Origin: Gammaproteobacteria bacterium
Lineage (GTDB): Bacteria > Pseudomonadota > Gammaproteobacteria > GCA-002705445 > GCA-002716945
Direction: 5' to 3'
Assembly: GCA_002716945.1 (NCBI GenBank)
Contig: PBCF01000002.1
Location: 316,776 to 380,775, forward strand
Length of the DNA: 64,000 nucleotides
Made by a program: the position numbers and the translations under genes. The notes below the pieces were generated by a model. That model had not been told where the DNA came from. It worked only from the letters and a program-made list of their open reading frames with translations, and ran no database searches. This document shows positions 1-64,000 of the stretch, piece by piece (the stretch's first letter is position 1; every line of letters starts with the position of its first letter).

Positions 1-1
1 C

Positions 2-403
2 TTTGTTGCTGGTATTGCAACATTAAATAAAATGAAAAAAATTAATGTTCAAATAAAAAATATAAATAAAGGTAATTATTTAAGAATGAAATTATATAAA
101 GTAGCAAAAAAATATAATATTAATATATCAATTTGCGGACTTGAATCGATACCAATATTGAAGTTTTTACATAAAGATTCAGATAGATTAATGACATATT
201 ATACCCAAGAAATGTTAAAAGTAGGTTACTTAGCTGGATCACAAATAGTTATGTCTTCATCACATACACAATCTATAATTAATCAATATATTAAAGCTGC
301 AGATGAAGTATTTAAAAGTATATCCAAATATATAAGCAGTAATAAAAAAGTTCCACTTAAAGGGGCTGTTAAACATAACACTTTTAAGAGATTGACAACG
401 TAA
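2..403 (+). CDS. C-terminal part of a class III PLP aminotransferase (glutamate-1-semialdehyde aminomutase-like), 5' truncated by window edge
   Basis: Frame is open from base 2 (FVAGIATLNKMKKINVQ...); tail '...QEMLKVGYLAGSQIVMSSSHTQSIINQYIKAADEVF' resembles the C-terminus of GSA-like aminotransferases. Confidence 0.65.
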   Translation, partial: FVAGIATLNKMKKINVQIKNINKGNYLRMKLYKVAKKYNINISICGLESIPILKFLHKDSDRLMTYYTQEMLKVGYLAGSQIVMSSSHTQSIINQYIKAADEVFKSISKYISSNKKVPLKGAVKHNTFKRLTT

Positions 404-442
404 TTGTTTGTATATACTATATTTTACTATCAATAATTTAAA

Positions 443-1486
443 ATGACACAAGATATTAATTTAACAAATTTTATTAATACACTTAAAGAAAAAAAAAGAG
501 TTGCACAAATTATTGTCGTAGCATCTTTAGTTCTTTCTATAATTTATTCACTAACAGCTCAAAAATTATATAAGTCTAGTATATACGTTATACCCCCACA
601 ATCTAAATATGTAAATATGCTTAACGTATTCGATGATGATGGCAAATTACTTATAAACAGAGAAATTCGAGTAAAAGATGTTTATAAAGTATTTGTATTA
701 AATGCACAATCACGAAAACATCAAAGAAACTTTTTTTTTAAAAATGAATTGTATAAACATTTTAGTGAATCTAATCAAGAAATATCATTTGAAGAAAATT
801 TTCACAAAAAATTAAAGTTTGTTATAGACTCTGGTGTTATGTCAAGAGAAATCAGAGATGAACAGTTCTTAACAATTTCTTTTATACATACAGACCCTAA
901 AATAGCAGCAAAGTGGTTAAATGAATATGTAGATATGTCAAATAAATTAACTTCAAAAGAATTGGCTGATAGTATTAATGAGTTAATTCAAAACACTAAA
1001 AATCAACTAGTTGGACAAGCTTTGAGTAAAAGAAATTTAGCTAAAAAAACTATGGAAGACAGAATTATTCAACTAGAAGAAGCATTAAAGATAGCAAATC
1101 AATTAAATATCACAGAAAGATCAAGTGCAAGCTCTAATCAACAAAGTGTAATTTTATCTGATGGAGAGAATTTGGTTGCTGAAGATCCTTTATATTTAAT
1201 TGGCTCAAAAGCACTTATGGTTGAAATTGATGCAATAAAGAATAGAAAATCTGCAGAATCTTTTATACCAGGATTAAGAAGAATTGAACAAAGAATTCAA
1301 TCGCTTGATTCTATTATTGTAGATGGAAATTTAATAAAATCAGCTGAAATTGATCAGAAAGCTATAGCACCATCAAATAGATTTGCGCCTAAAAGAAAAC
1401 TGATTGTTTTGTTGGGTACTAGTTTCGGTGTTTTCTTAGCATTCATATATCTTTTAATTTCAGCTTTTATATCAAGAAAAATATAA
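443..1486 (+). CDS. wzz: Wzz-type polysaccharide chain-length determinant protein
   Basis: N- and C-terminal TM segments, coiled-coil middle, Wzz-like architecture. Confidence 0.75.
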   Translation: MTQDINLTNFINTLKEKKRVAQIIVVASLVLSIIYSLTAQKLYKSSIYVIPPQSKYVNMLNVFDDDGKLLINREIRVKDVYKVFVLNAQSRKHQRNFFFKNELYKHFSESNQEISFEENFHKKLKFVIDSGVMSREIRDEQFLTISFIHTDPKIAAKWLNEYVDMSNKLTSKELADSINELIQNTKNQLVGQALSKRNLAKKTMEDRIIQLEEALKIANQLNITERSSASSNQQSVILSDGENLVAEDPLYLIGSKALMVEIDAIKNRKSAESFIPGLRRIEQRIQSLDSIIVDGNLIKSAEIDQKAIAPSNRFAPKRKLIVLLGTSFGVFLAFIYLLISAFISRKI

Positions 1487-1531
1487 TTCTTTCATTTTTA
1501 TCATATCTGAAATTTATTCATTAATTAATAA

Positions 1532-3328
1532 ATGAATTACAAAAATATTCATATAAATAGAATTTTTAAAATTCTAGATAATAAAGATCAAATATATTTA
1601 ATATTTATTTTTGTTCTAGCATTTTTATCAGGACTATTAGAAATAGCAGGTATTGCGTCTATAATCCCTTTCATAGGTATAATTTCAGATCCTCAATATC
1701 TTGATAATAAAGAATATTTAACAAATATTACAAACTACCTAGGCTATGATTATAATGATGCAAGAATATTTTTTGGTGTGCTGAGTATCGTATTATTTAT
1801 TTCAATAAACCTATACAATATATTTTATAATTGGAAAACAGTTATGTTTACTGCATATTTAGAATCCAAGATGTCTGCAATTGTATTAAAGAAATATCTT
1901 GATCAATCTTATAGCTTTTTTGTTAATTCTAATCCATCAGTATTAATGAAAAATGTATTAGATGAATCTTCACAGCTCTGTACTGGCTTTATATATCCAT
2001 ATATTGAGATCATTGCTAGAATAATGATATTAACACTAATTTCAATACTACTTATTAATGTAAATTATAAATTATTCATTGGGTCAACATTATTAATCTC
2101 AATTATTTATTTATTAATTTATAGATTTTTAAAGAATACAATGAGCGATTATGGTAAAAAGAAAATAATTCTAAATAGTTTAAGGTTTAAAACAGTAAAA
2201 GAAGTTTTTGATAATTTAAAAGATGTAAAATTTTATTCTATTGAAGACTATTATACTAAAATGTTTTCAAAATCAGCTAGTGATTTTTCTCTTAATGCAG
2301 GACGTGCAGCTATTTATCAAACAATACCCAGGTATATTATAGAAATAATTCTATTTGGTGGTATTTTCTTATCAATTATTTATTTACTATCTACTAATAG
2401 TACTTTGGTTTCATATTTACCTACCATCAGCGTCTTTATATTAGCAGCATATAGATCAATCCCTATGTTACAAAACATATTTGTTAATCTTACTAACGTA
2501 AAACTCAATTATCCAGTTTTAAAAATTGTAGAAGATGCAATCAATCTTGATCAGAAAAAACCAATAATTAATAAAACTATGCCTTTATTACAGGACTCTA
2601 TAAGATTTGAGAATATTACTTTTGGTTATAAGGATAATAATAATATTATTGATTCATTATCTTTTAAAATACAAAAAGGTGAAATGACTTCAATTATAGG
2701 TACTACCGGAATTGGTAAAACTACTTTGATTGATATTTTTTTAGGATTTTATAATCAAAAAAATGGGTACATTAAGATTGATGATAACATTGTAACAGAT
2801 GAAAATAGAGCAAATATGCTTAAATCTATAGGTTATGTATCACAAACAACATCTTTGCAACAAAAGAGTATAGTTGAAAATATTGCTGTAGGAATTGATG
2901 CTAAATACATTGACTATGATCGCATTAAAAAAGTATCAAGAATAGTTGAATTAGATGAACTCATAAAACAGTTAGATGATAGTTATGAAACTGATATTGG
3001 AGAAAAAGGAGTAAAAATTAGTGGCGGTCAAAGACAGAAAATTGGAATAGCACGAGCACTTTATTTACAACCTTCAATTCTTATATTAGATGAATCAACC
3101 AACGCTCTTGATACAGTTAGTGAAAGTAGAATTATTAAAAATATTAAAAAATTTAATAAAGATATAACAATTATTATGATTACACATAGGATATCTGCAT
3201 TAAAATTATCTGATACAATACTTATGCTAAAAAATAATAAAATGTTTAATTTAAAACTCTCTAATAAGAAAAATTTAAATAAAATTGATAGAATTATTAA
3301 TGACTATGACGAGAGAAATAAATGTTAA
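1532..3328 (+). CDS. ABC transporter, fused permease/ATPase (PglK/MsbA-like flippase)
   Basis: N-terminal TM domain; Walker A-like 'GTTGIGKTT', 'SGGQRQKIGIARAL', 'ILILDESTNALD'. Confidence 0.85.
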   Translation: MNYKNIHINRIFKILDNKDQIYLIFIFVLAFLSGLLEIAGIASIIPFIGIISDPQYLDNKEYLTNITNYLGYDYNDARIFFGVLSIVLFISINLYNIFYNWKTVMFTAYLESKMSAIVLKKYLDQSYSFFVNSNPSVLMKNVLDESSQLCTGFIYPYIEIIARIMILTLISILLINVNYKLFIGSTLLISIIYLLIYRFLKNTMSDYGKKKIILNSLRFKTVKEVFDNLKDVKFYSIEDYYTKMFSKSASDFSLNAGRAAIYQTIPRYIIEIILFGGIFLSIIYLLSTNSTLVSYLPTISVFILAAYRSIPMLQNIFVNLTNVKLNYPVLKIVEDAINLDQKKPIINKTMPLLQDSIRFENITFGYKDNNNIIDSLSFKIQKGEMTSIIGTTGIGKTTLIDIFLGFYNQKNGYIKIDDNIVTDENRANMLKSIGYVSQTTSLQQKSIVENIAVGIDAKYIDYDRIKKVSRIVELDELIKQLDDSYETDIGEKGVKISGGQRQKIGIARALYLQPSILILDESTNALDTVSESRIIKNIKKFNKDITIIMITHRISALKLSDTILMLKNNKMFNLKLSNKKNLNKIDRIINDYDERNKC

Positions 3329-4335
3329 CTAAAAATCTAAAAAATAAAAATATTTTAATAACTGGCGCCGATGGTTTTATTGGATCACACTTAACTGAAG
3401 CATTATTTAAATTTAATTGTAATCTTAGAGTTATGACAATGTACAACTCATTTAATACATGGGGTTGGTTAGATACAATCGATAAGAAAGTTTTAAAAAA
3501 TATAGAAGTTATATCTGGAGATATACGAGATAAAAAGTTTGTTAATAATGCATGTAAAAATATTGATTATATTTTTCATTTAGCATCATTAATCGCAATT
3601 CCACATTCATATAATTCACCATATGCATATTTAGAAACTAATGCATTAGGAACACTAAATTTAGTTGAATCAAGTTTAGAAAATAATATTAAAAAAATAA
3701 TACACACATCAACAAGTGAAGTATATGGAGAGTCATCTAAAATTCCAATAAATGAGTCAGAATTAATCAAAGCGAAATCTCCTTATTCAGCAATGAAAAT
3801 AGCTGCTGATCAAATAGCCTATTCTTATTTTAGTACTTATAATTTACCTGTAACTATTCTTCGCCCATTCAATACATTTGGCCCTAGACAATCATGTAGA
3901 GCTATAATACCTACAATAATTACACAATTATTAAATACAAAAAATAAAATTAAATTAGGATCATTATATCCTACAAGAGATTTTTTATATGTAACTGACA
4001 CAGTAGACGGATTTATCAAAAGTTTGTTATCAGAAAAAAATATAGGTGAAATTATTAATATTGGCTCAGGATATGAAATTTCTATTGGTAATTTAGTACA
4101 AATGATTCAAAAGATTATGAAAACTAAATTTTTAGTTACCACTGATAAGGATAGAATTCGACCTAAACCTGGAGAAGTGTTTAGATTAAAAGCAGATATT
4201 AAGAAAGCTAAAAAACTATTAAACTGGAAACCAAAATACACAGGGAAAGATGGTCTCCAAAAATCATTGTTAATTACTATTAAATGGTTTAAAGATAACA
4301 AACATTTATATAAGGATGATTTATATAATCAATAG
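3322..4335 (+). CDS. NAD-dependent sugar-nucleotide 4,6-dehydratase, LegB-like
   Basis: Rossmann 'ITGADGFIGSHL', 'MYNSFNTWGWLD' typical of LegB-like SDRs, YxxxK. Confidence 0.75.
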   Translation: MLTKNLKNKNILITGADGFIGSHLTEALFKFNCNLRVMTMYNSFNTWGWLDTIDKKVLKNIEVISGDIRDKKFVNNACKNIDYIFHLASLIAIPHSYNSPYAYLETNALGTLNLVESSLENNIKKIIHTSTSEVYGESSKIPINESELIKAKSPYSAMKIAADQIAYSYFSTYNLPVTILRPFNTFGPRQSCRAIIPTIITQLLNTKNKIKLGSLYPTRDFLYVTDTVDGFIKSLLSEKNIGEIINIGSGYEISIGNLVQMIQKIMKTKFLVTTDKDRIRPKPGEVFRLKADIKKAKKLLNWKPKYTGKDGLQKSLLITIKWFKDNKHLYKDDLYNQ

Positions 4336-4340
4336 GAAGT

Positions 4341-5387
4341 ATGTTACATCAAAACAATAAAATTACAATTCAACCAAAATTTGATTACAAATTATTATTT
4401 AAAAATTTTTTAAAATATAATAAATATTTATCTAAAAAATATCTTTTTTCCTCAGGAAGAATGTCATTGTATTATGGAATTAGTAGTTTGCAAAAACGTC
4501 TAAATATAAAAAAGGTATTATTACCGAGTTTAATTTGCGAAGAAATAATACCTGTATTCAAAATGTTAGGAATTGAAATTATATATTATCAACTTAATGA
4601 AAATCTTGAAATTGATTATAATTATATTGAAAAATGTGTAAAAGAAGATAATTATTTTGTATTTATTATTAATTATTTTGGATATCCATCAAATTGGAAG
4701 AAAATTTTAGAATTAAAGAGTAAATATGGTTTTATGATAATTGAAGATAATGCACATTCTTTATATGGAAAATATAATGAAAAGAAACTTGGACTATTTG
4801 GCGATATATCATTTACAAGTTTTAGAAAAATTCTACCATTATTAACTGGATCTGAACTTAAAATTAATATAAAACATGAACGAATAGTATTAAATAAATT
4901 AACTAAATTTCCATCAAAAGATGAATTTATTTACTTATTTCGAAATTTTAAACCATCATTTTTAAACCCTAATATCAAAAAAAATAACTATACCGATAAA
5001 ATAGATATTGAAAAGTGTCAAATGGATTATTTATCATATAAAATCTACACTAACAATATTTTTGATGAGTTGTATATTGAATCAATAAGATATAAAAATT
5101 TTTTATACTGGAAAAACTTTTTAATTAATTCAGATCTTAAGTATTTTAATTTTATAAAAAATAAATTTTGTCCATATGTTTTTCCATGTATTGCTCCAAC
5201 TCAACAAGAGAAAGAATATTGGATTAATTGGGGAACTAAAAATAATATTAGTATAATAAATTGGCCAAAACTACCAAACTCTGAAAATTATTACATTGAT
5301 AATAATCAATTAAAAAATATCATATTTTTCCCAGTTAATCATCATAATGATATTTCATTAAACGCTAATTACTATGCTTATAATTAA
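4341..5387 (+). CDS. Divergent DegT/DnrJ-type PLP-dependent aminotransferase-like protein
   Basis: 'MIIEDNAHSLYGKYNEKKLGLFGDISFTSFRKILPLLTGSEL' matches the PLP Asp/Lys region of the DegT family. Confidence 0.6.
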   Translation: MLHQNNKITIQPKFDYKLLFKNFLKYNKYLSKKYLFSSGRMSLYYGISSLQKRLNIKKVLLPSLICEEIIPVFKMLGIEIIYYQLNENLEIDYNYIEKCVKEDNYFVFIINYFGYPSNWKKILELKSKYGFMIIEDNAHSLYGKYNEKKLGLFGDISFTSFRKILPLLTGSELKINIKHERIVLNKLTKFPSKDEFIYLFRNFKPSFLNPNIKKNNYTDKIDIEKCQMDYLSYKIYTNNIFDELYIESIRYKNFLYWKNFLINSDLKYFNFIKNKFCPYVFPCIAPTQQEKEYWINWGTKNNISIINWPKLPNSENYYIDNNQLKNIIFFPVNHHNDISLNANYYAYN

Positions 5388-6714
5388 GAATTACCAGATA
5401 AATTATTTAAATTATTTAATAATAACCATCTTTTTTATAACATTTGGTATTCTATTTAAAAGCATTGGTTTGAAAATTCCATTTGTATTGTTACAATTTG
5501 GATTACTTGTTATTGCACTCTTATATTCTATTGTTTGTTTGTCATGCACAAAGATAGAAAACAATAATGTCTTAATATTTTATCTTTTTATTTTATACAT
5601 ATTTATTTATAACTTTTTATATGTATTTATCCGTTATAACGAAGTTGACAGTTCATTTTTTGATGTTTTATATTATGCTTTGAGTGAATTTAGACTTTCA
5701 ACAATAGGTTATTTTTTTCCATTAATATTTATACCACTTATTAATCATAATCTTGAAAAACTAGAGAATTCATTATTTATTATTATTAAAATAATTGTAA
5801 TTTATACATTATTAGAACAATTTATATCTTTGATTGGTTTTAGAAGTTTTTTTGAAAGTTTTTATATGAATGCCGGTATTATTCATAGTAATCAAATTGG
5901 AATGAAAAGTGGATTGGGATTATATAGAATTTGGGGATTAATTGGAACTCCATCACTCTTAGGGCTTTTTCATGTAATTACTTTATCTTATTTTTTATAC
6001 AAAAAAGATAGTACATGGGTACTATTAAGTATTCTTGCAGTAATCATGAGTACATCAAGAAGTGCATACCTGGCGTTATTAATTGTATTTTTTCTATATC
6101 TACTTATAAATCGTAAATATTTTATGCTTACAGTTATATTTGTTTCGTTATCATTATTATTATTTTCAATGTTTGAATATGTTCATTATTTAGAAGATAA
6201 GAATTCAATGGAACATATAGGATTACAAAAATTTATTTGGGGTATTGAAGGATATTTTTTACTATTATTTAAAGAGATAGATTATATAGGTACAGATGCT
6301 TCAATTTATGTAGAATTACAACGTGGTGATCTGATAATGCTTATAGATTATTTTTCAAACAATCCAATGGAAATTCTTTTTGGTAAAGGAATAACATATA
6401 TGTTTATTCATTCAAATATTCTAAATTTAACACCTTTTTCACAACACGTTCCCATTGGTGGAGATTATTATATTTTGACTTTTTTTGAACAATACGGAAT
6501 AGTTGGATTGATATTATTAATATCTACTTATATTATTTTTCCTTTCATTAATCTGATAAAAAGCAAAAATTATCTAAATTTTATTCCTATTATGTTTTTT
6601 GTTAGTTTGATGCATTATCCACCCCAACATGTTAAAATCTTAATGATATTTGTTGGATATGCTGTTTGGAAAATATATTTTTTAAAGAATGATCAAGATA
6701 AAGAATATACATAA
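5374..6714 (+). CDS. O-antigen polymerase-like (Wzy) membrane protein
   Basis: Multi-TM protein with a large periplasmic loop, in a polysaccharide cluster. Confidence 0.65.
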   Translation: MLIIKNYQINYLNYLIITIFFITFGILFKSIGLKIPFVLLQFGLLVIALLYSIVCLSCTKIENNNVLIFYLFILYIFIYNFLYVFIRYNEVDSSFFDVLYYALSEFRLSTIGYFFPLIFIPLINHNLEKLENSLFIIIKIIVIYTLLEQFISLIGFRSFFESFYMNAGIIHSNQIGMKSGLGLYRIWGLIGTPSLLGLFHVITLSYFLYKKDSTWVLLSILAVIMSTSRSAYLALLIVFFLYLLINRKYFMLTVIFVSLSLLLFSMFEYVHYLEDKNSMEHIGLQKFIWGIEGYFLLLFKEIDYIGTDASIYVELQRGDLIMLIDYFSNNPMEILFGKGITYMFIHSNILNLTPFSQHVPIGGDYYILTFFEQYGIVGLILLISTYIIFPFINLIKSKNYLNFIPIMFFVSLMHYPPQHVKILMIFVGYAVWKIYFLKNDQDKEYT

Positions 6715-6767
6715 ATTATTACACTATAGATAATAATAAAATATGATTTAGATAATTAAAGAGACTA

Positions 6768-8699
6768 ATGCAAAATTTTTTAATTCAATTACCTAGAAAC
6801 TTAAAAAGATTATTACTTATATCAATCGATGTAATAAGTATATGGATTGCATTCTGGCTTGCATTGATGATTCGTTTAGATGACTTTTTTTGGATTAAAG
6901 ATGGATATACGTTAACTAAGGCATCTCCTGATCAACTATATAATACTTTTTTGATAATTACATCGGTAACAATTCCAATATTAATTTTATTTAGACTGTA
7001 TAGATCAATCACTAGATATATATCTATAGAAACGTATATAAAAATATTGCAAGCAACCTTGATTTCTGTACTAATCTCAACTTTGATTATATATTACATA
7101 AATCATCCTATACCAAAATCAGCTTTACTATTGTATTTTATTATATTAACAGTATTTATGTTCATTAGTAGATTTATGGCAAAAAGTTATTTATTATCTA
7201 GAACAAAACTTTTTAGAAAGAAAATATTAATATTTGGTCTGGATCAACCATCAATACATCTAGCAAATATTTTGAAAAATGATCATGAAGTTAAACCGGT
7301 TGGTTTTATAAGTAATAACAATATTGATAAAAAAACAACTGTTTCAGAATTACCTGTTTACATGAGTTACGATATTGAAAATATTGTCAAAAAGAAAAAC
7401 ATACATGAGATATTAATTATACCAACCGAATCACCAACAGAACTTAGTAATATTATAAATTCATTAGAGTCATGTGAAGCGAAATTAAGAAAAGTTCCTA
7501 ATATAAACCTAGTAGCAAAGGGAAATATAAAAATTAATGACTTTAAGAAAATAGATATAGAAGATTTACTGGGAAGAGATTCTGTTAAACCAGATCCGTA
7601 TTTATTAAAATCATGTGTTGAAAAAAAAATTGTCATGATAACAGGAGCAGGTGGATCTATAGGTTCTGAATTATCGCGTCAAATTATAAATCTTAAACCT
7701 AAAAAAATAATTTTAGTAGAGTTATCTGAATTCTTTTTATATGAAATAGATAATGAATTAAATGATATTAATAAAAAAGAAAATATGGATGTTACCATCA
7801 AATCTTATCTTGGCTCTGTAACAGATCAAGATTTTGTACAATCAATTTTTGAATACGATAATATAGATACCGTTTATCATGCCGCTGCGTATAAACATGT
7901 TCCATTGGTAGAACATAATCCAATTTCAGCAATAAAAACTAATATAATCGGAACCAATATTCTTGCTCAACACGCATATAAAACAAATGTAGAAAACTTT
8001 GTTTTAATATCAAGTGATAAAGCAGTTCGTCCAACGAACATTATGGGTGCTACAAAAAGATTTACTGAAATTATTCTACAAGCTCTTCAAGATGTAGTTG
8101 AAGATTTACCAACAAAAAAATGTAGGACGAAGTTTTGTATGGTTAGATTTGGTAATGTACTTGATACATCTGGATCGGTGGTACCATTATTTAAAAAACA
8201 AATTGAGAAAGGTGGTCCTGTAACAGTAACAGATGCTAGAGTAATTAGATATTTTATGACAATCAAAGAAGCAGCAGAATTAGTTATACAAGCTGGTTCC
8301 TTAAGCAAAGGCGGAGATGTATTTCTTTTAGAAATGGGTGAACCTGTTAGTATTCTAGAATTAGCAAAAAAGATAATAAAATTATCTGGTCATGAAATAA
8401 AAACACCTGAAAAACCTGATGTTGGAATAGAGATTGTTTTTACAGGTTTGAGAGCCGGAGAGAAATTATATGAAGAGTTATTAATTGGAGATAATGTTAA
8501 TAAAACAGTACATCCATATATAATGTCTTCAAATGAAGAAAAACTAAGTTATGATGAAATTTTAGAATTTATAACAAAGTTTGATAAGCTCTCATTAATG
8601 ACTCCATTAGATGAAGTACATAAAATATTATATCAATCTGTAAAAGGGTATATACCTTATAAAGATAATGTCGTAGATATAGCTTCTACAAAAAAATAA
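6768..8699 (+). CDS. Membrane-anchored nucleotide-sugar epimerase/dehydratase (WbpM/CapD/FlaA1 family)
   Basis: N-terminal TM helices, 'MITGAGGSIGSELSRQI', 'HAAAYKHVPLVE', 'SSDKAVRPTNIMGATKR'. Confidence 0.92.
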   Translation: MQNFLIQLPRNLKRLLLISIDVISIWIAFWLALMIRLDDFFWIKDGYTLTKASPDQLYNTFLIITSVTIPILILFRLYRSITRYISIETYIKILQATLISVLISTLIIYYINHPIPKSALLLYFIILTVFMFISRFMAKSYLLSRTKLFRKKILIFGLDQPSIHLANILKNDHEVKPVGFISNNNIDKKTTVSELPVYMSYDIENIVKKKNIHEILIIPTESPTELSNIINSLESCEAKLRKVPNINLVAKGNIKINDFKKIDIEDLLGRDSVKPDPYLLKSCVEKKIVMITGAGGSIGSELSRQIINLKPKKIILVELSEFFLYEIDNELNDINKKENMDVTIKSYLGSVTDQDFVQSIFEYDNIDTVYHAAAYKHVPLVEHNPISAIKTNIIGTNILAQHAYKTNVENFVLISSDKAVRPTNIMGATKRFTEIILQALQDVVEDLPTKKCRTKFCMVRFGNVLDTSGSVVPLFKKQIEKGGPVTVTDARVIRYFMTIKEAAELVIQAGSLSKGGDVFLLEMGEPVSILELAKKIIKLSGHEIKTPEKPDVGIEIVFTGLRAGEKLYEELLIGDNVNKTVHPYIMSSNEEKLSYDEILEFITKFDKLSLMTPLDEVHKILYQSVKGYIPYKDNVVDIASTKK

Positions 8700-8708
8700 A
8701 ATATATTA

Positions 8709-10376
8709 ATGACAAGAACTGGTCTCCTCGTTACATCTTACAAGGATGTTGCACTAACTAATGATTATCCTGAATCCACATGGATTGCTATGGATTATCT
8801 TATAACACAATTATTTCCAAAAAAGGAATTCCAATATTTTTTCAAAAACAAAACTTATAGTAATGATTTGAATTATATACCATATAAAATTGCACATAAT
8901 TGGTACCGAGATAATAAGGGAATAGACATATCAAGTGGTCCTTATTCTGTAGGAATGGTTTTGGAGCATAGATTAAATTATATATTAAGTAATTTAATTA
9001 ACTATTATTATGCTTTTAAATATTGGGTTAATAAGAATGATATTATCTATGTACCCAAAACTAACAATACATTTTTCAATATATTATGTGATAACTTTAT
9101 TGATAATATAAAATATATTAATGGAAATTATGAAATAAGTCCTCAAATAGACATATTTATAAAAAATAAATGTACCATAAGACCTGTTAATATTAAGAAA
9201 AAATCATATATAGCAAAACTTATTCAAAAAATGCTGTTTATTAAAAATACTAACAAGGTAATGGTTTTTCCAGATTGGACATATAAAAGTTTAAAACATA
9301 AAAATTACATATATTTTAATTCATATAATCTATTTAATTGTTTTTATATGGATAATAATCCTAATACAGAAACAATTGTTAATGATTCAATATCTAAGAT
9401 TCCAGAAATTTCTAACACATTAGACGATATCATTTGTCAGTCTTTTCCAAACGACGATATAGAATCTTTTGCTTCATTGATTAAGCAAAATATACAGTAT
9501 GAGTATATCAATGCAATTAAGAATACAAATAGAATTTTTAGTCTTTTTACAGATGTAATATCAACATATAAACCAAAATCAATTGTTATTCCAGATTATG
9601 GAATAAGTCCATGGTACAACATAATTGCGCAAATTGCTGAACAACATAATATAAAGTTATATTCTGTAATAGATGGGTTTCATATCTTTATGCAAAATTG
9701 GACATTAAAGAAAAATAGAAAAGGTAATAATAACTTAATAAAGAATTTTGCATCAATGGGATCAATGAATGATAGTTTTTTAAAAAAATATATTAGCCAT
9801 GATAATGTTATTAATATACAAACACCGTTAGCTAATAATTTAGAAATAAAGAAAAATACAGACATAATATACGATGCAATAATTCTAATGCCTTATTGCT
9901 GGAATAGCGTCAATGCTGATGATGACAAAAGATATAAATATCTTTTTGATGTTATTAAAGTATTAAAATCTATAAATATTAATAAAATAGCAATTAAATT
10001 CAAAGAAGGGAAAGTTATAGGACCAAATGATACTGGTGAAAAAATAGTAACAGAACAATTAATTAATTTAAATAAATATAAAAATATTAGTTTAATAAGT
10101 GGAAGTTTTTCTGATTATGTTAATAAAACAAAAATTGTTATAGGTCAAGTTGGAACAAGTTTAATCGAATCTGTAATTTGTGAAACTCCATATTTTTTAT
10201 ATGAACCAATTGAAAATGGATTATATGATTATAATTTTATAAATTCAATGATTTGCGATAAATCATATGCAAAAAATATTAGTGATTTAAAAAAAAATAT
10301 ATTATCAAATAATTGTGTAGAATTAGTTAAAGATAAAATAGTTGACGGTAAATCAATTAATTTAGTTATTAATTAA
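8709..10376 (+). CDS. Surface-carbohydrate biosynthesis protein of unknown function (possible GT-B-like)
   Basis: Full-length ORF in operon; C-terminal 'GQVGTSLIESVICETPYFLYEP' resembles a GT-B donor-site region. Confidence 0.45.
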   Translation: MTRTGLLVTSYKDVALTNDYPESTWIAMDYLITQLFPKKEFQYFFKNKTYSNDLNYIPYKIAHNWYRDNKGIDISSGPYSVGMVLEHRLNYILSNLINYYYAFKYWVNKNDIIYVPKTNNTFFNILCDNFIDNIKYINGNYEISPQIDIFIKNKCTIRPVNIKKKSYIAKLIQKMLFIKNTNKVMVFPDWTYKSLKHKNYIYFNSYNLFNCFYMDNNPNTETIVNDSISKIPEISNTLDDIICQSFPNDDIESFASLIKQNIQYEYINAIKNTNRIFSLFTDVISTYKPKSIVIPDYGISPWYNIIAQIAEQHNIKLYSVIDGFHIFMQNWTLKKNRKGNNNLIKNFASMGSMNDSFLKKYISHDNVINIQTPLANNLEIKKNTDIIYDAIILMPYCWNSVNADDDKRYKYLFDVIKVLKSININKIAIKFKEGKVIGPNDTGEKIVTEQLINLNKYKNISLISGSFSDYVNKTKIVIGQVGTSLIESVICETPYFLYEPIENGLYDYNFINSMICDKSYAKNISDLKKNILSNNCVELVKDKIVDGKSINLVIN

Positions 10377-10382
10377 AAATAA

Positions 10383-11075
10383 ATGAAATATCAAAAAAAT
10401 ATAAATGCAATCATATTATGCGGTGGAAAAGGTTTAAGGTTAAGACCTATAACAAAAGACATTCCAAAACCACTGATAAAAATAGGCGAAAAACCTATAT
10501 TATTTTATATAATAAAACATTTGTTAAAGTATAAAATTAAAAATTTCATAATAGCAACAGGTTACAAATCTAAAAAAATCGAAGATTTTATGATAAATAG
10601 CTTCCCATTACTTAATTACAGAATTGTTAATTCTGGTAATGTAGCCATTTTAGATAGAATTAAAGATTGTCTTCAGTACATTAAAGGAGATTTTATTTTA
10701 AATTACGGAGATACATTGTCTAATATTAATATTGAGAAGTTAATTAAATTTCATAATAAAAAATCTAGTCATGTGACGATTACATCATTTCCAATAACAA
10801 TACCATTTGGTGTAATGCAATTACATCCGAATGGAATTGTTAAAGATTTTCAAGAAAAACCAACTTTACAGGAAGTGATGAATATAGGCTATTATTATTT
10901 TACAACTGCATCTCATGATAAAATCAAGAAAAGCAATGATCTAGTAAAGTTAATAAAATCACTTATCAAATCTAATCAATTAAAATGTTATCAACATAAA
11001 GGATTACATATAACAATAAATACTATATCTGAGCTAGAATATGCTCAAAAAAATATCAGATCTATAATTAAATAA
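10383..11075 (+). CDS. Sugar-1-phosphate nucleotidyltransferase (RfbF/RmlA-like)
   Basis: 'ILCGGKGLRLRPITKDIPKPLIKIGEKPI' signature. Confidence 0.85.
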   Translation: MKYQKNINAIILCGGKGLRLRPITKDIPKPLIKIGEKPILFYIIKHLLKYKIKNFIIATGYKSKKIEDFMINSFPLLNYRIVNSGNVAILDRIKDCLQYIKGDFILNYGDTLSNINIEKLIKFHNKKSSHVTITSFPITIPFGVMQLHPNGIVKDFQEKPTLQEVMNIGYYYFTTASHDKIKKSNDLVKLIKSLIKSNQLKCYQHKGLHITINTISELEYAQKNIRSIIK

Positions 11076-11090
11076 ATTTTAAGATATAAG

Positions 11091-11828
11091 ATGAGTAAAT
11101 TATCTGTAAATAAAATAATCAAAGAAACATTAGGTTATATATACTATAATTCATACAAAAGATATAAACGTCAATTTGGCAACAGATCTTTAATATATCA
11201 TGCATTTGGAAGTAAACTATCGCATGATACATACGGAATAAGTATAAATATAAATGATTTTAAAAATCATCTGATTTTTTTAAAAAATAACTATGATTTT
11301 TGTCATATAACTGATGTAAACAACTCAAATAAGCTAAAAATATCAATTACTATAGATGATGGTTATAAAGATACTTTATTGGCAGCAGAATATTTAAATT
11401 TATACAAAATACCTTTTACTTTATTTATAACAACAGATTTTATTGGTAAAAAGCATTATTTATCTAAAAACAATATACAAGAGCTTTGTAAGTTGGATAA
11501 CTGTATAATTGGCAGTCATGGCAAAACTCATGCAAAGTTTGGAATGATTTCAAAAGACAATATTTATAAAGAGCTACATGATAGTAAATTGGTTCTTGAA
11601 GATATTTGTGGTGTACAAATTTATGGATTAGCCTATCCACATGGTTCATATAATCATGAAACAATTAAAATAGCTAAAAAATTAGATTATCTATGGGCAG
11701 CTTCAAGTATTAAAGGTATCAATAATAAATATTCAAATAAATATCTTTTAAATAGATCTGAAGTCATTAGAACAGATAAGATAAAGGATCTTACAAAAAA
11801 AATAAATGGTTTTTATGATTATTATTAA
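11091..11828 (+). CDS. Polysaccharide deacetylase family protein
   Basis: 'ITIDDGYKDTLLAAEYLNLYKIPFTLFITTDFIG' NodB-like motif; 'GSHGKTHAKF'. Confidence 0.82.
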   Translation: MSKLSVNKIIKETLGYIYYNSYKRYKRQFGNRSLIYHAFGSKLSHDTYGISININDFKNHLIFLKNNYDFCHITDVNNSNKLKISITIDDGYKDTLLAAEYLNLYKIPFTLFITTDFIGKKHYLSKNNIQELCKLDNCIIGSHGKTHAKFGMISKDNIYKELHDSKLVLEDICGVQIYGLAYPHGSYNHETIKIAKKLDYLWAASSIKGINNKYSNKYLLNRSEVIRTDKIKDLTKKINGFYDYY

Positions 11829-11848
11829 TAAAATATTTAGAAAAATTA

Positions 11849-12901
11849 ATGACTAAAATTATATCAAAACAATATTTAAACAGAAAATTCTGGAAAAATA
11901 AAACAATTTTATTGACTGGTATTAACGGTTTTATTGGAGGAAATTTAGCTAAAATATTAATAGAATATGGTGCTAAAGTAATTGGATTAACAAATACAAA
12001 TAAAAAGAATAAATTTTTAGAATATGAAAAAATATATTCAAAATTAAAAATATATAATGTTGATATAAAGAATTATTCAAAAATTGATAATATTTTAAAA
12101 AAAAATACTATTGATATATGTTTTCATTTAGCTGCACAGGTTGACGTAAATGTTGCTAAAAATAATCCATTTCAGACTTTTGAAACTAATATTAGGGGTA
12201 CTTATAATTTATTAGAAATATTGAGACATCATAAGAGTATTAAATCAATAATAGTTGCTTCATCAGATAAGGCTTATGGTGATTATAATATCAAAGATTT
12301 ACCATATACAGAAAATCATGATTTAAGACCTTCTTTTCCATACGATGTGTCTAAGGCTTCTGCAGATATGATAGCCAAATCATATTCAACAAATATTTTT
12401 AATCTTCCAATAATTATTACAAGATTTGCTAATATTTATGGCCCAGGACAATTGAATTTTACTGCTTTAATCCCCGATGTTATTTTAAATATATTAGGAT
12501 ATAGAAATTTTATTCCAAGAAGTAATGGGTTACATACACGAGATTTTTTATACGTCGATGATGTTGCATATTTATATATGTGCTTAGCATATAATTTATT
12601 TAAAGATAAGAGACTATCAGGGGAGATATTTAATGCTGGAACTGATAAAGCATACAAGATTAAAGATATAATTTTTAAATTATGTAAAATTTCTAACAAT
12701 AGCGCATTGATGAATAAAATAAAAAAAGATTTTATGAATAAGAAACCATCTGGTGAAATACTTCATCAATCTATGTCATATAAAAAATTAAATAATTATT
12801 TTGACTGGAAACCTACATTTAGTATGGATGACGGTATCTTTACTACAATCAAATGGTATAAAGAATTTCTCAAGAAATATAGTTATAAGAATTTTTTATG
12901 A
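11849..12901 (+). CDS. NAD-dependent epimerase/dehydratase, CDP-glucose 4,6-dehydratase-like
   Basis: 'LLTGINGFIGGNLAKIL', 'SSDKAYGD', 'YDVSKASADMIAKSY'. Confidence 0.75.
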   Translation: MTKIISKQYLNRKFWKNKTILLTGINGFIGGNLAKILIEYGAKVIGLTNTNKKNKFLEYEKIYSKLKIYNVDIKNYSKIDNILKKNTIDICFHLAAQVDVNVAKNNPFQTFETNIRGTYNLLEILRHHKSIKSIIVASSDKAYGDYNIKDLPYTENHDLRPSFPYDVSKASADMIAKSYSTNIFNLPIIITRFANIYGPGQLNFTALIPDVILNILGYRNFIPRSNGLHTRDFLYVDDVAYLYMCLAYNLFKDKRLSGEIFNAGTDKAYKIKDIIFKLCKISNNSALMNKIKKDFMNKKPSGEILHQSMSYKKLNNYFDWKPTFSMDDGIFTTIKWYKEFLKKYSYKNFL

Positions 12902-14052
12902 AAAATAAAATGAAAATTATGATATTAGGTGCGGATGGTTATCTTGGATGGCCAATGGCAATAGATTTATGCTTTAAACAGTATAATTTAATTCTTATTG
13001 ATAATTATATAAAACGTAAATTGCAAAAGAAATACAAAAGATTACCATTAGATAATATCTCTAAAATAGAAAGTAAATTAAAAATACTTAAGAAAATTAA
13101 CAAAAATATTGATTTTTATAATATAGATTGTACTAATTTTGATGCTTTATCTAAAATATTTAAAAAAACTAAACCAGACGCTGTAATACATTTTGCAGAA
13201 TTACCTTCAGCTCCTTATTCTATGTTTGGTTCGAATGAGTCTTGGAAAACTTTACAAAACAATCTTCAAAGTACATTTAATTTGGCTTGGTGTGTTAAAA
13301 CATATAATTCAAATTGTCATATTATAAAACTTGGAACAATGGGCGAATATGGTACACCAAATATTGATATTGAAGAAGGGTGGATTGATATAAATCATAA
13401 AAAAAGAAATCAAAAATTTTTATATCCAAGACAAGGAAGTAGTTTATATCATACATCTAAAATTATGGATACTGACTTATTATGGTTTTATGTAAGACTT
13501 TATAATTTACGTGTAACAGATCTGATGCAGGGACCTGTTTATGGTATAAATACACATAACGAATTAGATACATCCTTATATCCTATGTTTACTTATGATG
13601 ATATGTTTGGAACAATAATAAATCGTTTTATAGTTCAGGCAGTTGCTGGAATACCTTTAACTATATATGGATCAGGACATCAAATTAGAGGCTACATTAA
13701 TATAAAAGATACTATTAAATGTATTAATTTAGCTATCAAGAATCAGCCAAGAAGAGGAGACTTGAAAATATTTAATCAGTTTACTGAACAATTCAATGTT
13801 AAAGATTTAGCTAATAAAATATCAAAATCACTCAAACTTCTTGATATAAAAACAAAAATACAAAAAATAAATAATCCAAGAATTGAAAAAGAAAAGCACT
13901 ATTATAATGCTAAAAACTCTGGTATGAAAAAATTAGGATTAAAACCAACATTATTAACAGATAAAATTATAATAGAGATTGCCAAATATGTAATAAGTAA
14001 TAAGGATAAAATTAATAAATCTATTATACTTCCTAGAAGTAATTGGAAATGA
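12898..14052 (+). CDS. SqdB-like NAD-dependent epimerase (UDP-sulfoquinovose synthase family)
   Basis: 'LGADGYLGWPMAIDL', 'GTMGEYGTPNIDIEEGWI', 'YHTSKIMDTDLLWF', 'TDLMQGPVYG' match the SqdB/SQD1 pattern. Confidence 0.8.
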   Translation: MKNKMKIMILGADGYLGWPMAIDLCFKQYNLILIDNYIKRKLQKKYKRLPLDNISKIESKLKILKKINKNIDFYNIDCTNFDALSKIFKKTKPDAVIHFAELPSAPYSMFGSNESWKTLQNNLQSTFNLAWCVKTYNSNCHIIKLGTMGEYGTPNIDIEEGWIDINHKKRNQKFLYPRQGSSLYHTSKIMDTDLLWFYVRLYNLRVTDLMQGPVYGINTHNELDTSLYPMFTYDDMFGTIINRFIVQAVAGIPLTIYGSGHQIRGYINIKDTIKCINLAIKNQPRRGDLKIFNQFTEQFNVKDLANKISKSLKLLDIKTKIQKINNPRIEKEKHYYNAKNSGMKKLGLKPTLLTDKIIIEIAKYVISNKDKINKSIILPRSNWK

Positions 14053-15032
14053 AAATATTAATAACAGGTGGATTAGGATTTGTTGGAAGTAATTTAGTAG
14101 AATATCTATTAAAGTATAAAAATATAAAGAAAATTATCATAGTTGATAACTTCTCATCTTCGTCAATTCAATATATAGAAAAATTTACTAAATATAAATT
14201 CTTTAAATCATATAATCATTACAAAAAATCTATATCTAAAGTAGAAATTATTAAAGCAAATATAAATAATTTTAATATAGCTAAAAAAATTACAAAAAAC
14301 ATTGACTGTATAATTCATCTAGCAGCAGAATCTGGTATAGACAAATCTATTACAGATCCATTAAATGCTTTTAATGTTAATGTTGTTGGTACATTTAATT
14401 ACCTTGAAGCAGCTAGAATAAATAAAGTTAAACAATTTATTTTGGCTTCTAGTGGAGCAGTATTTGGTAATCAAAAACCACCATTTAAAGAAATATATGA
14501 AAGAAATCCAATATCACCATATGGGTCAAGCAAACTAACAGCTGAAACTTTTTGTCAAACATATGGTATGACGTTTAAAATACAAACAACAATTCTTAGA
14601 TTTAGCAATGCTTATGGAAAATATTCTAAACATAAAAATAGTGTAATAGCTAAATTTATTAATAATATTATAAATAGTAAACAGATTGTAATAAACGGCA
14701 ATGGCAAGATAACAAGAGATTATATATATGTTGAAGATATTTGTTCAGCTATTTATAAATGTTTACAAAATAAGAAAAAATCTACTATTTACCATGTATC
14801 AACAAATAAAGAAACGTCATTAAATGATTTAATAAAAAAAATAGAGCATACATTTAATATAATATTAAATTCCCCGTTACAGATTAAAAAAAAATATGGA
14901 AAAAATCGTTTGGGTGATATGAAAAGTAATTCTCAGTCAAATAATAAAATTAAAAAAGAAATGAACTGGAGTCCTAAAACTAACCTTAATCAAGGTTTAC
15001 TAAAGACCTTAGAATGGTTTATATTAAATTAA
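14043..15032 (+). CDS. NAD-dependent sugar-nucleotide epimerase (GalE/WbpP-like)
   Basis: 'ITGGLGFVGSNLVEYLL', 'HLAAESGIDKSI', 'YGSSKLTAE'. Confidence 0.8.
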   Translation: MEMKILITGGLGFVGSNLVEYLLKYKNIKKIIIVDNFSSSSIQYIEKFTKYKFFKSYNHYKKSISKVEIIKANINNFNIAKKITKNIDCIIHLAAESGIDKSITDPLNAFNVNVVGTFNYLEAARINKVKQFILASSGAVFGNQKPPFKEIYERNPISPYGSSKLTAETFCQTYGMTFKIQTTILRFSNAYGKYSKHKNSVIAKFINNIINSKQIVINGNGKITRDYIYVEDICSAIYKCLQNKKKSTIYHVSTNKETSLNDLIKKIEHTFNIILNSPLQIKKKYGKNRLGDMKSNSQSNNKIKKEMNWSPKTNLNQGLLKTLEWFILN

Positions 15033-15041
15033 TAAAATTCA

Positions 15042-16166
15042 TTGAATAATAAAAATAAAACAATCACATTAGTATCAAATAATTACTGGACATTATATAA
15101 ATTTAGATATGATGTAATAGAAATGTTTGTAAAAAAAGGATATAAAGTTAATCTTATTGCCCACAAGGATAAGTATCATCTGAATTTTGATTCAGAAAGA
15201 ATAAATAAATATTTCATACCAGTAGAAGTAAGAAGCACAAATATATTAACTGAGCTAAAAACTTTTATATCTTTATATAATATTTATAAAGATCTTAAAA
15301 CTGATATTATTATACATTTTACTATTAAACCTAATATTTATGGTTCTATCCTGGCACGTTATTTTAAGATAAAATCTATTTCATTTATAACAGGTGTTGG
15401 CTATATCTTTACTTCTAAAAAATATTTCTTAAGAAAAATTATTGCTTTATTATATAGATATTCACTCAAAAATAACTATGAAGTATGGTTTACAAATAAT
15501 AGTGATAAAATGCTTTTTTTAAAAAATAAGATAATAGATAAATCTCAAAAAACTGATATAGTCCCAGGAGCAGGTATTAATTTTTGTGATACTTTAAATA
15601 AGAACATTAAAAAGGATAAAAGTAATAAAATTAAATTTTTAATGATATCAAGAGTAGTCAAGGATAAAGGTGTTCTAGAATTTATTAAGACTGCACAACA
15701 TTTTAAATCACAAGCAAAGTTGGAGTTTACTCTTATTGGATCATACAATAAAGATATAACTGGAAGTATTGATCATAATATTTTACAAGAAGCAATAAAT
15801 AATAAAACTATAACTTATTATGATTATCAAGATAATATTTTAGAATATATAGAACAATCAACATGTATTGTTCAACCATCTTATCGTGAAGGAATATCAA
15901 CAATACTTCTTGAATCTGCTTCATTAAAAAAACCTATTATAACAACAGATGTCCCTGGATGTATTGATGTTATTCCTGATAATAACTATGGAATAATATG
16001 TAAATCAAAAGATTATAAGTCATTAATATTAGCAATTGAAAAATTTTTAACTTTAACTACAGATCAAATAGATTCTATGGTTAATAATACATATAAATAT
16101 GTAAAATCAAACTTTAATAGAAAAGATATACTAAAAAAATATGAATATATTATTAGCAATTGTTAG
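15042..16166 (+). CDS. Glycosyltransferase family 4-like
   Basis: TTG start; 'FLMISRVVKDKGVLEFI', 'VQPSYREGISTILLESASLKKPIITTDVPGC'. Confidence 0.85.
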   Translation: MNNKNKTITLVSNNYWTLYKFRYDVIEMFVKKGYKVNLIAHKDKYHLNFDSERINKYFIPVEVRSTNILTELKTFISLYNIYKDLKTDIIIHFTIKPNIYGSILARYFKIKSISFITGVGYIFTSKKYFLRKIIALLYRYSLKNNYEVWFTNNSDKMLFLKNKIIDKSQKTDIVPGAGINFCDTLNKNIKKDKSNKIKFLMISRVVKDKGVLEFIKTAQHFKSQAKLEFTLIGSYNKDITGSIDHNILQEAINNKTITYYDYQDNILEYIEQSTCIVQPSYREGISTILLESASLKKPIITTDVPGCIDVIPDNNYGIICKSKDYKSLILAIEKFLTLTTDQIDSMVNNTYKYVKSNFNRKDILKKYEYIISNC

Positions 16167-17199
16167 CTCATTTATACTTACATTGATTGTCAGTTATATT
16201 TTAATTAAAAAACCAATAGCTATTTCTCAACCAACATCACGTGGATTACATGATAATGAAATATCAACATCTGGTGGCATTGCAATATTTTTTGGTTATA
16301 TTTCTGCTGCTATATTAATAATTAATGAAATCAATATTTATAATATTTTGTTACTCTTAATACCATTTTTTGTAGTATTACTTGGATTTTTAGATGATAG
16401 ATATTCTATAACAAACACAATTAGATTTTTATTTCAAATATTATTAAGTACATTAATTGTTGTTATAAATACTATAGTACTTTTAAATAGTACAGACTTA
16501 TCAAACTTATGGATTTATATATTATTTTCAATAATATTTTTTGTTTATTTTATAAATATATATAACTTTATGGATGGAATTGATTTAATTGCGACAATAC
16601 AAGGATTATTTATCCTTGTTGGAATACTCTCATATTATGTATTGATGGCAAATTATTGGAATATTTGGATATTAATTTTAATTCCGGCTCTAATTGCTTT
16701 TATAATATTTAATTATTCTCCAGCAAAATTATTTTTAGGAAGTTCAGGTAGTTATTTAATTGCATTACTAGTTGGCCAAGAAATATATATTATGAGTACT
16801 TCTTATTTACTTGTTGGAATCTCATCAAATACGAATGACATTTGGGCAGCACATCTAATTTTCATATTAATACTAGCAACAATATTTTTAGCAGATTCAA
16901 CATATACAATTATTGTGAGATTTATAAAAAAACTTATGGATAATACCAGTACATTATTTGAATGCATCCTATATATAACAACACCCCATAGAACTCATAA
17001 TTATCAAAAACTAGCATTACTATATGGAAGTCATAAAAAAGTAAATTTATATCTATTTTTCTATAATATTTTATGGTGTTTACCGCTAGCAGTAATTTGT
17101 ATACAGATACAAGAATATAAATATTTATGTTTGTTATTTAGTTACATACCATACTTATTTTGGTGTTATATAAATAGAGCTGGAATAGAAGATAAATAA
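16141..17199 (+). CDS. Undecaprenyl-phosphate sugar-1-phosphate transferase (WecA/WbpL, MraY superfamily)
   Basis: Multi-TM; 'GFLDDRYSI', 'YNFMDGIDLIA', 'LFLGSSGSYLIALLVG', 'TPHRTHNYQKL'. Confidence 0.88.
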   Translation: MNILLAIVSSFILTLIVSYILIKKPIAISQPTSRGLHDNEISTSGGIAIFFGYISAAILIINEINIYNILLLLIPFFVVLLGFLDDRYSITNTIRFLFQILLSTLIVVINTIVLLNSTDLSNLWIYILFSIIFFVYFINIYNFMDGIDLIATIQGLFILVGILSYYVLMANYWNIWILILIPALIAFIIFNYSPAKLFLGSSGSYLIALLVGQEIYIMSTSYLLVGISSNTNDIWAAHLIFILILATIFLADSTYTIIVRFIKKLMDNTSTLFECILYITTPHRTHNYQKLALLYGSHKKVNLYLFFYNILWCLPLAVICIQIQEYKYLCLLFSYIPYLFWCYINRAGIEDK

Positions 17200-17200
17200 A

Positions 17201-18160
17201 ATGGATAAGGAAATATTATGTTTTTTAAAATATAACCTCATACAAGGAAATATATTCAATACATTAAAGTTTTATAGCATAAAATTCATAAAAAAAATTA
17301 GAAAAATAAGTAGAATTAAAAATTATCCATCACGCTATAAATATTTATTAAAAGAAGATCTGATAAATATAAAAGATAATAATAAAGTTACTCAAATAAT
17401 ACATGATTCATTTGTTAATGTTGATATAAAACTAGCATCTCGAGCTTTTAATATTAAAACTGTTTCTGATATACATAAAAAGTTTAACGATCCAGAAGAT
17501 TTTGAATCATTACATCGTTTTATGTGGTTAAGAACATTAGATATTGACAAATTAAATATAAATAAAATAAATCAAATAGAAAAAATAATTATATATTGGT
17601 GCCAGGTTAATAATCAGTTAAAGAGTAATTCGTTATTAATATGGCATCCATATACAATATCTGAAAGAATTATAAATATTTTATATTATTATTCTAAAAT
17701 AAAAAAAAATATTCCTTTAACTGTTCGTAATAATATACATGCTTCAACTAATCTTCTTATAAAAAACCTAGAATTTTATGAAATAGGGTATGGTAATCAT
17801 CTTATAAATAACATTAGATCGATATTAACGTATTCATTATATTTTGATAACAAACAATTGCAGGATATATTTACAACCATGTTTGAGGAATATCTAGATA
17901 ATTTTTTAGTAGATGGTTTTTCTAAAGATTATTCCTCTCATTATCAATTATTATTATGTTATTGGTTATTTGATTTAAAACAATTTCTAAAAATATATAA
18001 GAATAATTCTATACTGGAAATAATTGATAATTATTATGATTTAATTAAATCTAGAGCATTGTTCTTTTATAATAAAAAAAATAATTATTTTACTTTCTTT
18101 GGTGATATTTCACCTGATTATTCAGCCAAATTTTTATTAGAAAATATTACCTCTCAATAG
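17201..18160 (+). pseudogene. N-terminal part of split heparinase II/III-like protein
   Basis: 'IWHPYTISERIINILYY', 'GNHLINNIRSILTYSLYF' resemble the heparinase II/III alpha domain; protein stops where the C-terminal domain begins in another frame. Confidence 0.65.
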
Positions 18161-18164
18161 TTTT

Positions 18165-18839
18165 ATGTGGGAAAAAACAAACTTTAATAAATGGTCGTTG
18201 ATTATGAGATCTTCTGATAAATTTTCATATCTTCCTAATCACGAACATCATGATTTGTTGCATTTTGTATTATTTTATAATGAGTTACCAGTTTTGGTAG
18301 ATTCAGGAAGGGCAAGTTATAACCCTATTGATGTACATGCAAAATCATATTTACCAGAATATCATAACAGCATCAGAATTGATGGATTAGGGTATATACC
18401 TGATAGTAAACACTTATATCCAAATAATTATAATTATCAAGATAGTAACATAATTACAAAAGTTGAAAATAAAACATTAGAAATTTTAATCAGAACACAA
18501 GGTTTTAATAGAATTGATAATAAAATTAACTTTACAAGAAGAATTCTTGTGAATCAAAATAAGATTGAAATAATTGATTCATCTCAATCATTAAAGTCAC
18601 ATGTGATAGATAATTATTTTCATTTTCATCCTCAAGTTAAAATAAATAAAGATAAAAATAATTATAGTTTTAAAATTAATAATAAATATTTCATATTTTC
18701 ACCAGTAAATAAAAATAAAGATAAAGATATTTCATATTTTTCAAATGAATATGGTCATATTGAAGAAAAGTTTGTGATCCATAATACTCATACCATCAGT
18801 AAAGATAATGAAATTAGACATAATTTGGAAATAAGTTAA
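18165..18839 (+). pseudogene. C-terminal part of split heparinase II/III-like protein
   Basis: 'HEHHDLLHFVLFYNELPVLVDSGRASYNP...YHNSIRIDG' typical heparinase II/III C-terminal domain; starts 4 nt after the upstream stop, +1 frame. Confidence 0.7.
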
Positions 18840-20686
18840 TGTGTGGTATTTGCGGTTATATAAGTTTAAAAGATAATCATAATTTAGATAATCATGCAAT
18901 AAATAATATGGTTAATACTATGCATCATCGTGGTCCCGATGAAGACGGGTATTATAAAAATAATTATGTTAATTTTGGAATGAGAAGATTAATTATTATA
19001 GATAAAGAAAATGGATCTCAACCAATTATCTCAAAAAATAATGAAACAGTAATAATTATGAATGGAGAAATATTTAACTACAAAGAACTTAGAAATATGT
19101 TAATTACTAATCATAATTCAAAATTCAGAACAAACTCAGATACAGAAGTATTATTGGAAATGTATAAAAATTATGGGACACAAGCAATTAAATATTTAGA
19201 TGGTATGTTTTCATTTGCAATATATGATAGTAAAAAAGATTTAATATGGATTGCTAGAGATAGATTTGGTATAAAACCACTTTATTATTATTATGATGAT
19301 AAACAATTAATATTCGGATCTACTATAGATTCAATCATTGAATCTAAAAAAATTAAAGCTAAAATAAATAATACTTCTGTACAATTATATCTATTACTAT
19401 CATATGTACCATCACCTTTATCAATATATAATAATATTTATAAATTATTACCTGGTCATGAAATTTTTATAAAAAATAAGAAAATAAAAATACAAAAATA
19501 TTGGGATATAAATGAATATATTGATATTAAAAAAGATACAGATGTTAATAATAAATTTGAAAACTTACTTAATTCGTCTGTATTAAAACACTCAGTATCC
19601 GATCAACCTGTAGGTACATTTCTAAGTGGCGGGCTTGATAGTTCAGTAATAACTAAAAAATACAAATCTCTTAATCACAATAATTTTAATTCATACACTG
19701 CTGATTTTGATAATAAAAAACATGATGATTCTGTATTTGCAAAAATAGTTGCCAATAAACTAGACATAAAACATCATAATTATAAAATTAACAGCAATGA
19801 TTTTTTACCTATAATAGATGAATTAATGGAATACATTGATGAGCCGGTATACGATTCAGCCATGGTTCCTTCATATATACTATCAAAACAAGCTAAGGAC
19901 GATAATTTAAAAGTTCTATTAGCTGGAAATGGAGCTGATGAAATATTAGGCGGCTATAAAAGACATTATAATCAGTTTCCTGATTTTTTAAAAGGTTCGT
20001 GTTCATCAATCAGTGAAGACGTACTAAACTATTTATCTAAAATGAAATTATTAAGTTTTCATAAACTATTACAATTGAAATATAAATTTATTGGTTATGC
20101 CATTACATTTTCTGGAATTAATTTAGAAAGTTATAAAATATTAACAAAAAATTGTAATTTTTATACTTTAGAAAAGCAACTATCTAATTATTTTAGTAAT
20201 AATGATAATAAAAATATTTCTAATTTAAAAAAATTAATGATTAGAGATTTGAAAACATATTTAGTAGATAATGGATTAAGTATACTTGATAAAACTACAA
20301 TGGCCACATCAATAGAAGGAAGAGTACCATATTTGGACCATAAATTAGTAGAGTATCTAATTTCTTTAGATGATAGTGTTTATTTAAGTAATAATTATAA
20401 AAACTCCAAATCATTGCTTAGGAATTTAGCAAAAAAGAATAATTTAAAAGAAATCACTCAACGAAATAAAATTGGATTTAATCACCCATTAAACGGAGTA
20501 ATAGATAATAATCATAATCTTAATAAGATAAAAAAAACTATATTAAGTGCAAAGCATATACTTAATGAATTTATTAACTACGATCAAATAAATATTATTT
20601 TAGATAATTATAAAAAAGAAAATAATGAGAATATTATGAATTTATATATCTTAGCAACTTGGGTTAATAATAAATGTTATCAATAA
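18839..20686 (+). CDS. asnB: Asparagine synthase (glutamine-hydrolysing) family protein
   Basis: 'MCGICGYIS' Cys2 glutaminase N-terminus; 'HHRGPDEDG'; 'GTFLSGGLDSS' PP-loop. Confidence 0.92.
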   Translation: MCGICGYISLKDNHNLDNHAINNMVNTMHHRGPDEDGYYKNNYVNFGMRRLIIIDKENGSQPIISKNNETVIIMNGEIFNYKELRNMLITNHNSKFRTNSDTEVLLEMYKNYGTQAIKYLDGMFSFAIYDSKKDLIWIARDRFGIKPLYYYYDDKQLIFGSTIDSIIESKKIKAKINNTSVQLYLLLSYVPSPLSIYNNIYKLLPGHEIFIKNKKIKIQKYWDINEYIDIKKDTDVNNKFENLLNSSVLKHSVSDQPVGTFLSGGLDSSVITKKYKSLNHNNFNSYTADFDNKKHDDSVFAKIVANKLDIKHHNYKINSNDFLPIIDELMEYIDEPVYDSAMVPSYILSKQAKDDNLKVLLAGNGADEILGGYKRHYNQFPDFLKGSCSSISEDVLNYLSKMKLLSFHKLLQLKYKFIGYAITFSGINLESYKILTKNCNFYTLEKQLSNYFSNNDNKNISNLKKLMIRDLKTYLVDNGLSILDKTTMATSIEGRVPYLDHKLVEYLISLDDSVYLSNNYKNSKSLLRNLAKKNNLKEITQRNKIGFNHPLNGVIDNNHNLNKIKKTILSAKHILNEFINYDQINIILDNYKKENNENIMNLYILATWVNNKCYQ

Positions 20687-21486
20687 TATGCCCATGTTAT
20701 AATTCAGAAACTCATATAGTAAGATTGAGTGACTCATTATTATCACAAATAGAAACTACAAAGCCATATGAAATAATTTTTATTGATGACGGATCAAGTG
20801 ATAGAACATTAGAATTATTACATTCCCATTCAATATTATTTAAAAATAAAAATATTGACATAAAAATAATAACTCAATCACATAAAGGGCCTGGATCTGC
20901 AAGAAATTTAGGAATAAAAAATTCAAAATATGAATATATTGCATTTATAGATTCAGATGATATTTGGTATAAAAATAAAATCAATGAAACAATTAATATA
21001 ATTACAAAATATGGTAATGAATATAATACCTTTGTCCATGATGAAATATATAAAAAATCAAATGGAGAATCACTAAAAATTACAAGCGGCATTCTCATAT
21101 CACAGAATGTGAGTGAATCTTTATATAAAAGAAATTGTCTCTCTACTTCGGCAACTATAATTTCTAAAAAGATATTAGTTGATACAGGAGGTTTTGATGA
21201 ATCATTAATGTCTAGTCAAGATTATGATCTATGGTTAAAAATATCATCAAAAATGAAACTTTATAAAATTAATAAAGTATTAGGAGAATATATTGAGTCT
21301 GAAAATAGTATTACATCTAAATATTATTTATATAGATGTTTTGATCAATTAAAAATTGCAATTAGATATAAGAATTTTGTAAATTTTCATATTTTTTTAA
21401 TAAAAGTATTAAAAATTATATTTAGTAAACAATGGATTTATGGTTTATCAAATATTTTTACAAATAAAAAAGGACATAATTATTAA
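20674..21486 (+). CDS. Glycosyltransferase family 2
   Basis: 'SIICPCYNSETHIVRL', 'IIFIDDGSSDRT', 'AFIDSDDIWY'. Confidence 0.88.
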   Translation: MLSIICPCYNSETHIVRLSDSLLSQIETTKPYEIIFIDDGSSDRTLELLHSHSILFKNKNIDIKIITQSHKGPGSARNLGIKNSKYEYIAFIDSDDIWYKNKINETINIITKYGNEYNTFVHDEIYKKSNGESLKITSGILISQNVSESLYKRNCLSTSATIISKKILVDTGGFDESLMSSQDYDLWLKISSKMKLYKINKVLGEYIESENSITSKYYLYRCFDQLKIAIRYKNFVNFHIFLIKVLKIIFSKQWIYGLSNIFTNKKGHNY

Positions 21487-22174
21487 TAATTTAATAATTT
21501 TTATTTTAGTAGGAGGTTTTGGTACAAGACTTAAGACTGTTGTGTCTAATATTCCAAAACCAATGGCTCCAATCAATAACAAACCATTTCTAGATTATAA
21601 AATTGATCATTTTAGAAATTATTTTCCAAACAATCAAATAATTCTTTTGACTTATTATTTATCTAATTATATTGAAAATTATTACAAAGACTATATAGAT
21701 ATAGTGTGCATTAAAGAAGATGAACCATTAGGCACAGGTGGAGCATTAAAAAATGCAATACAAACATTAGATCTAAAAAATAATCAGCCTATAATTCTTA
21801 CGAATGGAGATACATACATTAAACCAAACTATCAAGACTTTATTAATTATAATGGAGATATACGCATTATGTGTAGCTACAAAGAAAATATTGATCGTTA
21901 TGGCACTGTTGGTATTAATAATAATATTATTGAAAAATTTTCTACTAAATCAAAATCTAATAATTCATATATAAACACAGGATGTTATTTTTTTAAAAAA
22001 TTATCATTTATTAAAAGTATAAATAAGAAGAAATTTGCTATTGAAGATGAATTTGAAAAAATGATAAAAAAAGAAGAACTTGGAGCATATGTATATGATG
22101 ATATATTTATAGATATTGGTATTCCTGAGGATTATAAATTATTACAAAGAGAGATTAATGAATATGAAAAATAA
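21440..22174 (+). CDS. Sugar nucleotidyltransferase (HddC-like); true start may be internal
   Basis: 'ILVGGFGTRLKTVVSNIPKPMAPINNKPFLDY', 'EPLGTGGALKNA'. Confidence 0.85.
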   Translation: MVYQIFLQIKKDIIINNLIIFILVGGFGTRLKTVVSNIPKPMAPINNKPFLDYKIDHFRNYFPNNQIILLTYYLSNYIENYYKDYIDIVCIKEDEPLGTGGALKNAIQTLDLKNNQPIILTNGDTYIKPNYQDFINYNGDIRIMCSYKENIDRYGTVGINNNIIEKFSTKSKSNNSYINTGCYFFKKLSFIKSINKKKFAIEDEFEKMIKKEELGAYVYDDIFIDIGIPEDYKLLQREINEYEK

Positions 22175-23534
22175 AAACTTTATTGTAAAAAAAACAGACA
22201 CAATTTTAACAGCACTTGAAAAAATTGAAAAAAATCATATGGGTGCAATTTTTATTGAAGATAAGTCTAAAATAATTGGAATAGCAACCGATGGTGATAT
22301 TAGAAGAGCTTTAATGAAAAAAAGTGATATGAGTCAGCAAATAAGCAAAATTATAAATAAAAAATATGTATATCTTTATGAAAAAGATGCTACTAAAGAA
22401 CATATTCTAAAGTTATTGGATACAAGAATTAAAATAATTCCAATATTAGATAATCAACATAAATTATTATCTATTGTTACTGAAAAGAATATAAATTGGA
22501 ATGAAAATGAAAAAATTATTTCAAAATCTAAATCACCAGTAAGAATTAGTTTTGCTGGTGGTGGTACAGATTTAACAACATATTTTTATGAAGAATCTGG
22601 TATAGTATTAAATGCTACAATTAATAAATTTACTCATGCTGTACTCGAAAAAAGAGATGATAATAAAATTCAAATATATTCAAATGATTTAAATAAAAAA
22701 ATAACTTTTAAAAATATTCAAGAAATTAAAATAAATGGGGAAATGGATTTAATCAAGTCGGTTATATTAAAATTAGAACCAAATTTTGGATTTAACCTTG
22801 TAACATATAGTGATGTACCACCAGGTTCAGGGTTAGGAGGTTCGGCAGTTCTTTTAAGTACAATAATTGGTGTATTCAATAATTTTCGTGAAAATAAATT
22901 TAATGATTATGAAATTGCTGAATTAGCATTTCATGCTGAACGTGTAGTACTTGAATTGTCAGGAGGTTGGCAGGATCAATATGCCACAGTTTTTGGAGGT
23001 TTTAACTATATAGAATTTAAAAATAATGAAAATATTGTTAATCCTTTAAGAATTACAGATGATATTAAAAGTGAATTAGAAGATTCATTAATATTATGTT
23101 ATAGCGGAATTAATCATGATTCAGCAAAGATCCATGATGATCAAAAAAAACAAATGAAAAATAAAAAGCAAAAAGAATTTGCTACAAAATCAAAAGAGAT
23201 TGCTTATCAAATGAAATCAAGATTACTTAAAGGGAAATTAGATGATTTTGGAGAACTACTGGGTAAAGCTTGGAAAATTAAAAAGAAATTTTCATCAAAA
23301 ATAACTACACCATTCTTAGATGAAATTTATGATTATGCTATAGAAAACGGCGCATTAGGAGGTAAATTATTAGGAGCAGGCAATGGGGGATATTTTTTAT
23401 TTTATGTTCCAACTCAAAATAAACTTAACCTAATAAATTCTTTAAAAAACAAAGGTTTATCAATAGAAACTTTTACTTTTGATAATGTAGGACTTAGATC
23501 TTGGATAACAAAAAGAAAACATGATCATAGATAA
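22158..23534 (+). CDS. Tandem CBS domains fused to GHMP-family sugar kinase (HddA-like)
   Basis: N-terminal 'MGAIFIEDKSKIIGIATDGDIRRAL' CBS pair; 'KSPVRISFAGGGTDL', 'VPPGSGLGGSAV', 'GKLLGAGNGGYFLFY' GHMP motifs. In-frame ATG at 22158 preferred over 22116. Confidence 0.85.
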   Translation: MNMKNKNFIVKKTDTILTALEKIEKNHMGAIFIEDKSKIIGIATDGDIRRALMKKSDMSQQISKIINKKYVYLYEKDATKEHILKLLDTRIKIIPILDNQHKLLSIVTEKNINWNENEKIISKSKSPVRISFAGGGTDLTTYFYEESGIVLNATINKFTHAVLEKRDDNKIQIYSNDLNKKITFKNIQEIKINGEMDLIKSVILKLEPNFGFNLVTYSDVPPGSGLGGSAVLLSTIIGVFNNFRENKFNDYEIAELAFHAERVVLELSGGWQDQYATVFGGFNYIEFKNNENIVNPLRITDDIKSELEDSLILCYSGINHDSAKIHDDQKKQMKNKKQKEFATKSKEIAYQMKSRLLKGKLDDFGELLGKAWKIKKKFSSKITTPFLDEIYDYAIENGALGGKLLGAGNGGYFLFYVPTQNKLNLINSLKNKGLSIETFTFDNVGLRSWITKRKHDHR

Positions 23535-25407
23535 ATACAAAATTGGAACAGCACATATATTTATCATTGCTGAAATAGGCATGAACCATAATGGTAATTA
23601 TAAAAATGCTACAAAATTAATTGATCAAGCCATCAAAGCAGGAGCAGATTGTGTAAAATTTCAAATGAGAAATTTAAATGAATTGTATAGTAAATCAGCA
23701 TTGGATATAACATCGACTGATTTAGGAACACAATACACATTAGGTTTGTTAAAGAAATTTGAATTAAGTTTTGATGATTATAAACGTTTATCAGAATATT
23801 CAAGAAAAAAAGGTATTTTATTTTTATGTACACCTTGGGATAAATCTAGTGTTGATAAACTTGAAAAATTAAATGTCAAAGCATATAAAATTGCATCAGC
23901 TGATTTAACAAATATTGATCTTATTGATTATATAATATCTAAGAAAAAACCAATTATTTTATCTACCGGAATGAGTAATGAGGATGAAATTAAAGATACA
24001 ATAAAATTTCTAAAAACTAAAAAGGCAGTGTTTTCTATTTTACATTGTAATTCAACATATCCAGCTCCTTTAAAAGATATAAATCTAAATTATATAAAAA
24101 ATTTAGAGAAATATAATGTACCTGTTGGTTATTCTGGACACGAAAGAGGGATTGCTACATCTTTAGGGGCAGTAGCAATAGGAGCTAAAATAATAGAACG
24201 ACATATAACTTTAGACAGAAATATGGAAGGACCAGATCATGCTGCGAGTCTTGAATTTGATGATTTTGAATTATTAGTTAAGGGAATCAGAGAGCTTCAA
24301 AAATCTATAGGTGTTCAAAACAAAAGGTCAATGACACAAGGTGAAATGATTAATAGAGAGAACTTATCTAAAAGTATTTTTGCAAAAAAATCAATTAAAA
24401 AAGGAGAGCAAATTAAAAAAGATATGTTAGAAATTAAAAGTCCAGGGCAAGGACTATCACCACAATATTTAACAAAAATAATTGGGAAAAAACCCTGTAA
24501 AGATATAGAAAAAAATAAACCTATTTTCATTACAGATATATCAGGAAAAATAAATTCAAAAAAGATATATAAATTTAATAGAAAGTGGGGTATACCTGTT
24601 AGGTTCCATGATTTAAAAACTTTATTAAATAATTTAAAACCTTCGTTAGTTGAATTCCACTTAAGTTTTAATGATTTGAACGAGGATATTTCTAAATTAA
24701 TCGCAAAAAAATATAATTGTGAATTTGTAGTCCATGCTCCAGAATTATTTAAAAATGACCATTTATTGGATTTATGTACGCCAAATAAAAAGTATAGAAA
24801 TGAATCAATAAATAATTTACAAAATGTTATTGACTTAACTGTTAAATTAAAAAATTATTTTATTAATATAAATAAACCTAAAATTATTATTAATGCAGGC
24901 GGTTTCACAAGAGATGATTTTCTAGATCCGGCTTACAAAACTGAATATTACCAAAATTTAATAAATTCATTGAATAAATTAAAGTCCAATGAAGTTGAAA
25001 TAATTCCACAAAATATGGCTCCTTTTCCATGGCATTTTGGGGGACAAAGGTATCAAAATTTGTTAGTTTTACCCGAAGAAATAATAAATTTTTGTAAATC
25101 TACTGGTATGAGAATATGCCATGATATTTCACATTCTTATATGACTTGCAAAAAATATAAACTCGATCATATTGATTTTACAGAAAAAATAGCACCACTA
25201 GTAACTCATTATCACATTGCTGATGCAATTGGCATTGACGGTGAAGGATTACAAATAGGTATTGGGGATATAAACTTTAAGAAAATATTACAAATAATTA
25301 ATAAATATTCACCAGAAGCATCTTTTATACCGGAAGTTTGGCAAGGACATAAAAATAATGGTGAAGGATTTTGGATTGCTTTCAAAAAATTGGAAAATAA
25401 ACTTTGA
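23521..25407 (+). CDS. NeuB/LegI-type nonulosonic acid synthase with SAF domain fused to a C-terminal TIM-barrel (xylose isomerase/AP endonuclease 2-like) domain
   Basis: 'IIAEIGMNHNGNYKNATKLIDQAIKAGADCVKFQ', 'LHCNSTYPAP', 'GYSGHERGIATSLGAVAIGAKIIERHITLDRNMEGPDHAASLE'; C-terminal 'HYHIADAIGIDGEGLQIGIGDINF'. Confidence 0.88.
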   Translation: MIIDKYKIGTAHIFIIAEIGMNHNGNYKNATKLIDQAIKAGADCVKFQMRNLNELYSKSALDITSTDLGTQYTLGLLKKFELSFDDYKRLSEYSRKKGILFLCTPWDKSSVDKLEKLNVKAYKIASADLTNIDLIDYIISKKKPIILSTGMSNEDEIKDTIKFLKTKKAVFSILHCNSTYPAPLKDINLNYIKNLEKYNVPVGYSGHERGIATSLGAVAIGAKIIERHITLDRNMEGPDHAASLEFDDFELLVKGIRELQKSIGVQNKRSMTQGEMINRENLSKSIFAKKSIKKGEQIKKDMLEIKSPGQGLSPQYLTKIIGKKPCKDIEKNKPIFITDISGKINSKKIYKFNRKWGIPVRFHDLKTLLNNLKPSLVEFHLSFNDLNEDISKLIAKKYNCEFVVHAPELFKNDHLLDLCTPNKKYRNESINNLQNVIDLTVKLKNYFININKPKIIINAGGFTRDDFLDPAYKTEYYQNLINSLNKLKSNEVEIIPQNMAPFPWHFGGQRYQNLLVLPEEIINFCKSTGMRICHDISHSYMTCKKYKLDHIDFTEKIAPLVTHYHIADAIGIDGEGLQIGIGDINFKKILQIINKYSPEASFIPEVWQGHKNNGEGFWIAFKKLENKL

Positions 25408-25428
25408 AAATTATATACTCAAAATCAT

Positions 25429-26160
25429 ATGTTTAATGTATCACAAAAAAAAATATTAATTACAGGCGGATCTAGCGGTATTGGCGAAGCGTTGGCAAAA
25501 GGTTTTAGTGATGCAAATGCAATAGTGGCCATCATAGATATTCAAAATCCAATAAAGTCCAATAATATAGATTTTATTAAATGTGATTTAAGTAAATTGA
25601 AATCTATTGATCTAGCTTTAAATAAATACAAAAAAAAATATTTTTGCCCTGATGTTATTATAAATTGTGCAGGCGTTGCAATATCAAAAGAATCTCACAA
25701 CTATAGTCAAACAGACTGGCAAAACACAATTGATATTAATTTATCAGCTATTTTTTATATTTGTAAACAGATTGGCAAGATAATGATTAAGTCAAAAATT
25801 AAAGGCAGCATAATCAATATTACAAGTATAGGAGCTGAACAAGGCTTTCCGAATAATCCTGCTTATCAAGCTTCAAAAGGTGCTGTTAAACAATTAACAA
25901 AGGCTATGGCTGTTGATTGGGGGCAATATGGTATACGTGTGAATAATATAGTACCAGGTTATACAAATACTCCAATGAACAAGAAAAGTTGGAATAACAA
26001 AAAACTCCGCAAGGCTAGGTCAGATAATACATTATTAAAGCGATGGGCTAATCCAAATGAAATGGTTGGACCATCTATATTTTTAGCCTCGGATGCATCT
26101 AGTTATATTACAGGAATAGATTTAATTGTAGACGGCGGATGGTTAGCTAAAGGTATTTAA
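25429..26160 (+). CDS. Short-chain dehydrogenase/reductase (PtmA-like context)
   Basis: 'ITGGSSGIGEALAKGF', 'NCAGVAIS', 'YQASKGAVKQLTKAMAVDW'. Confidence 0.88.
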   Translation: MFNVSQKKILITGGSSGIGEALAKGFSDANAIVAIIDIQNPIKSNNIDFIKCDLSKLKSIDLALNKYKKKYFCPDVIINCAGVAISKESHNYSQTDWQNTIDINLSAIFYICKQIGKIMIKSKIKGSIINITSIGAEQGFPNNPAYQASKGAVKQLTKAMAVDWGQYGIRVNNIVPGYTNTPMNKKSWNNKKLRKARSDNTLLKRWANPNEMVGPSIFLASDASSYITGIDLIVDGGWLAKGI

Positions 26161-26163
26161 TTA

Positions 26164-26877
26164 ATGAATAAGAATGTTATTGCAATTATATTGGCAAGAG
26201 GTGGATCAAAAGGAATACCAAATAAAAATATATTAAATTTTTGCGGAAAACCATTAGTAGCATGGTCTGTCATTCAAGCTAAACTTACAAAAGAAATTGA
26301 TGATGTATATATAAGTTCTGATTCAGATAAAATTTTAGAAATAGCAGCAAACTATGGTGCAAAAAAAATTAAAAGACCAAATGAAATATCAGGTGATGAA
26401 GCAAAATCAGAAGAAGCAATATTGCATGCATTAAATATCATTGATAGAAACTGTGAATGTATAATTATGTTAGAGCCAACAGCTCCATTAAGACAACCAG
26501 ATGACTTATCAAACGCAATAAAGCTATTTTATAAAAATAAATGGGATTCAGCATTTTCAAGTGCTGAATTACAAGATTTTTTAATTTGGAAAAAAGATGA
26601 AAACAATAAACTAAAAGGGCTAAACTATGATTATAAAATACAAGAGCCTAGACAATTAAGAGAAACAGAATATGTAGAAAATGGTGCAATATATATGTTT
26701 AAGCCAGATATAATAATTAATGAATCAAATAGATTTGGCGGTGAAATTGGAATGATTCCCAATAAGTTTTGGCAGTCATTTGAAATAGATGAAAAAGAAG
26801 ATTGGGAGTTTTTAGAGTTAATATTTAATCATTATTTACTCAATGAATATAATAAACGAATGATAGGAAATAAATAA
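26164..26877 (+). CDS. Acylneuraminate/nonulosonate cytidylyltransferase
   Basis: 'AIILARGGSKGIPNKNILNFCGKPLVAWSVIQA', 'LEPTAPLRQPDD'. Confidence 0.9.
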   Translation: MNKNVIAIILARGGSKGIPNKNILNFCGKPLVAWSVIQAKLTKEIDDVYISSDSDKILEIAANYGAKKIKRPNEISGDEAKSEEAILHALNIIDRNCECIIMLEPTAPLRQPDDLSNAIKLFYKNKWDSAFSSAELQDFLIWKKDENNKLKGLNYDYKIQEPRQLRETEYVENGAIYMFKPDIIINESNRFGGEIGMIPNKFWQSFEIDEKEDWEFLELIFNHYLLNEYNKRMIGNK

Positions 26878-26878
26878 T

Positions 26879-27874
26879 ATGAAACCAAATAGAGTTGTTT
26901 ATCAAAATGGTAAATATGTTAGCGAAAAAGATGCAAAAATATCAATATTTGATTCTGCATTAATGTGGGGCGACATGGTCTTTGAAATGACCAGGTCTTT
27001 TAATCAAAAGCAACATAAATTAAGAGAACACCTAGAGAGAATGTACACAGGTATCAGAATATTAAGAATACCTATGAAGCTTACAATTGATGAACTTGAA
27101 GAAATATGCTACGAAACAATAGAAAAAAATAAAGATGCATTTGAACCACATGATGAACATAGATTATTAATTAATGTTAGCCGAGGACCTTTGGGGATAT
27201 ATTCGACAGTTTTTGATAACAAAATGGAACCAACGGTTATAGTTGCAGATTTCCCTCTAAAATGGACTGTGGCTGGCATGGATGAATTAATAGACGAGGG
27301 GATTAATGCTGTTGTCGTAAGTCAAAGAGCTATACCTGCACATTTAATGGAACCTAAAATTAAAAATAGAAGTAGAATGTGGTATCAAATGGCAAATATA
27401 GAAGCTTCATTATTTTCAGGAAAAAATAATTGGGCATTATTACTAGATACTGATGGATTTATTGCTGAAGGAACTGGTGATAATATATTTTTTGCTAAAA
27501 ATGGAAAAGTTTATACTCCTGAACCTAGAAATATATTAATTGGAATTACAAGAAATTATATTTTTGATCTTTGCAAAGAGTTAAACATTGAATGCATTGA
27601 AAAAAATATTGAAACATATGATGCTTATACAGCTGACGAGTCATTTATGACAGCAACTCCATTTTGTTTGCTCCCTGTAACGAAAATAAATGGCTTAGAT
27701 ATTGGAAATGGTAAGCTTGGTCCAATAACTCAAAAATTACATGATCAATGGAGTAAAAACGTTGGATTAGATATATTTAAACAAATTAAAGATTACTCAA
27801 AAGAATGTATTAATTTAAATAAAGACCAACCTACACCATATGTATTTAAAACACAAAACAATGAAAATGATTGA
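26879..27874 (+). CDS. Class IV PLP aminotransferase (BCAT/D-amino acid transaminase-like)
   Basis: 'ISIFDSALMWGDMVFEMTRSF', 'KIKNRSRMWYQMANIEA', 'IAEGTGDNIFF'. Confidence 0.85.
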   Translation: MKPNRVVYQNGKYVSEKDAKISIFDSALMWGDMVFEMTRSFNQKQHKLREHLERMYTGIRILRIPMKLTIDELEEICYETIEKNKDAFEPHDEHRLLINVSRGPLGIYSTVFDNKMEPTVIVADFPLKWTVAGMDELIDEGINAVVVSQRAIPAHLMEPKIKNRSRMWYQMANIEASLFSGKNNWALLLDTDGFIAEGTGDNIFFAKNGKVYTPEPRNILIGITRNYIFDLCKELNIECIEKNIETYDAYTADESFMTATPFCLLPVTKINGLDIGNGKLGPITQKLHDQWSKNVGLDIFKQIKDYSKECINLNKDQPTPYVFKTQNNEND

Positions 27875-28406
27875 GTTTAAAAATTTAATTGGAGCTAAAG
27901 TAAATTTAATTGATCTAGACCTAAAATATCTTGATGATATGTTTGAATATTCGAGTGACAAAAGACTGTATGAGCATTTGGAATTTGAACCTCATAATAA
28001 CAAAAAAGATACCGAAAAGTATTTAATTAATTTAATAAAAAGATCAAACGAACAAAATGCACATTGGTGGTTTATTCAACTTAAAGATACATTAAAAGTC
28101 ATTGGTTCTTTTGGTATACATGATATTAATATGAACAGAAGTTCATGTGAAATTAGCTATGCGCTATCACCAAAATATTGGGGAGAAAAAATATTCTCTG
28201 ACGTAATGAAATCTGTATTAGATTACCTTATTGATGATTTGTCCTTTCATAGAATAATGGTTACTACTGCAAAAAAAAATATTAGATCAATTGGCGCAAT
28301 AAAAAAATTTAACTTTGAACAAGAAGGTATGCTAAAAGACTTTTACCATGACTCAAATAATAATCGATTTGATGCAGTAATTTATTCACTTGTACAAAAA
28401 ACATAG
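27840..28406 (+). CDS. GNAT family N-acetyltransferase (RimJ/RimL-like)
   Basis: 'VIGSFGIHDINMNRSSCEISYALSPKYWGEKIFSDVMKSVL'. Confidence 0.82.
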   Translation: MYLKHKTMKMIEFKNLIGAKVNLIDLDLKYLDDMFEYSSDKRLYEHLEFEPHNNKKDTEKYLINLIKRSNEQNAHWWFIQLKDTLKVIGSFGIHDINMNRSSCEISYALSPKYWGEKIFSDVMKSVLDYLIDDLSFHRIMVTTAKKNIRSIGAIKKFNFEQEGMLKDFYHDSNNNRFDAVIYSLVQKT

Positions 28407-29634
28407 AGCTATAATATTGAATAAATATTTGAATAAAATAAATAAGATTAAAAGCAAACATGCTAAATTTTCTCATAAAGAAACTGATTATGTATTAAAT
28501 GTTCTGGATAATAACAATAATGAAAACTATATTGTTAAATTAGAAAAGAAATTCTCACAAATATTTAAACGAAAATATTCTATTGCTTGTAATTCCGGAA
28601 CATCTGGATTACATGCAAGCTTATCTGCTTTAAATCTAAAGCCGGGAGATGAGGTTATCGTTCCTGGGCTTACTGTAGTAATGGATGCTTATGCTGCAAT
28701 ACATCTTGGTGCAACTCCTATTTTTGCTGATGTTCACGAAGATACCTTTTTAATTACTGCAAAATCTATTGAGGAAAAAATTTCTAAAAAAACTAAAGCG
28801 GTAATAGTAGTATCATTACAAGGATTACCAGTAGATATTGATCCTATAATGAAATTATCAAGAAAACATAAATTTTATGTTATTGAAGATAATGCCCAAG
28901 ATTTTAGTGGTGTCTACAAAAAGAGAATATCAGGCTGTACTGGACATATTGGTATATGGAGTTTTGAAAACAAAAAACATTTAAGCGGGGCAACAGAAGG
29001 TGGAATGATCTGTACAAATAATAAGAAATTAGCAACTAATATTAGAAAATTTGCTGGCATAGGTTATAAAAACATGACTGCAACTGGTGGGAGAACTTCT
29101 TTGGCTATATCACAAGTCCAAGATCCGAACTATTGCAGATTTGATACCATTGGTCTAAATTATCGTATGCCGAATATCGTTGCGGCAGTATGCCTTGGTC
29201 AATTGGAATCATATAAATCAATCATCTCTAGAAGGCAAAAAGTTGCAGCAATATTTAGAGAAGCAATCAATGGTTGTGATTGGTTGATTGAGCAAGGTAA
29301 TCCAGATAAATATACGCATACACACTATACATTTGCTGTGCGCTATTTAGGTAAAGAGCATTTCGGTGTCCCATGGAAAACATTCTATAATGAGTATAAA
29401 AAATTAGGAGGTGATGGGTTCTATGGAGCATGCGTTTGTCCTCATCTAGAACCATCAATTCTTAAATATATAAAGATGAGTAAGTATAAACATAAAATTA
29501 TAATACCAATAGCTGAAAAAATTCAAAAGCAAATAATGCAATTTAAAACTAACTACAGAAATCTTAAAACTGCAGAAAAAAAAGCAACCATCCTTAAAAA
29601 ACTAATTAATAAGTTCAATAAGAAGTATGTCTAA
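28390..29634 (+). CDS. DegT/DnrJ/EryC1/StrS aminotransferase
   Basis: 'ACNSGTSGLHASLSALNLKPGDEVIVPGLTVVMDAYAAIHLGATPIFADV', 'IEDNAQDFSG', 'SFENKKHLSGATEGGMI'. Confidence 0.9.
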   Translation: MYKKHRAIILNKYLNKINKIKSKHAKFSHKETDYVLNVLDNNNNENYIVKLEKKFSQIFKRKYSIACNSGTSGLHASLSALNLKPGDEVIVPGLTVVMDAYAAIHLGATPIFADVHEDTFLITAKSIEEKISKKTKAVIVVSLQGLPVDIDPIMKLSRKHKFYVIEDNAQDFSGVYKKRISGCTGHIGIWSFENKKHLSGATEGGMICTNNKKLATNIRKFAGIGYKNMTATGGRTSLAISQVQDPNYCRFDTIGLNYRMPNIVAAVCLGQLESYKSIISRRQKVAAIFREAINGCDWLIEQGNPDKYTHTHYTFAVRYLGKEHFGVPWKTFYNEYKKLGGDGFYGACVCPHLEPSILKYIKMSKYKHKIIIPIAEKIQKQIMQFKTNYRNLKTAEKKATILKKLINKFNKKYV

Positions 29635-30442
29635 AAGTTTAAAATTTGGAATCATCCAAGGTCGTCTTACAAATTCTCCACCTGGTTGTTTGCAATGGTT
29701 TCCACAAAATGAATGGCAAGATGAATTTCACAAAGCGTCTGAGCTTGGTATAAATTTCATTGAACTGATTGCTGAAATTAACCATAATCCTAATAATCCA
29801 ATCTGGACAGATCAAGGTTTAAATAAAATAAAACAGCTAACTTTAAATAACAATTTATCTCTACACAGCTTATGTAATGATTATATTATTGAACACAATA
29901 TTAATGACGATAAGGTAATAGAACAAAATCTAAATCTATTAAAACAATGTTCTAAAATCGGTATAAAAAAATATATAATGCCATTCTTTGAAAAAAGTGA
30001 AATAAACTCAAAAAACTATAATGAATTTATATCAACGATAACTATGATTGCAGATGAAGCTGAAAAATTAAATATTTCCTTATCTTTAGAAACTATACTA
30101 ACTGGGAAAGAATTATTAAATTTATTAGAACTAGTAAATCATAAGAATATTAAAATTGTTTACGATACAGGTAATAGAGTCGCTTTTGGTCATGATCTTT
30201 CTGGAGATATTGAATTGTTATCACAAAACATTAACCATATACATATCAAAGATAAAAATATTAAAAATGATAATGTATTATTAGGAACTGGATTAGTTAA
30301 TTTCCATGACGTTTTTCAATCACTTATAAAAATAAAATACAAGGGGTCTTATGTTTTTGAGACAACTCGTGGTAAATACCCAATGAAAACTGCAGCATAT
30401 AATATGCAATTAGTTAACTTTTTTGTAGAAAATCTAACTTGA
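29627..30442 (+). CDS. Sugar phosphate isomerase/epimerase (AP endonuclease 2 TIM barrel)
   Basis: 'FGIIQGRL', 'LSLETILTGKELLNLLELVNHKNIKIVYDTGN', 'HIHIKDKN'. Confidence 0.8.
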   Translation: MSKSLKFGIIQGRLTNSPPGCLQWFPQNEWQDEFHKASELGINFIELIAEINHNPNNPIWTDQGLNKIKQLTLNNNLSLHSLCNDYIIEHNINDDKVIEQNLNLLKQCSKIGIKKYIMPFFEKSEINSKNYNEFISTITMIADEAEKLNISLSLETILTGKELLNLLELVNHKNIKIVYDTGNRVAFGHDLSGDIELLSQNINHIHIKDKNIKNDNVLLGTGLVNFHDVFQSLIKIKYKGSYVFETTRGKYPMKTAAYNMQLVNFFVENLT

Positions 30443-30478
30443 ATACTATTTTATCTCTAATGGTTTATAATATAAATA

Positions 30479-31309
30479 ATGAATATATCATCTAAATTTA
30501 ATTTATCTAATGATATTGCTGTTGTTACCGGTGGAGCAGGATTACTTGGTTTAAAACATTGTGAAGCGCTACTTGAAGCTGAGTCTAAGGTAATTATAAT
30601 GGATTTAGATAAAAAAGCCCTTGCTAAAGCAGCTGATATATTTACAGATAAATATAATGGACAGTTTTTGGCTTTAGATGTAGACGTTACGAAAGAAAAA
30701 CAAATTATTTTAGCAAAAGAAAAAATTTACAAGAAATTTAATTCTTATCCAACAATATTAATTAATAATGCAGCAATAGATACAAAATATGAAACCGATA
30801 ACATAGTTAATAAAACTAGATTAGAAGAATTTGATCTTGAGCAATGGAACATTGAAATTTCTGTTGGCTTATCTGGAGCTTTTTTATGTTGTAAACATTT
30901 TGGAATTGAAATGTCTAAAAAAAGCAGAGGAGTTATTCTTAACATTTCATCGGACCTGGGTCTAATTGCACCTAGTCAGTTCTTGTATGAAGATAAACAG
31001 TTATCAAATGAAAATCAATCCGTGAAACCTATTACATACTCTGTAATTAAACATGGTCTGATAGGGCTAACTAGGTACATGTCTACATATTGGGCAAAAA
31101 ACGGAGTCAGATGCAATGCCTTAGCACCTGGAGGTGTCTATAATGAGCATGATAAAAATTTTGTAAATAAGCTCTCTAATTTAATTCCTATAGGAAGAAT
31201 GGCTAGAATTGATGAATATAAATCAACAATAGTTTTTATGTGTAGTGACGCGAGTAGTTATATGAATGGCGCTGTTCTAGTCATGGACGGCGGAAGAACT
31301 ACTTGGTAA
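30479..31309 (+). CDS. Short-chain dehydrogenase/reductase
   Basis: 'VVTGGAGLLGLKHCEALL', 'NNAAID', 'YSVIKHGLIGLTRYMSTYW'. Confidence 0.85.
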   Translation: MNISSKFNLSNDIAVVTGGAGLLGLKHCEALLEAESKVIIMDLDKKALAKAADIFTDKYNGQFLALDVDVTKEKQIILAKEKIYKKFNSYPTILINNAAIDTKYETDNIVNKTRLEEFDLEQWNIEISVGLSGAFLCCKHFGIEMSKKSRGVILNISSDLGLIAPSQFLYEDKQLSNENQSVKPITYSVIKHGLIGLTRYMSTYWAKNGVRCNALAPGGVYNEHDKNFVNKLSNLIPIGRMARIDEYKSTIVFMCSDASSYMNGAVLVMDGGRTTW

Positions 31310-31332
31310 TTTAATTAAAAAATATCTAAATT

Positions 31333-33153
31333 ATGAAATCTTTAATTCTTACAAAAAGATTGGTATTTCCATGGTTATATAGAAATTTTTTATTATTTGG
31401 AAGAAAATCGTATCTTAAAAACAAATCAAATCATACTGTAGTACAAGAAGATTTATTTATGGCTAAAAACTACAGAAATTGTGATCATGAAGCTTCATGC
31501 AGTGAAGATTATTTAATTAATAAGTTAACAGATAATAAAAATTTTAAATTTTTAATTGATTGGGCGGGTGAGAGATATACTAATTATGTTGTTGGTAAGC
31601 ATTTAATATTTGAAGCTAAAAAGATTTTTAAATCATTTAGATATGCTGAATTAATTAGTGAAAAATATACTTTAAAGAATAATGTATATCTTTACCCTGA
31701 TAATTTTGATATTTCTATATATAATATATTGAGACAAAAATTAACAAAAAAAATAAAACTTCCATATCTGTCATTAATTTATATGACTTTAAGAAGTGTG
31801 TTTAAGTCTGTATATTTTAATTTTAAAACATTATTATATCCTGAGTTTCTACTAATAAAATCCTGTCAAAGATCAAAGTTAGGGATCAACAAATATAAAT
31901 TTTGTATTCATATAGATGATGGATTGAAAGATCTGGCAATTCATCCACATGATTTATTTGTAATAAATAAAAATATTACTAAAAAAGATATATTATTTGT
32001 TAGTTTATCTAAAACAAAGCAAAAATGGATATCCCATTATTTAAAAAATAACTATAATGTTTTAGATATTAATAAAGTCAATAATTATATATCTAAATCT
32101 ATGTATTTTTCTAACATATACTGTAAATCATTTAAATTTAGATTTAAACTTTTTTGGCTTGGTATCAAATATCCTTGGCTATCATCTTCAATATTTAATA
32201 TTTTAAAACAAAAAATCTTATGGGATATATTTCACGAATTAATCAAAACAAAATGTATTATAAGAATTATGACAGCTGAAGATATAACAGCATCAGTCGT
32301 ACATAAATACAATAATGTGGACACGCTTTTTCTTTATTTATCAACAACAGAAAAAATAATACAATCTGATATAAAAAAAGGTAAGAGTAATGATCATGAT
32401 TATACTCATATGATATCAAAATACTCAGTTAGCAACGTTGTTTCGAATAATTGGTTAAAAAAACTTGAAAATAATATTGATAAATATATTGATATAGGTC
32501 CATTATTTTCAGATTTAATACACGAGGCTTATAAAAACAAACAAATAATATTCAAGAAAATTAATATAACGAATAATAATCCTATAATTACTTTCCTTGA
32601 TCATACAGCAGGACACCATGGTGTAATGAATTTTAAAGCTTATAAAGATTTTCTAGAAAGCTTTCTAAAATTATCTAAAAAAAATTTAAATATAAATTAT
32701 ATATATAAGAGTAAAAAATCTATTTCATCCATGAAAGAATACTTTGATAATGATATTATTGACTTGATTGAGGTTATTCGTAGTCGCAATAATTGTTGGT
32801 ATGCTAATGACTATAAACTCAGTTCATATCAAATATGTGGAGTAGCAGATTTAATTGTTTCTGCACCAATGTCATCTGTAATATTTGAAGCATTCTGTGG
32901 TAATAAAAAAATAATTTCGTATGATAGTACATCAAAGTATAAAGATTTTGATTTTATTTTAAAAAAAGTTCCATATCTACACGCATATACTCATGAACAA
33001 TTAGAGAAATTAATTGATCATTGGCTCTTGCAAACAGATAATAATTATTTTAAAAATTATATGAATAAATATATTAAACCGCTGATTGGATTAAATTGTA
33101 ATAATCATGGTAAAATTAAACAATTTAATGAATTTTTAGAAAATATAAATTAA
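31333..33153 (+). CDS. Large surface-carbohydrate biosynthesis protein, unknown (possible GT-B-like)
   Basis: Intact 606-aa ORF in operon; C-terminal 'VADLIVSAPMSSVIFEAFCGNKKIISYDSTSKYKDF' resembles a GT-B donor region. Confidence 0.45.
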   Translation: MKSLILTKRLVFPWLYRNFLLFGRKSYLKNKSNHTVVQEDLFMAKNYRNCDHEASCSEDYLINKLTDNKNFKFLIDWAGERYTNYVVGKHLIFEAKKIFKSFRYAELISEKYTLKNNVYLYPDNFDISIYNILRQKLTKKIKLPYLSLIYMTLRSVFKSVYFNFKTLLYPEFLLIKSCQRSKLGINKYKFCIHIDDGLKDLAIHPHDLFVINKNITKKDILFVSLSKTKQKWISHYLKNNYNVLDINKVNNYISKSMYFSNIYCKSFKFRFKLFWLGIKYPWLSSSIFNILKQKILWDIFHELIKTKCIIRIMTAEDITASVVHKYNNVDTLFLYLSTTEKIIQSDIKKGKSNDHDYTHMISKYSVSNVVSNNWLKKLENNIDKYIDIGPLFSDLIHEAYKNKQIIFKKINITNNNPIITFLDHTAGHHGVMNFKAYKDFLESFLKLSKKNLNINYIYKSKKSISSMKEYFDNDIIDLIEVIRSRNNCWYANDYKLSSYQICGVADLIVSAPMSSVIFEAFCGNKKIISYDSTSKYKDFDFILKKVPYLHAYTHEQLEKLIDHWLLQTDNNYFKNYMNKYIKPLIGLNCNNHGKIKQFNEFLENIN

Positions 33154-33155
33154 AT

Positions 33156-33902
33156 ATGAATAATATTGAAACTTATAAAAATAAATATAAAAATAATGGT
33201 TATTTTATCGTAAAAGATGTTTTTGATAAAAATACTATCAACAAAGTTATATCTGAAATTGATGTAGCACAAGATGTGCAAAAATATACAGATAAAAAAG
33301 GAAATTTAAGAAGAATAGAGAGATTATATGACAAAGGGATCTATCTAAAAAAAATTAATTCATCTGTTCTTTCTATATTAAAAAAAATTTTTGATAAAGA
33401 TTTTACAATTTTTAAAGATAAATGTAATTCAAAACCACCTGGTGGCGAAGGTTTTTTTGCTCACTATGATGGTATATTCTTGTTTAAAAATAATAATGGT
33501 AAAAAAGAGAAGGGTTGGTATAAATATACTGATTTTTTTATTAATGTTTTAATAGCATTAGACGATTGTAATAAAGAAAATGGAACGATTGAAATCTCAA
33601 ATGCTCATTCTGGTGATTTTGATCAGCTTTTATTAAATACAAAACAAAATGGAACTCCAGATATACTAAATAATATTGAGCAAAGTATTGATTTTGAACC
33701 AATTGAACTAAAAGCTGGAGATTTAACAATATTTAGTAATACTTGTCCACATAGATCGAAAAAGAACGAATCCTCAGTTAATAGAAGAACGCTTTACTAC
33801 ACATATACATTACTAGATAAAGGTTCTTATTATCATGAGTATTTTATTGATAAGTCTCAAAGTAAAAATCTTACTAGCAAAAGTCTTAGCGGAGAATCAT
33901 AG
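33156..33902 (+). CDS. Phytanoyl-CoA dioxygenase (PhyH)-family Fe(II)/2OG oxygenase
   Basis: HxD 'FFAHYDGIF', distal His/Arg '[22 protein letters not shown]', '[18 protein letters not shown]'. Confidence 0.8.
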
Positions 33903-33903
33903 T

Positions 33904-35202
33904 ATGAAAAAAGTGTATGTAGCCATGAGTGCAGATATAGTTCATAAAGGTCACATTAATATTTTAAAAGAAGCTAATAAATTAGGTGAAGTTACTGTTG
34001 GATTATTAACAGATAAAGCAATTGCTAGTTTCAAAAGACTGCCATTTATGGAATATGAAAATAGAAAAAGTGTATTGGAGCAAATGACAATAGTCTCAAA
34101 AGTTATTCCACAGCACACTCATGACTATAAAGATAATTTATTACTTATAAAACCAGATTATGTAGTTCATGGTGATGATTGGAAAGATGGTTACCAAAGA
34201 AATGTTCGTCAGATAGTAATAGATACATTAGAAAAATGGGGTGGAAAACTAATTGAAGTACCTTACACAAAAGGAATATCATCAACACAACTCAATGCAG
34301 CTTTAAAAGAAGCTGGAACAACACCTAACATAAGATTGTCTATGTTAAAAAGACTTTTAGGTTCTAAACCGCTTATAAGATTAAACGAAGTTCATAACGG
34401 ATTATCAGGATTGATAACAGAAAAAACTACTGCACTCTATAAAGGAAAAGAGATTCAATTTGATGCTATGTGGTCAAGTAGTTTAACTGACTCTACCGCT
34501 AAAGGTAAACCTGATATTGAAGCAATAGATATGACATCGAGAATGCAAACTGTAAATGACATATTTGATGTTACAACCAAACCAATGATATTTGATGCAG
34601 ACACTGGTGGTAAAGCAGAACATTTTTGTTTTACTGTAAAATCATTAGAAAGACTAGGTGTGTCAGCTGTTGTGATTGAAGATAAAATTGGCTTAAAAAA
34701 GAATTCATTACTTGGAAATGATGTTAAACAGACACAAGACTCAATTGTAAATTTTCAAGAAAAAATTAAATCAGGTAAGTCATCTCAAGTAACTGAAGAT
34801 TTTATGATTATATCGCGAATAGAAAGTTTGATTGTAGGATCAGGAATTAATGATGCCTTAACAAGAGCAAAAGAATATATAGATGTTGGTTCAGATGCAA
34901 TTATGATTCATAGCAAAGACAACAAACCTGATGAAATTTTTAAATTTTGTGAGAAATTTCATGAATTAGAAAAAACAGTTCCGTTAATGGTTGTTCCTAC
35001 AAGTTTTAACAGTGTATTAGAAGAAGAATGGGAAAAAAGAGGTGTTAATATAGTATGCTATGCAAATCATATGTTAAGAAGTGCATACCCAGCCATGCTT
35101 CAAGTAGCTAAATCTATTCTAGAAAACGGGCGTTCATTAGAATCATCAAAGCAGTGTATTACATTAAAAGAAATTTTAGATTTAATACCAGGAACTAATT
35201 AA
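33904..35202 (+). CDS. pepM: Bifunctional cytidylyltransferase / phosphoenolpyruvate phosphomutase (Fom1-like architecture)
   Basis: N-terminal HxGH '[14 protein letters not shown]' and 'KGISSTQL'; PepM signature EDK-x5-NS as '[10 protein letters not shown]' (34678-34707). Start set to ATG 33904, just after the upstream stop, rather than 33835. Confidence 0.92.
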
Positions 35203-36332
35203 TGATAAATCCAGAAAATTTTTATAAAAGCCTTATAAAAGAAGATATTAGTTTTTTTACTGGAGTACCTGATTCACTATTAAAAAATTTATGTTTTTAT
35301 ATATCAGATATAGAAAATAATAAAAATCATATAATAGCAACCAATGAAGGTAATGCACTATCATTAGGGATTGGATATTATCTATCAACAAAAAAAATAC
35401 CTTTAATTTATATGCAAAATTCTGGATTAGGAAATATTATTAATCCACTTTTATCTCTTGCAGATAAAGATGTTTACTCCATTCCAATGATTTTATTAAT
35501 AGGATGGAGAGGTGAGCCTGGAGTCAAAGATGAACCTCAGCATAAAAAACAAGGCAGAATTACACTTAAACTACTCAAAACAATGGAAGTTCCTTATTAC
35601 ATCTTAAGTAAGACAAATAATAATTCAGACGCAGACTCTATAATAAAAAAAATTAAAAATAAAATTTTAAAAACCAACAAACCTCATGCAATTGTTATAA
35701 AACAAGATTCATTCAAAGACTATAAACCAAAAAAAACTATATCTAAAAAACTATCATTAACAAGAGATGAATCGATCAATATCATAATGTCTTGTATAGA
35801 TGATAAGGATATTGTTGTTTCTACAACTGGATATACATCAAGAGAATTATTTGAATATAGGAAAAAATCATCAAAAAATATTAAAAATGACTTTTTAGTA
35901 GTTGGAGGTATGGGTCATGCAAGTCAAATTGCATTAGGAATGGCATTATATAAAAAGAATAAAAATGTTTATTGTTTAGATGGTGATGGTGCTGTACTAA
36001 TGCATATGGGTTCTTTAACTATTAATTCAAAATCACAATGTAAAAATTTTAAACACATAGTTTTTAATAATGGGTGCCATGAATCAGTAGGGGGGCAGCC
36101 AACGCTTGGCTTTCATATAAATTTACAAAAAATAGCATCAGGATCTGGATACACATTAGTTTTAAAGGCTAAAACCAAGAACGAATTAAAAAAATGTCTA
36201 AAAAAATTAAAAGATTATAATAAACCCGCATTTCTTGAGATTATGGTAAAAAAAGGAACTAGAAAAAATCTAGGACGACCAACAACAACACCAATTCAAA
36301 ATAAAAATATTTTAATGAATAATATTAAATGA
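35202..36332 (+). CDS. Phosphonopyruvate decarboxylase (TPP-dependent)
   Basis: 'FFTGVPDSLLKNLC', 'YMQNSGLGNIINPLLSLAD', 'GWRGEPGVKDEPQHKKQGRITLKLL', 'GDGAVLMHMGSL'. Confidence 0.94.
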   Translation: MINPENFYKSLIKEDISFFTGVPDSLLKNLCFYISDIENNKNHIIATNEGNALSLGIGYYLSTKKIPLIYMQNSGLGNIINPLLSLADKDVYSIPMILLIGWRGEPGVKDEPQHKKQGRITLKLLKTMEVPYYILSKTNNNSDADSIIKKIKNKILKTNKPHAIVIKQDSFKDYKPKKTISKKLSLTRDESINIIMSCIDDKDIVVSTTGYTSRELFEYRKKSSKNIKNDFLVVGGMGHASQIALGMALYKKNKNVYCLDGDGAVLMHMGSLTINSKSQCKNFKHIVFNNGCHESVGGQPTLGFHINLQKIASGSGYTLVLKAKTKNELKKCLKKLKDYNKPAFLEIMVKKGTRKNLGRPTTTPIQNKNILMNNIK

Positions 36333-37468
36333 TACAAAAAATATTTATAGGACCAGGATCAATAGATAGTATTGATACCATACTTGATAATTTAAAAGCA
36401 AAGACTGCATTGTTAATTACTGGAAAGAACTCATACAATTCACATAGTATTGATCAAAAATTATCATCTACTTTATTAAATATGAACATTACTAAATTTA
36501 ATGATTTTAGTGTAAATCCAAAAATTACAGATGCAGTCAAAGGTATAAAATTATTAGAATTAATAAAACCGGATATTATTATAGCAATTGGCGGGGGAAG
36601 TGTAATAGACATGGCTAAACAAATTAACATACTGTCAGCACAAAATTTAGATGATATTGAAAATATAGTTCAAAATCAGAATCTCATACAAAAACCTGGT
36701 ATTCCGTTAGTTGCTATCCCAACAACAACAGGGACGGGTAGTGAGTCAACTCATTTTGCTGTCACATATATTAATAAAAAAAAATATTCTTTAGCACATA
36801 AATATATGCTTCCAAGTTATTGTATAGTTGATCCAATATTATCTTATACAATGCCTCCTAAATTAACCGCATCTTGCGGAATGGATGCATTAACACAATC
36901 AGTTGAATCATATTGGTCTGTGAATTCTACGGAAGAAAGTAAAAGATATGCGAGAGAATCAATATTATTAATTATTAAAAATATCATAAATGCTGTAAGT
37001 GGATCAGAAGAAGCTAAAAATGAAATGGCACTAGCAGCTCATTATTCAGGTAAAGCAATTAATATTTCTAAAACTACAGCGCCACATGCAATTTCATATC
37101 CTCTGAGCATGTACTTTAATATTTCACATGGTCATGCCGTTGCGTTAACACTTGGATATTTTTTTACAATTAACTCCACTCTTGAAAATGTAGATATTAT
37201 AGATAAAAGAGGAAAAGAATATTTATCTTCTAATATGTATGAACTGTTTAATTTATTTTCAAAGAAAAATGGAGATGACTGTAAAGATTTTTGGTATAAA
37301 TTAATGCATCAAATTAATTTAGAAACCAATATATCTAAATTAGGAGTAAGAACTAATGAAGATATTGATAAAATTTTAGAGAACGTCGATCCGAATCGAA
37401 TAAGAAATAATCCTGTTCAGATAGATAAAAAAATAATAAAAAATATATTAAAAGACTTACAAGTTTAA
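36329..37468 (+). CDS. Iron-containing alcohol dehydrogenase, predicted phosphonoacetaldehyde reductase
   Basis: 'IAIGGGSVIDMAKQIN', 'IPTTTGTGSESTHFAV', 'HAISYPLSMYFNISHGHAVAL'; position directly after Ppd. Confidence 0.88.
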   Translation: MIQKIFIGPGSIDSIDTILDNLKAKTALLITGKNSYNSHSIDQKLSSTLLNMNITKFNDFSVNPKITDAVKGIKLLELIKPDIIIAIGGGSVIDMAKQINILSAQNLDDIENIVQNQNLIQKPGIPLVAIPTTTGTGSESTHFAVTYINKKKYSLAHKYMLPSYCIVDPILSYTMPPKLTASCGMDALTQSVESYWSVNSTEESKRYARESILLIIKNIINAVSGSEEAKNEMALAAHYSGKAINISKTTAPHAISYPLSMYFNISHGHAVALTLGYFFTINSTLENVDIIDKRGKEYLSSNMYELFNLFSKKNGDDCKDFWYKLMHQINLETNISKLGVRTNEDIDKILENVDPNRIRNNPVQIDKKIIKNILKDLQV

Positions 37469-37480
37469 AAATTTGTTGAT

Positions 37481-38170
37481 ATGGAAGATCTCAACACATC
37501 ATTTTCAAATGCATTAATATTAATTTTTCAATTAGATAGTAATTATATTGAGATTATCGCTTTATCATTACAAGTTTCTTTATCTGCGGTTTTTATTTCT
37601 TGTTTAATTTCAATGCCATTAGCAGCATTATTGAGTATAAAAAACTTCTCAGGAAAGTCTATTATATTAATAATTTTAAATGCTTTCATGGCATTACCAC
37701 CAGTTGTAGTCGGTTTGTTTTTATATATATTATTATCAGCTAAAGGAATACTATCAATCTATGAACTTCTCTATACACCTATTGCAATGTTAATAGCACA
37801 AATAATAATTGTAACACCAATAATTACATCTCTATCTAAAGAATCTATTGATATATATTATGTGCAGTATAAAGATTATCTAAGATCATTGAATGCTTCG
37901 TATTATAATACAGCTACAACATTATTATGGGAAAGTAGATATATTTTAACAATTAATACTTTAGCTGGATTAGGGAGAGCACTTGCTGAAGTTGGTGCAG
38001 TTATGATTGTTGGAGGTAATATTGCTCATCTTACTAGAGTTATGACGACAAGCATTGTATTAGAAACGTCTAGAGGAGATTTATCTTTAGCTTTAAGTTT
38101 AGGAGTAACATTAATATTTATCTCTATTGGTATAAATAGTTTAGTATATTTAATAAAAAAATCTAATTAG
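37481..38170 (+). CDS. tupB: ABC transporter permease, TupB-like (tungstate)
   Basis: 'MALPPVVVGLFLYILLS...', 'LAEVGAVMIVGGNIAHLTRVMTTSIVLETSRGDLSLALSLG' typical TupB. Confidence 0.82.
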   Translation: MEDLNTSFSNALILIFQLDSNYIEIIALSLQVSLSAVFISCLISMPLAALLSIKNFSGKSIILIILNAFMALPPVVVGLFLYILLSAKGILSIYELLYTPIAMLIAQIIIVTPIITSLSKESIDIYYVQYKDYLRSLNASYYNTATTLLWESRYILTINTLAGLGRALAEVGAVMIVGGNIAHLTRVMTTSIVLETSRGDLSLALSLGVTLIFISIGINSLVYLIKKSN

Positions 38171-38173
38171 CTT

Positions 38174-38806
38174 ATGACTAAAATAATTAATTTTAAAAAT
38201 GTTACCTATACAATCAATAATAAAGTTATTATTGACAATATTAATCTAAATATAAAAAAAGATGGTTTGTTGGTTTTGTTAGGTAATAATGGCGCAGGGA
38301 AAACAACAATTTTAAAACTTATGGCAGGTATATTAATACCAACAAGTGGAACAATTAATTTATCAGATATGTATACCAAGCAAAACAATAGAATAGGGTT
38401 TGTTTTTCAAAAAACAATTTTTTTAGATAGAACTGTTGAAGAAAACTTATTTCATGCATTATATTGCTCAATGAATGCCAAAAATAAAGAAAATTATATC
38501 AAATTAATACAAAAAGAATTAGATCAAATTAATATGTGTCATTTATTACATGAAAAAGCTAAAAATTTATCGATCGGAGAGCAACAAATCGTTTCAATGA
38601 TAAGATCGATTATCATCAATCCATGTATACTATTTTGTGATGAACCTACAAGTAATTTGGACGATAATTATAAAAAAATTGTTGAAAATATTATTATTAA
38701 TATGTCAAATAAAATAAAAGTTATCATGATTACTCAAGATATAGACCAAGCTAATAGGCTTGGTGAGGAAAAAATAGTAATAAAAAATGGAAAATTATTA
38801 AATTAA
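38174..38806 (+). CDS. tupC: ABC transporter ATP-binding protein, TupC-like
   Basis: 'LLGNNGAGKTTILKLMAGIL', 'LSIGEQQIVSMIRSIIINPCILFCDEPTSNLD'. Confidence 0.8.
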   Translation: MTKIINFKNVTYTINNKVIIDNINLNIKKDGLLVLLGNNGAGKTTILKLMAGILIPTSGTINLSDMYTKQNNRIGFVFQKTIFLDRTVEENLFHALYCSMNAKNKENYIKLIQKELDQINMCHLLHEKAKNLSIGEQQIVSMIRSIIINPCILFCDEPTSNLDDNYKKIVENIIINMSNKIKVIMITQDIDQANRLGEEKIVIKNGKLLN

Positions 38807-38832
38807 AACGTTATGAATGGTACTATAGCAAG

Positions 38833-40350
38833 ATGAAAAAAGCACGCGTACTACTGGTAAGTCCTAATTTAAAAGGTATCGTTGATGGAATTACAAGGAT
38901 ACAACCTACTATGGGATTATTATTAATTGCTCCTATATTAGAAAAAGCAGGGCATACTGTAAAAATATATGATTCTGCTCTTGATGGGTGGAATACCAGA
39001 AAAGTATTAGATGCTAATGAAAACATTGTAATGATAGGTCATTCCGATGATGAAATAGCAAAAGTCATCTCGGATTTTTCCCCAGATATAGTGGCTGTGT
39101 CAGTTTTATTTTCTAATTTAATTGAATCTGCTCATAATATTGCAAAAATATCAAAACAAGTTAATAGCAAAGCACCTGTGATTCTAGGTGGTAATCATAT
39201 CTCTAGTTCTGTGATAGATTATCAACACTCTATGAATGATTTGACTTCAAAATTATCAACAGTTTTAGAGGATTTAGAAGACGATAATATTGATATGGCT
39301 ATGACGGGAGAAGGCGAATTTGCATTTGCAGATTTAGTTAATGCTTTAATAAATAAAAAAGATTATTCAAATATTCCAGGGTTAGTAAAAAAAATTGGTT
39401 ATAGAAAATATTTGATAAATCAACCTGCAAGGTTAGAAGATTTGAATTTATTACCCCAACCAGCTAGACATCTTGTAAATATGGAAGGATATTTTGATAT
39501 TGGCGCATTCCAATCAACGAAAACTCAATCGGATAGAGTTTTAAGCATAATGTGTTCAAGAGGATGTCCGGAAAAATGTACTTTCTGTTCCACTCCTCAA
39601 ATGTGGGGACAAAAAGTTAGGTGGAGAAGCACTGAACATATAATGAATGAAGTTATTAATGATTCAAAAGCATATAATATTGGTGAACTTCATATACAAG
39701 ATGATTCATTAACTGCTGATAAAAAAAATCTATATGCATTATGTGATGCTTTAGAAAAAGTAGGGCTTCCTTGGTGTACGCCTAATGGAACAAAAGTAAA
39801 CTATCATTTTAAAAAGCATGATGAAATGTATAAGAAAATGCATGATTCTGGTTGCTATCAACTTACATTAGCTTGCGAAAGTGGTGTTCAACGTGTATTA
39901 GATAATGTAATTAATAAACGATTACCACTTGAGACTATTTATCCTTCCATAGAACAAGCTAAAAAAGCTGGAATGTTAGTTCATACGTATTGGATCTTAG
40001 GATATCCAGGTGAAACATTTGAAGAAATGCAAACTACAATAGATTTTGCAATGAACAGTGGGGCAGATAGTTTTACATTTTCTATACTCAGCCCATTACC
40101 AGGCACCCCAATATACAGACAAGTTGTAAACCAAAATCTATGGTGGAGTGGGAGAGGATTAGATGATGTTATTCTTCAAAGAGAATCATTAATTAAAGTA
40201 GATGGGTTTTCATCTCCATATGACTTTGAAAAATTTGTGAGAGAAACAAATAAGAAGGCAAACTTACTTCTTAAGCAGAATGATCCAGAAAGATTTAAAT
40301 ACAAATATGGTTCTGATGCTGACGAGACTTCCTTAATAAAACAATCATAA
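38833..40350 (+). CDS. B12-binding-domain radical SAM protein (class B-type, candidate Fom3-like methylase)
   Basis: N-terminal B12-binding Rossmann-like domain; CxxxCxxC 'CPEKCTFC' at 39565-39588. Confidence 0.88.
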   Translation: MKKARVLLVSPNLKGIVDGITRIQPTMGLLLIAPILEKAGHTVKIYDSALDGWNTRKVLDANENIVMIGHSDDEIAKVISDFSPDIVAVSVLFSNLIESAHNIAKISKQVNSKAPVILGGNHISSSVIDYQHSMNDLTSKLSTVLEDLEDDNIDMAMTGEGEFAFADLVNALINKKDYSNIPGLVKKIGYRKYLINQPARLEDLNLLPQPARHLVNMEGYFDIGAFQSTKTQSDRVLSIMCSRGCPEKCTFCSTPQMWGQKVRWRSTEHIMNEVINDSKAYNIGELHIQDDSLTADKKNLYALCDALEKVGLPWCTPNGTKVNYHFKKHDEMYKKMHDSGCYQLTLACESGVQRVLDNVINKRLPLETIYPSIEQAKKAGMLVHTYWILGYPGETFEEMQTTIDFAMNSGADSFTFSILSPLPGTPIYRQVVNQNLWWSGRGLDDVILQRESLIKVDGFSSPYDFEKFVRETNKKANLLLKQNDPERFKYKYGSDADETSLIKQS

Positions 40351-40371
40351 AAATATTAAACAATTATATCA

Positions 40372-41592
40372 ATGAGATTTTTAATAAAATCACTACTTAA
40401 TATAATTTTTTTTCCTTTAAAATTCATTATACCTAAAGGAAAAGTGATTACAGTAAGTACAAGTAGCCCGCATATTTATTGCGGTAATACAAGATATCTA
40501 TACGAATATTTATCAAAAAATTGCGAGTATAAAGTATTTTGGCATACTGAGAATGAGAGTATTAAACAATATCTAGATAATCTTAATTTTAAATATATTT
40601 CTATATCAAAACCAATTCACTATATATGGACTTTATTAAGAACAAAAATTGTAATTAATGATGGTGATGCTTATATTAATACATTTAAGATTCTTGATAA
40701 TAACAGCACGATAAAGATTTGTACTTTTCATGGTAGCGCAGCTAAAGCCGCGTTATACACTCATCAAGGGATAATTTCGGTAGATGAACAAATTGATAGA
40801 ATAAATAAGTTTAATTTTGTTAATTTTCCATCTAAATATACTTCTATTACATACAGAAATATGTTTAATTTACCACAAAATAAAGTAATTTCATTTGGCT
40901 TTCCACGATGCGATCAATTTTTTAATTATAATTATACACAAGAAGCATATAAGCAAAAAAAAATATCAAAATTACTTAATCCCAATATCAACAATAAAAC
41001 TAAAATTATTTTATATACTCCAACTTGGAGACCATATAAATATAATTTACCTATTATTGATATGACAGACTTCAATGCTGAATCTATGAATTTGTGGCTT
41101 GAAGATAATAATGCATGTTTTTTTTATACAGTTCATTCAGGAGTAAAACCCTCTAAATATATTAAAGATTATTCAAGAATTTATTATATTAATTTAAACA
41201 ATCATCCCTTATTCGATATAAATACATTAATGATGGAAACTGATTTATTATTAAATGATTATTCTGCTACAAGCACAGATTATTCACTTCTGAATAAAGC
41301 TCACTTATTTTTCATGCCTGATTACAAAAACTATTGGGGGAATGAAGATATTACTTTTATAAAACAATCAGACAATTCTGATTCATATGATAGTTATAGA
41401 AAATCTCTACCTGGTGATGAAGTAGATGATTTTTCTTCATTAATAGAAAAATTTGAATATATTTTCAGTAATTATGAAAAATATGTAAATAAATACAATT
41501 CTAAATCACAAAAGCTTTTATCTGATTTTTACAGTATTAATAATCGTAATTCATGTGTTAAATTTAAAAAATTTATTCAAAATATTATCTGA
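40372..41592 (+). CDS. CDP-glycerol glycerophosphotransferase (TagB/TagF)-family protein
   Basis: 'ICTFHGSAAKAAL', 'ILYTPTWRPY', 'METDLLLNDYSATSTDYSLLNKAHLFFMPDYKNY'. Confidence 0.85.
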   Translation: MRFLIKSLLNIIFFPLKFIIPKGKVITVSTSSPHIYCGNTRYLYEYLSKNCEYKVFWHTENESIKQYLDNLNFKYISISKPIHYIWTLLRTKIVINDGDAYINTFKILDNNSTIKICTFHGSAAKAALYTHQGIISVDEQIDRINKFNFVNFPSKYTSITYRNMFNLPQNKVISFGFPRCDQFFNYNYTQEAYKQKKISKLLNPNINNKTKIILYTPTWRPYKYNLPIIDMTDFNAESMNLWLEDNNACFFYTVHSGVKPSKYIKDYSRIYYINLNNHPLFDINTLMMETDLLLNDYSATSTDYSLLNKAHLFFMPDYKNYWGNEDITFIKQSDNSDSYDSYRKSLPGDEVDDFSSLIEKFEYIFSNYEKYVNKYNSKSQKLLSDFYSINNRNSCVKFKKFIQNII

Positions 41593-41599
41593 TATTTAA

Positions 41600-42412
41600 A
41601 TGAAAAATATTTTATATATAGTTATCTTTATGATTTTAGTGGTACCCCAAGTTTATGGACGTTCCAATGATACCATCGTCATACAATCAACTACTTCAAC
41701 TAGAGATTCTGGATTTTATGATTATATATTACCAATTTTTAAAAATAAATTTAGTCTTGATGCATACGTTGTAGCTGTTGGTACTGGGCTTGCAATAAAA
41801 AATGCAATGAATTGTGATGCTGATATTTTGATTACCCACGCAATAACTCTTGAACATGATTTTATTAGCAAAGGTTTTGGCGTTACGAGAAATAACTTAA
41901 TGTATAATGATTTTGTCTTAATAGGACCACAAAATAATCCAGCTAAGATATCATCATCAGATTCTGTAACCGAAGCTTTTATAAAAATAGCAAAATCTCA
42001 AAATACTTTTATTTCACGCGCTGATGATAGTGGTACACATATTTCTGAAAAAAATATATGGAATAAGACTAAACTTCACTCTGATAAATTTACTATTGAA
42101 TGGTATTTAGAAAGTGGACAGGGTATGGGGCAAACGCTAAATATAGCTATTGCTAAAAATGCATATACATATACAGATAGAGCAACATGGCTTAAATTCA
42201 AAAATAAACAAAATCATAGAATAATATATCAAAACGATCCTTTGTTGGTTAATCAATACGGCATTATTACTATAAATCCTCAAAGATGTCCTAATATTAA
42301 CCATAAAGGCGCAAAAACACTTCATGATTGGCTTATTTCTAAAGATGGGCAGAATTACATTGCTGAATTTACACTGAATAATGAGCAATTATTTATTCCG
42401 AATTATAAATAA
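41600..42412 (+). CDS. tupA: Tungstate-type ABC transporter substrate-binding protein
   Basis: Signal peptide; 'QSTTSTRDSGFYDYILPIFKNKF', 'AVGTGLAIKNAMNCDADILITHA', 'GVTRNNLMYNDFVLIGP'. Confidence 0.85.
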   Translation: MKNILYIVIFMILVVPQVYGRSNDTIVIQSTTSTRDSGFYDYILPIFKNKFSLDAYVVAVGTGLAIKNAMNCDADILITHAITLEHDFISKGFGVTRNNLMYNDFVLIGPQNNPAKISSSDSVTEAFIKIAKSQNTFISRADDSGTHISEKNIWNKTKLHSDKFTIEWYLESGQGMGQTLNIAIAKNAYTYTDRATWLKFKNKQNHRIIYQNDPLLVNQYGIITINPQRCPNINHKGAKTLHDWLISKDGQNYIAEFTLNNEQLFIPNYK

Positions 42413-42489
42413 GTTTATATTATAAGACATAATATATATTATACGAATATAATAATATAATTCAAACTAACTCCTCTCTTAAATATATA

Positions 42490-42846
42490 ATGAAAGTACT
42501 ATATAACGAACAATGTCCAGTATGCTCTAGAGAAATAAAGCACTACAAAAATTTAATTAAAGAAGAAATAAAATGGTTAGATATCAATAATTTAAAAGTA
42601 TCTACTAAACTAAGTGGGAAGTCACATAGAGAGCTCATTCGGAGAATACATGTAATTGAAGATGGTAAAGTATACTCTGGTTTAGATGCATTTATTTTAC
42701 TCTGGGGAAAAGTTCCTCAATATAAACTTCTTTCTAGATTACTATCAAAGCCAATTATTTATCACTTTTCATATATGCTATACGAGGCATTAGCATCATT
42801 ACTATTTTTAATAAATTACAAACAGTTACGTAATAAATCTAATTAA
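42490..42846 (+). CDS. DCC-family thiol-disulfide oxidoreductase-like (DUF393)
   Basis: 'YNEQCPVCSREIKHYKNL' motif. Confidence 0.85.
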   Translation: MKVLYNEQCPVCSREIKHYKNLIKEEIKWLDINNLKVSTKLSGKSHRELIRRIHVIEDGKVYSGLDAFILLWGKVPQYKLLSRLLSKPIIYHFSYMLYEALASLLFLINYKQLRNKSN

Positions 42847-43301
42847 TCTAAAAGGATTAATAACTGTTTTCTTGATAGATTGTAATCTTCTTCTGTTATA
42901 ACCCCCCTAATGTATTGCTCTTTGATTTTTTCAAGGTTTGCTAATGTTTCTGATACTTTTTGCTGATGAGAAATATTACGTTTTTCAGCACATTTTTTGT
43001 TATTATAAAGCCTTAGTAAATATTCCTTTCTAGATGCTGCATTATATTCAGCATGGGCAGTGGTCCCAAATGTAACAAAATATGCAGGAAAAAAGAACAA
43101 ACCAGATAATATATTTTCCTCTGTTGCTCCTTTTTCTTCGTGAGCCATATCTGATGCAAGGGATGCTTTTTCATAAGCTAAAATTAGCTCATTACATGAC
43201 ATCTCCTCATCACCTAATTGCTTAATATCTATAGCTTTAGGTGTTGCGCATGATACCAAAAATATCAGCATAGTCAGATATATTTGTATTTTTTTTAGCA
43301 T
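42843..43301 (-). CDS. Small predicted lipoprotein with SHOCT-like C-terminus
   Basis: Lipobox 'LIFLVSCAT'; C-terminal 'LANLEKIKEQYIRGVITEEDYNLSRKQLL'. Confidence 0.65.
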   Translation of the reverse strand: MLKKIQIYLTMLIFLVSCATPKAIDIKQLGDEEMSCNELILAYEKASLASDMAHEEKGATEENILSGLFFFPAYFVTFGTTAHAEYNAASRKEYLLRLYNNKKCAEKRNISHQQKVSETLANLEKIKEQYIRGVITEEDYNLSRKQLLILLD

Positions 43302-43417
43302 TAGTCTTCAGCAAAGTTATTATTAATTATTTTATTAAATATTATAACTAATAGAAAGCAATAATACGTCCATTCCTTAATTTTCATCTTTACCACCCCA
43401 CCCTAAAAATAATACCG

Positions 43418-43888
43418 TTATTTATTTTTTCTAAATATCCAAGGTTCTATATGTAAACTCCCTGACCACAAACCTAGTTTGTTAGTTCTGGCATGGTTTT
43501 CAAGATTAAGAAGATAATTATTGTTACGGTTTTCCTTATATACCCATGCATTACCACTTTTAATCATTTTTGCATTCACAAATATAGGGCTTTGATTTTC
43601 ATAAATATATAATTCAGCTAATTGTCTTTTATATCTATCGTTTTGTTCTGTATTTATAATAATTATTTTGTTGGCAACTATAGATTCTAGAAATTTTTTT
43701 GATTCATAACCATTTTCTTGATCTAATTCAGGGGCGTCTATATATAGTAATCTAACTTTATATTTGTTATAACCTTTTTTAACCCAAATTGTATCACCAT
43801 CAATAACTTTAATTACTTCAGCTTGATATTCGTACGCATATAGTGTTGGACTAAAAATAATAATTAGAAGAAAAAAATAAATTTTTAT
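43418..43888 (-). CDS. Staphylococcal nuclease (thermonuclease)-like secreted protein, absent from ORF track; apparent ATA start
   Basis: Read on the minus strand by eye: (I/M)KIYFFLLIIIFSPTLYAYEYQAEVIKVIDGDTIWVKKGYNKYKVRLLYIDAPELDQENGYESKKFLESIVANKIIIINTEQNDRYKRQLAELYIYENQSPIFVNAKMIKSGNAWVYKENRNNNYLLNLENHARTNKLGLWSGSLHIEPWIFRKNK*; DGDT, R-x-x-x-IDAPE, RQLA, GLW motifs; no internal stop. Confidence 0.82.
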   Translation of the reverse strand: MKIYFFLLIIIFSPTLYAYEYQAEVIKVIDGDTIWVKKGYNKYKVRLLYIDAPELDQENGYESKKFLESIVANKIIIINTEQNDRYKRQLAELYIYENQSPIFVNAKMIKSGNAWVYKENRNNNYLLNLENHARTNKLGLWSGSLHIEPWIFRKNK

Positions 43889-45042
43889 ATTGATGTTAAA
43901 AATGATTTAATTTCTCTCGAAAAAGTTTCTGTGTCTACTAAAAAAGAATCATGCCCTTGTGAACAATTTAATGTTTTAAATTCAGCTTTGGTATTACCTT
44001 GAGCTAATCCTTCATAGATTTCTTTTTGCTGTTCAATTGGAAATAATATATCAGTTCCAACTCCCAATATTAAAGCCCTATTAATTTTTGTTTTTGATAA
44101 AGCATCTACAGTAGATTGAGCATGTTCAGAAAGATCAAACCAGTCCATTGCTCTTGATAGATATAAATAGCAATTAGCATCAAAAACATTCTGAAATTTT
44201 ATTGCATGATGTTCTAGATAAGATTCTATTTCATACTCAAAGCTTGTATTGTCTATCCCAAAAGTATTTTGATTAATGACTGATCCTGAAGTTTTTTTCC
44301 TTCCAAAACGCTGTATCCATTCTAATGCCGATCTATATGATATCATTCCAAGTTTTCTTGCCATTCTTACACCATCAAGTGGTGGTTCGTTATAATCATA
44401 GTAACCACTTTTCCACAATGGATCTTTTCTGATTATTTCTCTTTGCAATGATCTTATTGCAATTGCAAATGGTAATGCTTGGGTGGATGTAGATATTAAA
44501 ATAATATTTTCAACAGTTCCTTTAAACATTACAGAATAAGCAAGAGCTTTCATCCCACCCATAGAAGGTCCAATTAATAAATTTATTTTTTTAATTCCTA
44601 GTTTTTGAATTAACAAATTAGAGGCGTTCGCCATATCTTCCATACTCAATTCTGGAAAAGTTAACCTATATGGTTTAGATGTTTTTTGGTTAATTGATAC
44701 AGGACTAGTTGATCCATAACAGCTACCTAAAGAATTTATACATATTACATAATATTTTCCAGTATCAATAGCTTTTTTTGGTCCAACCATGCCATCCCAC
44801 CAACCTGGTGTAGAATCTTTATCAGATGATGTAATATGTGTGTTTGCAGATAAACCTGTAAAAATTACACAAACATTAGACTTAGTATCATTTAATTTTC
44901 CCCACGTTTCATAAGCAACATCAAGAGTCGCTAGCACACCTCCCCTTTTCATTTGAAAATTATTGGCAACAGACATTATTGTTGAACTAGAATTAGTATT
45001 CTTAAAAACCGTAACAACTTTTTTATTTATATTTGAATTCAT
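43885..45042 (-). CDS. metX: Homoserine O-acyltransferase
   Basis: 'LIGPSMGGMKALAYSVMF' nucleophile elbow, 'HDSFLVD' catalytic His region. Confidence 0.92.
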   Translation of the reverse strand: MNSNINKKVVTVFKNTNSSSTIMSVANNFQMKRGGVLATLDVAYETWGKLNDTKSNVCVIFTGLSANTHITSSDKDSTPGWWDGMVGPKKAIDTGKYYVICINSLGSCYGSTSPVSINQKTSKPYRLTFPELSMEDMANASNLLIQKLGIKKINLLIGPSMGGMKALAYSVMFKGTVENIILISTSTQALPFAIAIRSLQREIIRKDPLWKSGYYDYNEPPLDGVRMARKLGMISYRSALEWIQRFGRKKTSGSVINQNTFGIDNTSFEYEIESYLEHHAIKFQNVFDANCYLYLSRAMDWFDLSEHAQSTVDALSKTKINRALILGVGTDILFPIEQQKEIYEGLAQGNTKAEFKTLNCSQGHDSFLVDTETFSREIKSFLTSI

Positions 45043-45058
45043 ATCGGTGATTATACTA

Positions 45059-46033
45059 TTACAGTTTACTGCTTAAAACAATTAATAAATCATCAAAGAA
45101 TAGCTTTTTATTAACATTATAAAATAAATCCTTTTTTCTTTTTATTAGATAATCTATTAGATATATACTCTTTTTTGGTGTACTTTTAATTTTTTCAGAT
45201 ATTTTCAAGTATATAGGTTTAAGTGGATTAGTTGATGGTAGAAGATTTCCCTTGGCAAGTAATGTAAATAGAACAATTAAATAATCCAAAATAATGATAC
45301 CTCGCTTATTCCATTTATCTGAAAGTGAAATTGGATCAAGTTCTTTATGTTTTATTAGATATAATTCTTCCTCTATATTTTTATAATCATCAAGAAGATT
45401 AGTATTTTGTGAAATTTGATTTAATTGAGGATACATGAATAAAAAATATTCAAAGAGTGAATTAATAGTTGGTGTTTTTACTTCGGGTTGATAGTTAAAC
45501 AAATGACATCTACTTTTTATTGTCAATGGAATATATTCTATAGAAGATGTTAAAAGAAAAAAAATAGTTTGACTCTGAGTTTCTTCCAATGTTTTTAATA
45601 ATGCTGAACTGGCCTCTTTATTAAGATAGTCGCAGTCATTAATAATTACAAATTTATGATTAATATATGATGTTAGGTGTGTAAAATTAATTAAAGATCT
45701 AATCTGATCAATTGATATTTCCTTTCCTATTCTTTTATCTTCAATTTTTTCTATCAAACCAAATTTATATAATATTTTCTCTTCATTAGTTAAAGTTCTT
45801 ATAATTTTATTTTGTGAATCATATATTGGAAGTGAAATATAATGAACATCTGGATTATTATTTAGATTAGAATAATTTTCTTCAGAATAATTTGAATAAT
45901 ATTTCTTTAATATAGCTTCAATTAATTGATATTTACCACATCCATTATTTCCAGTTATAATAATATTATAATTTGATTTTTCTAATTTATACAAATTAAA
46001 AAAATTATCTAAATTATTTTGTGTACTATTCAT
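45059..46033 (-). CDS. holB: DNA polymerase III subunit delta'
   Basis: 'GNNGCGKYQLIEAIL', 'INDCDYLNKEASSALLKTLEETQSQTIFFLLTS', downstream of tmk. Confidence 0.8.
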   Translation of the reverse strand: MNSTQNNLDNFFNLYKLEKSNYNIIITGNNGCGKYQLIEAILKKYYSNYSEENYSNLNNNPDVHYISLPIYDSQNKIIRTLTNEEKILYKFGLIEKIEDKRIGKEISIDQIRSLINFTHLTSYINHKFVIINDCDYLNKEASSALLKTLEETQSQTIFFLLTSSIEYIPLTIKSRCHLFNYQPEVKTPTINSLFEYFLFMYPQLNQISQNTNLLDDYKNIEEELYLIKHKELDPISLSDKWNKRGIIILDYLIVLFTLLAKGNLLPSTNPLKPIYLKISEKIKSTPKKSIYLIDYLIKRKKDLFYNVNKKLFFDDLLIVLSSKL

Positions 46034-46643
46034 TAATTATTCTATCTAAATGTTCAGTTATTTCTTTTTGTACTAGTTCTTTATTTTTACTTGTATCTAT
46101 TTTTATAACTTTATTATTATTTTTAAAAGTATCTTCATATGCATGATGAATCTTTTCAAAATAATTTATTCCTTGAGATTCAAATTTATCTGTATTTTCT
46201 CTATTATTTATTCTGTCAGAAGATGTTTTAGGGCTAGCACATAAATAAAAAATTAATGAAATTTTTTCAGAAAAAAATGGATCTAATAACTTATGCATTT
46301 CTTGTACTTTTTTGTTTGATTCTACAATTCCTTGATACACTAAAGTTGAATAATGAAATCTATCGCATATTACATATATACCATTATCTAGCGCATTCTT
46401 GATATTATTATAATTTACAACTCTTGCGGAATGAAATAAAAGAGCTTCAGACAATGGATCTAATTGTGACTTATTATCAAGCAAAATATCTCTAAGTGAT
46501 TCACCAAATTCAGTACCCCCAGGCTCCCTAGTAATTTCATTTTTAATATTTTTGTCATTCAAATATGATGAAACAAAATTGAGGTGGGTTGTTTTACCTG
46601 TTCCCTCGTTTCCTTCAAATATTATGAATTTTCCTTTTTTCAT
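46026..46643 (-). CDS. tmk: Thymidylate kinase
   Basis: 'FIIFEGNEGTGKTTHLNF', 'TREPGGTEFGESLRDILL', 'VICDRFHYSTLVYQG'. Confidence 0.95.
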   Translation of the reverse strand: MKKGKFIIFEGNEGTGKTTHLNFVSSYLNDKNIKNEITREPGGTEFGESLRDILLDNKSQLDPLSEALLFHSARVVNYNNIKNALDNGIYVICDRFHYSTLVYQGIVESNKKVQEMHKLLDPFFSEKISLIFYLCASPKTSSDRINNRENTDKFESQGINYFEKIHHAYEDTFKNNNKVIKIDTSKNKELVQKEITEHLDRIINE

Positions 46644-47467
46644 TAATTATAAATATACTTTTTTAGTACATTATATAGGAAATCATCAAAGAAAAATTTA
46701 GTTTTTTTAATTTGACTAATGAAGGTTACGCCTCTTATAGAGTTGGTTGTAAAACATGCGTCAAATTTATCTATTTTAGACAAAGGTATATTTATTATTT
46801 TTATGATATATTGTTTATTTTTTAAAAAAGAAATTATTTTACTTCTTAAAATACCTTCAATACCTACATCTTTTATAATGGGCGTATAAAAAATTGGAGT
46901 ACTTTTTTTGAAGTTAACAAAAAATATATTTGAGGATATACATTCAATAATATTATTATTAGCATCAACAGCAATTAAATCTCTATATTTTGATTGTTTA
47001 AGTAAGTTTTTTGAAATCATAACCTGTTCAATTCTATTTAAATGTTTAATTTTAGAAAGATCATTATTTGCTTTTAAAATGTATGTAGATATACCTAATT
47101 GATTAGTATTGAATTTTTCACCAGAAATTTGAATCTGATGTTTAAAAAAATATAAATTAGGAGTCAAATTGTCATCAATTTTATACCCATAACTACTACT
47201 TCCTCTTGTAAAAATAATTTTAACAATACAATTATTTGAATTACCAATAGCTAGTTTAATATTTTTATAGATCAGTTTGTTAGAAGGTTTAATTAATCCT
47301 AGAACACAACATCCTTTATGTAATCTTTCTATATGCTCTTTTAGGTATAATGGTTTATTATTTTGTACTAAAATTGTCTCAAATAAGCCATCACCGAAAT
47401 TAAACCCTCTATCTAAGGAAGATATATTCTTTTTATTAACAAAAGTATTTATAGATGTTTTTGGCAT
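46643..47467 (-). CDS. pabC: Aminodeoxychorismate lyase-like class IV PLP enzyme
   Basis: 'SSLDRGFNFGDGLFETILV'; located between fabF and tmk. Confidence 0.8.
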   Translation of the reverse strand: MPKTSINTFVNKKNISSLDRGFNFGDGLFETILVQNNKPLYLKEHIERLHKGCCVLGLIKPSNKLIYKNIKLAIGNSNNCIVKIIFTRGSSSYGYKIDDNLTPNLYFFKHQIQISGEKFNTNQLGISTYILKANNDLSKIKHLNRIEQVMISKNLLKQSKYRDLIAVDANNNIIECISSNIFFVNFKKSTPIFYTPIIKDVGIEGILRSKIISFLKNKQYIIKIINIPLSKIDKFDACFTTNSIRGVTFISQIKKTKFFFDDFLYNVLKKYIYN

Positions 47468-47475
47468 CTTAGGAA

Positions 47476-48717
47476 TTATTCGTATTTAGAAAAAATCAAT
47501 GAACCGTTGGTTCCGCCAAAACCAAATGAATTCGATAACGCATGGCTAATTTCAACGTTAGATGATTTAGATGAATTGAAATTTAAATCGCATTTTGGAT
47601 CTTGATTGAAAATATTGATTGTGGGGTGTGCTTTTTGATTATATATAGAAAGTATAGTTGCGATAGATTCGACGCCGCCAGCCGCACCTAAAAGATGTCC
47701 AATCATAGATTTTGTAGAATTAACTACTAATTTTTTTGAATGGTCTTTGAAAATATTTTTTATAGCAGCAACTTCTGCCACATCTCCAGCTGGTGTAGAT
47801 GTACCATGAGCATTAATATATTCAATTTGATTTGCTTTTATTCCCGCGTCAATTAAAGCATTCTCCATACATCTTGCAGCTCCATCACCAGTTTCTGGAG
47901 GTAATGTCATATGATATGCATCAGCACTCATCCCATAACCACTAATTTCTGCATAAATTTTTGCATTTCTTTTTAATGCATGGTTTAGTTCTTCAAGAAC
48001 AATTACTCCAGCGCCATCACCTAGAACAAACCCATCTCTATTAATATCCCATGGACGGCTTGCAGTTTTTGGATCTTCATTTCTTGTTGATAAAGCTCTA
48101 GCTGCTGCAAATCCACCGAGACCTAAAGGTGATGTTGCCATTTCAGCTCCACCACAAATCATAACATCGGCATGAGAGTATTGTATTTGTCTAAATCCTT
48201 CACCTATATTATGTGTTCCTGTTGTGCATGCAGTTACTATAGATAAATTAGGTCCTTTAAACCCAAATTTAATAGATAAATTCCCTGATATCATGTTAAT
48301 AATAGATGCAGGAACAAAAAAAGGTGAAATTCTTCTTGCGCCTGATGAGGTGTAAGTAGTATGTGTATTTTCAATATATTGGAGCCCTCCAATACCCGAT
48401 CCAATTGAGATTCCCACTTTATCGGAATTAATATTTTTAGAATCAAGTTTAGAGTCTGTGATTGCTTGTATACCTGCTGCCATTCCGTATTGCATAAAAA
48501 GATCCATTTTACGCTGCTCTTTATTGTCAAGATAAGTTTCAACATCAAAGTTTTTGACTGACGCCGAAAATTTTACTGACATATCAGATACATCAAATGT
48601 TGTAATATTAGTTACACCAGACATACCTTTTAGAGCTGAACTCCAAAATTCTTCTACAGAATTACCTATCGGTGTGAGACAACCCATTCCTGTGACAACA
48701 ACTCGTCTTTTACTCAT
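47476..48717 (-). CDS. fabF: Beta-ketoacyl-ACP synthase II
   Basis: 'RRVVVTGMGCLTPIGNSVEEFW', 'TACTTGTHNIGE', 'INAHGTSTPAGD'. Confidence 0.96.
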   Translation of the reverse strand: MSKRRVVVTGMGCLTPIGNSVEEFWSSALKGMSGVTNITTFDVSDMSVKFSASVKNFDVETYLDNKEQRKMDLFMQYGMAAGIQAITDSKLDSKNINSDKVGISIGSGIGGLQYIENTHTTYTSSGARRISPFFVPASIINMISGNLSIKFGFKGPNLSIVTACTTGTHNIGEGFRQIQYSHADVMICGGAEMATSPLGLGGFAAARALSTRNEDPKTASRPWDINRDGFVLGDGAGVIVLEELNHALKRNAKIYAEISGYGMSADAYHMTLPPETGDGAARCMENALIDAGIKANQIEYINAHGTSTPAGDVAEVAAIKNIFKDHSKKLVVNSTKSMIGHLLGAAGGVESIATILSIYNQKAHPTINIFNQDPKCDLNFNSSKSSNVEISHALSNSFGFGGTNGSLIFSKYE

Positions 48718-48723
48718 TTGAAT

Positions 48724-48960
48724 TTACTTTTGGTGATTATTGATATAATCGATGGCTTGTTGAACAGTTGTAATCTTTTCTGCTTCTTCGTCAGGTATTT
48801 CAGTATCAAATTCTTCTTCTAATGCCATAACAAGTTCAACAGTATCAAGTGAATCTGCTCCCAAATCATCAATGAATTTAGATTCAGATTTTACCTCTTC
48901 ATCTTTTACACCTAATTGCTTGACTATAATATTTTTTACTTTTTCTTCTACACTACTCAT
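48724..48960 (-). CDS. acpP: Acyl carrier protein
   Basis: '[23 protein letters not shown]'. Confidence 0.97.
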
Positions 48961-49035
48961 TTATTTTCACTCCTTAAACTTTTCTAATTTGATTTTGAAC
49001 ACCTATTTATTATTGTAAAGTCATTTTAGACTATT

Positions 49036-49776
49036 TTACATATATAACCCACCATTTACATTAATATTTTCTCCAGTTATATACGATGAATCATCGGAAG
49101 CCAAAAACTTTACAACGGACGCAAGTTCTTTTGTATCACCAATTCTAGACAAAGGTATAGCTTCAATCAGTTTTAGCTTCATATTCTCCGGTATATCTTT
49201 AGTCATGTCAGTATCTATAAAACCTGGGGATACCGCATTAACAGTTATATTTCTTGATGCCACTTCTTTAGCAAGAGATTTGGTAAAACCTATTAGCGCA
49301 GCTTTTGTAGATGCATAATTGGTTTGTCCAGCATTGCCCATAACCCCAACAACCGACCCTATATTAATGATTCTTCCATATTTAACTTTCATCATATCTT
49401 TTAAAAATTCCTTTGTAACTCTAAATAATGATGTGAGGTTTGTATCTATCACATCTTGCCATTCTTGATCAGACATTCTTATTAATAAATTATCACTAGT
49501 GATTCCTGCGTTATTTATAAGTATAGACACCGTACCAAACTTTTCTTTAATTGTATTGTTTAAATTTGCGATAGATTCTGATTCTTTAACATCCAATATA
49601 AAACCCTTTCCGTCTCCATTTAATGCGGTAATTTTTTCATTAATTTTCTTCACCCCATCTTCTGATCTTGACGTCCCAATCACTGTAATATTATTAGATA
49701 AGAGTGATGATAATATTTCTGCACCTATTCCTCGATTTGCTCCAGTTACCAAGGCAATTTTTTTTTCAGTTACCAT
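49036..49776 (-). CDS. fabG: 3-oxoacyl-ACP reductase
   Basis: 'ALVTGANRGIGAEI', 'YASTKAALIGFTKSLAKEVA'; fab operon position. Confidence 0.95.
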   Translation of the reverse strand: MVTEKKIALVTGANRGIGAEILSSLLSNNITVIGTSRSEDGVKKINEKITALNGDGKGFILDVKESESIANLNNTIKEKFGTVSILINNAGITSDNLLIRMSDQEWQDVIDTNLTSLFRVTKEFLKDMMKVKYGRIINIGSVVGVMGNAGQTNYASTKAALIGFTKSLAKEVASRNITVNAVSPGFIDTDMTKDIPENMKLKLIEAIPLSRIGDTKELASVVKFLASDDSSYITGENINVNGGLYM

Positions 49777-50704
49777 TTATTATCAACTCCTTTGCATCGT
49801 CTATCAGTTTCGAATCGGAGATCGATATTACTGATAATTCCTTACTAATTCTTTTATTTAATCCGGTTAAAACAGTGCCTGGACCAATTTCAATAAACGA
49901 ATCTATACCTAATTTTGCTATATTCTTTATTGACTGTGACCACATAACTGAACTATGAATTTGTTTGGTTAATGAAACTATTATATCATCTTTGTGTATT
50001 TTTGACTGGGCATCCTCATTATGAATAACTGGAAACAATGGTTCTTTAAATTCTATATTTAACAATAACTTATTAAGTTTTTCTGAACAATTTTTCATAA
50101 TTGATGTATGCGCAGCTACACTTACTGGCAATACTTTTACTATTTTAGCGCCAGTAGATTTAAATACATTCTCTGATTTTTTTATAGTATCTACATCTCC
50201 TGCAACAACTATTTGTGAATCAGAATTAAAATTTACTGCCTCTATAACATTGTCACCAATAGATAGTTCTTTGCATATATTGTTAACTTGATTGCTATTT
50301 AAGCCTATTATCGCTGCCATACTCCCTTCTATATTACCCATCGCCTCCACCATCATTTTTGCCCTTTCAGACACAAGATTTAACCCATCTGATAATGAAA
50401 TAATTTGGCTTGCAACTAAAGCGCTATATTCTCCTAGACTATGACCGGCCGCATATGATGGAAGTGATTCGTTCTTTTCCCTCCATGTTCTCCATATTGC
50501 AATCGATGTGGCCAGCATAATTGGTTGGGTATATATAGTGTTATTTAGTTTAGATTCATCTTCTACAGTTTTTACAATATCAAATTTTAGTATTTCTGAT
50601 GATTCATTAAGTGTATTTATGAATGTATTATTATTAAGATACGATAACAACATTTCCCTATGTTGCGAACCTTGTCCGGGAAATATAGCAGCGTATGGTC
50701 TCAT
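49766..50704 (-). CDS. fabD: Malonyl-CoA:ACP transacylase
   Basis: 'AIFPGQGSQ', 'YAAGHSLGEYSALVAS'. Confidence 0.95.
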   Translation of the reverse strand: MRPYAAIFPGQGSQHREMLLSYLNNNTFINTLNESSEILKFDIVKTVEDESKLNNTIYTQPIMLATSIAIWRTWREKNESLPSYAAGHSLGEYSALVASQIISLSDGLNLVSERAKMMVEAMGNIEGSMAAIIGLNSNQVNNICKELSIGDNVIEAVNFNSDSQIVVAGDVDTIKKSENVFKSTGAKIVKVLPVSVAAHTSIMKNCSEKLNKLLLNIEFKEPLFPVIHNEDAQSKIHKDDIIVSLTKQIHSSVMWSQSIKNIAKLGIDSFIEIGPGTVLTGLNKRISKELSVISISDSKLIDDAKELIINGN

Positions 50705-51438
50705 GATTTAGAAGTTAAAAAATTCTGATAATTATACAATCCTGGTTCCTGATTTGTAATCCACATTGCAGTTTTAATTGCTCCAATAGCAAATATAGAT
50801 CTATCAAACGCGCTGTGAATTATATTAATTTTATTAGTATCATTTTCAAAAACAACTTCATGTGTACCTATTTCTGACTCTACTCTGGAAGAATTAATCT
50901 TTATTTGATCCTGGGTGTCAATTGTAGGGCTATTCTCTGATATTATAGATGCCAACTTAATTGCGGTACCAGAAGGTTTGTCTATTTTATTTTTATGGTG
51001 TGTTTCGTTAATTGTAATTTTATAATCATTCAAAATTTTTGCTAATTCTGTAATGATAGAAAAAGTTGCATTTACACCATAACTCATATTTGGTGCTAAT
51101 AAAATTGGTATATCATTACTTGCTTTGTTTATTTGATTTAATTGGTTTGATGTAAAACCAGTTGTACCTATGGTAATAGGTTTCTTTAATTTTTGACATT
51201 CATCTATTAATTTAATTGTTGATTGTGGTAATGAAAAATCTATTACAGAATCAAATAAATCAGCTTTATCTGAAATGTTAGATGTCAGACTAACTTCTTC
51301 TATGGAATTAGATTTAATTTTTTCTTGCAAATCACATCCAACGGTTATTTGGCAATCAGGAAATTTTTTAGACTCATTGTAGATAGATTGGCCCATCTTC
51401 CCAAAAAAACCATTTATTGCAATTTTATATTCTTTCAT
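50701..51438 (-). CDS. dapB: 4-hydroxy-tetrahydrodipicolinate reductase
   Basis: 'IAINGFFGKMGQSIY', 'ITINETHHKNKIDKPSGTAIKLA'. Confidence 0.95.
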   Translation of the reverse strand: MKEYKIAINGFFGKMGQSIYNESKKFPDCQITVGCDLQEKIKSNSIEEVSLTSNISDKADLFDSVIDFSLPQSTIKLIDECQKLKKPITIGTTGFTSNQLNQINKASNDIPILLAPNMSYGVNATFSIITELAKILNDYKITINETHHKNKIDKPSGTAIKLASIISENSPTIDTQDQIKINSSRVESEIGTHEVVFENDTNKINIIHSAFDRSIFAIGAIKTAMWITNQEPGLYNYQNFLTSKS

Positions 51439-51440
51439 AT

Positions 51441-52556
51441 TTATTCAAAAAATTCTTTTATATTATCTACCCAACTTTTTTCCTTAGGTTTGTGAGTTGA
51501 CTTATTTTTTCCAAAAGATTCGTCAAGTTTTTTAAGTATCTCTTTTTGATTGTTAGTTAAATTTATTGGTGTTTCTACTATAACTCTACAATATAAATCT
51601 CCTGTACTGGACGATCTTATTGATTGAACTCCTTTGTTTCTAACTCTAAACGCTCTTCCAGTTTGTGTTCCCGATGGTATTTTTAATTCAACTTTGCCAT
51701 TAAGTGTTGGAACAATTATCTTATCTCCTAATGCCGCAGATGTAAAATTTATTGGTATTTCGCATAATAGATCATCTCCATCTCGTTGAAAAAACTTATG
51801 AGGAGTAATTTTTATACTTACATATAAGTCTCCAGATACTCCATTGTTTGGTCCTCCTTCACCTTCGCCTGACAATCTAATTTGATCGCCTGTATCTACC
51901 CCTTTAGGAATATTAACAGATAGATTCTTTGTTTTTTTGATTCTGCCATTTCCAGAACAAGTATTACATGGCTTGCTTATACTTTTTCCTCTTCCTCTGC
52001 AGGCCGGACATGTTTGTTGCATAGAGAAAAAACCTTGACTAACTCTGATGTGACCACTTCCATTACATTGATTGCAAATAGAAAACGCTGTTCCTTTATC
52101 AGCTCCTGTTCCGCTACAATCATTACAATTTACAGATTTAGGTATTTTTAGTTTTACTTCCTTTCCAGCAATCGCATCTTCTAATGATAGTTCAATTTGA
52201 TATTCTAAATCACTACCTCTTCTAGGCTGATTAGATGAACGAGATGAATTTCCAAAAATATCTCCAAAAACATCTCCAAAAATATCATTGAAAGATCCTC
52301 CGGAAAATCCACCTGCTTGACCAAATCTAGAATTAACACCTTCATGTCCAAACTGATCGTATGTAGTTCTTTTATCTGGATCACTTAACACTTCATAAGC
52401 TTCAGATAATTCTTTAAATTTAGCTTCAGCACTTTTGTCTCCTTGATTTCTATCAGGATGGTGTTTCATGGCTAGTTTTTTGTAAGCTTTTTTAATTGCA
52501 TCAGAAGACGCATCTCTATTTACACCTAGAGTTGAATAGTAATCAGCTTTTGCCAT
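51441..52556 (-). CDS. dnaJ: Chaperone DnaJ
   Basis: J domain with HPD; four CxxCxG zinc-finger repeats. Confidence 0.97.
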
Positions 52557-52562
52557 AATAAA

Positions 52563-54500
52563 TTATTTTTTATCAGCCTTAGGTTCTTTAGGCTCGTCAT
52601 CTACTTCTTTGAAATCTGCATCCACGGCTTCATTATTTTTTTTGTCTTCATTAACAGTTTCTTTTTGTTGTTGCGCGGCAGCTTGTTCTTTGTATGCTTG
52701 TTCTGCAATTTTACCAGCTGCCTCAGTAAGTTTTGTGGTTTTTTCTTTTATCTTATTGATATCTTCTTTTTTAATCTCATCTTTTAAATCAGATATCGCT
52801 GCATTTACTTTCTCAACTTCATTTTTATCAGCTTTATCACCTAAGTCTTTAATTGCTTTTTCTGAGCCATGTATCATTGCCTCTGCTTGATTTTTAGCAT
52901 CAACTAATTCTTTTACCTTTTTGTCTTCTTCGGCATGTGTTTCAGCATCTTTAATCATTTTCTGTATTTCATCTTCTGATAATCCGCTTGAAGCTTTTAT
53001 AATTATTGATTGTTCTTTACCTGTTGCATTGTCTTTAGCAGATACATTCAAAATTCCATTAGCATCTATATCGAAGGTTACTTCTATCTGTGGTGTGCCT
53101 CTAGGAGCTGGAGGTATGTCTGCTAAATCAAATTTACCGAGTGATTTATTTCCAGAAGCAACTTCTCTTTCACCCTGTAAAACATGAACGGTCACTGCTG
53201 GCTGATTATCTTCAGCGGTAGAAAAAATTTGAGATTTTTTTGTTGGTATAGTTGTATTTTTTTCTATCAATGGTGTTCTTACTCCTCCCATTGTTTCAAT
53301 ACCAAGCGTTAGAGGTGTAACATCTAACAACAAAACATCTTTAACATCTCCACCTAAAACTCCGGCTTGTATTGCAGCTCCCATAGCTACAGCTTCATCT
53401 GGATTAACTTCTTTTTTAGGTTCTTTATTAAAAAAATCTTTCACTACTTCTTGCACTTTAGGCATTCTCGTTTGCCCGCCAACTAATATCACCTCATGAA
53501 TATCTGAAACCGATAATTCTGCATCTTTCAATGCAGTTTTGCATGGCTCTATTGTCTTTTGTATTAAATCTTCTACAAGTGATTCAAGTTTTGCTCTAGT
53601 TAATTTCATGTTTAAATGTTTAGGGCCACTTGCGTCAGCAGTAACATAAGGCAGATTTATATCAGTTTGAGAGCTAGAAGAGAGTTCTATTTTAGCTTTT
53701 TCTGCAGCCTCTTTTAATCTTTGTACTGCTAAAGGATCTTTTTTAAGATCTATTGCTTGGTCTTTCTTAAATTCATCTGCCAAATAATCTATAAGTCTTA
53801 AATCAAAATCCTCTCCACCTAAAAATGTATCACCGCTGGTTGATAAAACCTCAAATTGTTGTTCACCATCAATCTTTGTCATTTCTATAATAGATACATC
53901 AAAAGTTCCACCACCTAAATCATATACTGCAACTTTCTTTTCCGCAGACGCTTTGTCAAGACCGTAAGCTAAAGCTGCCGCAGTTGGTTCATTTATAATT
54001 CTTTTTACATCTAATCCTGCAATTCTTCCAGCTTCCTTTGTGGCTTGTCTTTGAGAATCATTGAAGTACGCTGGAACAGTGATTACAGCTTCCTTAGCCT
54101 CTGTTCCCAGATAATCTTCTGCGGTCTGTTTCATTTTCCTAAGCACTTCAGCTGATACGGCCTGAGGAGGTACTTTTTTACCTTGCGCCTCAACCCATGC
54201 GTCTCCATTTTCATGTTTAGCAATACCATAGGGGACTATCTTAATATCTTTTTGAACTTCATTTTCGTCAAATTTCCTACCTATTAGTCTCTTAATTGCA
54301 AATAAGGTATTAGTGGGGTTTGTAACAGCTTGTCTTTTAGCAGATTGTCCTACTAATATTTCATTGTCATCGTTATAAGCTACATATGACGGAGTTGTTC
54401 TATCACCTTCACTGTTTTCAATCACTTTTGGCTTATCACCATCCATTATAGAAACACAAGAATTAGTGGTTCCAAGATCAATTCCAATAATTTTAGACAT
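52563..54500 (-). CDS. dnaK: Chaperone DnaK
   Basis: '[18 protein letters not shown]', '[13 protein letters not shown]'. Confidence 0.98.
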
Positions 54501-54561
54501 TCATACTCTCCTAATTAGATATGTATACAACATATGTCCATTTTTATCTATTTCAAGGGAA

Positions 54562-55122
54562 TTATGAATTTTTTACAACAATAACCATCGCCGGTTTGAT
54601 AACTCTATCATTAAGTTTATATCCTTTTTGCACCACCTCGATAATCTCATTATCTTTTTTCTTTTTATCTTCTTTGGTGCTTATGGCTTGATGATAATTA
54701 GGATTAAATTTATCATTTAAAGGATTGATTTCTATAACATTATTTGATTTAAGAAATTTTTGAAACATAGAAAGGAGTAATTTATTGCCTTCCTTTATTT
54801 TATCCTGAGTTATTGACTCATCTGATGTTTTTAGACTAAGTTCTAAGCTATCATAAATAGGAAGTATTTCTAGAATTAAAGATTCATTCGCGTATTTATA
54901 TATTGATTCCACTTCTTTTTTTGTTCTTTTTTTAATATTTTCTATTTCAGCTTTTGTTCTTAACAATAAATCATAAGTCTCTTCGTATTTTTGTTGTAAA
55001 TCACCCTTTTCGATTGGGGCTTTCTGGGTTTTATCATTTGTAGCTGATTGTGTCGTGCCTAGGTTATCAGCATTATTCTCTTCTTTGTGGTTTTTATTTT
55101 TATCTTTATCCATATTTTGCAA
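54562..55122 (-). CDS. grpE: Nucleotide exchange factor GrpE
   Basis: Coiled-coil plus 'HQAISTKEDKKKKDNEIIEVVQKGYKLNDRVIKPAMVIVVKN'; upstream of dnaK. Confidence 0.93.
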   Translation of the reverse strand: MQNMDKDKNKNHKEENNADNLGTTQSATNDKTQKAPIEKGDLQQKYEETYDLLLRTKAEIENIKKRTKKEVESIYKYANESLILEILPIYDSLELSLKTSDESITQDKIKEGNKLLLSMFQKFLKSNNVIEINPLNDKFNPNYHQAISTKEDKKKKDNEIIEVVQKGYKLNDRVIKPAMVIVVKNS

Positions 55123-55175
55123 ACACTTACATTATTTTAACGATTGTTTGAAAATATACAATATAATACAAGATT

Positions 55176-56384
55176 ATGAGTGAACGTAGAAAAACAATAT
55201 CTGTTGATGTAGGTAACATCAAAATTGGTTCTGATCATCCCATCAGGATCCAATCTATGACTAATACTGATACTTCAGATATCAAAAATACAATTATCCA
55301 AATTAAAGAACTCCATGATGCTGGATCTGAATTAGTTAGAATAACCGTAAATAACGAAAATTCGGCTAATGCTGTCCCTTCTATAATATCAAAACTAATT
55401 CAGGATAATTACAAATTACCGATTATTGGAGATTTTCATTTCAATGGCCATGCTTTGCTTGAAAAATTTCCTGAGATGTCTGATGCGCTAGCAAAATACA
55501 GAATTAATCCTGGTAATATAGGAGGAAAGGAAAAGTTTGATAAAAATTTTGAAAAAATTATTAAAATTGCCATTAAAAATAATAAGCCTATAAGAATTGG
55601 TGGTAATTGGGGTAGTATAAACAAAACAGTTTTAAATAAATTAATTAATGATAAACAGTATGATAAAGATTCTGTAAGTTATTCATATTTAATAAAAAAA
55701 GCTTTAATATCATCTGTAATAGATTCGGCAAATCTTGCAGTAAAATTAGGGTTACCGGAAGATAAAATTATACTTTCCTGCAAGACAAGCAATGTCTCAG
55801 AGTTAGTTGATGTTTATACGGATATTTCCAAAAAGTGTAGGTATCCTCTGCATGTTGGTCTAACAGAGGCTGGTTTGGGGAGAGATGCAATAATCTCGTC
55901 TACATCGGCCCTAGCTATATTACTGCATACTGGTATAGGCGATACAATAAGAGTGTCCTTAACTCCCGAACAAGCGAGCAAAAGAACAGAAGAAGTGCTT
56001 GTCTGCCAACAAATTTTATCTAGCCTAGGAAAAAAGAATTTTAAACCACAAATCGTATCCTGTCCTGGATGTGGACGCACTACTAATGACTACTTTGTTA
56101 AACTCTCACAATCTATAAAATCCCATATAAATAAAAATATGGTAGATTGGAAAGTTAAATATCCAGGGGTAGAAAATATGAAAATAGCTGTCATGGGATG
56201 TATAGTTAATGGTCCAGGTGAATCAAAACAAGCCGATATTGGCATAAGCTTACCTGGAAATAATGAAGATCCATCTATACCTATATATATAAAGGGTGAG
56301 AAGTTTAAAACATTAAATGGAAGTAATATAGAGAGTCAATTTATTGATATATTACATACATTTATAGAAGAAAACTATAGTTAA
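55176..56384 (+). CDS. ispG: 4-hydroxy-3-methylbut-2-enyl-diphosphate synthase
   Basis: 'IRIQSMTNTDT', 'VSCPGCGRT', 'IAVMGCIVNGPGESKQADIGIS'. Confidence 0.96.
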   Translation: MSERRKTISVDVGNIKIGSDHPIRIQSMTNTDTSDIKNTIIQIKELHDAGSELVRITVNNENSANAVPSIISKLIQDNYKLPIIGDFHFNGHALLEKFPEMSDALAKYRINPGNIGGKEKFDKNFEKIIKIAIKNNKPIRIGGNWGSINKTVLNKLINDKQYDKDSVSYSYLIKKALISSVIDSANLAVKLGLPEDKIILSCKTSNVSELVDVYTDISKKCRYPLHVGLTEAGLGRDAIISSTSALAILLHTGIGDTIRVSLTPEQASKRTEEVLVCQQILSSLGKKNFKPQIVSCPGCGRTTNDYFVKLSQSIKSHINKNMVDWKVKYPGVENMKIAVMGCIVNGPGESKQADIGISLPGNNEDPSIPIYIKGEKFKTLNGSNIESQFIDILHTFIEENYS

Positions 56385-56386
56385 TA

Positions 56387-57238
56387 CTATTTCTCTATTT
56401 TAGCTATAGGTCTATTACTGTCAGTAATCCATTCACTCCATGACCCGACGTATAGTTTTGCGCCTTCTATTCCGGCTATTTTCAATGCAAGTATGTTATG
56501 ACATGCGGTTACTCCAGATCCGCACATAGATATGATATCCGAACCATTTATATCGCCAATGATTCTATTAAAAGTGTGTTTTAGTTCAGATTCGCTTTTA
56601 AATAAACCCTCTGCTGTCAAATTAGACATACATGGGTGAGAAATAGCACCAGGAACATGTCCGCAAATTGGATCAACTGGATCCTTAATACCCTGATAAC
56701 GTTCTTTTGATCTTGCATCTATAATTATCTTAGACATTTTATATTGTGCATCCTCCACATCATCAATATTCACGTGCATGGAGTCATTTATTGAGGAAGT
56801 AAAACTGCCACGTTCAAGTTTTGTTATGTCTTTAATTAATTTATTGCCATTTTTTATCCAATGATTTATTCCGCCATCCAATACAGCGACATTTTCATGT
56901 CCTAGCCATTTTAAGATCCACCACAATCTACCAGCAAATACTCCTCCGGCGTCATCATAGACAACTGCTTGTTTAGAATTAGAAAACCCCCATTGTGATA
57001 GTTTTTGGCACAGTATTTCAGGATCAGGGAGTGGATGTCTACCTGAGGTAGATGTTCTTTCACTGGCTAGATCACGATCCATATCTATAAATGTAGCGTT
57101 TTTAATATGACCTTCGTTATATGAATCAAAACCATATTTAGCATCTTTTATATCACACCTACAATCAAATATTGCAAAATCTGGATTATCTAGATTATTT
57201 TTTAAGTCTTCTGTATTAATTATTGTTTTATATGGCAT
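56387..57238 (-). CDS. sseA: Sulfurtransferase, two rhodanese domains (3-mercaptopyruvate sulfurtransferase-like)
   Basis: 'GHIKNATFIDMDRDL', 'YDDAGGVFAGRLWWILKWLGH', 'MCGSGVTACHN'. Confidence 0.92.
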   Translation of the reverse strand: MPYKTIINTEDLKNNLDNPDFAIFDCRCDIKDAKYGFDSYNEGHIKNATFIDMDRDLASERTSTSGRHPLPDPEILCQKLSQWGFSNSKQAVVYDDAGGVFAGRLWWILKWLGHENVAVLDGGINHWIKNGNKLIKDITKLERGSFTSSINDSMHVNIDDVEDAQYKMSKIIIDARSKERYQGIKDPVDPICGHVPGAISHPCMSNLTAEGLFKSESELKHTFNRIIGDINGSDIISMCGSGVTACHNILALKIAGIEGAKLYVGSWSEWITDSNRPIAKIEK

Positions 57239-57655
57239 TTATATGTATATAACTAGTAAAGCTACTCCTAATATTAGTGTCATGACGTTTAATATAACAC
57301 TAAGTAAGTGTAACTGTTTGAACTTATTTTTTCCAGATTCACCACAATCTCTAGCGGAATTTATATGGGGAATTAAAATCTTGCTTATCAATGTTAATAA
57401 AGTCATTGTTATCACCATATACAATAAATTATTTGAGATTGACACATATAATAAATAGATGACGGAAATAATACCTATAGCAAGACCAAAATTATAATAT
57501 TTTGGAAAAAAAGATCGTAAAAAAGCACCTGCTTCTTTTTCTGGTAAAGATTTAAAAACAGTAGGTGCTATGATTGCAGAGAAAAATATTATTACACCTA
57601 CCCAGATACTTATTAAAATTAATATTAGATTAATACTCATATTAAACTCTATCAC
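57239..57655 (-). CDS. Small membrane protein, DUF4149/TMEM205-like
   Basis: Four predicted TM segments; 'IWVGVIIFFSAIIAPTVFKSLPEKEAGAFLRSFFPKYY'. Confidence 0.75.
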   Translation of the reverse strand: MIEFNMSINLILILISIWVGVIIFFSAIIAPTVFKSLPEKEAGAFLRSFFPKYYNFGLAIGIISVIYLLYVSISNNLLYMVITMTLLTLISKILIPHINSARDCGESGKNKFKQLHLLSVILNVMTLILGVALLVIYI

Positions 57656-57674
57656 ACTAAATCTAATTATTGCA

Positions 57675-57748
57675 CGCGCACGGGAGGATTCGAACCCCCG
57701 ACCCCAAGCTTAGAAGGCTCGTGCTCTATCCAACTGAGCTACGTGCGC
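57675..57748 (-). tRNA. tRNA-Arg (anticodon UCU)
   Basis: Minus strand GCGCACGTAGCTCAGTTGGATAGAGCACGAGCCTTCTAAGCTTGGGGTCGGGGGTTCGAATCCTCCCGTGCGC; cloverleaf, loop CTTCTAA; no encoded CCA. Confidence 0.95.
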
Positions 57749-57749
57749 A

Positions 57750-58697
57750 TTAATTATCGTTATCTCTAATACTGCGAAGTTTAACAGGTGTTTCTTTTTT
57801 AGGTTCTAAGCCACCTATTGTACGCATTTTATCCACTTTGTTAACAAGATTCTTCGATCGTTTAAAACCTTGTTCAATTTTATTCTTAGATTTATCATAT
57901 AAATCATTGAATTCTATGAAAGATTCAGAAACCAGAACAGCTGCATCATAAATAGATGTTGCCTGTTCAATAACTTTTGTAATATCTTCAGATTGTTTTT
58001 TATTGTTCCATGTCCTATTGATTATTTGGAGTATGGCTATCAATGTTGTTGGGCCAACTATTGCTATTTTATACCTCAACGCTTCTTTAATTAGTTCGTC
58101 CTCGCAAGCCATAATATATGCACCCTCTACATTCATAAACATAATAACAAGGTCAAGTGAATCTGCACCGTAAGTATTGCGATAATCTGTAGATGATAAT
58201 GATTTTAAATGCCTTTTGACTGCATTGAAATGATTTCTTCTGAATTGTTCTCTATCTATATCTGACTCAGAGATTAAATACGAACTATAATCTGATAACG
58301 ATACTTTAGAATCAATAACCACCTTTCGATTTTCTGGTAGATTAATAATGATATCAGGCTTTTCATCTCCAATTTGTTTTTGTTTATAATAACTAAGCCC
58401 TTCCTGGAACCCTGCATGCTCTAATATCATCTTTAGTGAAATTTCACCAAATTGCCCTTGGTTCTTTGACCCTCCTTTTGTTAATAAGGTATATAATTCA
58501 ACAACATTCTTTGATAATTCATTAGTTTTTTCAGATTGTGAGCTTTTAAATGCCTCAATACTATTTTTAAGTTCATTCAAAGGAAGAATTTGATCTAACT
58601 TTTCTTGTTCTTTATCTGAGTATTTCTTATTTTGTAGTAATATATAGGCAATAAGTAACCCAATAATCACTAACAGTATGGATATTTCTAGCATCAT
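57750..58697 (-). CDS. rmuC: DNA recombination protein RmuC
   Basis: N-terminal TM, coiled coil, 'KPDIIINLPENRKVVIDSKVSLSDY', 'AIVGPTTLIAILQIINRTW'. Confidence 0.95.
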   Translation of the reverse strand: MMLEISILLVIIGLLIAYILLQNKKYSDKEQEKLDQILPLNELKNSIEAFKSSQSEKTNELSKNVVELYTLLTKGGSKNQGQFGEISLKMILEHAGFQEGLSYYKQKQIGDEKPDIIINLPENRKVVIDSKVSLSDYSSYLISESDIDREQFRRNHFNAVKRHLKSLSSTDYRNTYGADSLDLVIMFMNVEGAYIMACEDELIKEALRYKIAIVGPTTLIAILQIINRTWNNKKQSEDITKVIEQATSIYDAAVLVSESFIEFNDLYDKSKNKIEQGFKRSKNLVNKVDKMRTIGGLEPKKETPVKLRSIRDNDN

Positions 58698-58739
58698 GCA
58701 TATATTATATTACCACCAAGATATAAAATGGTTAATTAA

Positions 58740-59948
58740 ATGAAAATAATATTTTTTACTGAGAATAATAGGGCTGGTGGTATGGACAAATTTTTAGTTA
58801 CTCTGCTAAAAAACTGGCCAAACAATAAAGATGAATTGACCCTGATATGTAACCGAGATCATCCAGGATTGGTAGATTTAGAGAGAGAGTTATCAGATAA
58901 AGTATTGATTATTAAACATTCTATACTATTAAATTGGTCTTTTTGTTCCACATTTATTAGTATATTGCCGAATTTTATTCAAAGAATATTAAGGCAAAGC
59001 ATGAGAATACTGCTAGCACCCTATCAGTTTCTCAGACTAAAACATATATTTAAAAAATTGGGGGGTGATCAATTATTAACTATCAATGGCGCCTATCCCG
59101 GAGGCGAAACATGTAGACTGTCTAATATTGCATGGCATTCATTAGGTCGGGCTCAGTCAATTCATAACATACATAATTTTGCAATTAAACCCAGATTTAT
59201 ATTTAGTTGGTATGAAGCATTTATTGACAAAATGCTCATTAAATCATGTAAATGTTTTGTTGCTGTGTCCCAGGCATGTTCTGATTCACTTTTACTAAGG
59301 AATCAATTTAATAATAAGAATATTATTACTATTTACAATGGTTTAGATTGTATATCTAATCCTAATTCTGAAAGACATCATATTTTAAAAAAGCTAAACA
59401 TTAGTGAAGATCAAAAAATACTTATAATGTTAGGGACGTACGAAAAAAGAAAAGGACATGAGTTTTTATTGAAGACTATGAAGGTAGTGTTTGATTCTAA
59501 AGCAGATATACATCTTCTGATCTGCGGAACTGGTACTAATAATGAAAAACAAATAATTAATTCATATATACAGCAATATACTCCAGAGAAGAATATTCAC
59601 TTGCTTGGCTTTGTTCGTGATGCTGATAAATTAATTGAGTCATCATATATTCTATTAGTACCAAGTCAAGAACATGAATCATTTGGACTTACAGCAGTTG
59701 AAGCAATGCAGAAAGGAGTTCCTGTAATTACAACAAATGTTGGCGGTCTTCCTGAAGCTGTAGGCGAAGATGGCGTTTGTGGATATATTTGCAACAAGGA
59801 AGATATTGATTGTTTTTCTAAAAAGATATTATATCTTATTGATAATAAAGATATTTATAATAAAATGAGCATTAATGCTGTTAAACGCGCTCAGGATCTA
59901 TTTGAAGCAAAAAGAATGGTTAATGAGTATTATAAGCTTATTAATTAA
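58740..59948 (+). CDS. Glycosyltransferase family 4
   Basis: 'ILIMLGTYEKRKGHEFLLKTM', 'PSQEHESFGLTAVEAMQKGVPVITTNVGGLPEAVG'. Confidence 0.93.
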   Translation: MKIIFFTENNRAGGMDKFLVTLLKNWPNNKDELTLICNRDHPGLVDLERELSDKVLIIKHSILLNWSFCSTFISILPNFIQRILRQSMRILLAPYQFLRLKHIFKKLGGDQLLTINGAYPGGETCRLSNIAWHSLGRAQSIHNIHNFAIKPRFIFSWYEAFIDKMLIKSCKCFVAVSQACSDSLLLRNQFNNKNIITIYNGLDCISNPNSERHHILKKLNISEDQKILIMLGTYEKRKGHEFLLKTMKVVFDSKADIHLLICGTGTNNEKQIINSYIQQYTPEKNIHLLGFVRDADKLIESSYILLVPSQEHESFGLTAVEAMQKGVPVITTNVGGLPEAVGEDGVCGYICNKEDIDCFSKKILYLIDNKDIYNKMSINAVKRAQDLFEAKRMVNEYYKLIN

Positions 59949-59950
59949 TA

Positions 59951-60040
59951 TGGAGAAGGAGGGATTCGAACCCTCGGTAGAGTTATAAACCCTACAACAC
60001 CTTAGCAGGGTGCCGCTTTCAACCACTCAGCCACTTCTCC
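59951..60040 (-). tRNA. tRNA-Ser (anticodon GCU)
   Basis: Minus strand GGAGAAGTGGCTGAGTGG...CTGCTAA...GGGTTCGAATCCCTCCTTCTCC, long variable arm; no encoded CCA. Confidence 0.95.
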
Positions 60041-60054
60041 TGTAGTGTTTGTGT

Positions 60055-60291
60055 TTAATCCTGAGTAACTTTTACATCTGGAGATGCAACTTTGTCATCA
60101 GGATCTGATGATGATTCATCTTTTTCATTGTCATCCTTGATTTTTGTGTATATTTCCTCTCGATGAACAATTACATCTTTTGGCGCATCAATTCCAAGCC
60201 TAATCTGGCTTCCTTTAACACCCAAGATAACAATCTTTGTGTTATCACCAATCATCAAAGCTTCCCCTACTCGCCTTGTTAGTATAAGCAC
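60055..60291 (-). CDS. csrA: Carbon storage regulator CsrA
   Basis: '[48 protein letters not shown]'. Confidence 0.97.
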
Positions 60292-60321
60292 GATAACCCC
60301 CCTTCCTTTTGTGCTAGCTTC

Positions 60322-61542
60322 CTATCTATTTTTATCTAGCTTAAATTCATTATGTAATGCTTGAACTGCTAATTCTAGGTTTTTTTGTTCAATAACTACA
60401 GAAATCTTTATCTCAGATGTTGATATCATCCTTATATTTATTTGTTTTCTTGCTAAGCATTTGAACATTTTACCCGCAATACCAGCATGGGATCGCATTC
60501 CAACACCAACTAATGATAATTTTACGATATTTTTGGTAGAGTTAATAGAATCATATCCCATTATTTTTTTATTTTTTTCAATTACTTGTATAGCTTTTTT
60601 AAAGTCACTTCTACTAACTGTGAAAGTAAAATCTGCCAAACCATCTGATCCAACGTTTTGCACTATCATGTCTACCTCTATATTAGAATCTCCAATAGGC
60701 CCTAATATTTTAGCCGCCACACCAGGTCTATCTTTGACGCCTTTTATCATGATTTCGGATTCGTTTTTTGTAAATGCAATACCTGATATTAATGCATCTT
60801 CCATTTTTTTCTCCTCTTTTTTAATTAACGTACCACTTCCATTTTGATGTGCATGCAACACTCTAATTGGAACATTATATTTACTAGCAAACTCAACTGA
60901 TCTTAATTGTAACACTTTTGAACCCAATCCAGATAATTCAAGCATTTCTTCATATGTAAGACTATCTAGTTTTCTCGCATTATTGCAATATTTTGGGTCT
61001 GTTGTATATACACCATCTACATCTGTAAAAATTTGACATTCTTTAGCTTTCAATGCAGCAGCAAGAGCGACAGCAGATGTATCTGAACCTCCTCTCCCAA
61101 GAGTTGTTATGTCTCCGTTTTTATTGATTCCCTGGAATCCAGCAATTATTACAACAGAATTTTTTAATAATATATTTTTTATTTTATTAGTAGATATATT
61201 AAGTATTCTTGCTTTAGAATGATCCTCATTAGTCAAAATACCAGCTTGCCAGCCAGTCAATGAAATGGCTGCTATACTATTATCATTTAATATCATAGAT
61301 AAAAGTGAAATACTAATTTGTTCGCCAGAGGAAACCAATAGATCATAATCTCTTAAATTTGGGCTTTTAGACGATTTGTTAGCCATAGATACTAACTGAT
61401 CTGTTGTTTTCCCCATTGCCGACAAAACTACAACAATTTTGTTATTTTTTCTGACTTCAGTTGAAATATCATCAGCAATCTTTTTAATTCTAGAGATTGT
61501 TGATACTGATGTACCACCATATTTTTTAACTAATAATGACAT
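60322..61542 (-). CDS. lysC: Aspartate kinase
   Basis: 'LVKKYGGTSVS', 'LGRGGSDTSAVALAAAL', C-terminal ACT domains. Confidence 0.96.
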   Translation of the reverse strand: MSLLVKKYGGTSVSTISRIKKIADDISTEVRKNNKIVVVLSAMGKTTDQLVSMANKSSKSPNLRDYDLLVSSGEQISISLLSMILNDNSIAAISLTGWQAGILTNEDHSKARILNISTNKIKNILLKNSVVIIAGFQGINKNGDITTLGRGGSDTSAVALAAALKAKECQIFTDVDGVYTTDPKYCNNARKLDSLTYEEMLELSGLGSKVLQLRSVEFASKYNVPIRVLHAHQNGSGTLIKKEEKKMEDALISGIAFTKNESEIMIKGVKDRPGVAAKILGPIGDSNIEVDMIVQNVGSDGLADFTFTVSRSDFKKAIQVIEKNKKIMGYDSINSTKNIVKLSLVGVGMRSHAGIAGKMFKCLARKQINIRMISTSEIKISVVIEQKNLELAVQALHNEFKLDKNR

Positions 61543-61546
61543 ATTT

Positions 61547-64000
61547 TTAATTTATTTTTAAAACAGATTCAACAAAACTTAGGACGTTTTTAGATGTTTG
61601 ATCTAAAATTATTGTGGTCGCAAAAGTTTCACTACCACCACCTTTGGAATTAAATTGATTGTTTATTTTTTCTGCAATTTGTTTGGCATTATATATATGT
61701 TTAGATGATTTTGAAACACCAATATAACAACTAATTTTGTTATCTTGGTTTTTAACAAAGATAGAAATTGAATCATTAAATTGATTTTTAATTAAATCAG
61801 AAAGTGACTTAATTTGATCAATGCTTAGATCTGTACAATCTTTCAAAAATAATTTCGATGACTTAATATTGATACAATCTGATTGAATGGATTTGAAGAC
61901 GTATTTAGCAAGAGTTTTGTTTAACATAGAAATGTCATTCGACATATCTTTCTGTATATCTTGCATTGCTAATGCTTTTTTTAATAATGTAGATGTATTT
62001 GAATTAAACAAGTTACACAAATTTTTATTTAAATCTGATAAATTTTGATAGTCTTGGTATACTTCTTCTCCAGTAATTGCTTCTATTCGTCTTACACCTG
62101 TTGAAACGCTGGATTCTGATATAATTTTAAACATCCCTATTGATGAGGTTGATTCAACATGAGTTCCGCCGCATAACTCAATAGATCTAGAACCTATATG
62201 AAGCACTCTAACATTATCTTCATATTTTTCATCAAAAAATGCTAGGGCGCCGTTTTGTATGGCTTTCTCATAACTCATATTTTTTATTTGTGTTTTAGTG
62301 TCTTGTTTTATTTCATTCATAATAATTTTTTCAATACTTTTAATTTGTTTGTCAGTTAAAGGGTCTGAATGAGTAAAGTCAAATCGCAAATACTTGTCAT
62401 TTACTAAAGAACCTTGTTGTTGGACGTGATTACCTAGAACCTCACGTAAGGCTTGATGTAACAAATGTGTAGAAGAATGATTAGAAGTAATTTTTCGTCT
62501 TCTATTTATATCGATCAAACAAGTAACTTTGTCTGAAACAGATAATTTACCTTTTTTTAATCTCCCATAATGAACAATACTATTACTAAGTTTATATACA
62601 TTTTCAACATTAAAAATACAATTTTTATTCTCTATAGTACCTGTATCTGCAACTTGCCCACCTCCTTCAGGATAGAAGCTAGTCGATGATAATATAAGCA
62701 TTATTTTTTTGTTATTAGTACTAATTTTTTTATATGATTTATTATTAAAATAAATAGCAAGAATTTTTGCCTGATTTTCTTTTTTTTCATAACCAGTAAA
62801 TTTTGATTTTAAATTAGTGTCTATATAAGCTAAATTAGAATCTTTAAACATACTTGATTTTTTACTTTTAATTTTCTGTTCTTTCATTAACTTAGTAAAC
62901 CCATCTAGATCAATAGATAAATTTTTTTCATTAGCAATCTCTTGGGTAATTTCAACAGGTAGACCGTATGTATCATATAATTTAAAAACTGTTTCTCCAT
63001 CTATAGATTTTTTATTAATTGTAAATTTATTTATCAATTGAAGTCCATGTGATAGTGTATTTAAACAACTCTGTTCTTCATTAAGAATAATTCGTTTTAT
63101 TTTTTTGGTATTATCTTTTATTTCTGGATATACCTTACCAAGTGTATTTTTAATACTATCAACACAAGTATTTAAAAAAGGCTCTGTAATGCCAGAATTA
63201 TATAAGTAACGTATTGATCGCCTTATTAATCTCCTTAGTATATAACCACGTCCTTCTTTATCAGGAATAACACCGTCTGATATTAAGATACATGCCGCTC
63301 TACAATGATCCATTATTATTTTTTTAGTTGAAAAATTAATTTTTTTAATTTTACTGCTTTGATTTAAATAATTATATAAATCATTAAATATTGAGGTTTC
63401 AAAATTATCTGATTTTTTTTCTAAAACGGCATGGATTCTTTCTAATCCCATACCAGTATCAACGCATTTTTTTGGTAAATTTTTTAATTTACCTTTAGAA
63501 TCCTTATCAAATTGAGTAAAAACTAAATTCCATATCTCAGAAAATCTCTCACCTGTATCTCCTGTACCTGGTTTGCTCCCAATAAGTTTATTACCAAGAT
63601 CATAATAAATTTCTGTACAAGGTCCGCAAGGACCAATGTCACCCATTTGCCAGAAATTATCCTTATCACCTAAATATGATAATGATGTATCCTTGATACC
63701 AATTTTATTAGTCCATATATCTGCACATTCTGAATCATCTTTATGTACAGAAATATAAAGTTTATTCTTATCAAGTTTTAATTCTTTTGTTAAAAAATTC
63801 CAAGATAATAGTATAGCCTCTTCTTTGAAATAGTCTCCAAAACTAAAATTACCCAACATCTCAAAAAACGATTGGTGTCGATTAGTAAAACCAATATTAT
63901 CTAAGTCATTATGCTTTCCTCCAACTCTAAGACATTTTTGGCATGTAACAACTCTTTTATGTTTAGGTTTTTCATTACCTAAAAAAATATCCTTAAATTG
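61547..64000 (-). CDS. alaS: Alanyl-tRNA synthetase, N-terminus beyond window
   Basis: 'GDIGPCGPCTEIYYD', 'NHSSTHLLHQALREVLGNHVQQQGSLV', 'CGGTHVESTSSIG'; frame stays open to base 64000 ('CQKCLRVGGKHNDLDNIGFTNRHQSFFEMLGNFSFGDYF'). Confidence 0.97.
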   Translation of the reverse strand, partial: QFKDIFLGNEKPKHKRVVTCQKCLRVGGKHNDLDNIGFTNRHQSFFEMLGNFSFGDYFKEEAILLSWNFLTKELKLDKNKLYISVHKDDSECADIWTNKIGIKDTSLSYLGDKDNFWQMGDIGPCGPCTEIYYDLGNKLIGSKPGTGDTGERFSEIWNLVFTQFDKDSKGKLKNLPKKCVDTGMGLERIHAVLEKKSDNFETSIFNDLYNYLNQSSKIKKINFSTKKIIMDHCRAACILISDGVIPDKEGRGYILRRLIRRSIRYLYNSGITEPFLNTCVDSIKNTLGKVYPEIKDNTKKIKRIILNEEQSCLNTLSHGLQLINKFTINKKSIDGETVFKLYDTYGLPVEITQEIANEKNLSIDLDGFTKLMKEQKIKSKKSSMFKDSNLAYIDTNLKSKFTGYEKKENQAKILAIYFNNKSYKKISTNNKKIMLILSSTSFYPEGGGQVADTGTIENKNCIFNVENVYKLSNSIVHYGRLKKGKLSVSDKVTCLIDINRRRKITSNHSSTHLLHQALREVLGNHVQQQGSLVNDKYLRFDFTHSDPLTDKQIKSIEKIIMNEIKQDTKTQIKNMSYEKAIQNGALAFFDEKYEDNVRVLHIGSRSIELCGGTHVESTSSIGMFKIISESSVSTGVRRIEAITGEEVYQDYQNLSDLNKNLCNLFNSNTSTLLKKALAMQDIQKDMSNDISMLNKTLAKYVFKSIQSDCINIKSSKLFLKDCTDLSIDQIKSLSDLIKNQFNDSISIFVKNQDNKISCYIGVSKSSKHIYNAKQIAEKINNQFNSKGGGSETFATTIILDQTSKNVLSFVESVLKIN

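Follow-up and report, generated by a model that had tools for sequence, protein, structure and literature searches.

What does a B12-binding radical SAM enzyme do in a gene cluster that combines phosphonate genes with genes for a surface polysaccharide? The gene in question belongs to a gammaproteobacterium with a 1.09 Mb genome and lies in a 64,000-nt stretch of contig PBCF01000002.1 (GCA_002716945.1; positions 316,776 to 380,775, forward strand). We refer to this stretch as the window, and its numbering is used for all coordinates given without a locus label. A sequence-only reading of the window had proposed, by analogy with Fom3, that the enzyme methylates HEP-CMP. The gene and its parts are as follows.

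38833..40350, + strand: B12-binding radical SAM protein; intact open reading frame, ATG to stop, 505 amino acids
38881..39204, + strand: cobalamin-binding domain PF02310, residues 17-124 (Pfam 49.0 bits, cut-off 32.1)
39553..40050, + strand: Radical SAM domain PF04055, residues 241-406 (Pfam 63.4 bits, cut-off 29.5)
39565..39588, + strand: CPEKCTFC, [4Fe-4S] cluster motif, residues 245-252

The N-terminal cobalamin domain and the CPEKCTFC motif had both been recognized from the sequence alone, and both were borne out: each Pfam model scored over its cut-off, and the three cysteines of the motif were invariant in 18 of 18 aligned relatives. An AlphaFold2 model of the protein (mean pLDDT, 87; pTM, 0.88; low confidence in the cluster loop, residues 245 to 260) matched the solved B12/radical SAM structures of AprD4, TsrM, MgmA, TokK, CysS, and OxsB over both domains, with E values of 1e-14 to 1e-20. 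The protein thus has the features of class B (cobalamin-binding) radical SAM enzymes, namely, an N-terminal cobalamin domain, a CxxxCxxC radical SAM domain, and the matching fold. We regard it as a putative class B methyltransferase on the basis of its sequence and modeled structure, a fold that AprD4-like nonmethylases also have. AprD4, a radical SAM enzyme that dehydrates its substrate instead of methylating it, was the top solved structure both by sequence profile and by fold, and one alternative is that the enzyme acts on a phosphonate intermediate by radical SAM chemistry other than methylation, such as dehydration in the manner of AprD4. However, the margin of AprD4 over the methylases TsrM, MgmA, TokK, and CysS was small, and the linkage to B12 uptake described below fits a methylcobalamin enzyme; we therefore consider nonmethylating chemistry highly improbable.

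A predicted CMP-phosphonate gene set within a polysaccharide locus

The genes surrounding the radical SAM gene are listed below.

23521-25407: NeuB
26164-26877: CMP-NeuA-like gene
31333..33153, + strand: PFTS-motif polysaccharide biosynthesis-like protein (TIGR04417, 45.7 bits, below cut-off)
33156..33902, + strand: PhyH-type Fe/2-oxoglutarate dioxygenase (PF05721)
33904..35202, + strand: cytidylyltransferase-PEP mutase fusion, Fom1-like (TIGR02320, 388 bits, cut-off 319.6; PF01467, CTP_transf_like)
35202..36332, + strand: phosphonopyruvate decarboxylase (TIGR03297, 474.7 bits, cut-off 312.5)
36329..37468, + strand: iron-containing alcohol dehydrogenase, predicted phosphonoacetaldehyde reductase, HEP-forming (PF00465/PF25137; TIGR03405, 161.7 bits, below cut-off)
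37481..38170, + strand: TupB-like ABC permease (NF038017, 212 bits, cut-off 100; NF041773, 137.8 bits, cut-off 320)
38174..38806, + strand: ABC ATPase in a TupC-like position (PF00005)
40372..41592, + strand: CDP-glycerol-type glycerophosphotransferase, candidate transferase of a CMP-activated phosphonate to glycan (PF04464, 124 bits, cut-off 22.1)
41600..42412, + strand: TupA-like oxyanion-binding protein (NF041772, 220 bits, cut-off 400)

The radical SAM gene belongs to a co-directional run, with the PhyH, fusion, decarboxylase, dehydrogenase, permease, and ATPase genes upstream and the glycerophosphotransferase and TupA-like genes downstream. The Fom1-like fusion and HEP pathway that the sequence-only reading had placed beside it held up on closer inspection, as the fusion and the decarboxylase scored over curated cut-offs and an iron-containing alcohol dehydrogenase accompanies them. 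The start of the fusion was set at the ATG at 33904, after the preceding stop, and not at 33835. The fusion retains HKGH and ISSTQ, as well as [10 protein letters not shown], the PEP mutase motif given as EDKxxxxxNS in PMC6697681, and it is 57% identical to the fusion of locus L023; a homolog of the dehydrogenase is present in locus L015. Thus, a HEP-CMP gene set (cytidylyltransferase-PEP mutase, decarboxylase, and dehydrogenase) is predicted to adjoin the radical SAM gene, and Fom1-, Fom2-, FomC-, and Fom3-like activities are all four predicted within 6.5 kb. A surface polysaccharide locus extends from position 443 to ~30 kb of the window and includes a Wzz-type chain-length protein, glycosyltransferases, epimerases, NeuB, and the CMP-NeuA-like gene. 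The predicted small-molecule product is thus CMP-HEP, formed within a polysaccharide locus. As the sequence-only reading had also maintained, no FomD-type (DUF402) hydrolase and no Fom4-type epoxidase was found among the window open reading frames scanned with Pfam.

Two further features of the locus were observed. The 628-amino-acid protein at 23521-25407 fuses a NeuB domain, a SAF domain, and a xylose-isomerase-like TIM barrel. In addition, the radical SAM and glycerophosphotransferase genes interrupt a tungstate-type ABC transporter (37481-38806 and 41600-42412), an arrangement not seen in the SAR11 loci described below.

These genes suggest a route in which the PEP mutase domain would convert PEP to phosphonopyruvate, the decarboxylase would convert this to phosphonoacetaldehyde, the iron-containing dehydrogenase would form 2-hydroxyethylphosphonate, and the fused cytidylyltransferase would yield CMP-HEP. 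The radical SAM enzyme would then abstract a hydrogen at C2, adjacent to the hydroxyl, and add a methyl group from methylcobalamin to give CMP-2-hydroxypropylphosphonate. Since there is no sign of a CMP-releasing or epoxide-making enzyme among the window genes scanned, the CMP ester would most likely serve as the donor for the CDP-glycerol-type transferase (40372), which would decorate the surface polysaccharide; further hydroxylation of the phosphonate may be the role of the PhyH oxygenase. We assign to the window enzyme a putative role as a radical SAM methyltransferase that uses methylcobalamin and acts on a CMP-activated phosphonate, converting CMP-HEP to CMP-2-hydroxypropylphosphonate, an assignment that falls just short of what we would call probable. 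It is the best single option for the window's organism and coincides with the function guessed in the sequence-only reading. A broader assignment, that the enzyme methylates some phosphonate intermediate, stands on firmer ground, and we consider it probable.

A marine clade and its phosphonate genes

Relatives of the window protein were gathered by a scan of GTDB genome contigs. Nineteen of them (L005 to L023) share 50 to 71% identity with the window protein; by title, 15 are from Pelagibacteraceae, one is from Rhodobacteraceae, one is from Rhodospirillales, and two are from metagenome-assembled genomes (MAGs) titled Parcubacteria and Nanoarchaeota, which may be mis-binned. Together with the window protein, these relatives, mostly from SAR11 single-cell genomes, form one clade of 20 sequences (SH-aLRT, 100), in which the window is nested in a 15-row set whose other rows are SAR11 or SAR11-like (support, 99). 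Below the clade, four relatives (L024 to L027) show 39 to 43% identity and are next in the tree (24 rows; support, 100), after which identity drops to 32% or less. The radical SAM gene was absent from the same-family genomes searched and was thus probably acquired horizontally. The assignment of the host to Gammaproteobacteria is probable from a protein of a same-class genome, which grouped with a Chromatiaceae protein in the tree, and from the order of the fab and dnaK genes. No relatives were found in the scanned viral contigs, and plasmids yielded no ortholog, with a best match of 30 to 31% identity. Three tandem B12-binding radical SAM-type genes were seen in one of the four more distant relatives, an Omnitrophota MAG (L024:265-4917).

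PEP mutase exceeded the curated cut-off in 14 of the 19 clade genomes. One further genome scored just below it (313.6 bits), one had a partial match (173.5 bits), and three lacked a detected PEP mutase; these three and the borderline and partial cases are all incomplete single-cell or metagenome assemblies. Within SAR11, PEP mutase was present in 13/15 clade genomes compared to 24/193 other genomes (Fisher's exact test ignoring kinship among genomes, p ~2e-9). The comparison set was drawn from the family, where 27/196 genomes had PEP mutase, and three clade genomes were removed from it. In eight loci, PEP mutase lies within the same stretch as the radical SAM gene, and the PhyH-type family recurs close to the radical SAM gene in eight loci other than the window. 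Among the 61 loci of more distant relatives (L024 to L084), none had a match to the window PEP mutase, decarboxylase, or alcohol dehydrogenase within 10 kb. The tie to a CMP-phosphonate pathway and envelope polysaccharide genes, previously proposed for the window, therefore holds statistically across many SAR11 genomes.

A recurrent SAR11 cassette (L008, L009, and L012) consists of the fusion, the decarboxylase, a PhnW-like aminotransferase, a stand-alone cytidylyltransferase, an APS-kinase-like gene, the radical SAM gene, and PhyH. The PhnW-like aminotransferase retains the PLP lysine (SSCKG) and is encoded close to the radical SAM gene in eight SAR11 loci (L005, L008, L009, L012, L013, L015, L016, and L019); its presence points to a pathway of the AEP type there and not of the HEP type. 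Because it accompanies most SAR11 orthologs whose loci are long enough, the enzymes may naturally act on CMP-AEP or on some other shared intermediate. The same chemistry would then act natively on CMP-2-aminoethylphosphonate, or on an intermediate common to AEP and HEP, giving, for example, CMP-2-aminopropylphosphonate, and the window enzyme would either tolerate CMP-HEP or receive an amino substrate by way of another aminotransferase. The stand-alone second cytidylyltransferase found in most of these loci is consistent with such a substrate, as is the alignment, in which the window protein keeps the clade's conserved residues. However, an iron-containing dehydrogenase occurs instead of or besides the aminotransferase in the window, L015, and L023; no PhnW-like aminotransferase was found in the stretch seen of the window and L023; and the L008 protein scored 60 bits on TIGR03301, far under the cut-off of 360.8, the aminotransferase activity itself being putative. 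On balance, we consider an amino substrate somewhat unlikely and retain CMP-HEP as the favored candidate substrate in the window.

Other features of the SAR11 loci bear on acceptors and donors. A CDP-alcohol phosphatidyltransferase-like gene in L011, L015, and L016 suggests a lipid acceptor in those loci. An APS-kinase-like gene adjoins the radical SAM gene in six loci (L008:9473-9994, L005:13449-13961, L009:9468-9992, L012:7501-8040, L013:4760-5293, and L023:3992-4600), and in all of these except L023 the stand-alone cytidylyltransferase also adjoins it. By analogy with Campylobacter Cj1415-Cj1418, which lead to CDP-phosphoramidate 3'-phosphate (PMC11800397), the APS-kinase-like proteins may make a 3'-phosphorylated CMP-phosphonate donor. 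Locus L015 contains two distinct cytidylyltransferase-PEP mutase fusions (5462-6763 and 14795-16105) in addition to an aminotransferase and an iron-containing dehydrogenase.

Relation to Fom3, PhpK, and CMP-sugar loci

Fom3 methylates CMP-HEP at C2 (PMC8158854, PMC8992657), and this substrate is produced by the N-terminal domain of Fom1 (PMC6697681). Like the window protein, Fom3 has an N-terminal cobalamin domain and a CxxxCxxC radical SAM domain, and its gene likewise has as neighbors a fusion of cytidylyltransferase and PEP mutase together with decarboxylase and alcohol dehydrogenase genes, from which HEP-CMP would be made. The differences are that no FomD or Fom4 was seen among the scanned window genes, that the window gene sits in a polysaccharide locus, and that most clade orthologs lie beside an aminotransferase. 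As a lead, we compared a putative Fom3 sequence (UniProt Q56184; Streptomyces, fosfomycin biosynthesis; cysteines at 282, 286, and 289); searches of plasmids, of 398 genomes from a single actinobacterial phylum, and of the PDB found no copy of it. The window protein is ~35% identical to this sequence over 459 amino acids. In the tree, the putative Fom3 sequence fell outside the 24-row clade, and a topology joining it to the marine clade to the exclusion of L024 to L027 was rejected (AU p, 0.0013). By this comparison, the window clade appears nearer to relatives with CMP-sugar neighbors than to the putative Fom3: L025 to L027 lie beside CMP-sugar-type cytidylyltransferases, glycosyltransferases, or NeuB, and none has a PEP mutase. 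Because these closer relatives (39 to 43%) adjoin CMP-sugar genes without PEP mutase, the window protein is probably not an ortholog of Fom3, as judged from sequence comparison. The analogy drawn in the sequence-only reading thus stands in its tie to a CMP-phosphonate pathway and in the Fom1/Fom2/FomC/Fom3-like set of genes but not as an identity with Fom3; a Fom3-like function is plausible, and membership in the Fom3 group is not supported.

These CMP-sugar neighbors raise the alternative that the methyl acceptor is a CMP-activated nonulosonate (a sugar acid) or a glycan belonging to the same polysaccharide, with the phosphonate genes as fellow travelers in exchangeable islands. In line with this, the window has NeuB and a CMP-NeuA-like gene, NeuB recurs in L005, L008, L012, L021, L025, and L027, and CMP-sugar synthetase and glycosyltransferase-cytidylyltransferase genes flank the nearest relatives outside the clade. 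A sugar substrate does not, however, account well for the strong genome-level enrichment of PEP mutase, and in most long loci the phosphonate genes are immediate neighbors, whereas NeuB is usually several kilobases off. We consider this reading unlikely. The two sets of neighbors fit a wider group of enzymes that would recognize CMP-activated acids, within which the marine clade would use CMP-phosphonates.

Among NCBIfam models, the best match to the window protein was NF038361, the Sden_1168 family (224.6 bits, cut-off 575, with a nearly full-length alignment), followed by HpnJ, ApyD, and PhpK (TIGR04479, 110.9 bits, cut-off 600). NF038361 is named as a P-methyltransferase, and PhpK enzymes, which like the window protein are B12-binding radical SAM proteins, serve phosphorus natural products. 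An enzyme of this kind would act on a reduced phosphorus atom, and PhpK requires a P-H substrate. Both scores fall far below the cut-offs, however, and we rejected membership in either family; no H-phosphinate route gene was recognized among the annotated neighbors. No protein in 369 genomes of the same class exceeded the NF038361 cut-off. Fom3 is a C-methylase, yet the putative Fom3 sequence scored 300.6 bits on NF038361, higher than the window protein, and 56.8 bits on the PhpK model. The name of NF038361 is therefore no guide to whether carbon or phosphorus is methylated, and we did not take it literally. Although the Sden_1168 family is the best-scoring curated model, P-methylation is not indicated by the window neighborhood, and we consider it very unlikely.

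Cobalamin uptake and a proposed mobile cassette

Rfam AdoCbl-II riboswitches (81 to 100 bits, gathering threshold 36.5) were found near the radical SAM gene, upstream of BtuB-like TonB receptors, in five clade loci.

L007:11584-11671: AdoCbl-II riboswitch
L011:6486-6566: AdoCbl-II riboswitch
L012:15295-15373: AdoCbl-II riboswitch
L016:1006-1086: AdoCbl-II riboswitch
L021:14475-14556: AdoCbl-II riboswitch

In four of these loci, the receptor is followed by a DUF6580 membrane protein, which may be part of B12 uptake. The two receptors tested had TIGR01779 (B12 receptor) as their best model, at 137 and 140 bits (below the cut-off of 599.7). In L016, the riboswitch, receptor, DUF6580, radical SAM, and cytidylyltransferase-PEP mutase genes are contiguous on one strand. 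The AdoCbl-II riboswitch was detected in 11/15 SAR11 clade genomes compared to 39/193 others (p, 4e-5), with stricter filters in the search of the larger set. We consider the links of the clade to phosphonates and to cobalamin strong. These riboswitches also bear on the open question of whether btuB is regulated by B12 in SAR11 (PMC9296465).

The window's own genome has a comparable arrangement at a distance from the phosphonate cluster: an element resembling AdoCbl-II (35.4 bits, cut-off 36.5) is followed by genes encoding a TonB receptor and a DUF6580 protein.

L088:1213-3622 (own genome C4, near 66.7-69.1 kb): TonB receptor and DUF6580 genes with the AdoCbl-II-like element upstream

The radical SAM protein is the only PF02310 match in this genome, and QueG was not found there; thus, the radical SAM enzyme may be the principal cobalamin-using protein of its host.

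We tentatively propose, with slightly less assurance than for the CMP-HEP reaction, that a mobile cassette dependent on cobalamin, and distinct from Fom3, is common to SAR11 and at least one gammaproteobacterium with a small genome. The cassette would supply surface glycans or lipids with C-methylated CMP-phosphonates and would often carry its own B12-riboswitch uptake module. Three findings add to the sequence-only reading: the linkage to B12 uptake and riboswitches, the SAR11 clade, and the cassettes of the AEP type. Phosphonates make up a large share of the ocean's reduced phosphorus and are a source of marine methane. If the cassette reading is true, part of ocean phosphonate production would be B12 dependent and would yield C-methylated phosphonates not yet sought in seawater. 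Should a B12-dependent methylase indeed belong to SAR11 pathways, phosphonate diversity would hinge on a scarce vitamin, dissolved organic matter could be searched for 2-hydroxypropyl- or 2-aminopropylphosphonate, and Fom3-type chemistry would have a second, nonantibiotic setting. Phosphonate production genes are reported in 15% of surface bacterioplankton (PMC8931226). Pnt-type surface phosphonate pathways with nucleotidyl activation (PMC6697681) and marine phosphonate glycan clusters (PMC8931226) share with the loci studied here a CTP-activated phosphonate, a cytidylyltransferase-PEP mutase fusion, surrounding glycan genes, and marine bacterioplankton hosts, while neither a cobalamin radical SAM methylase nor a B12-uptake module is described for such clusters in the passages of those papers examined.

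Two of the clade loci contain a second, different B12-binding radical SAM protein near the first (L006:3523-4968 and L011:13515-14960). The best models for these second proteins are ApyD, HpnJ, and PhpK, and aminotransferase- and epimerase-like genes lie nearby.
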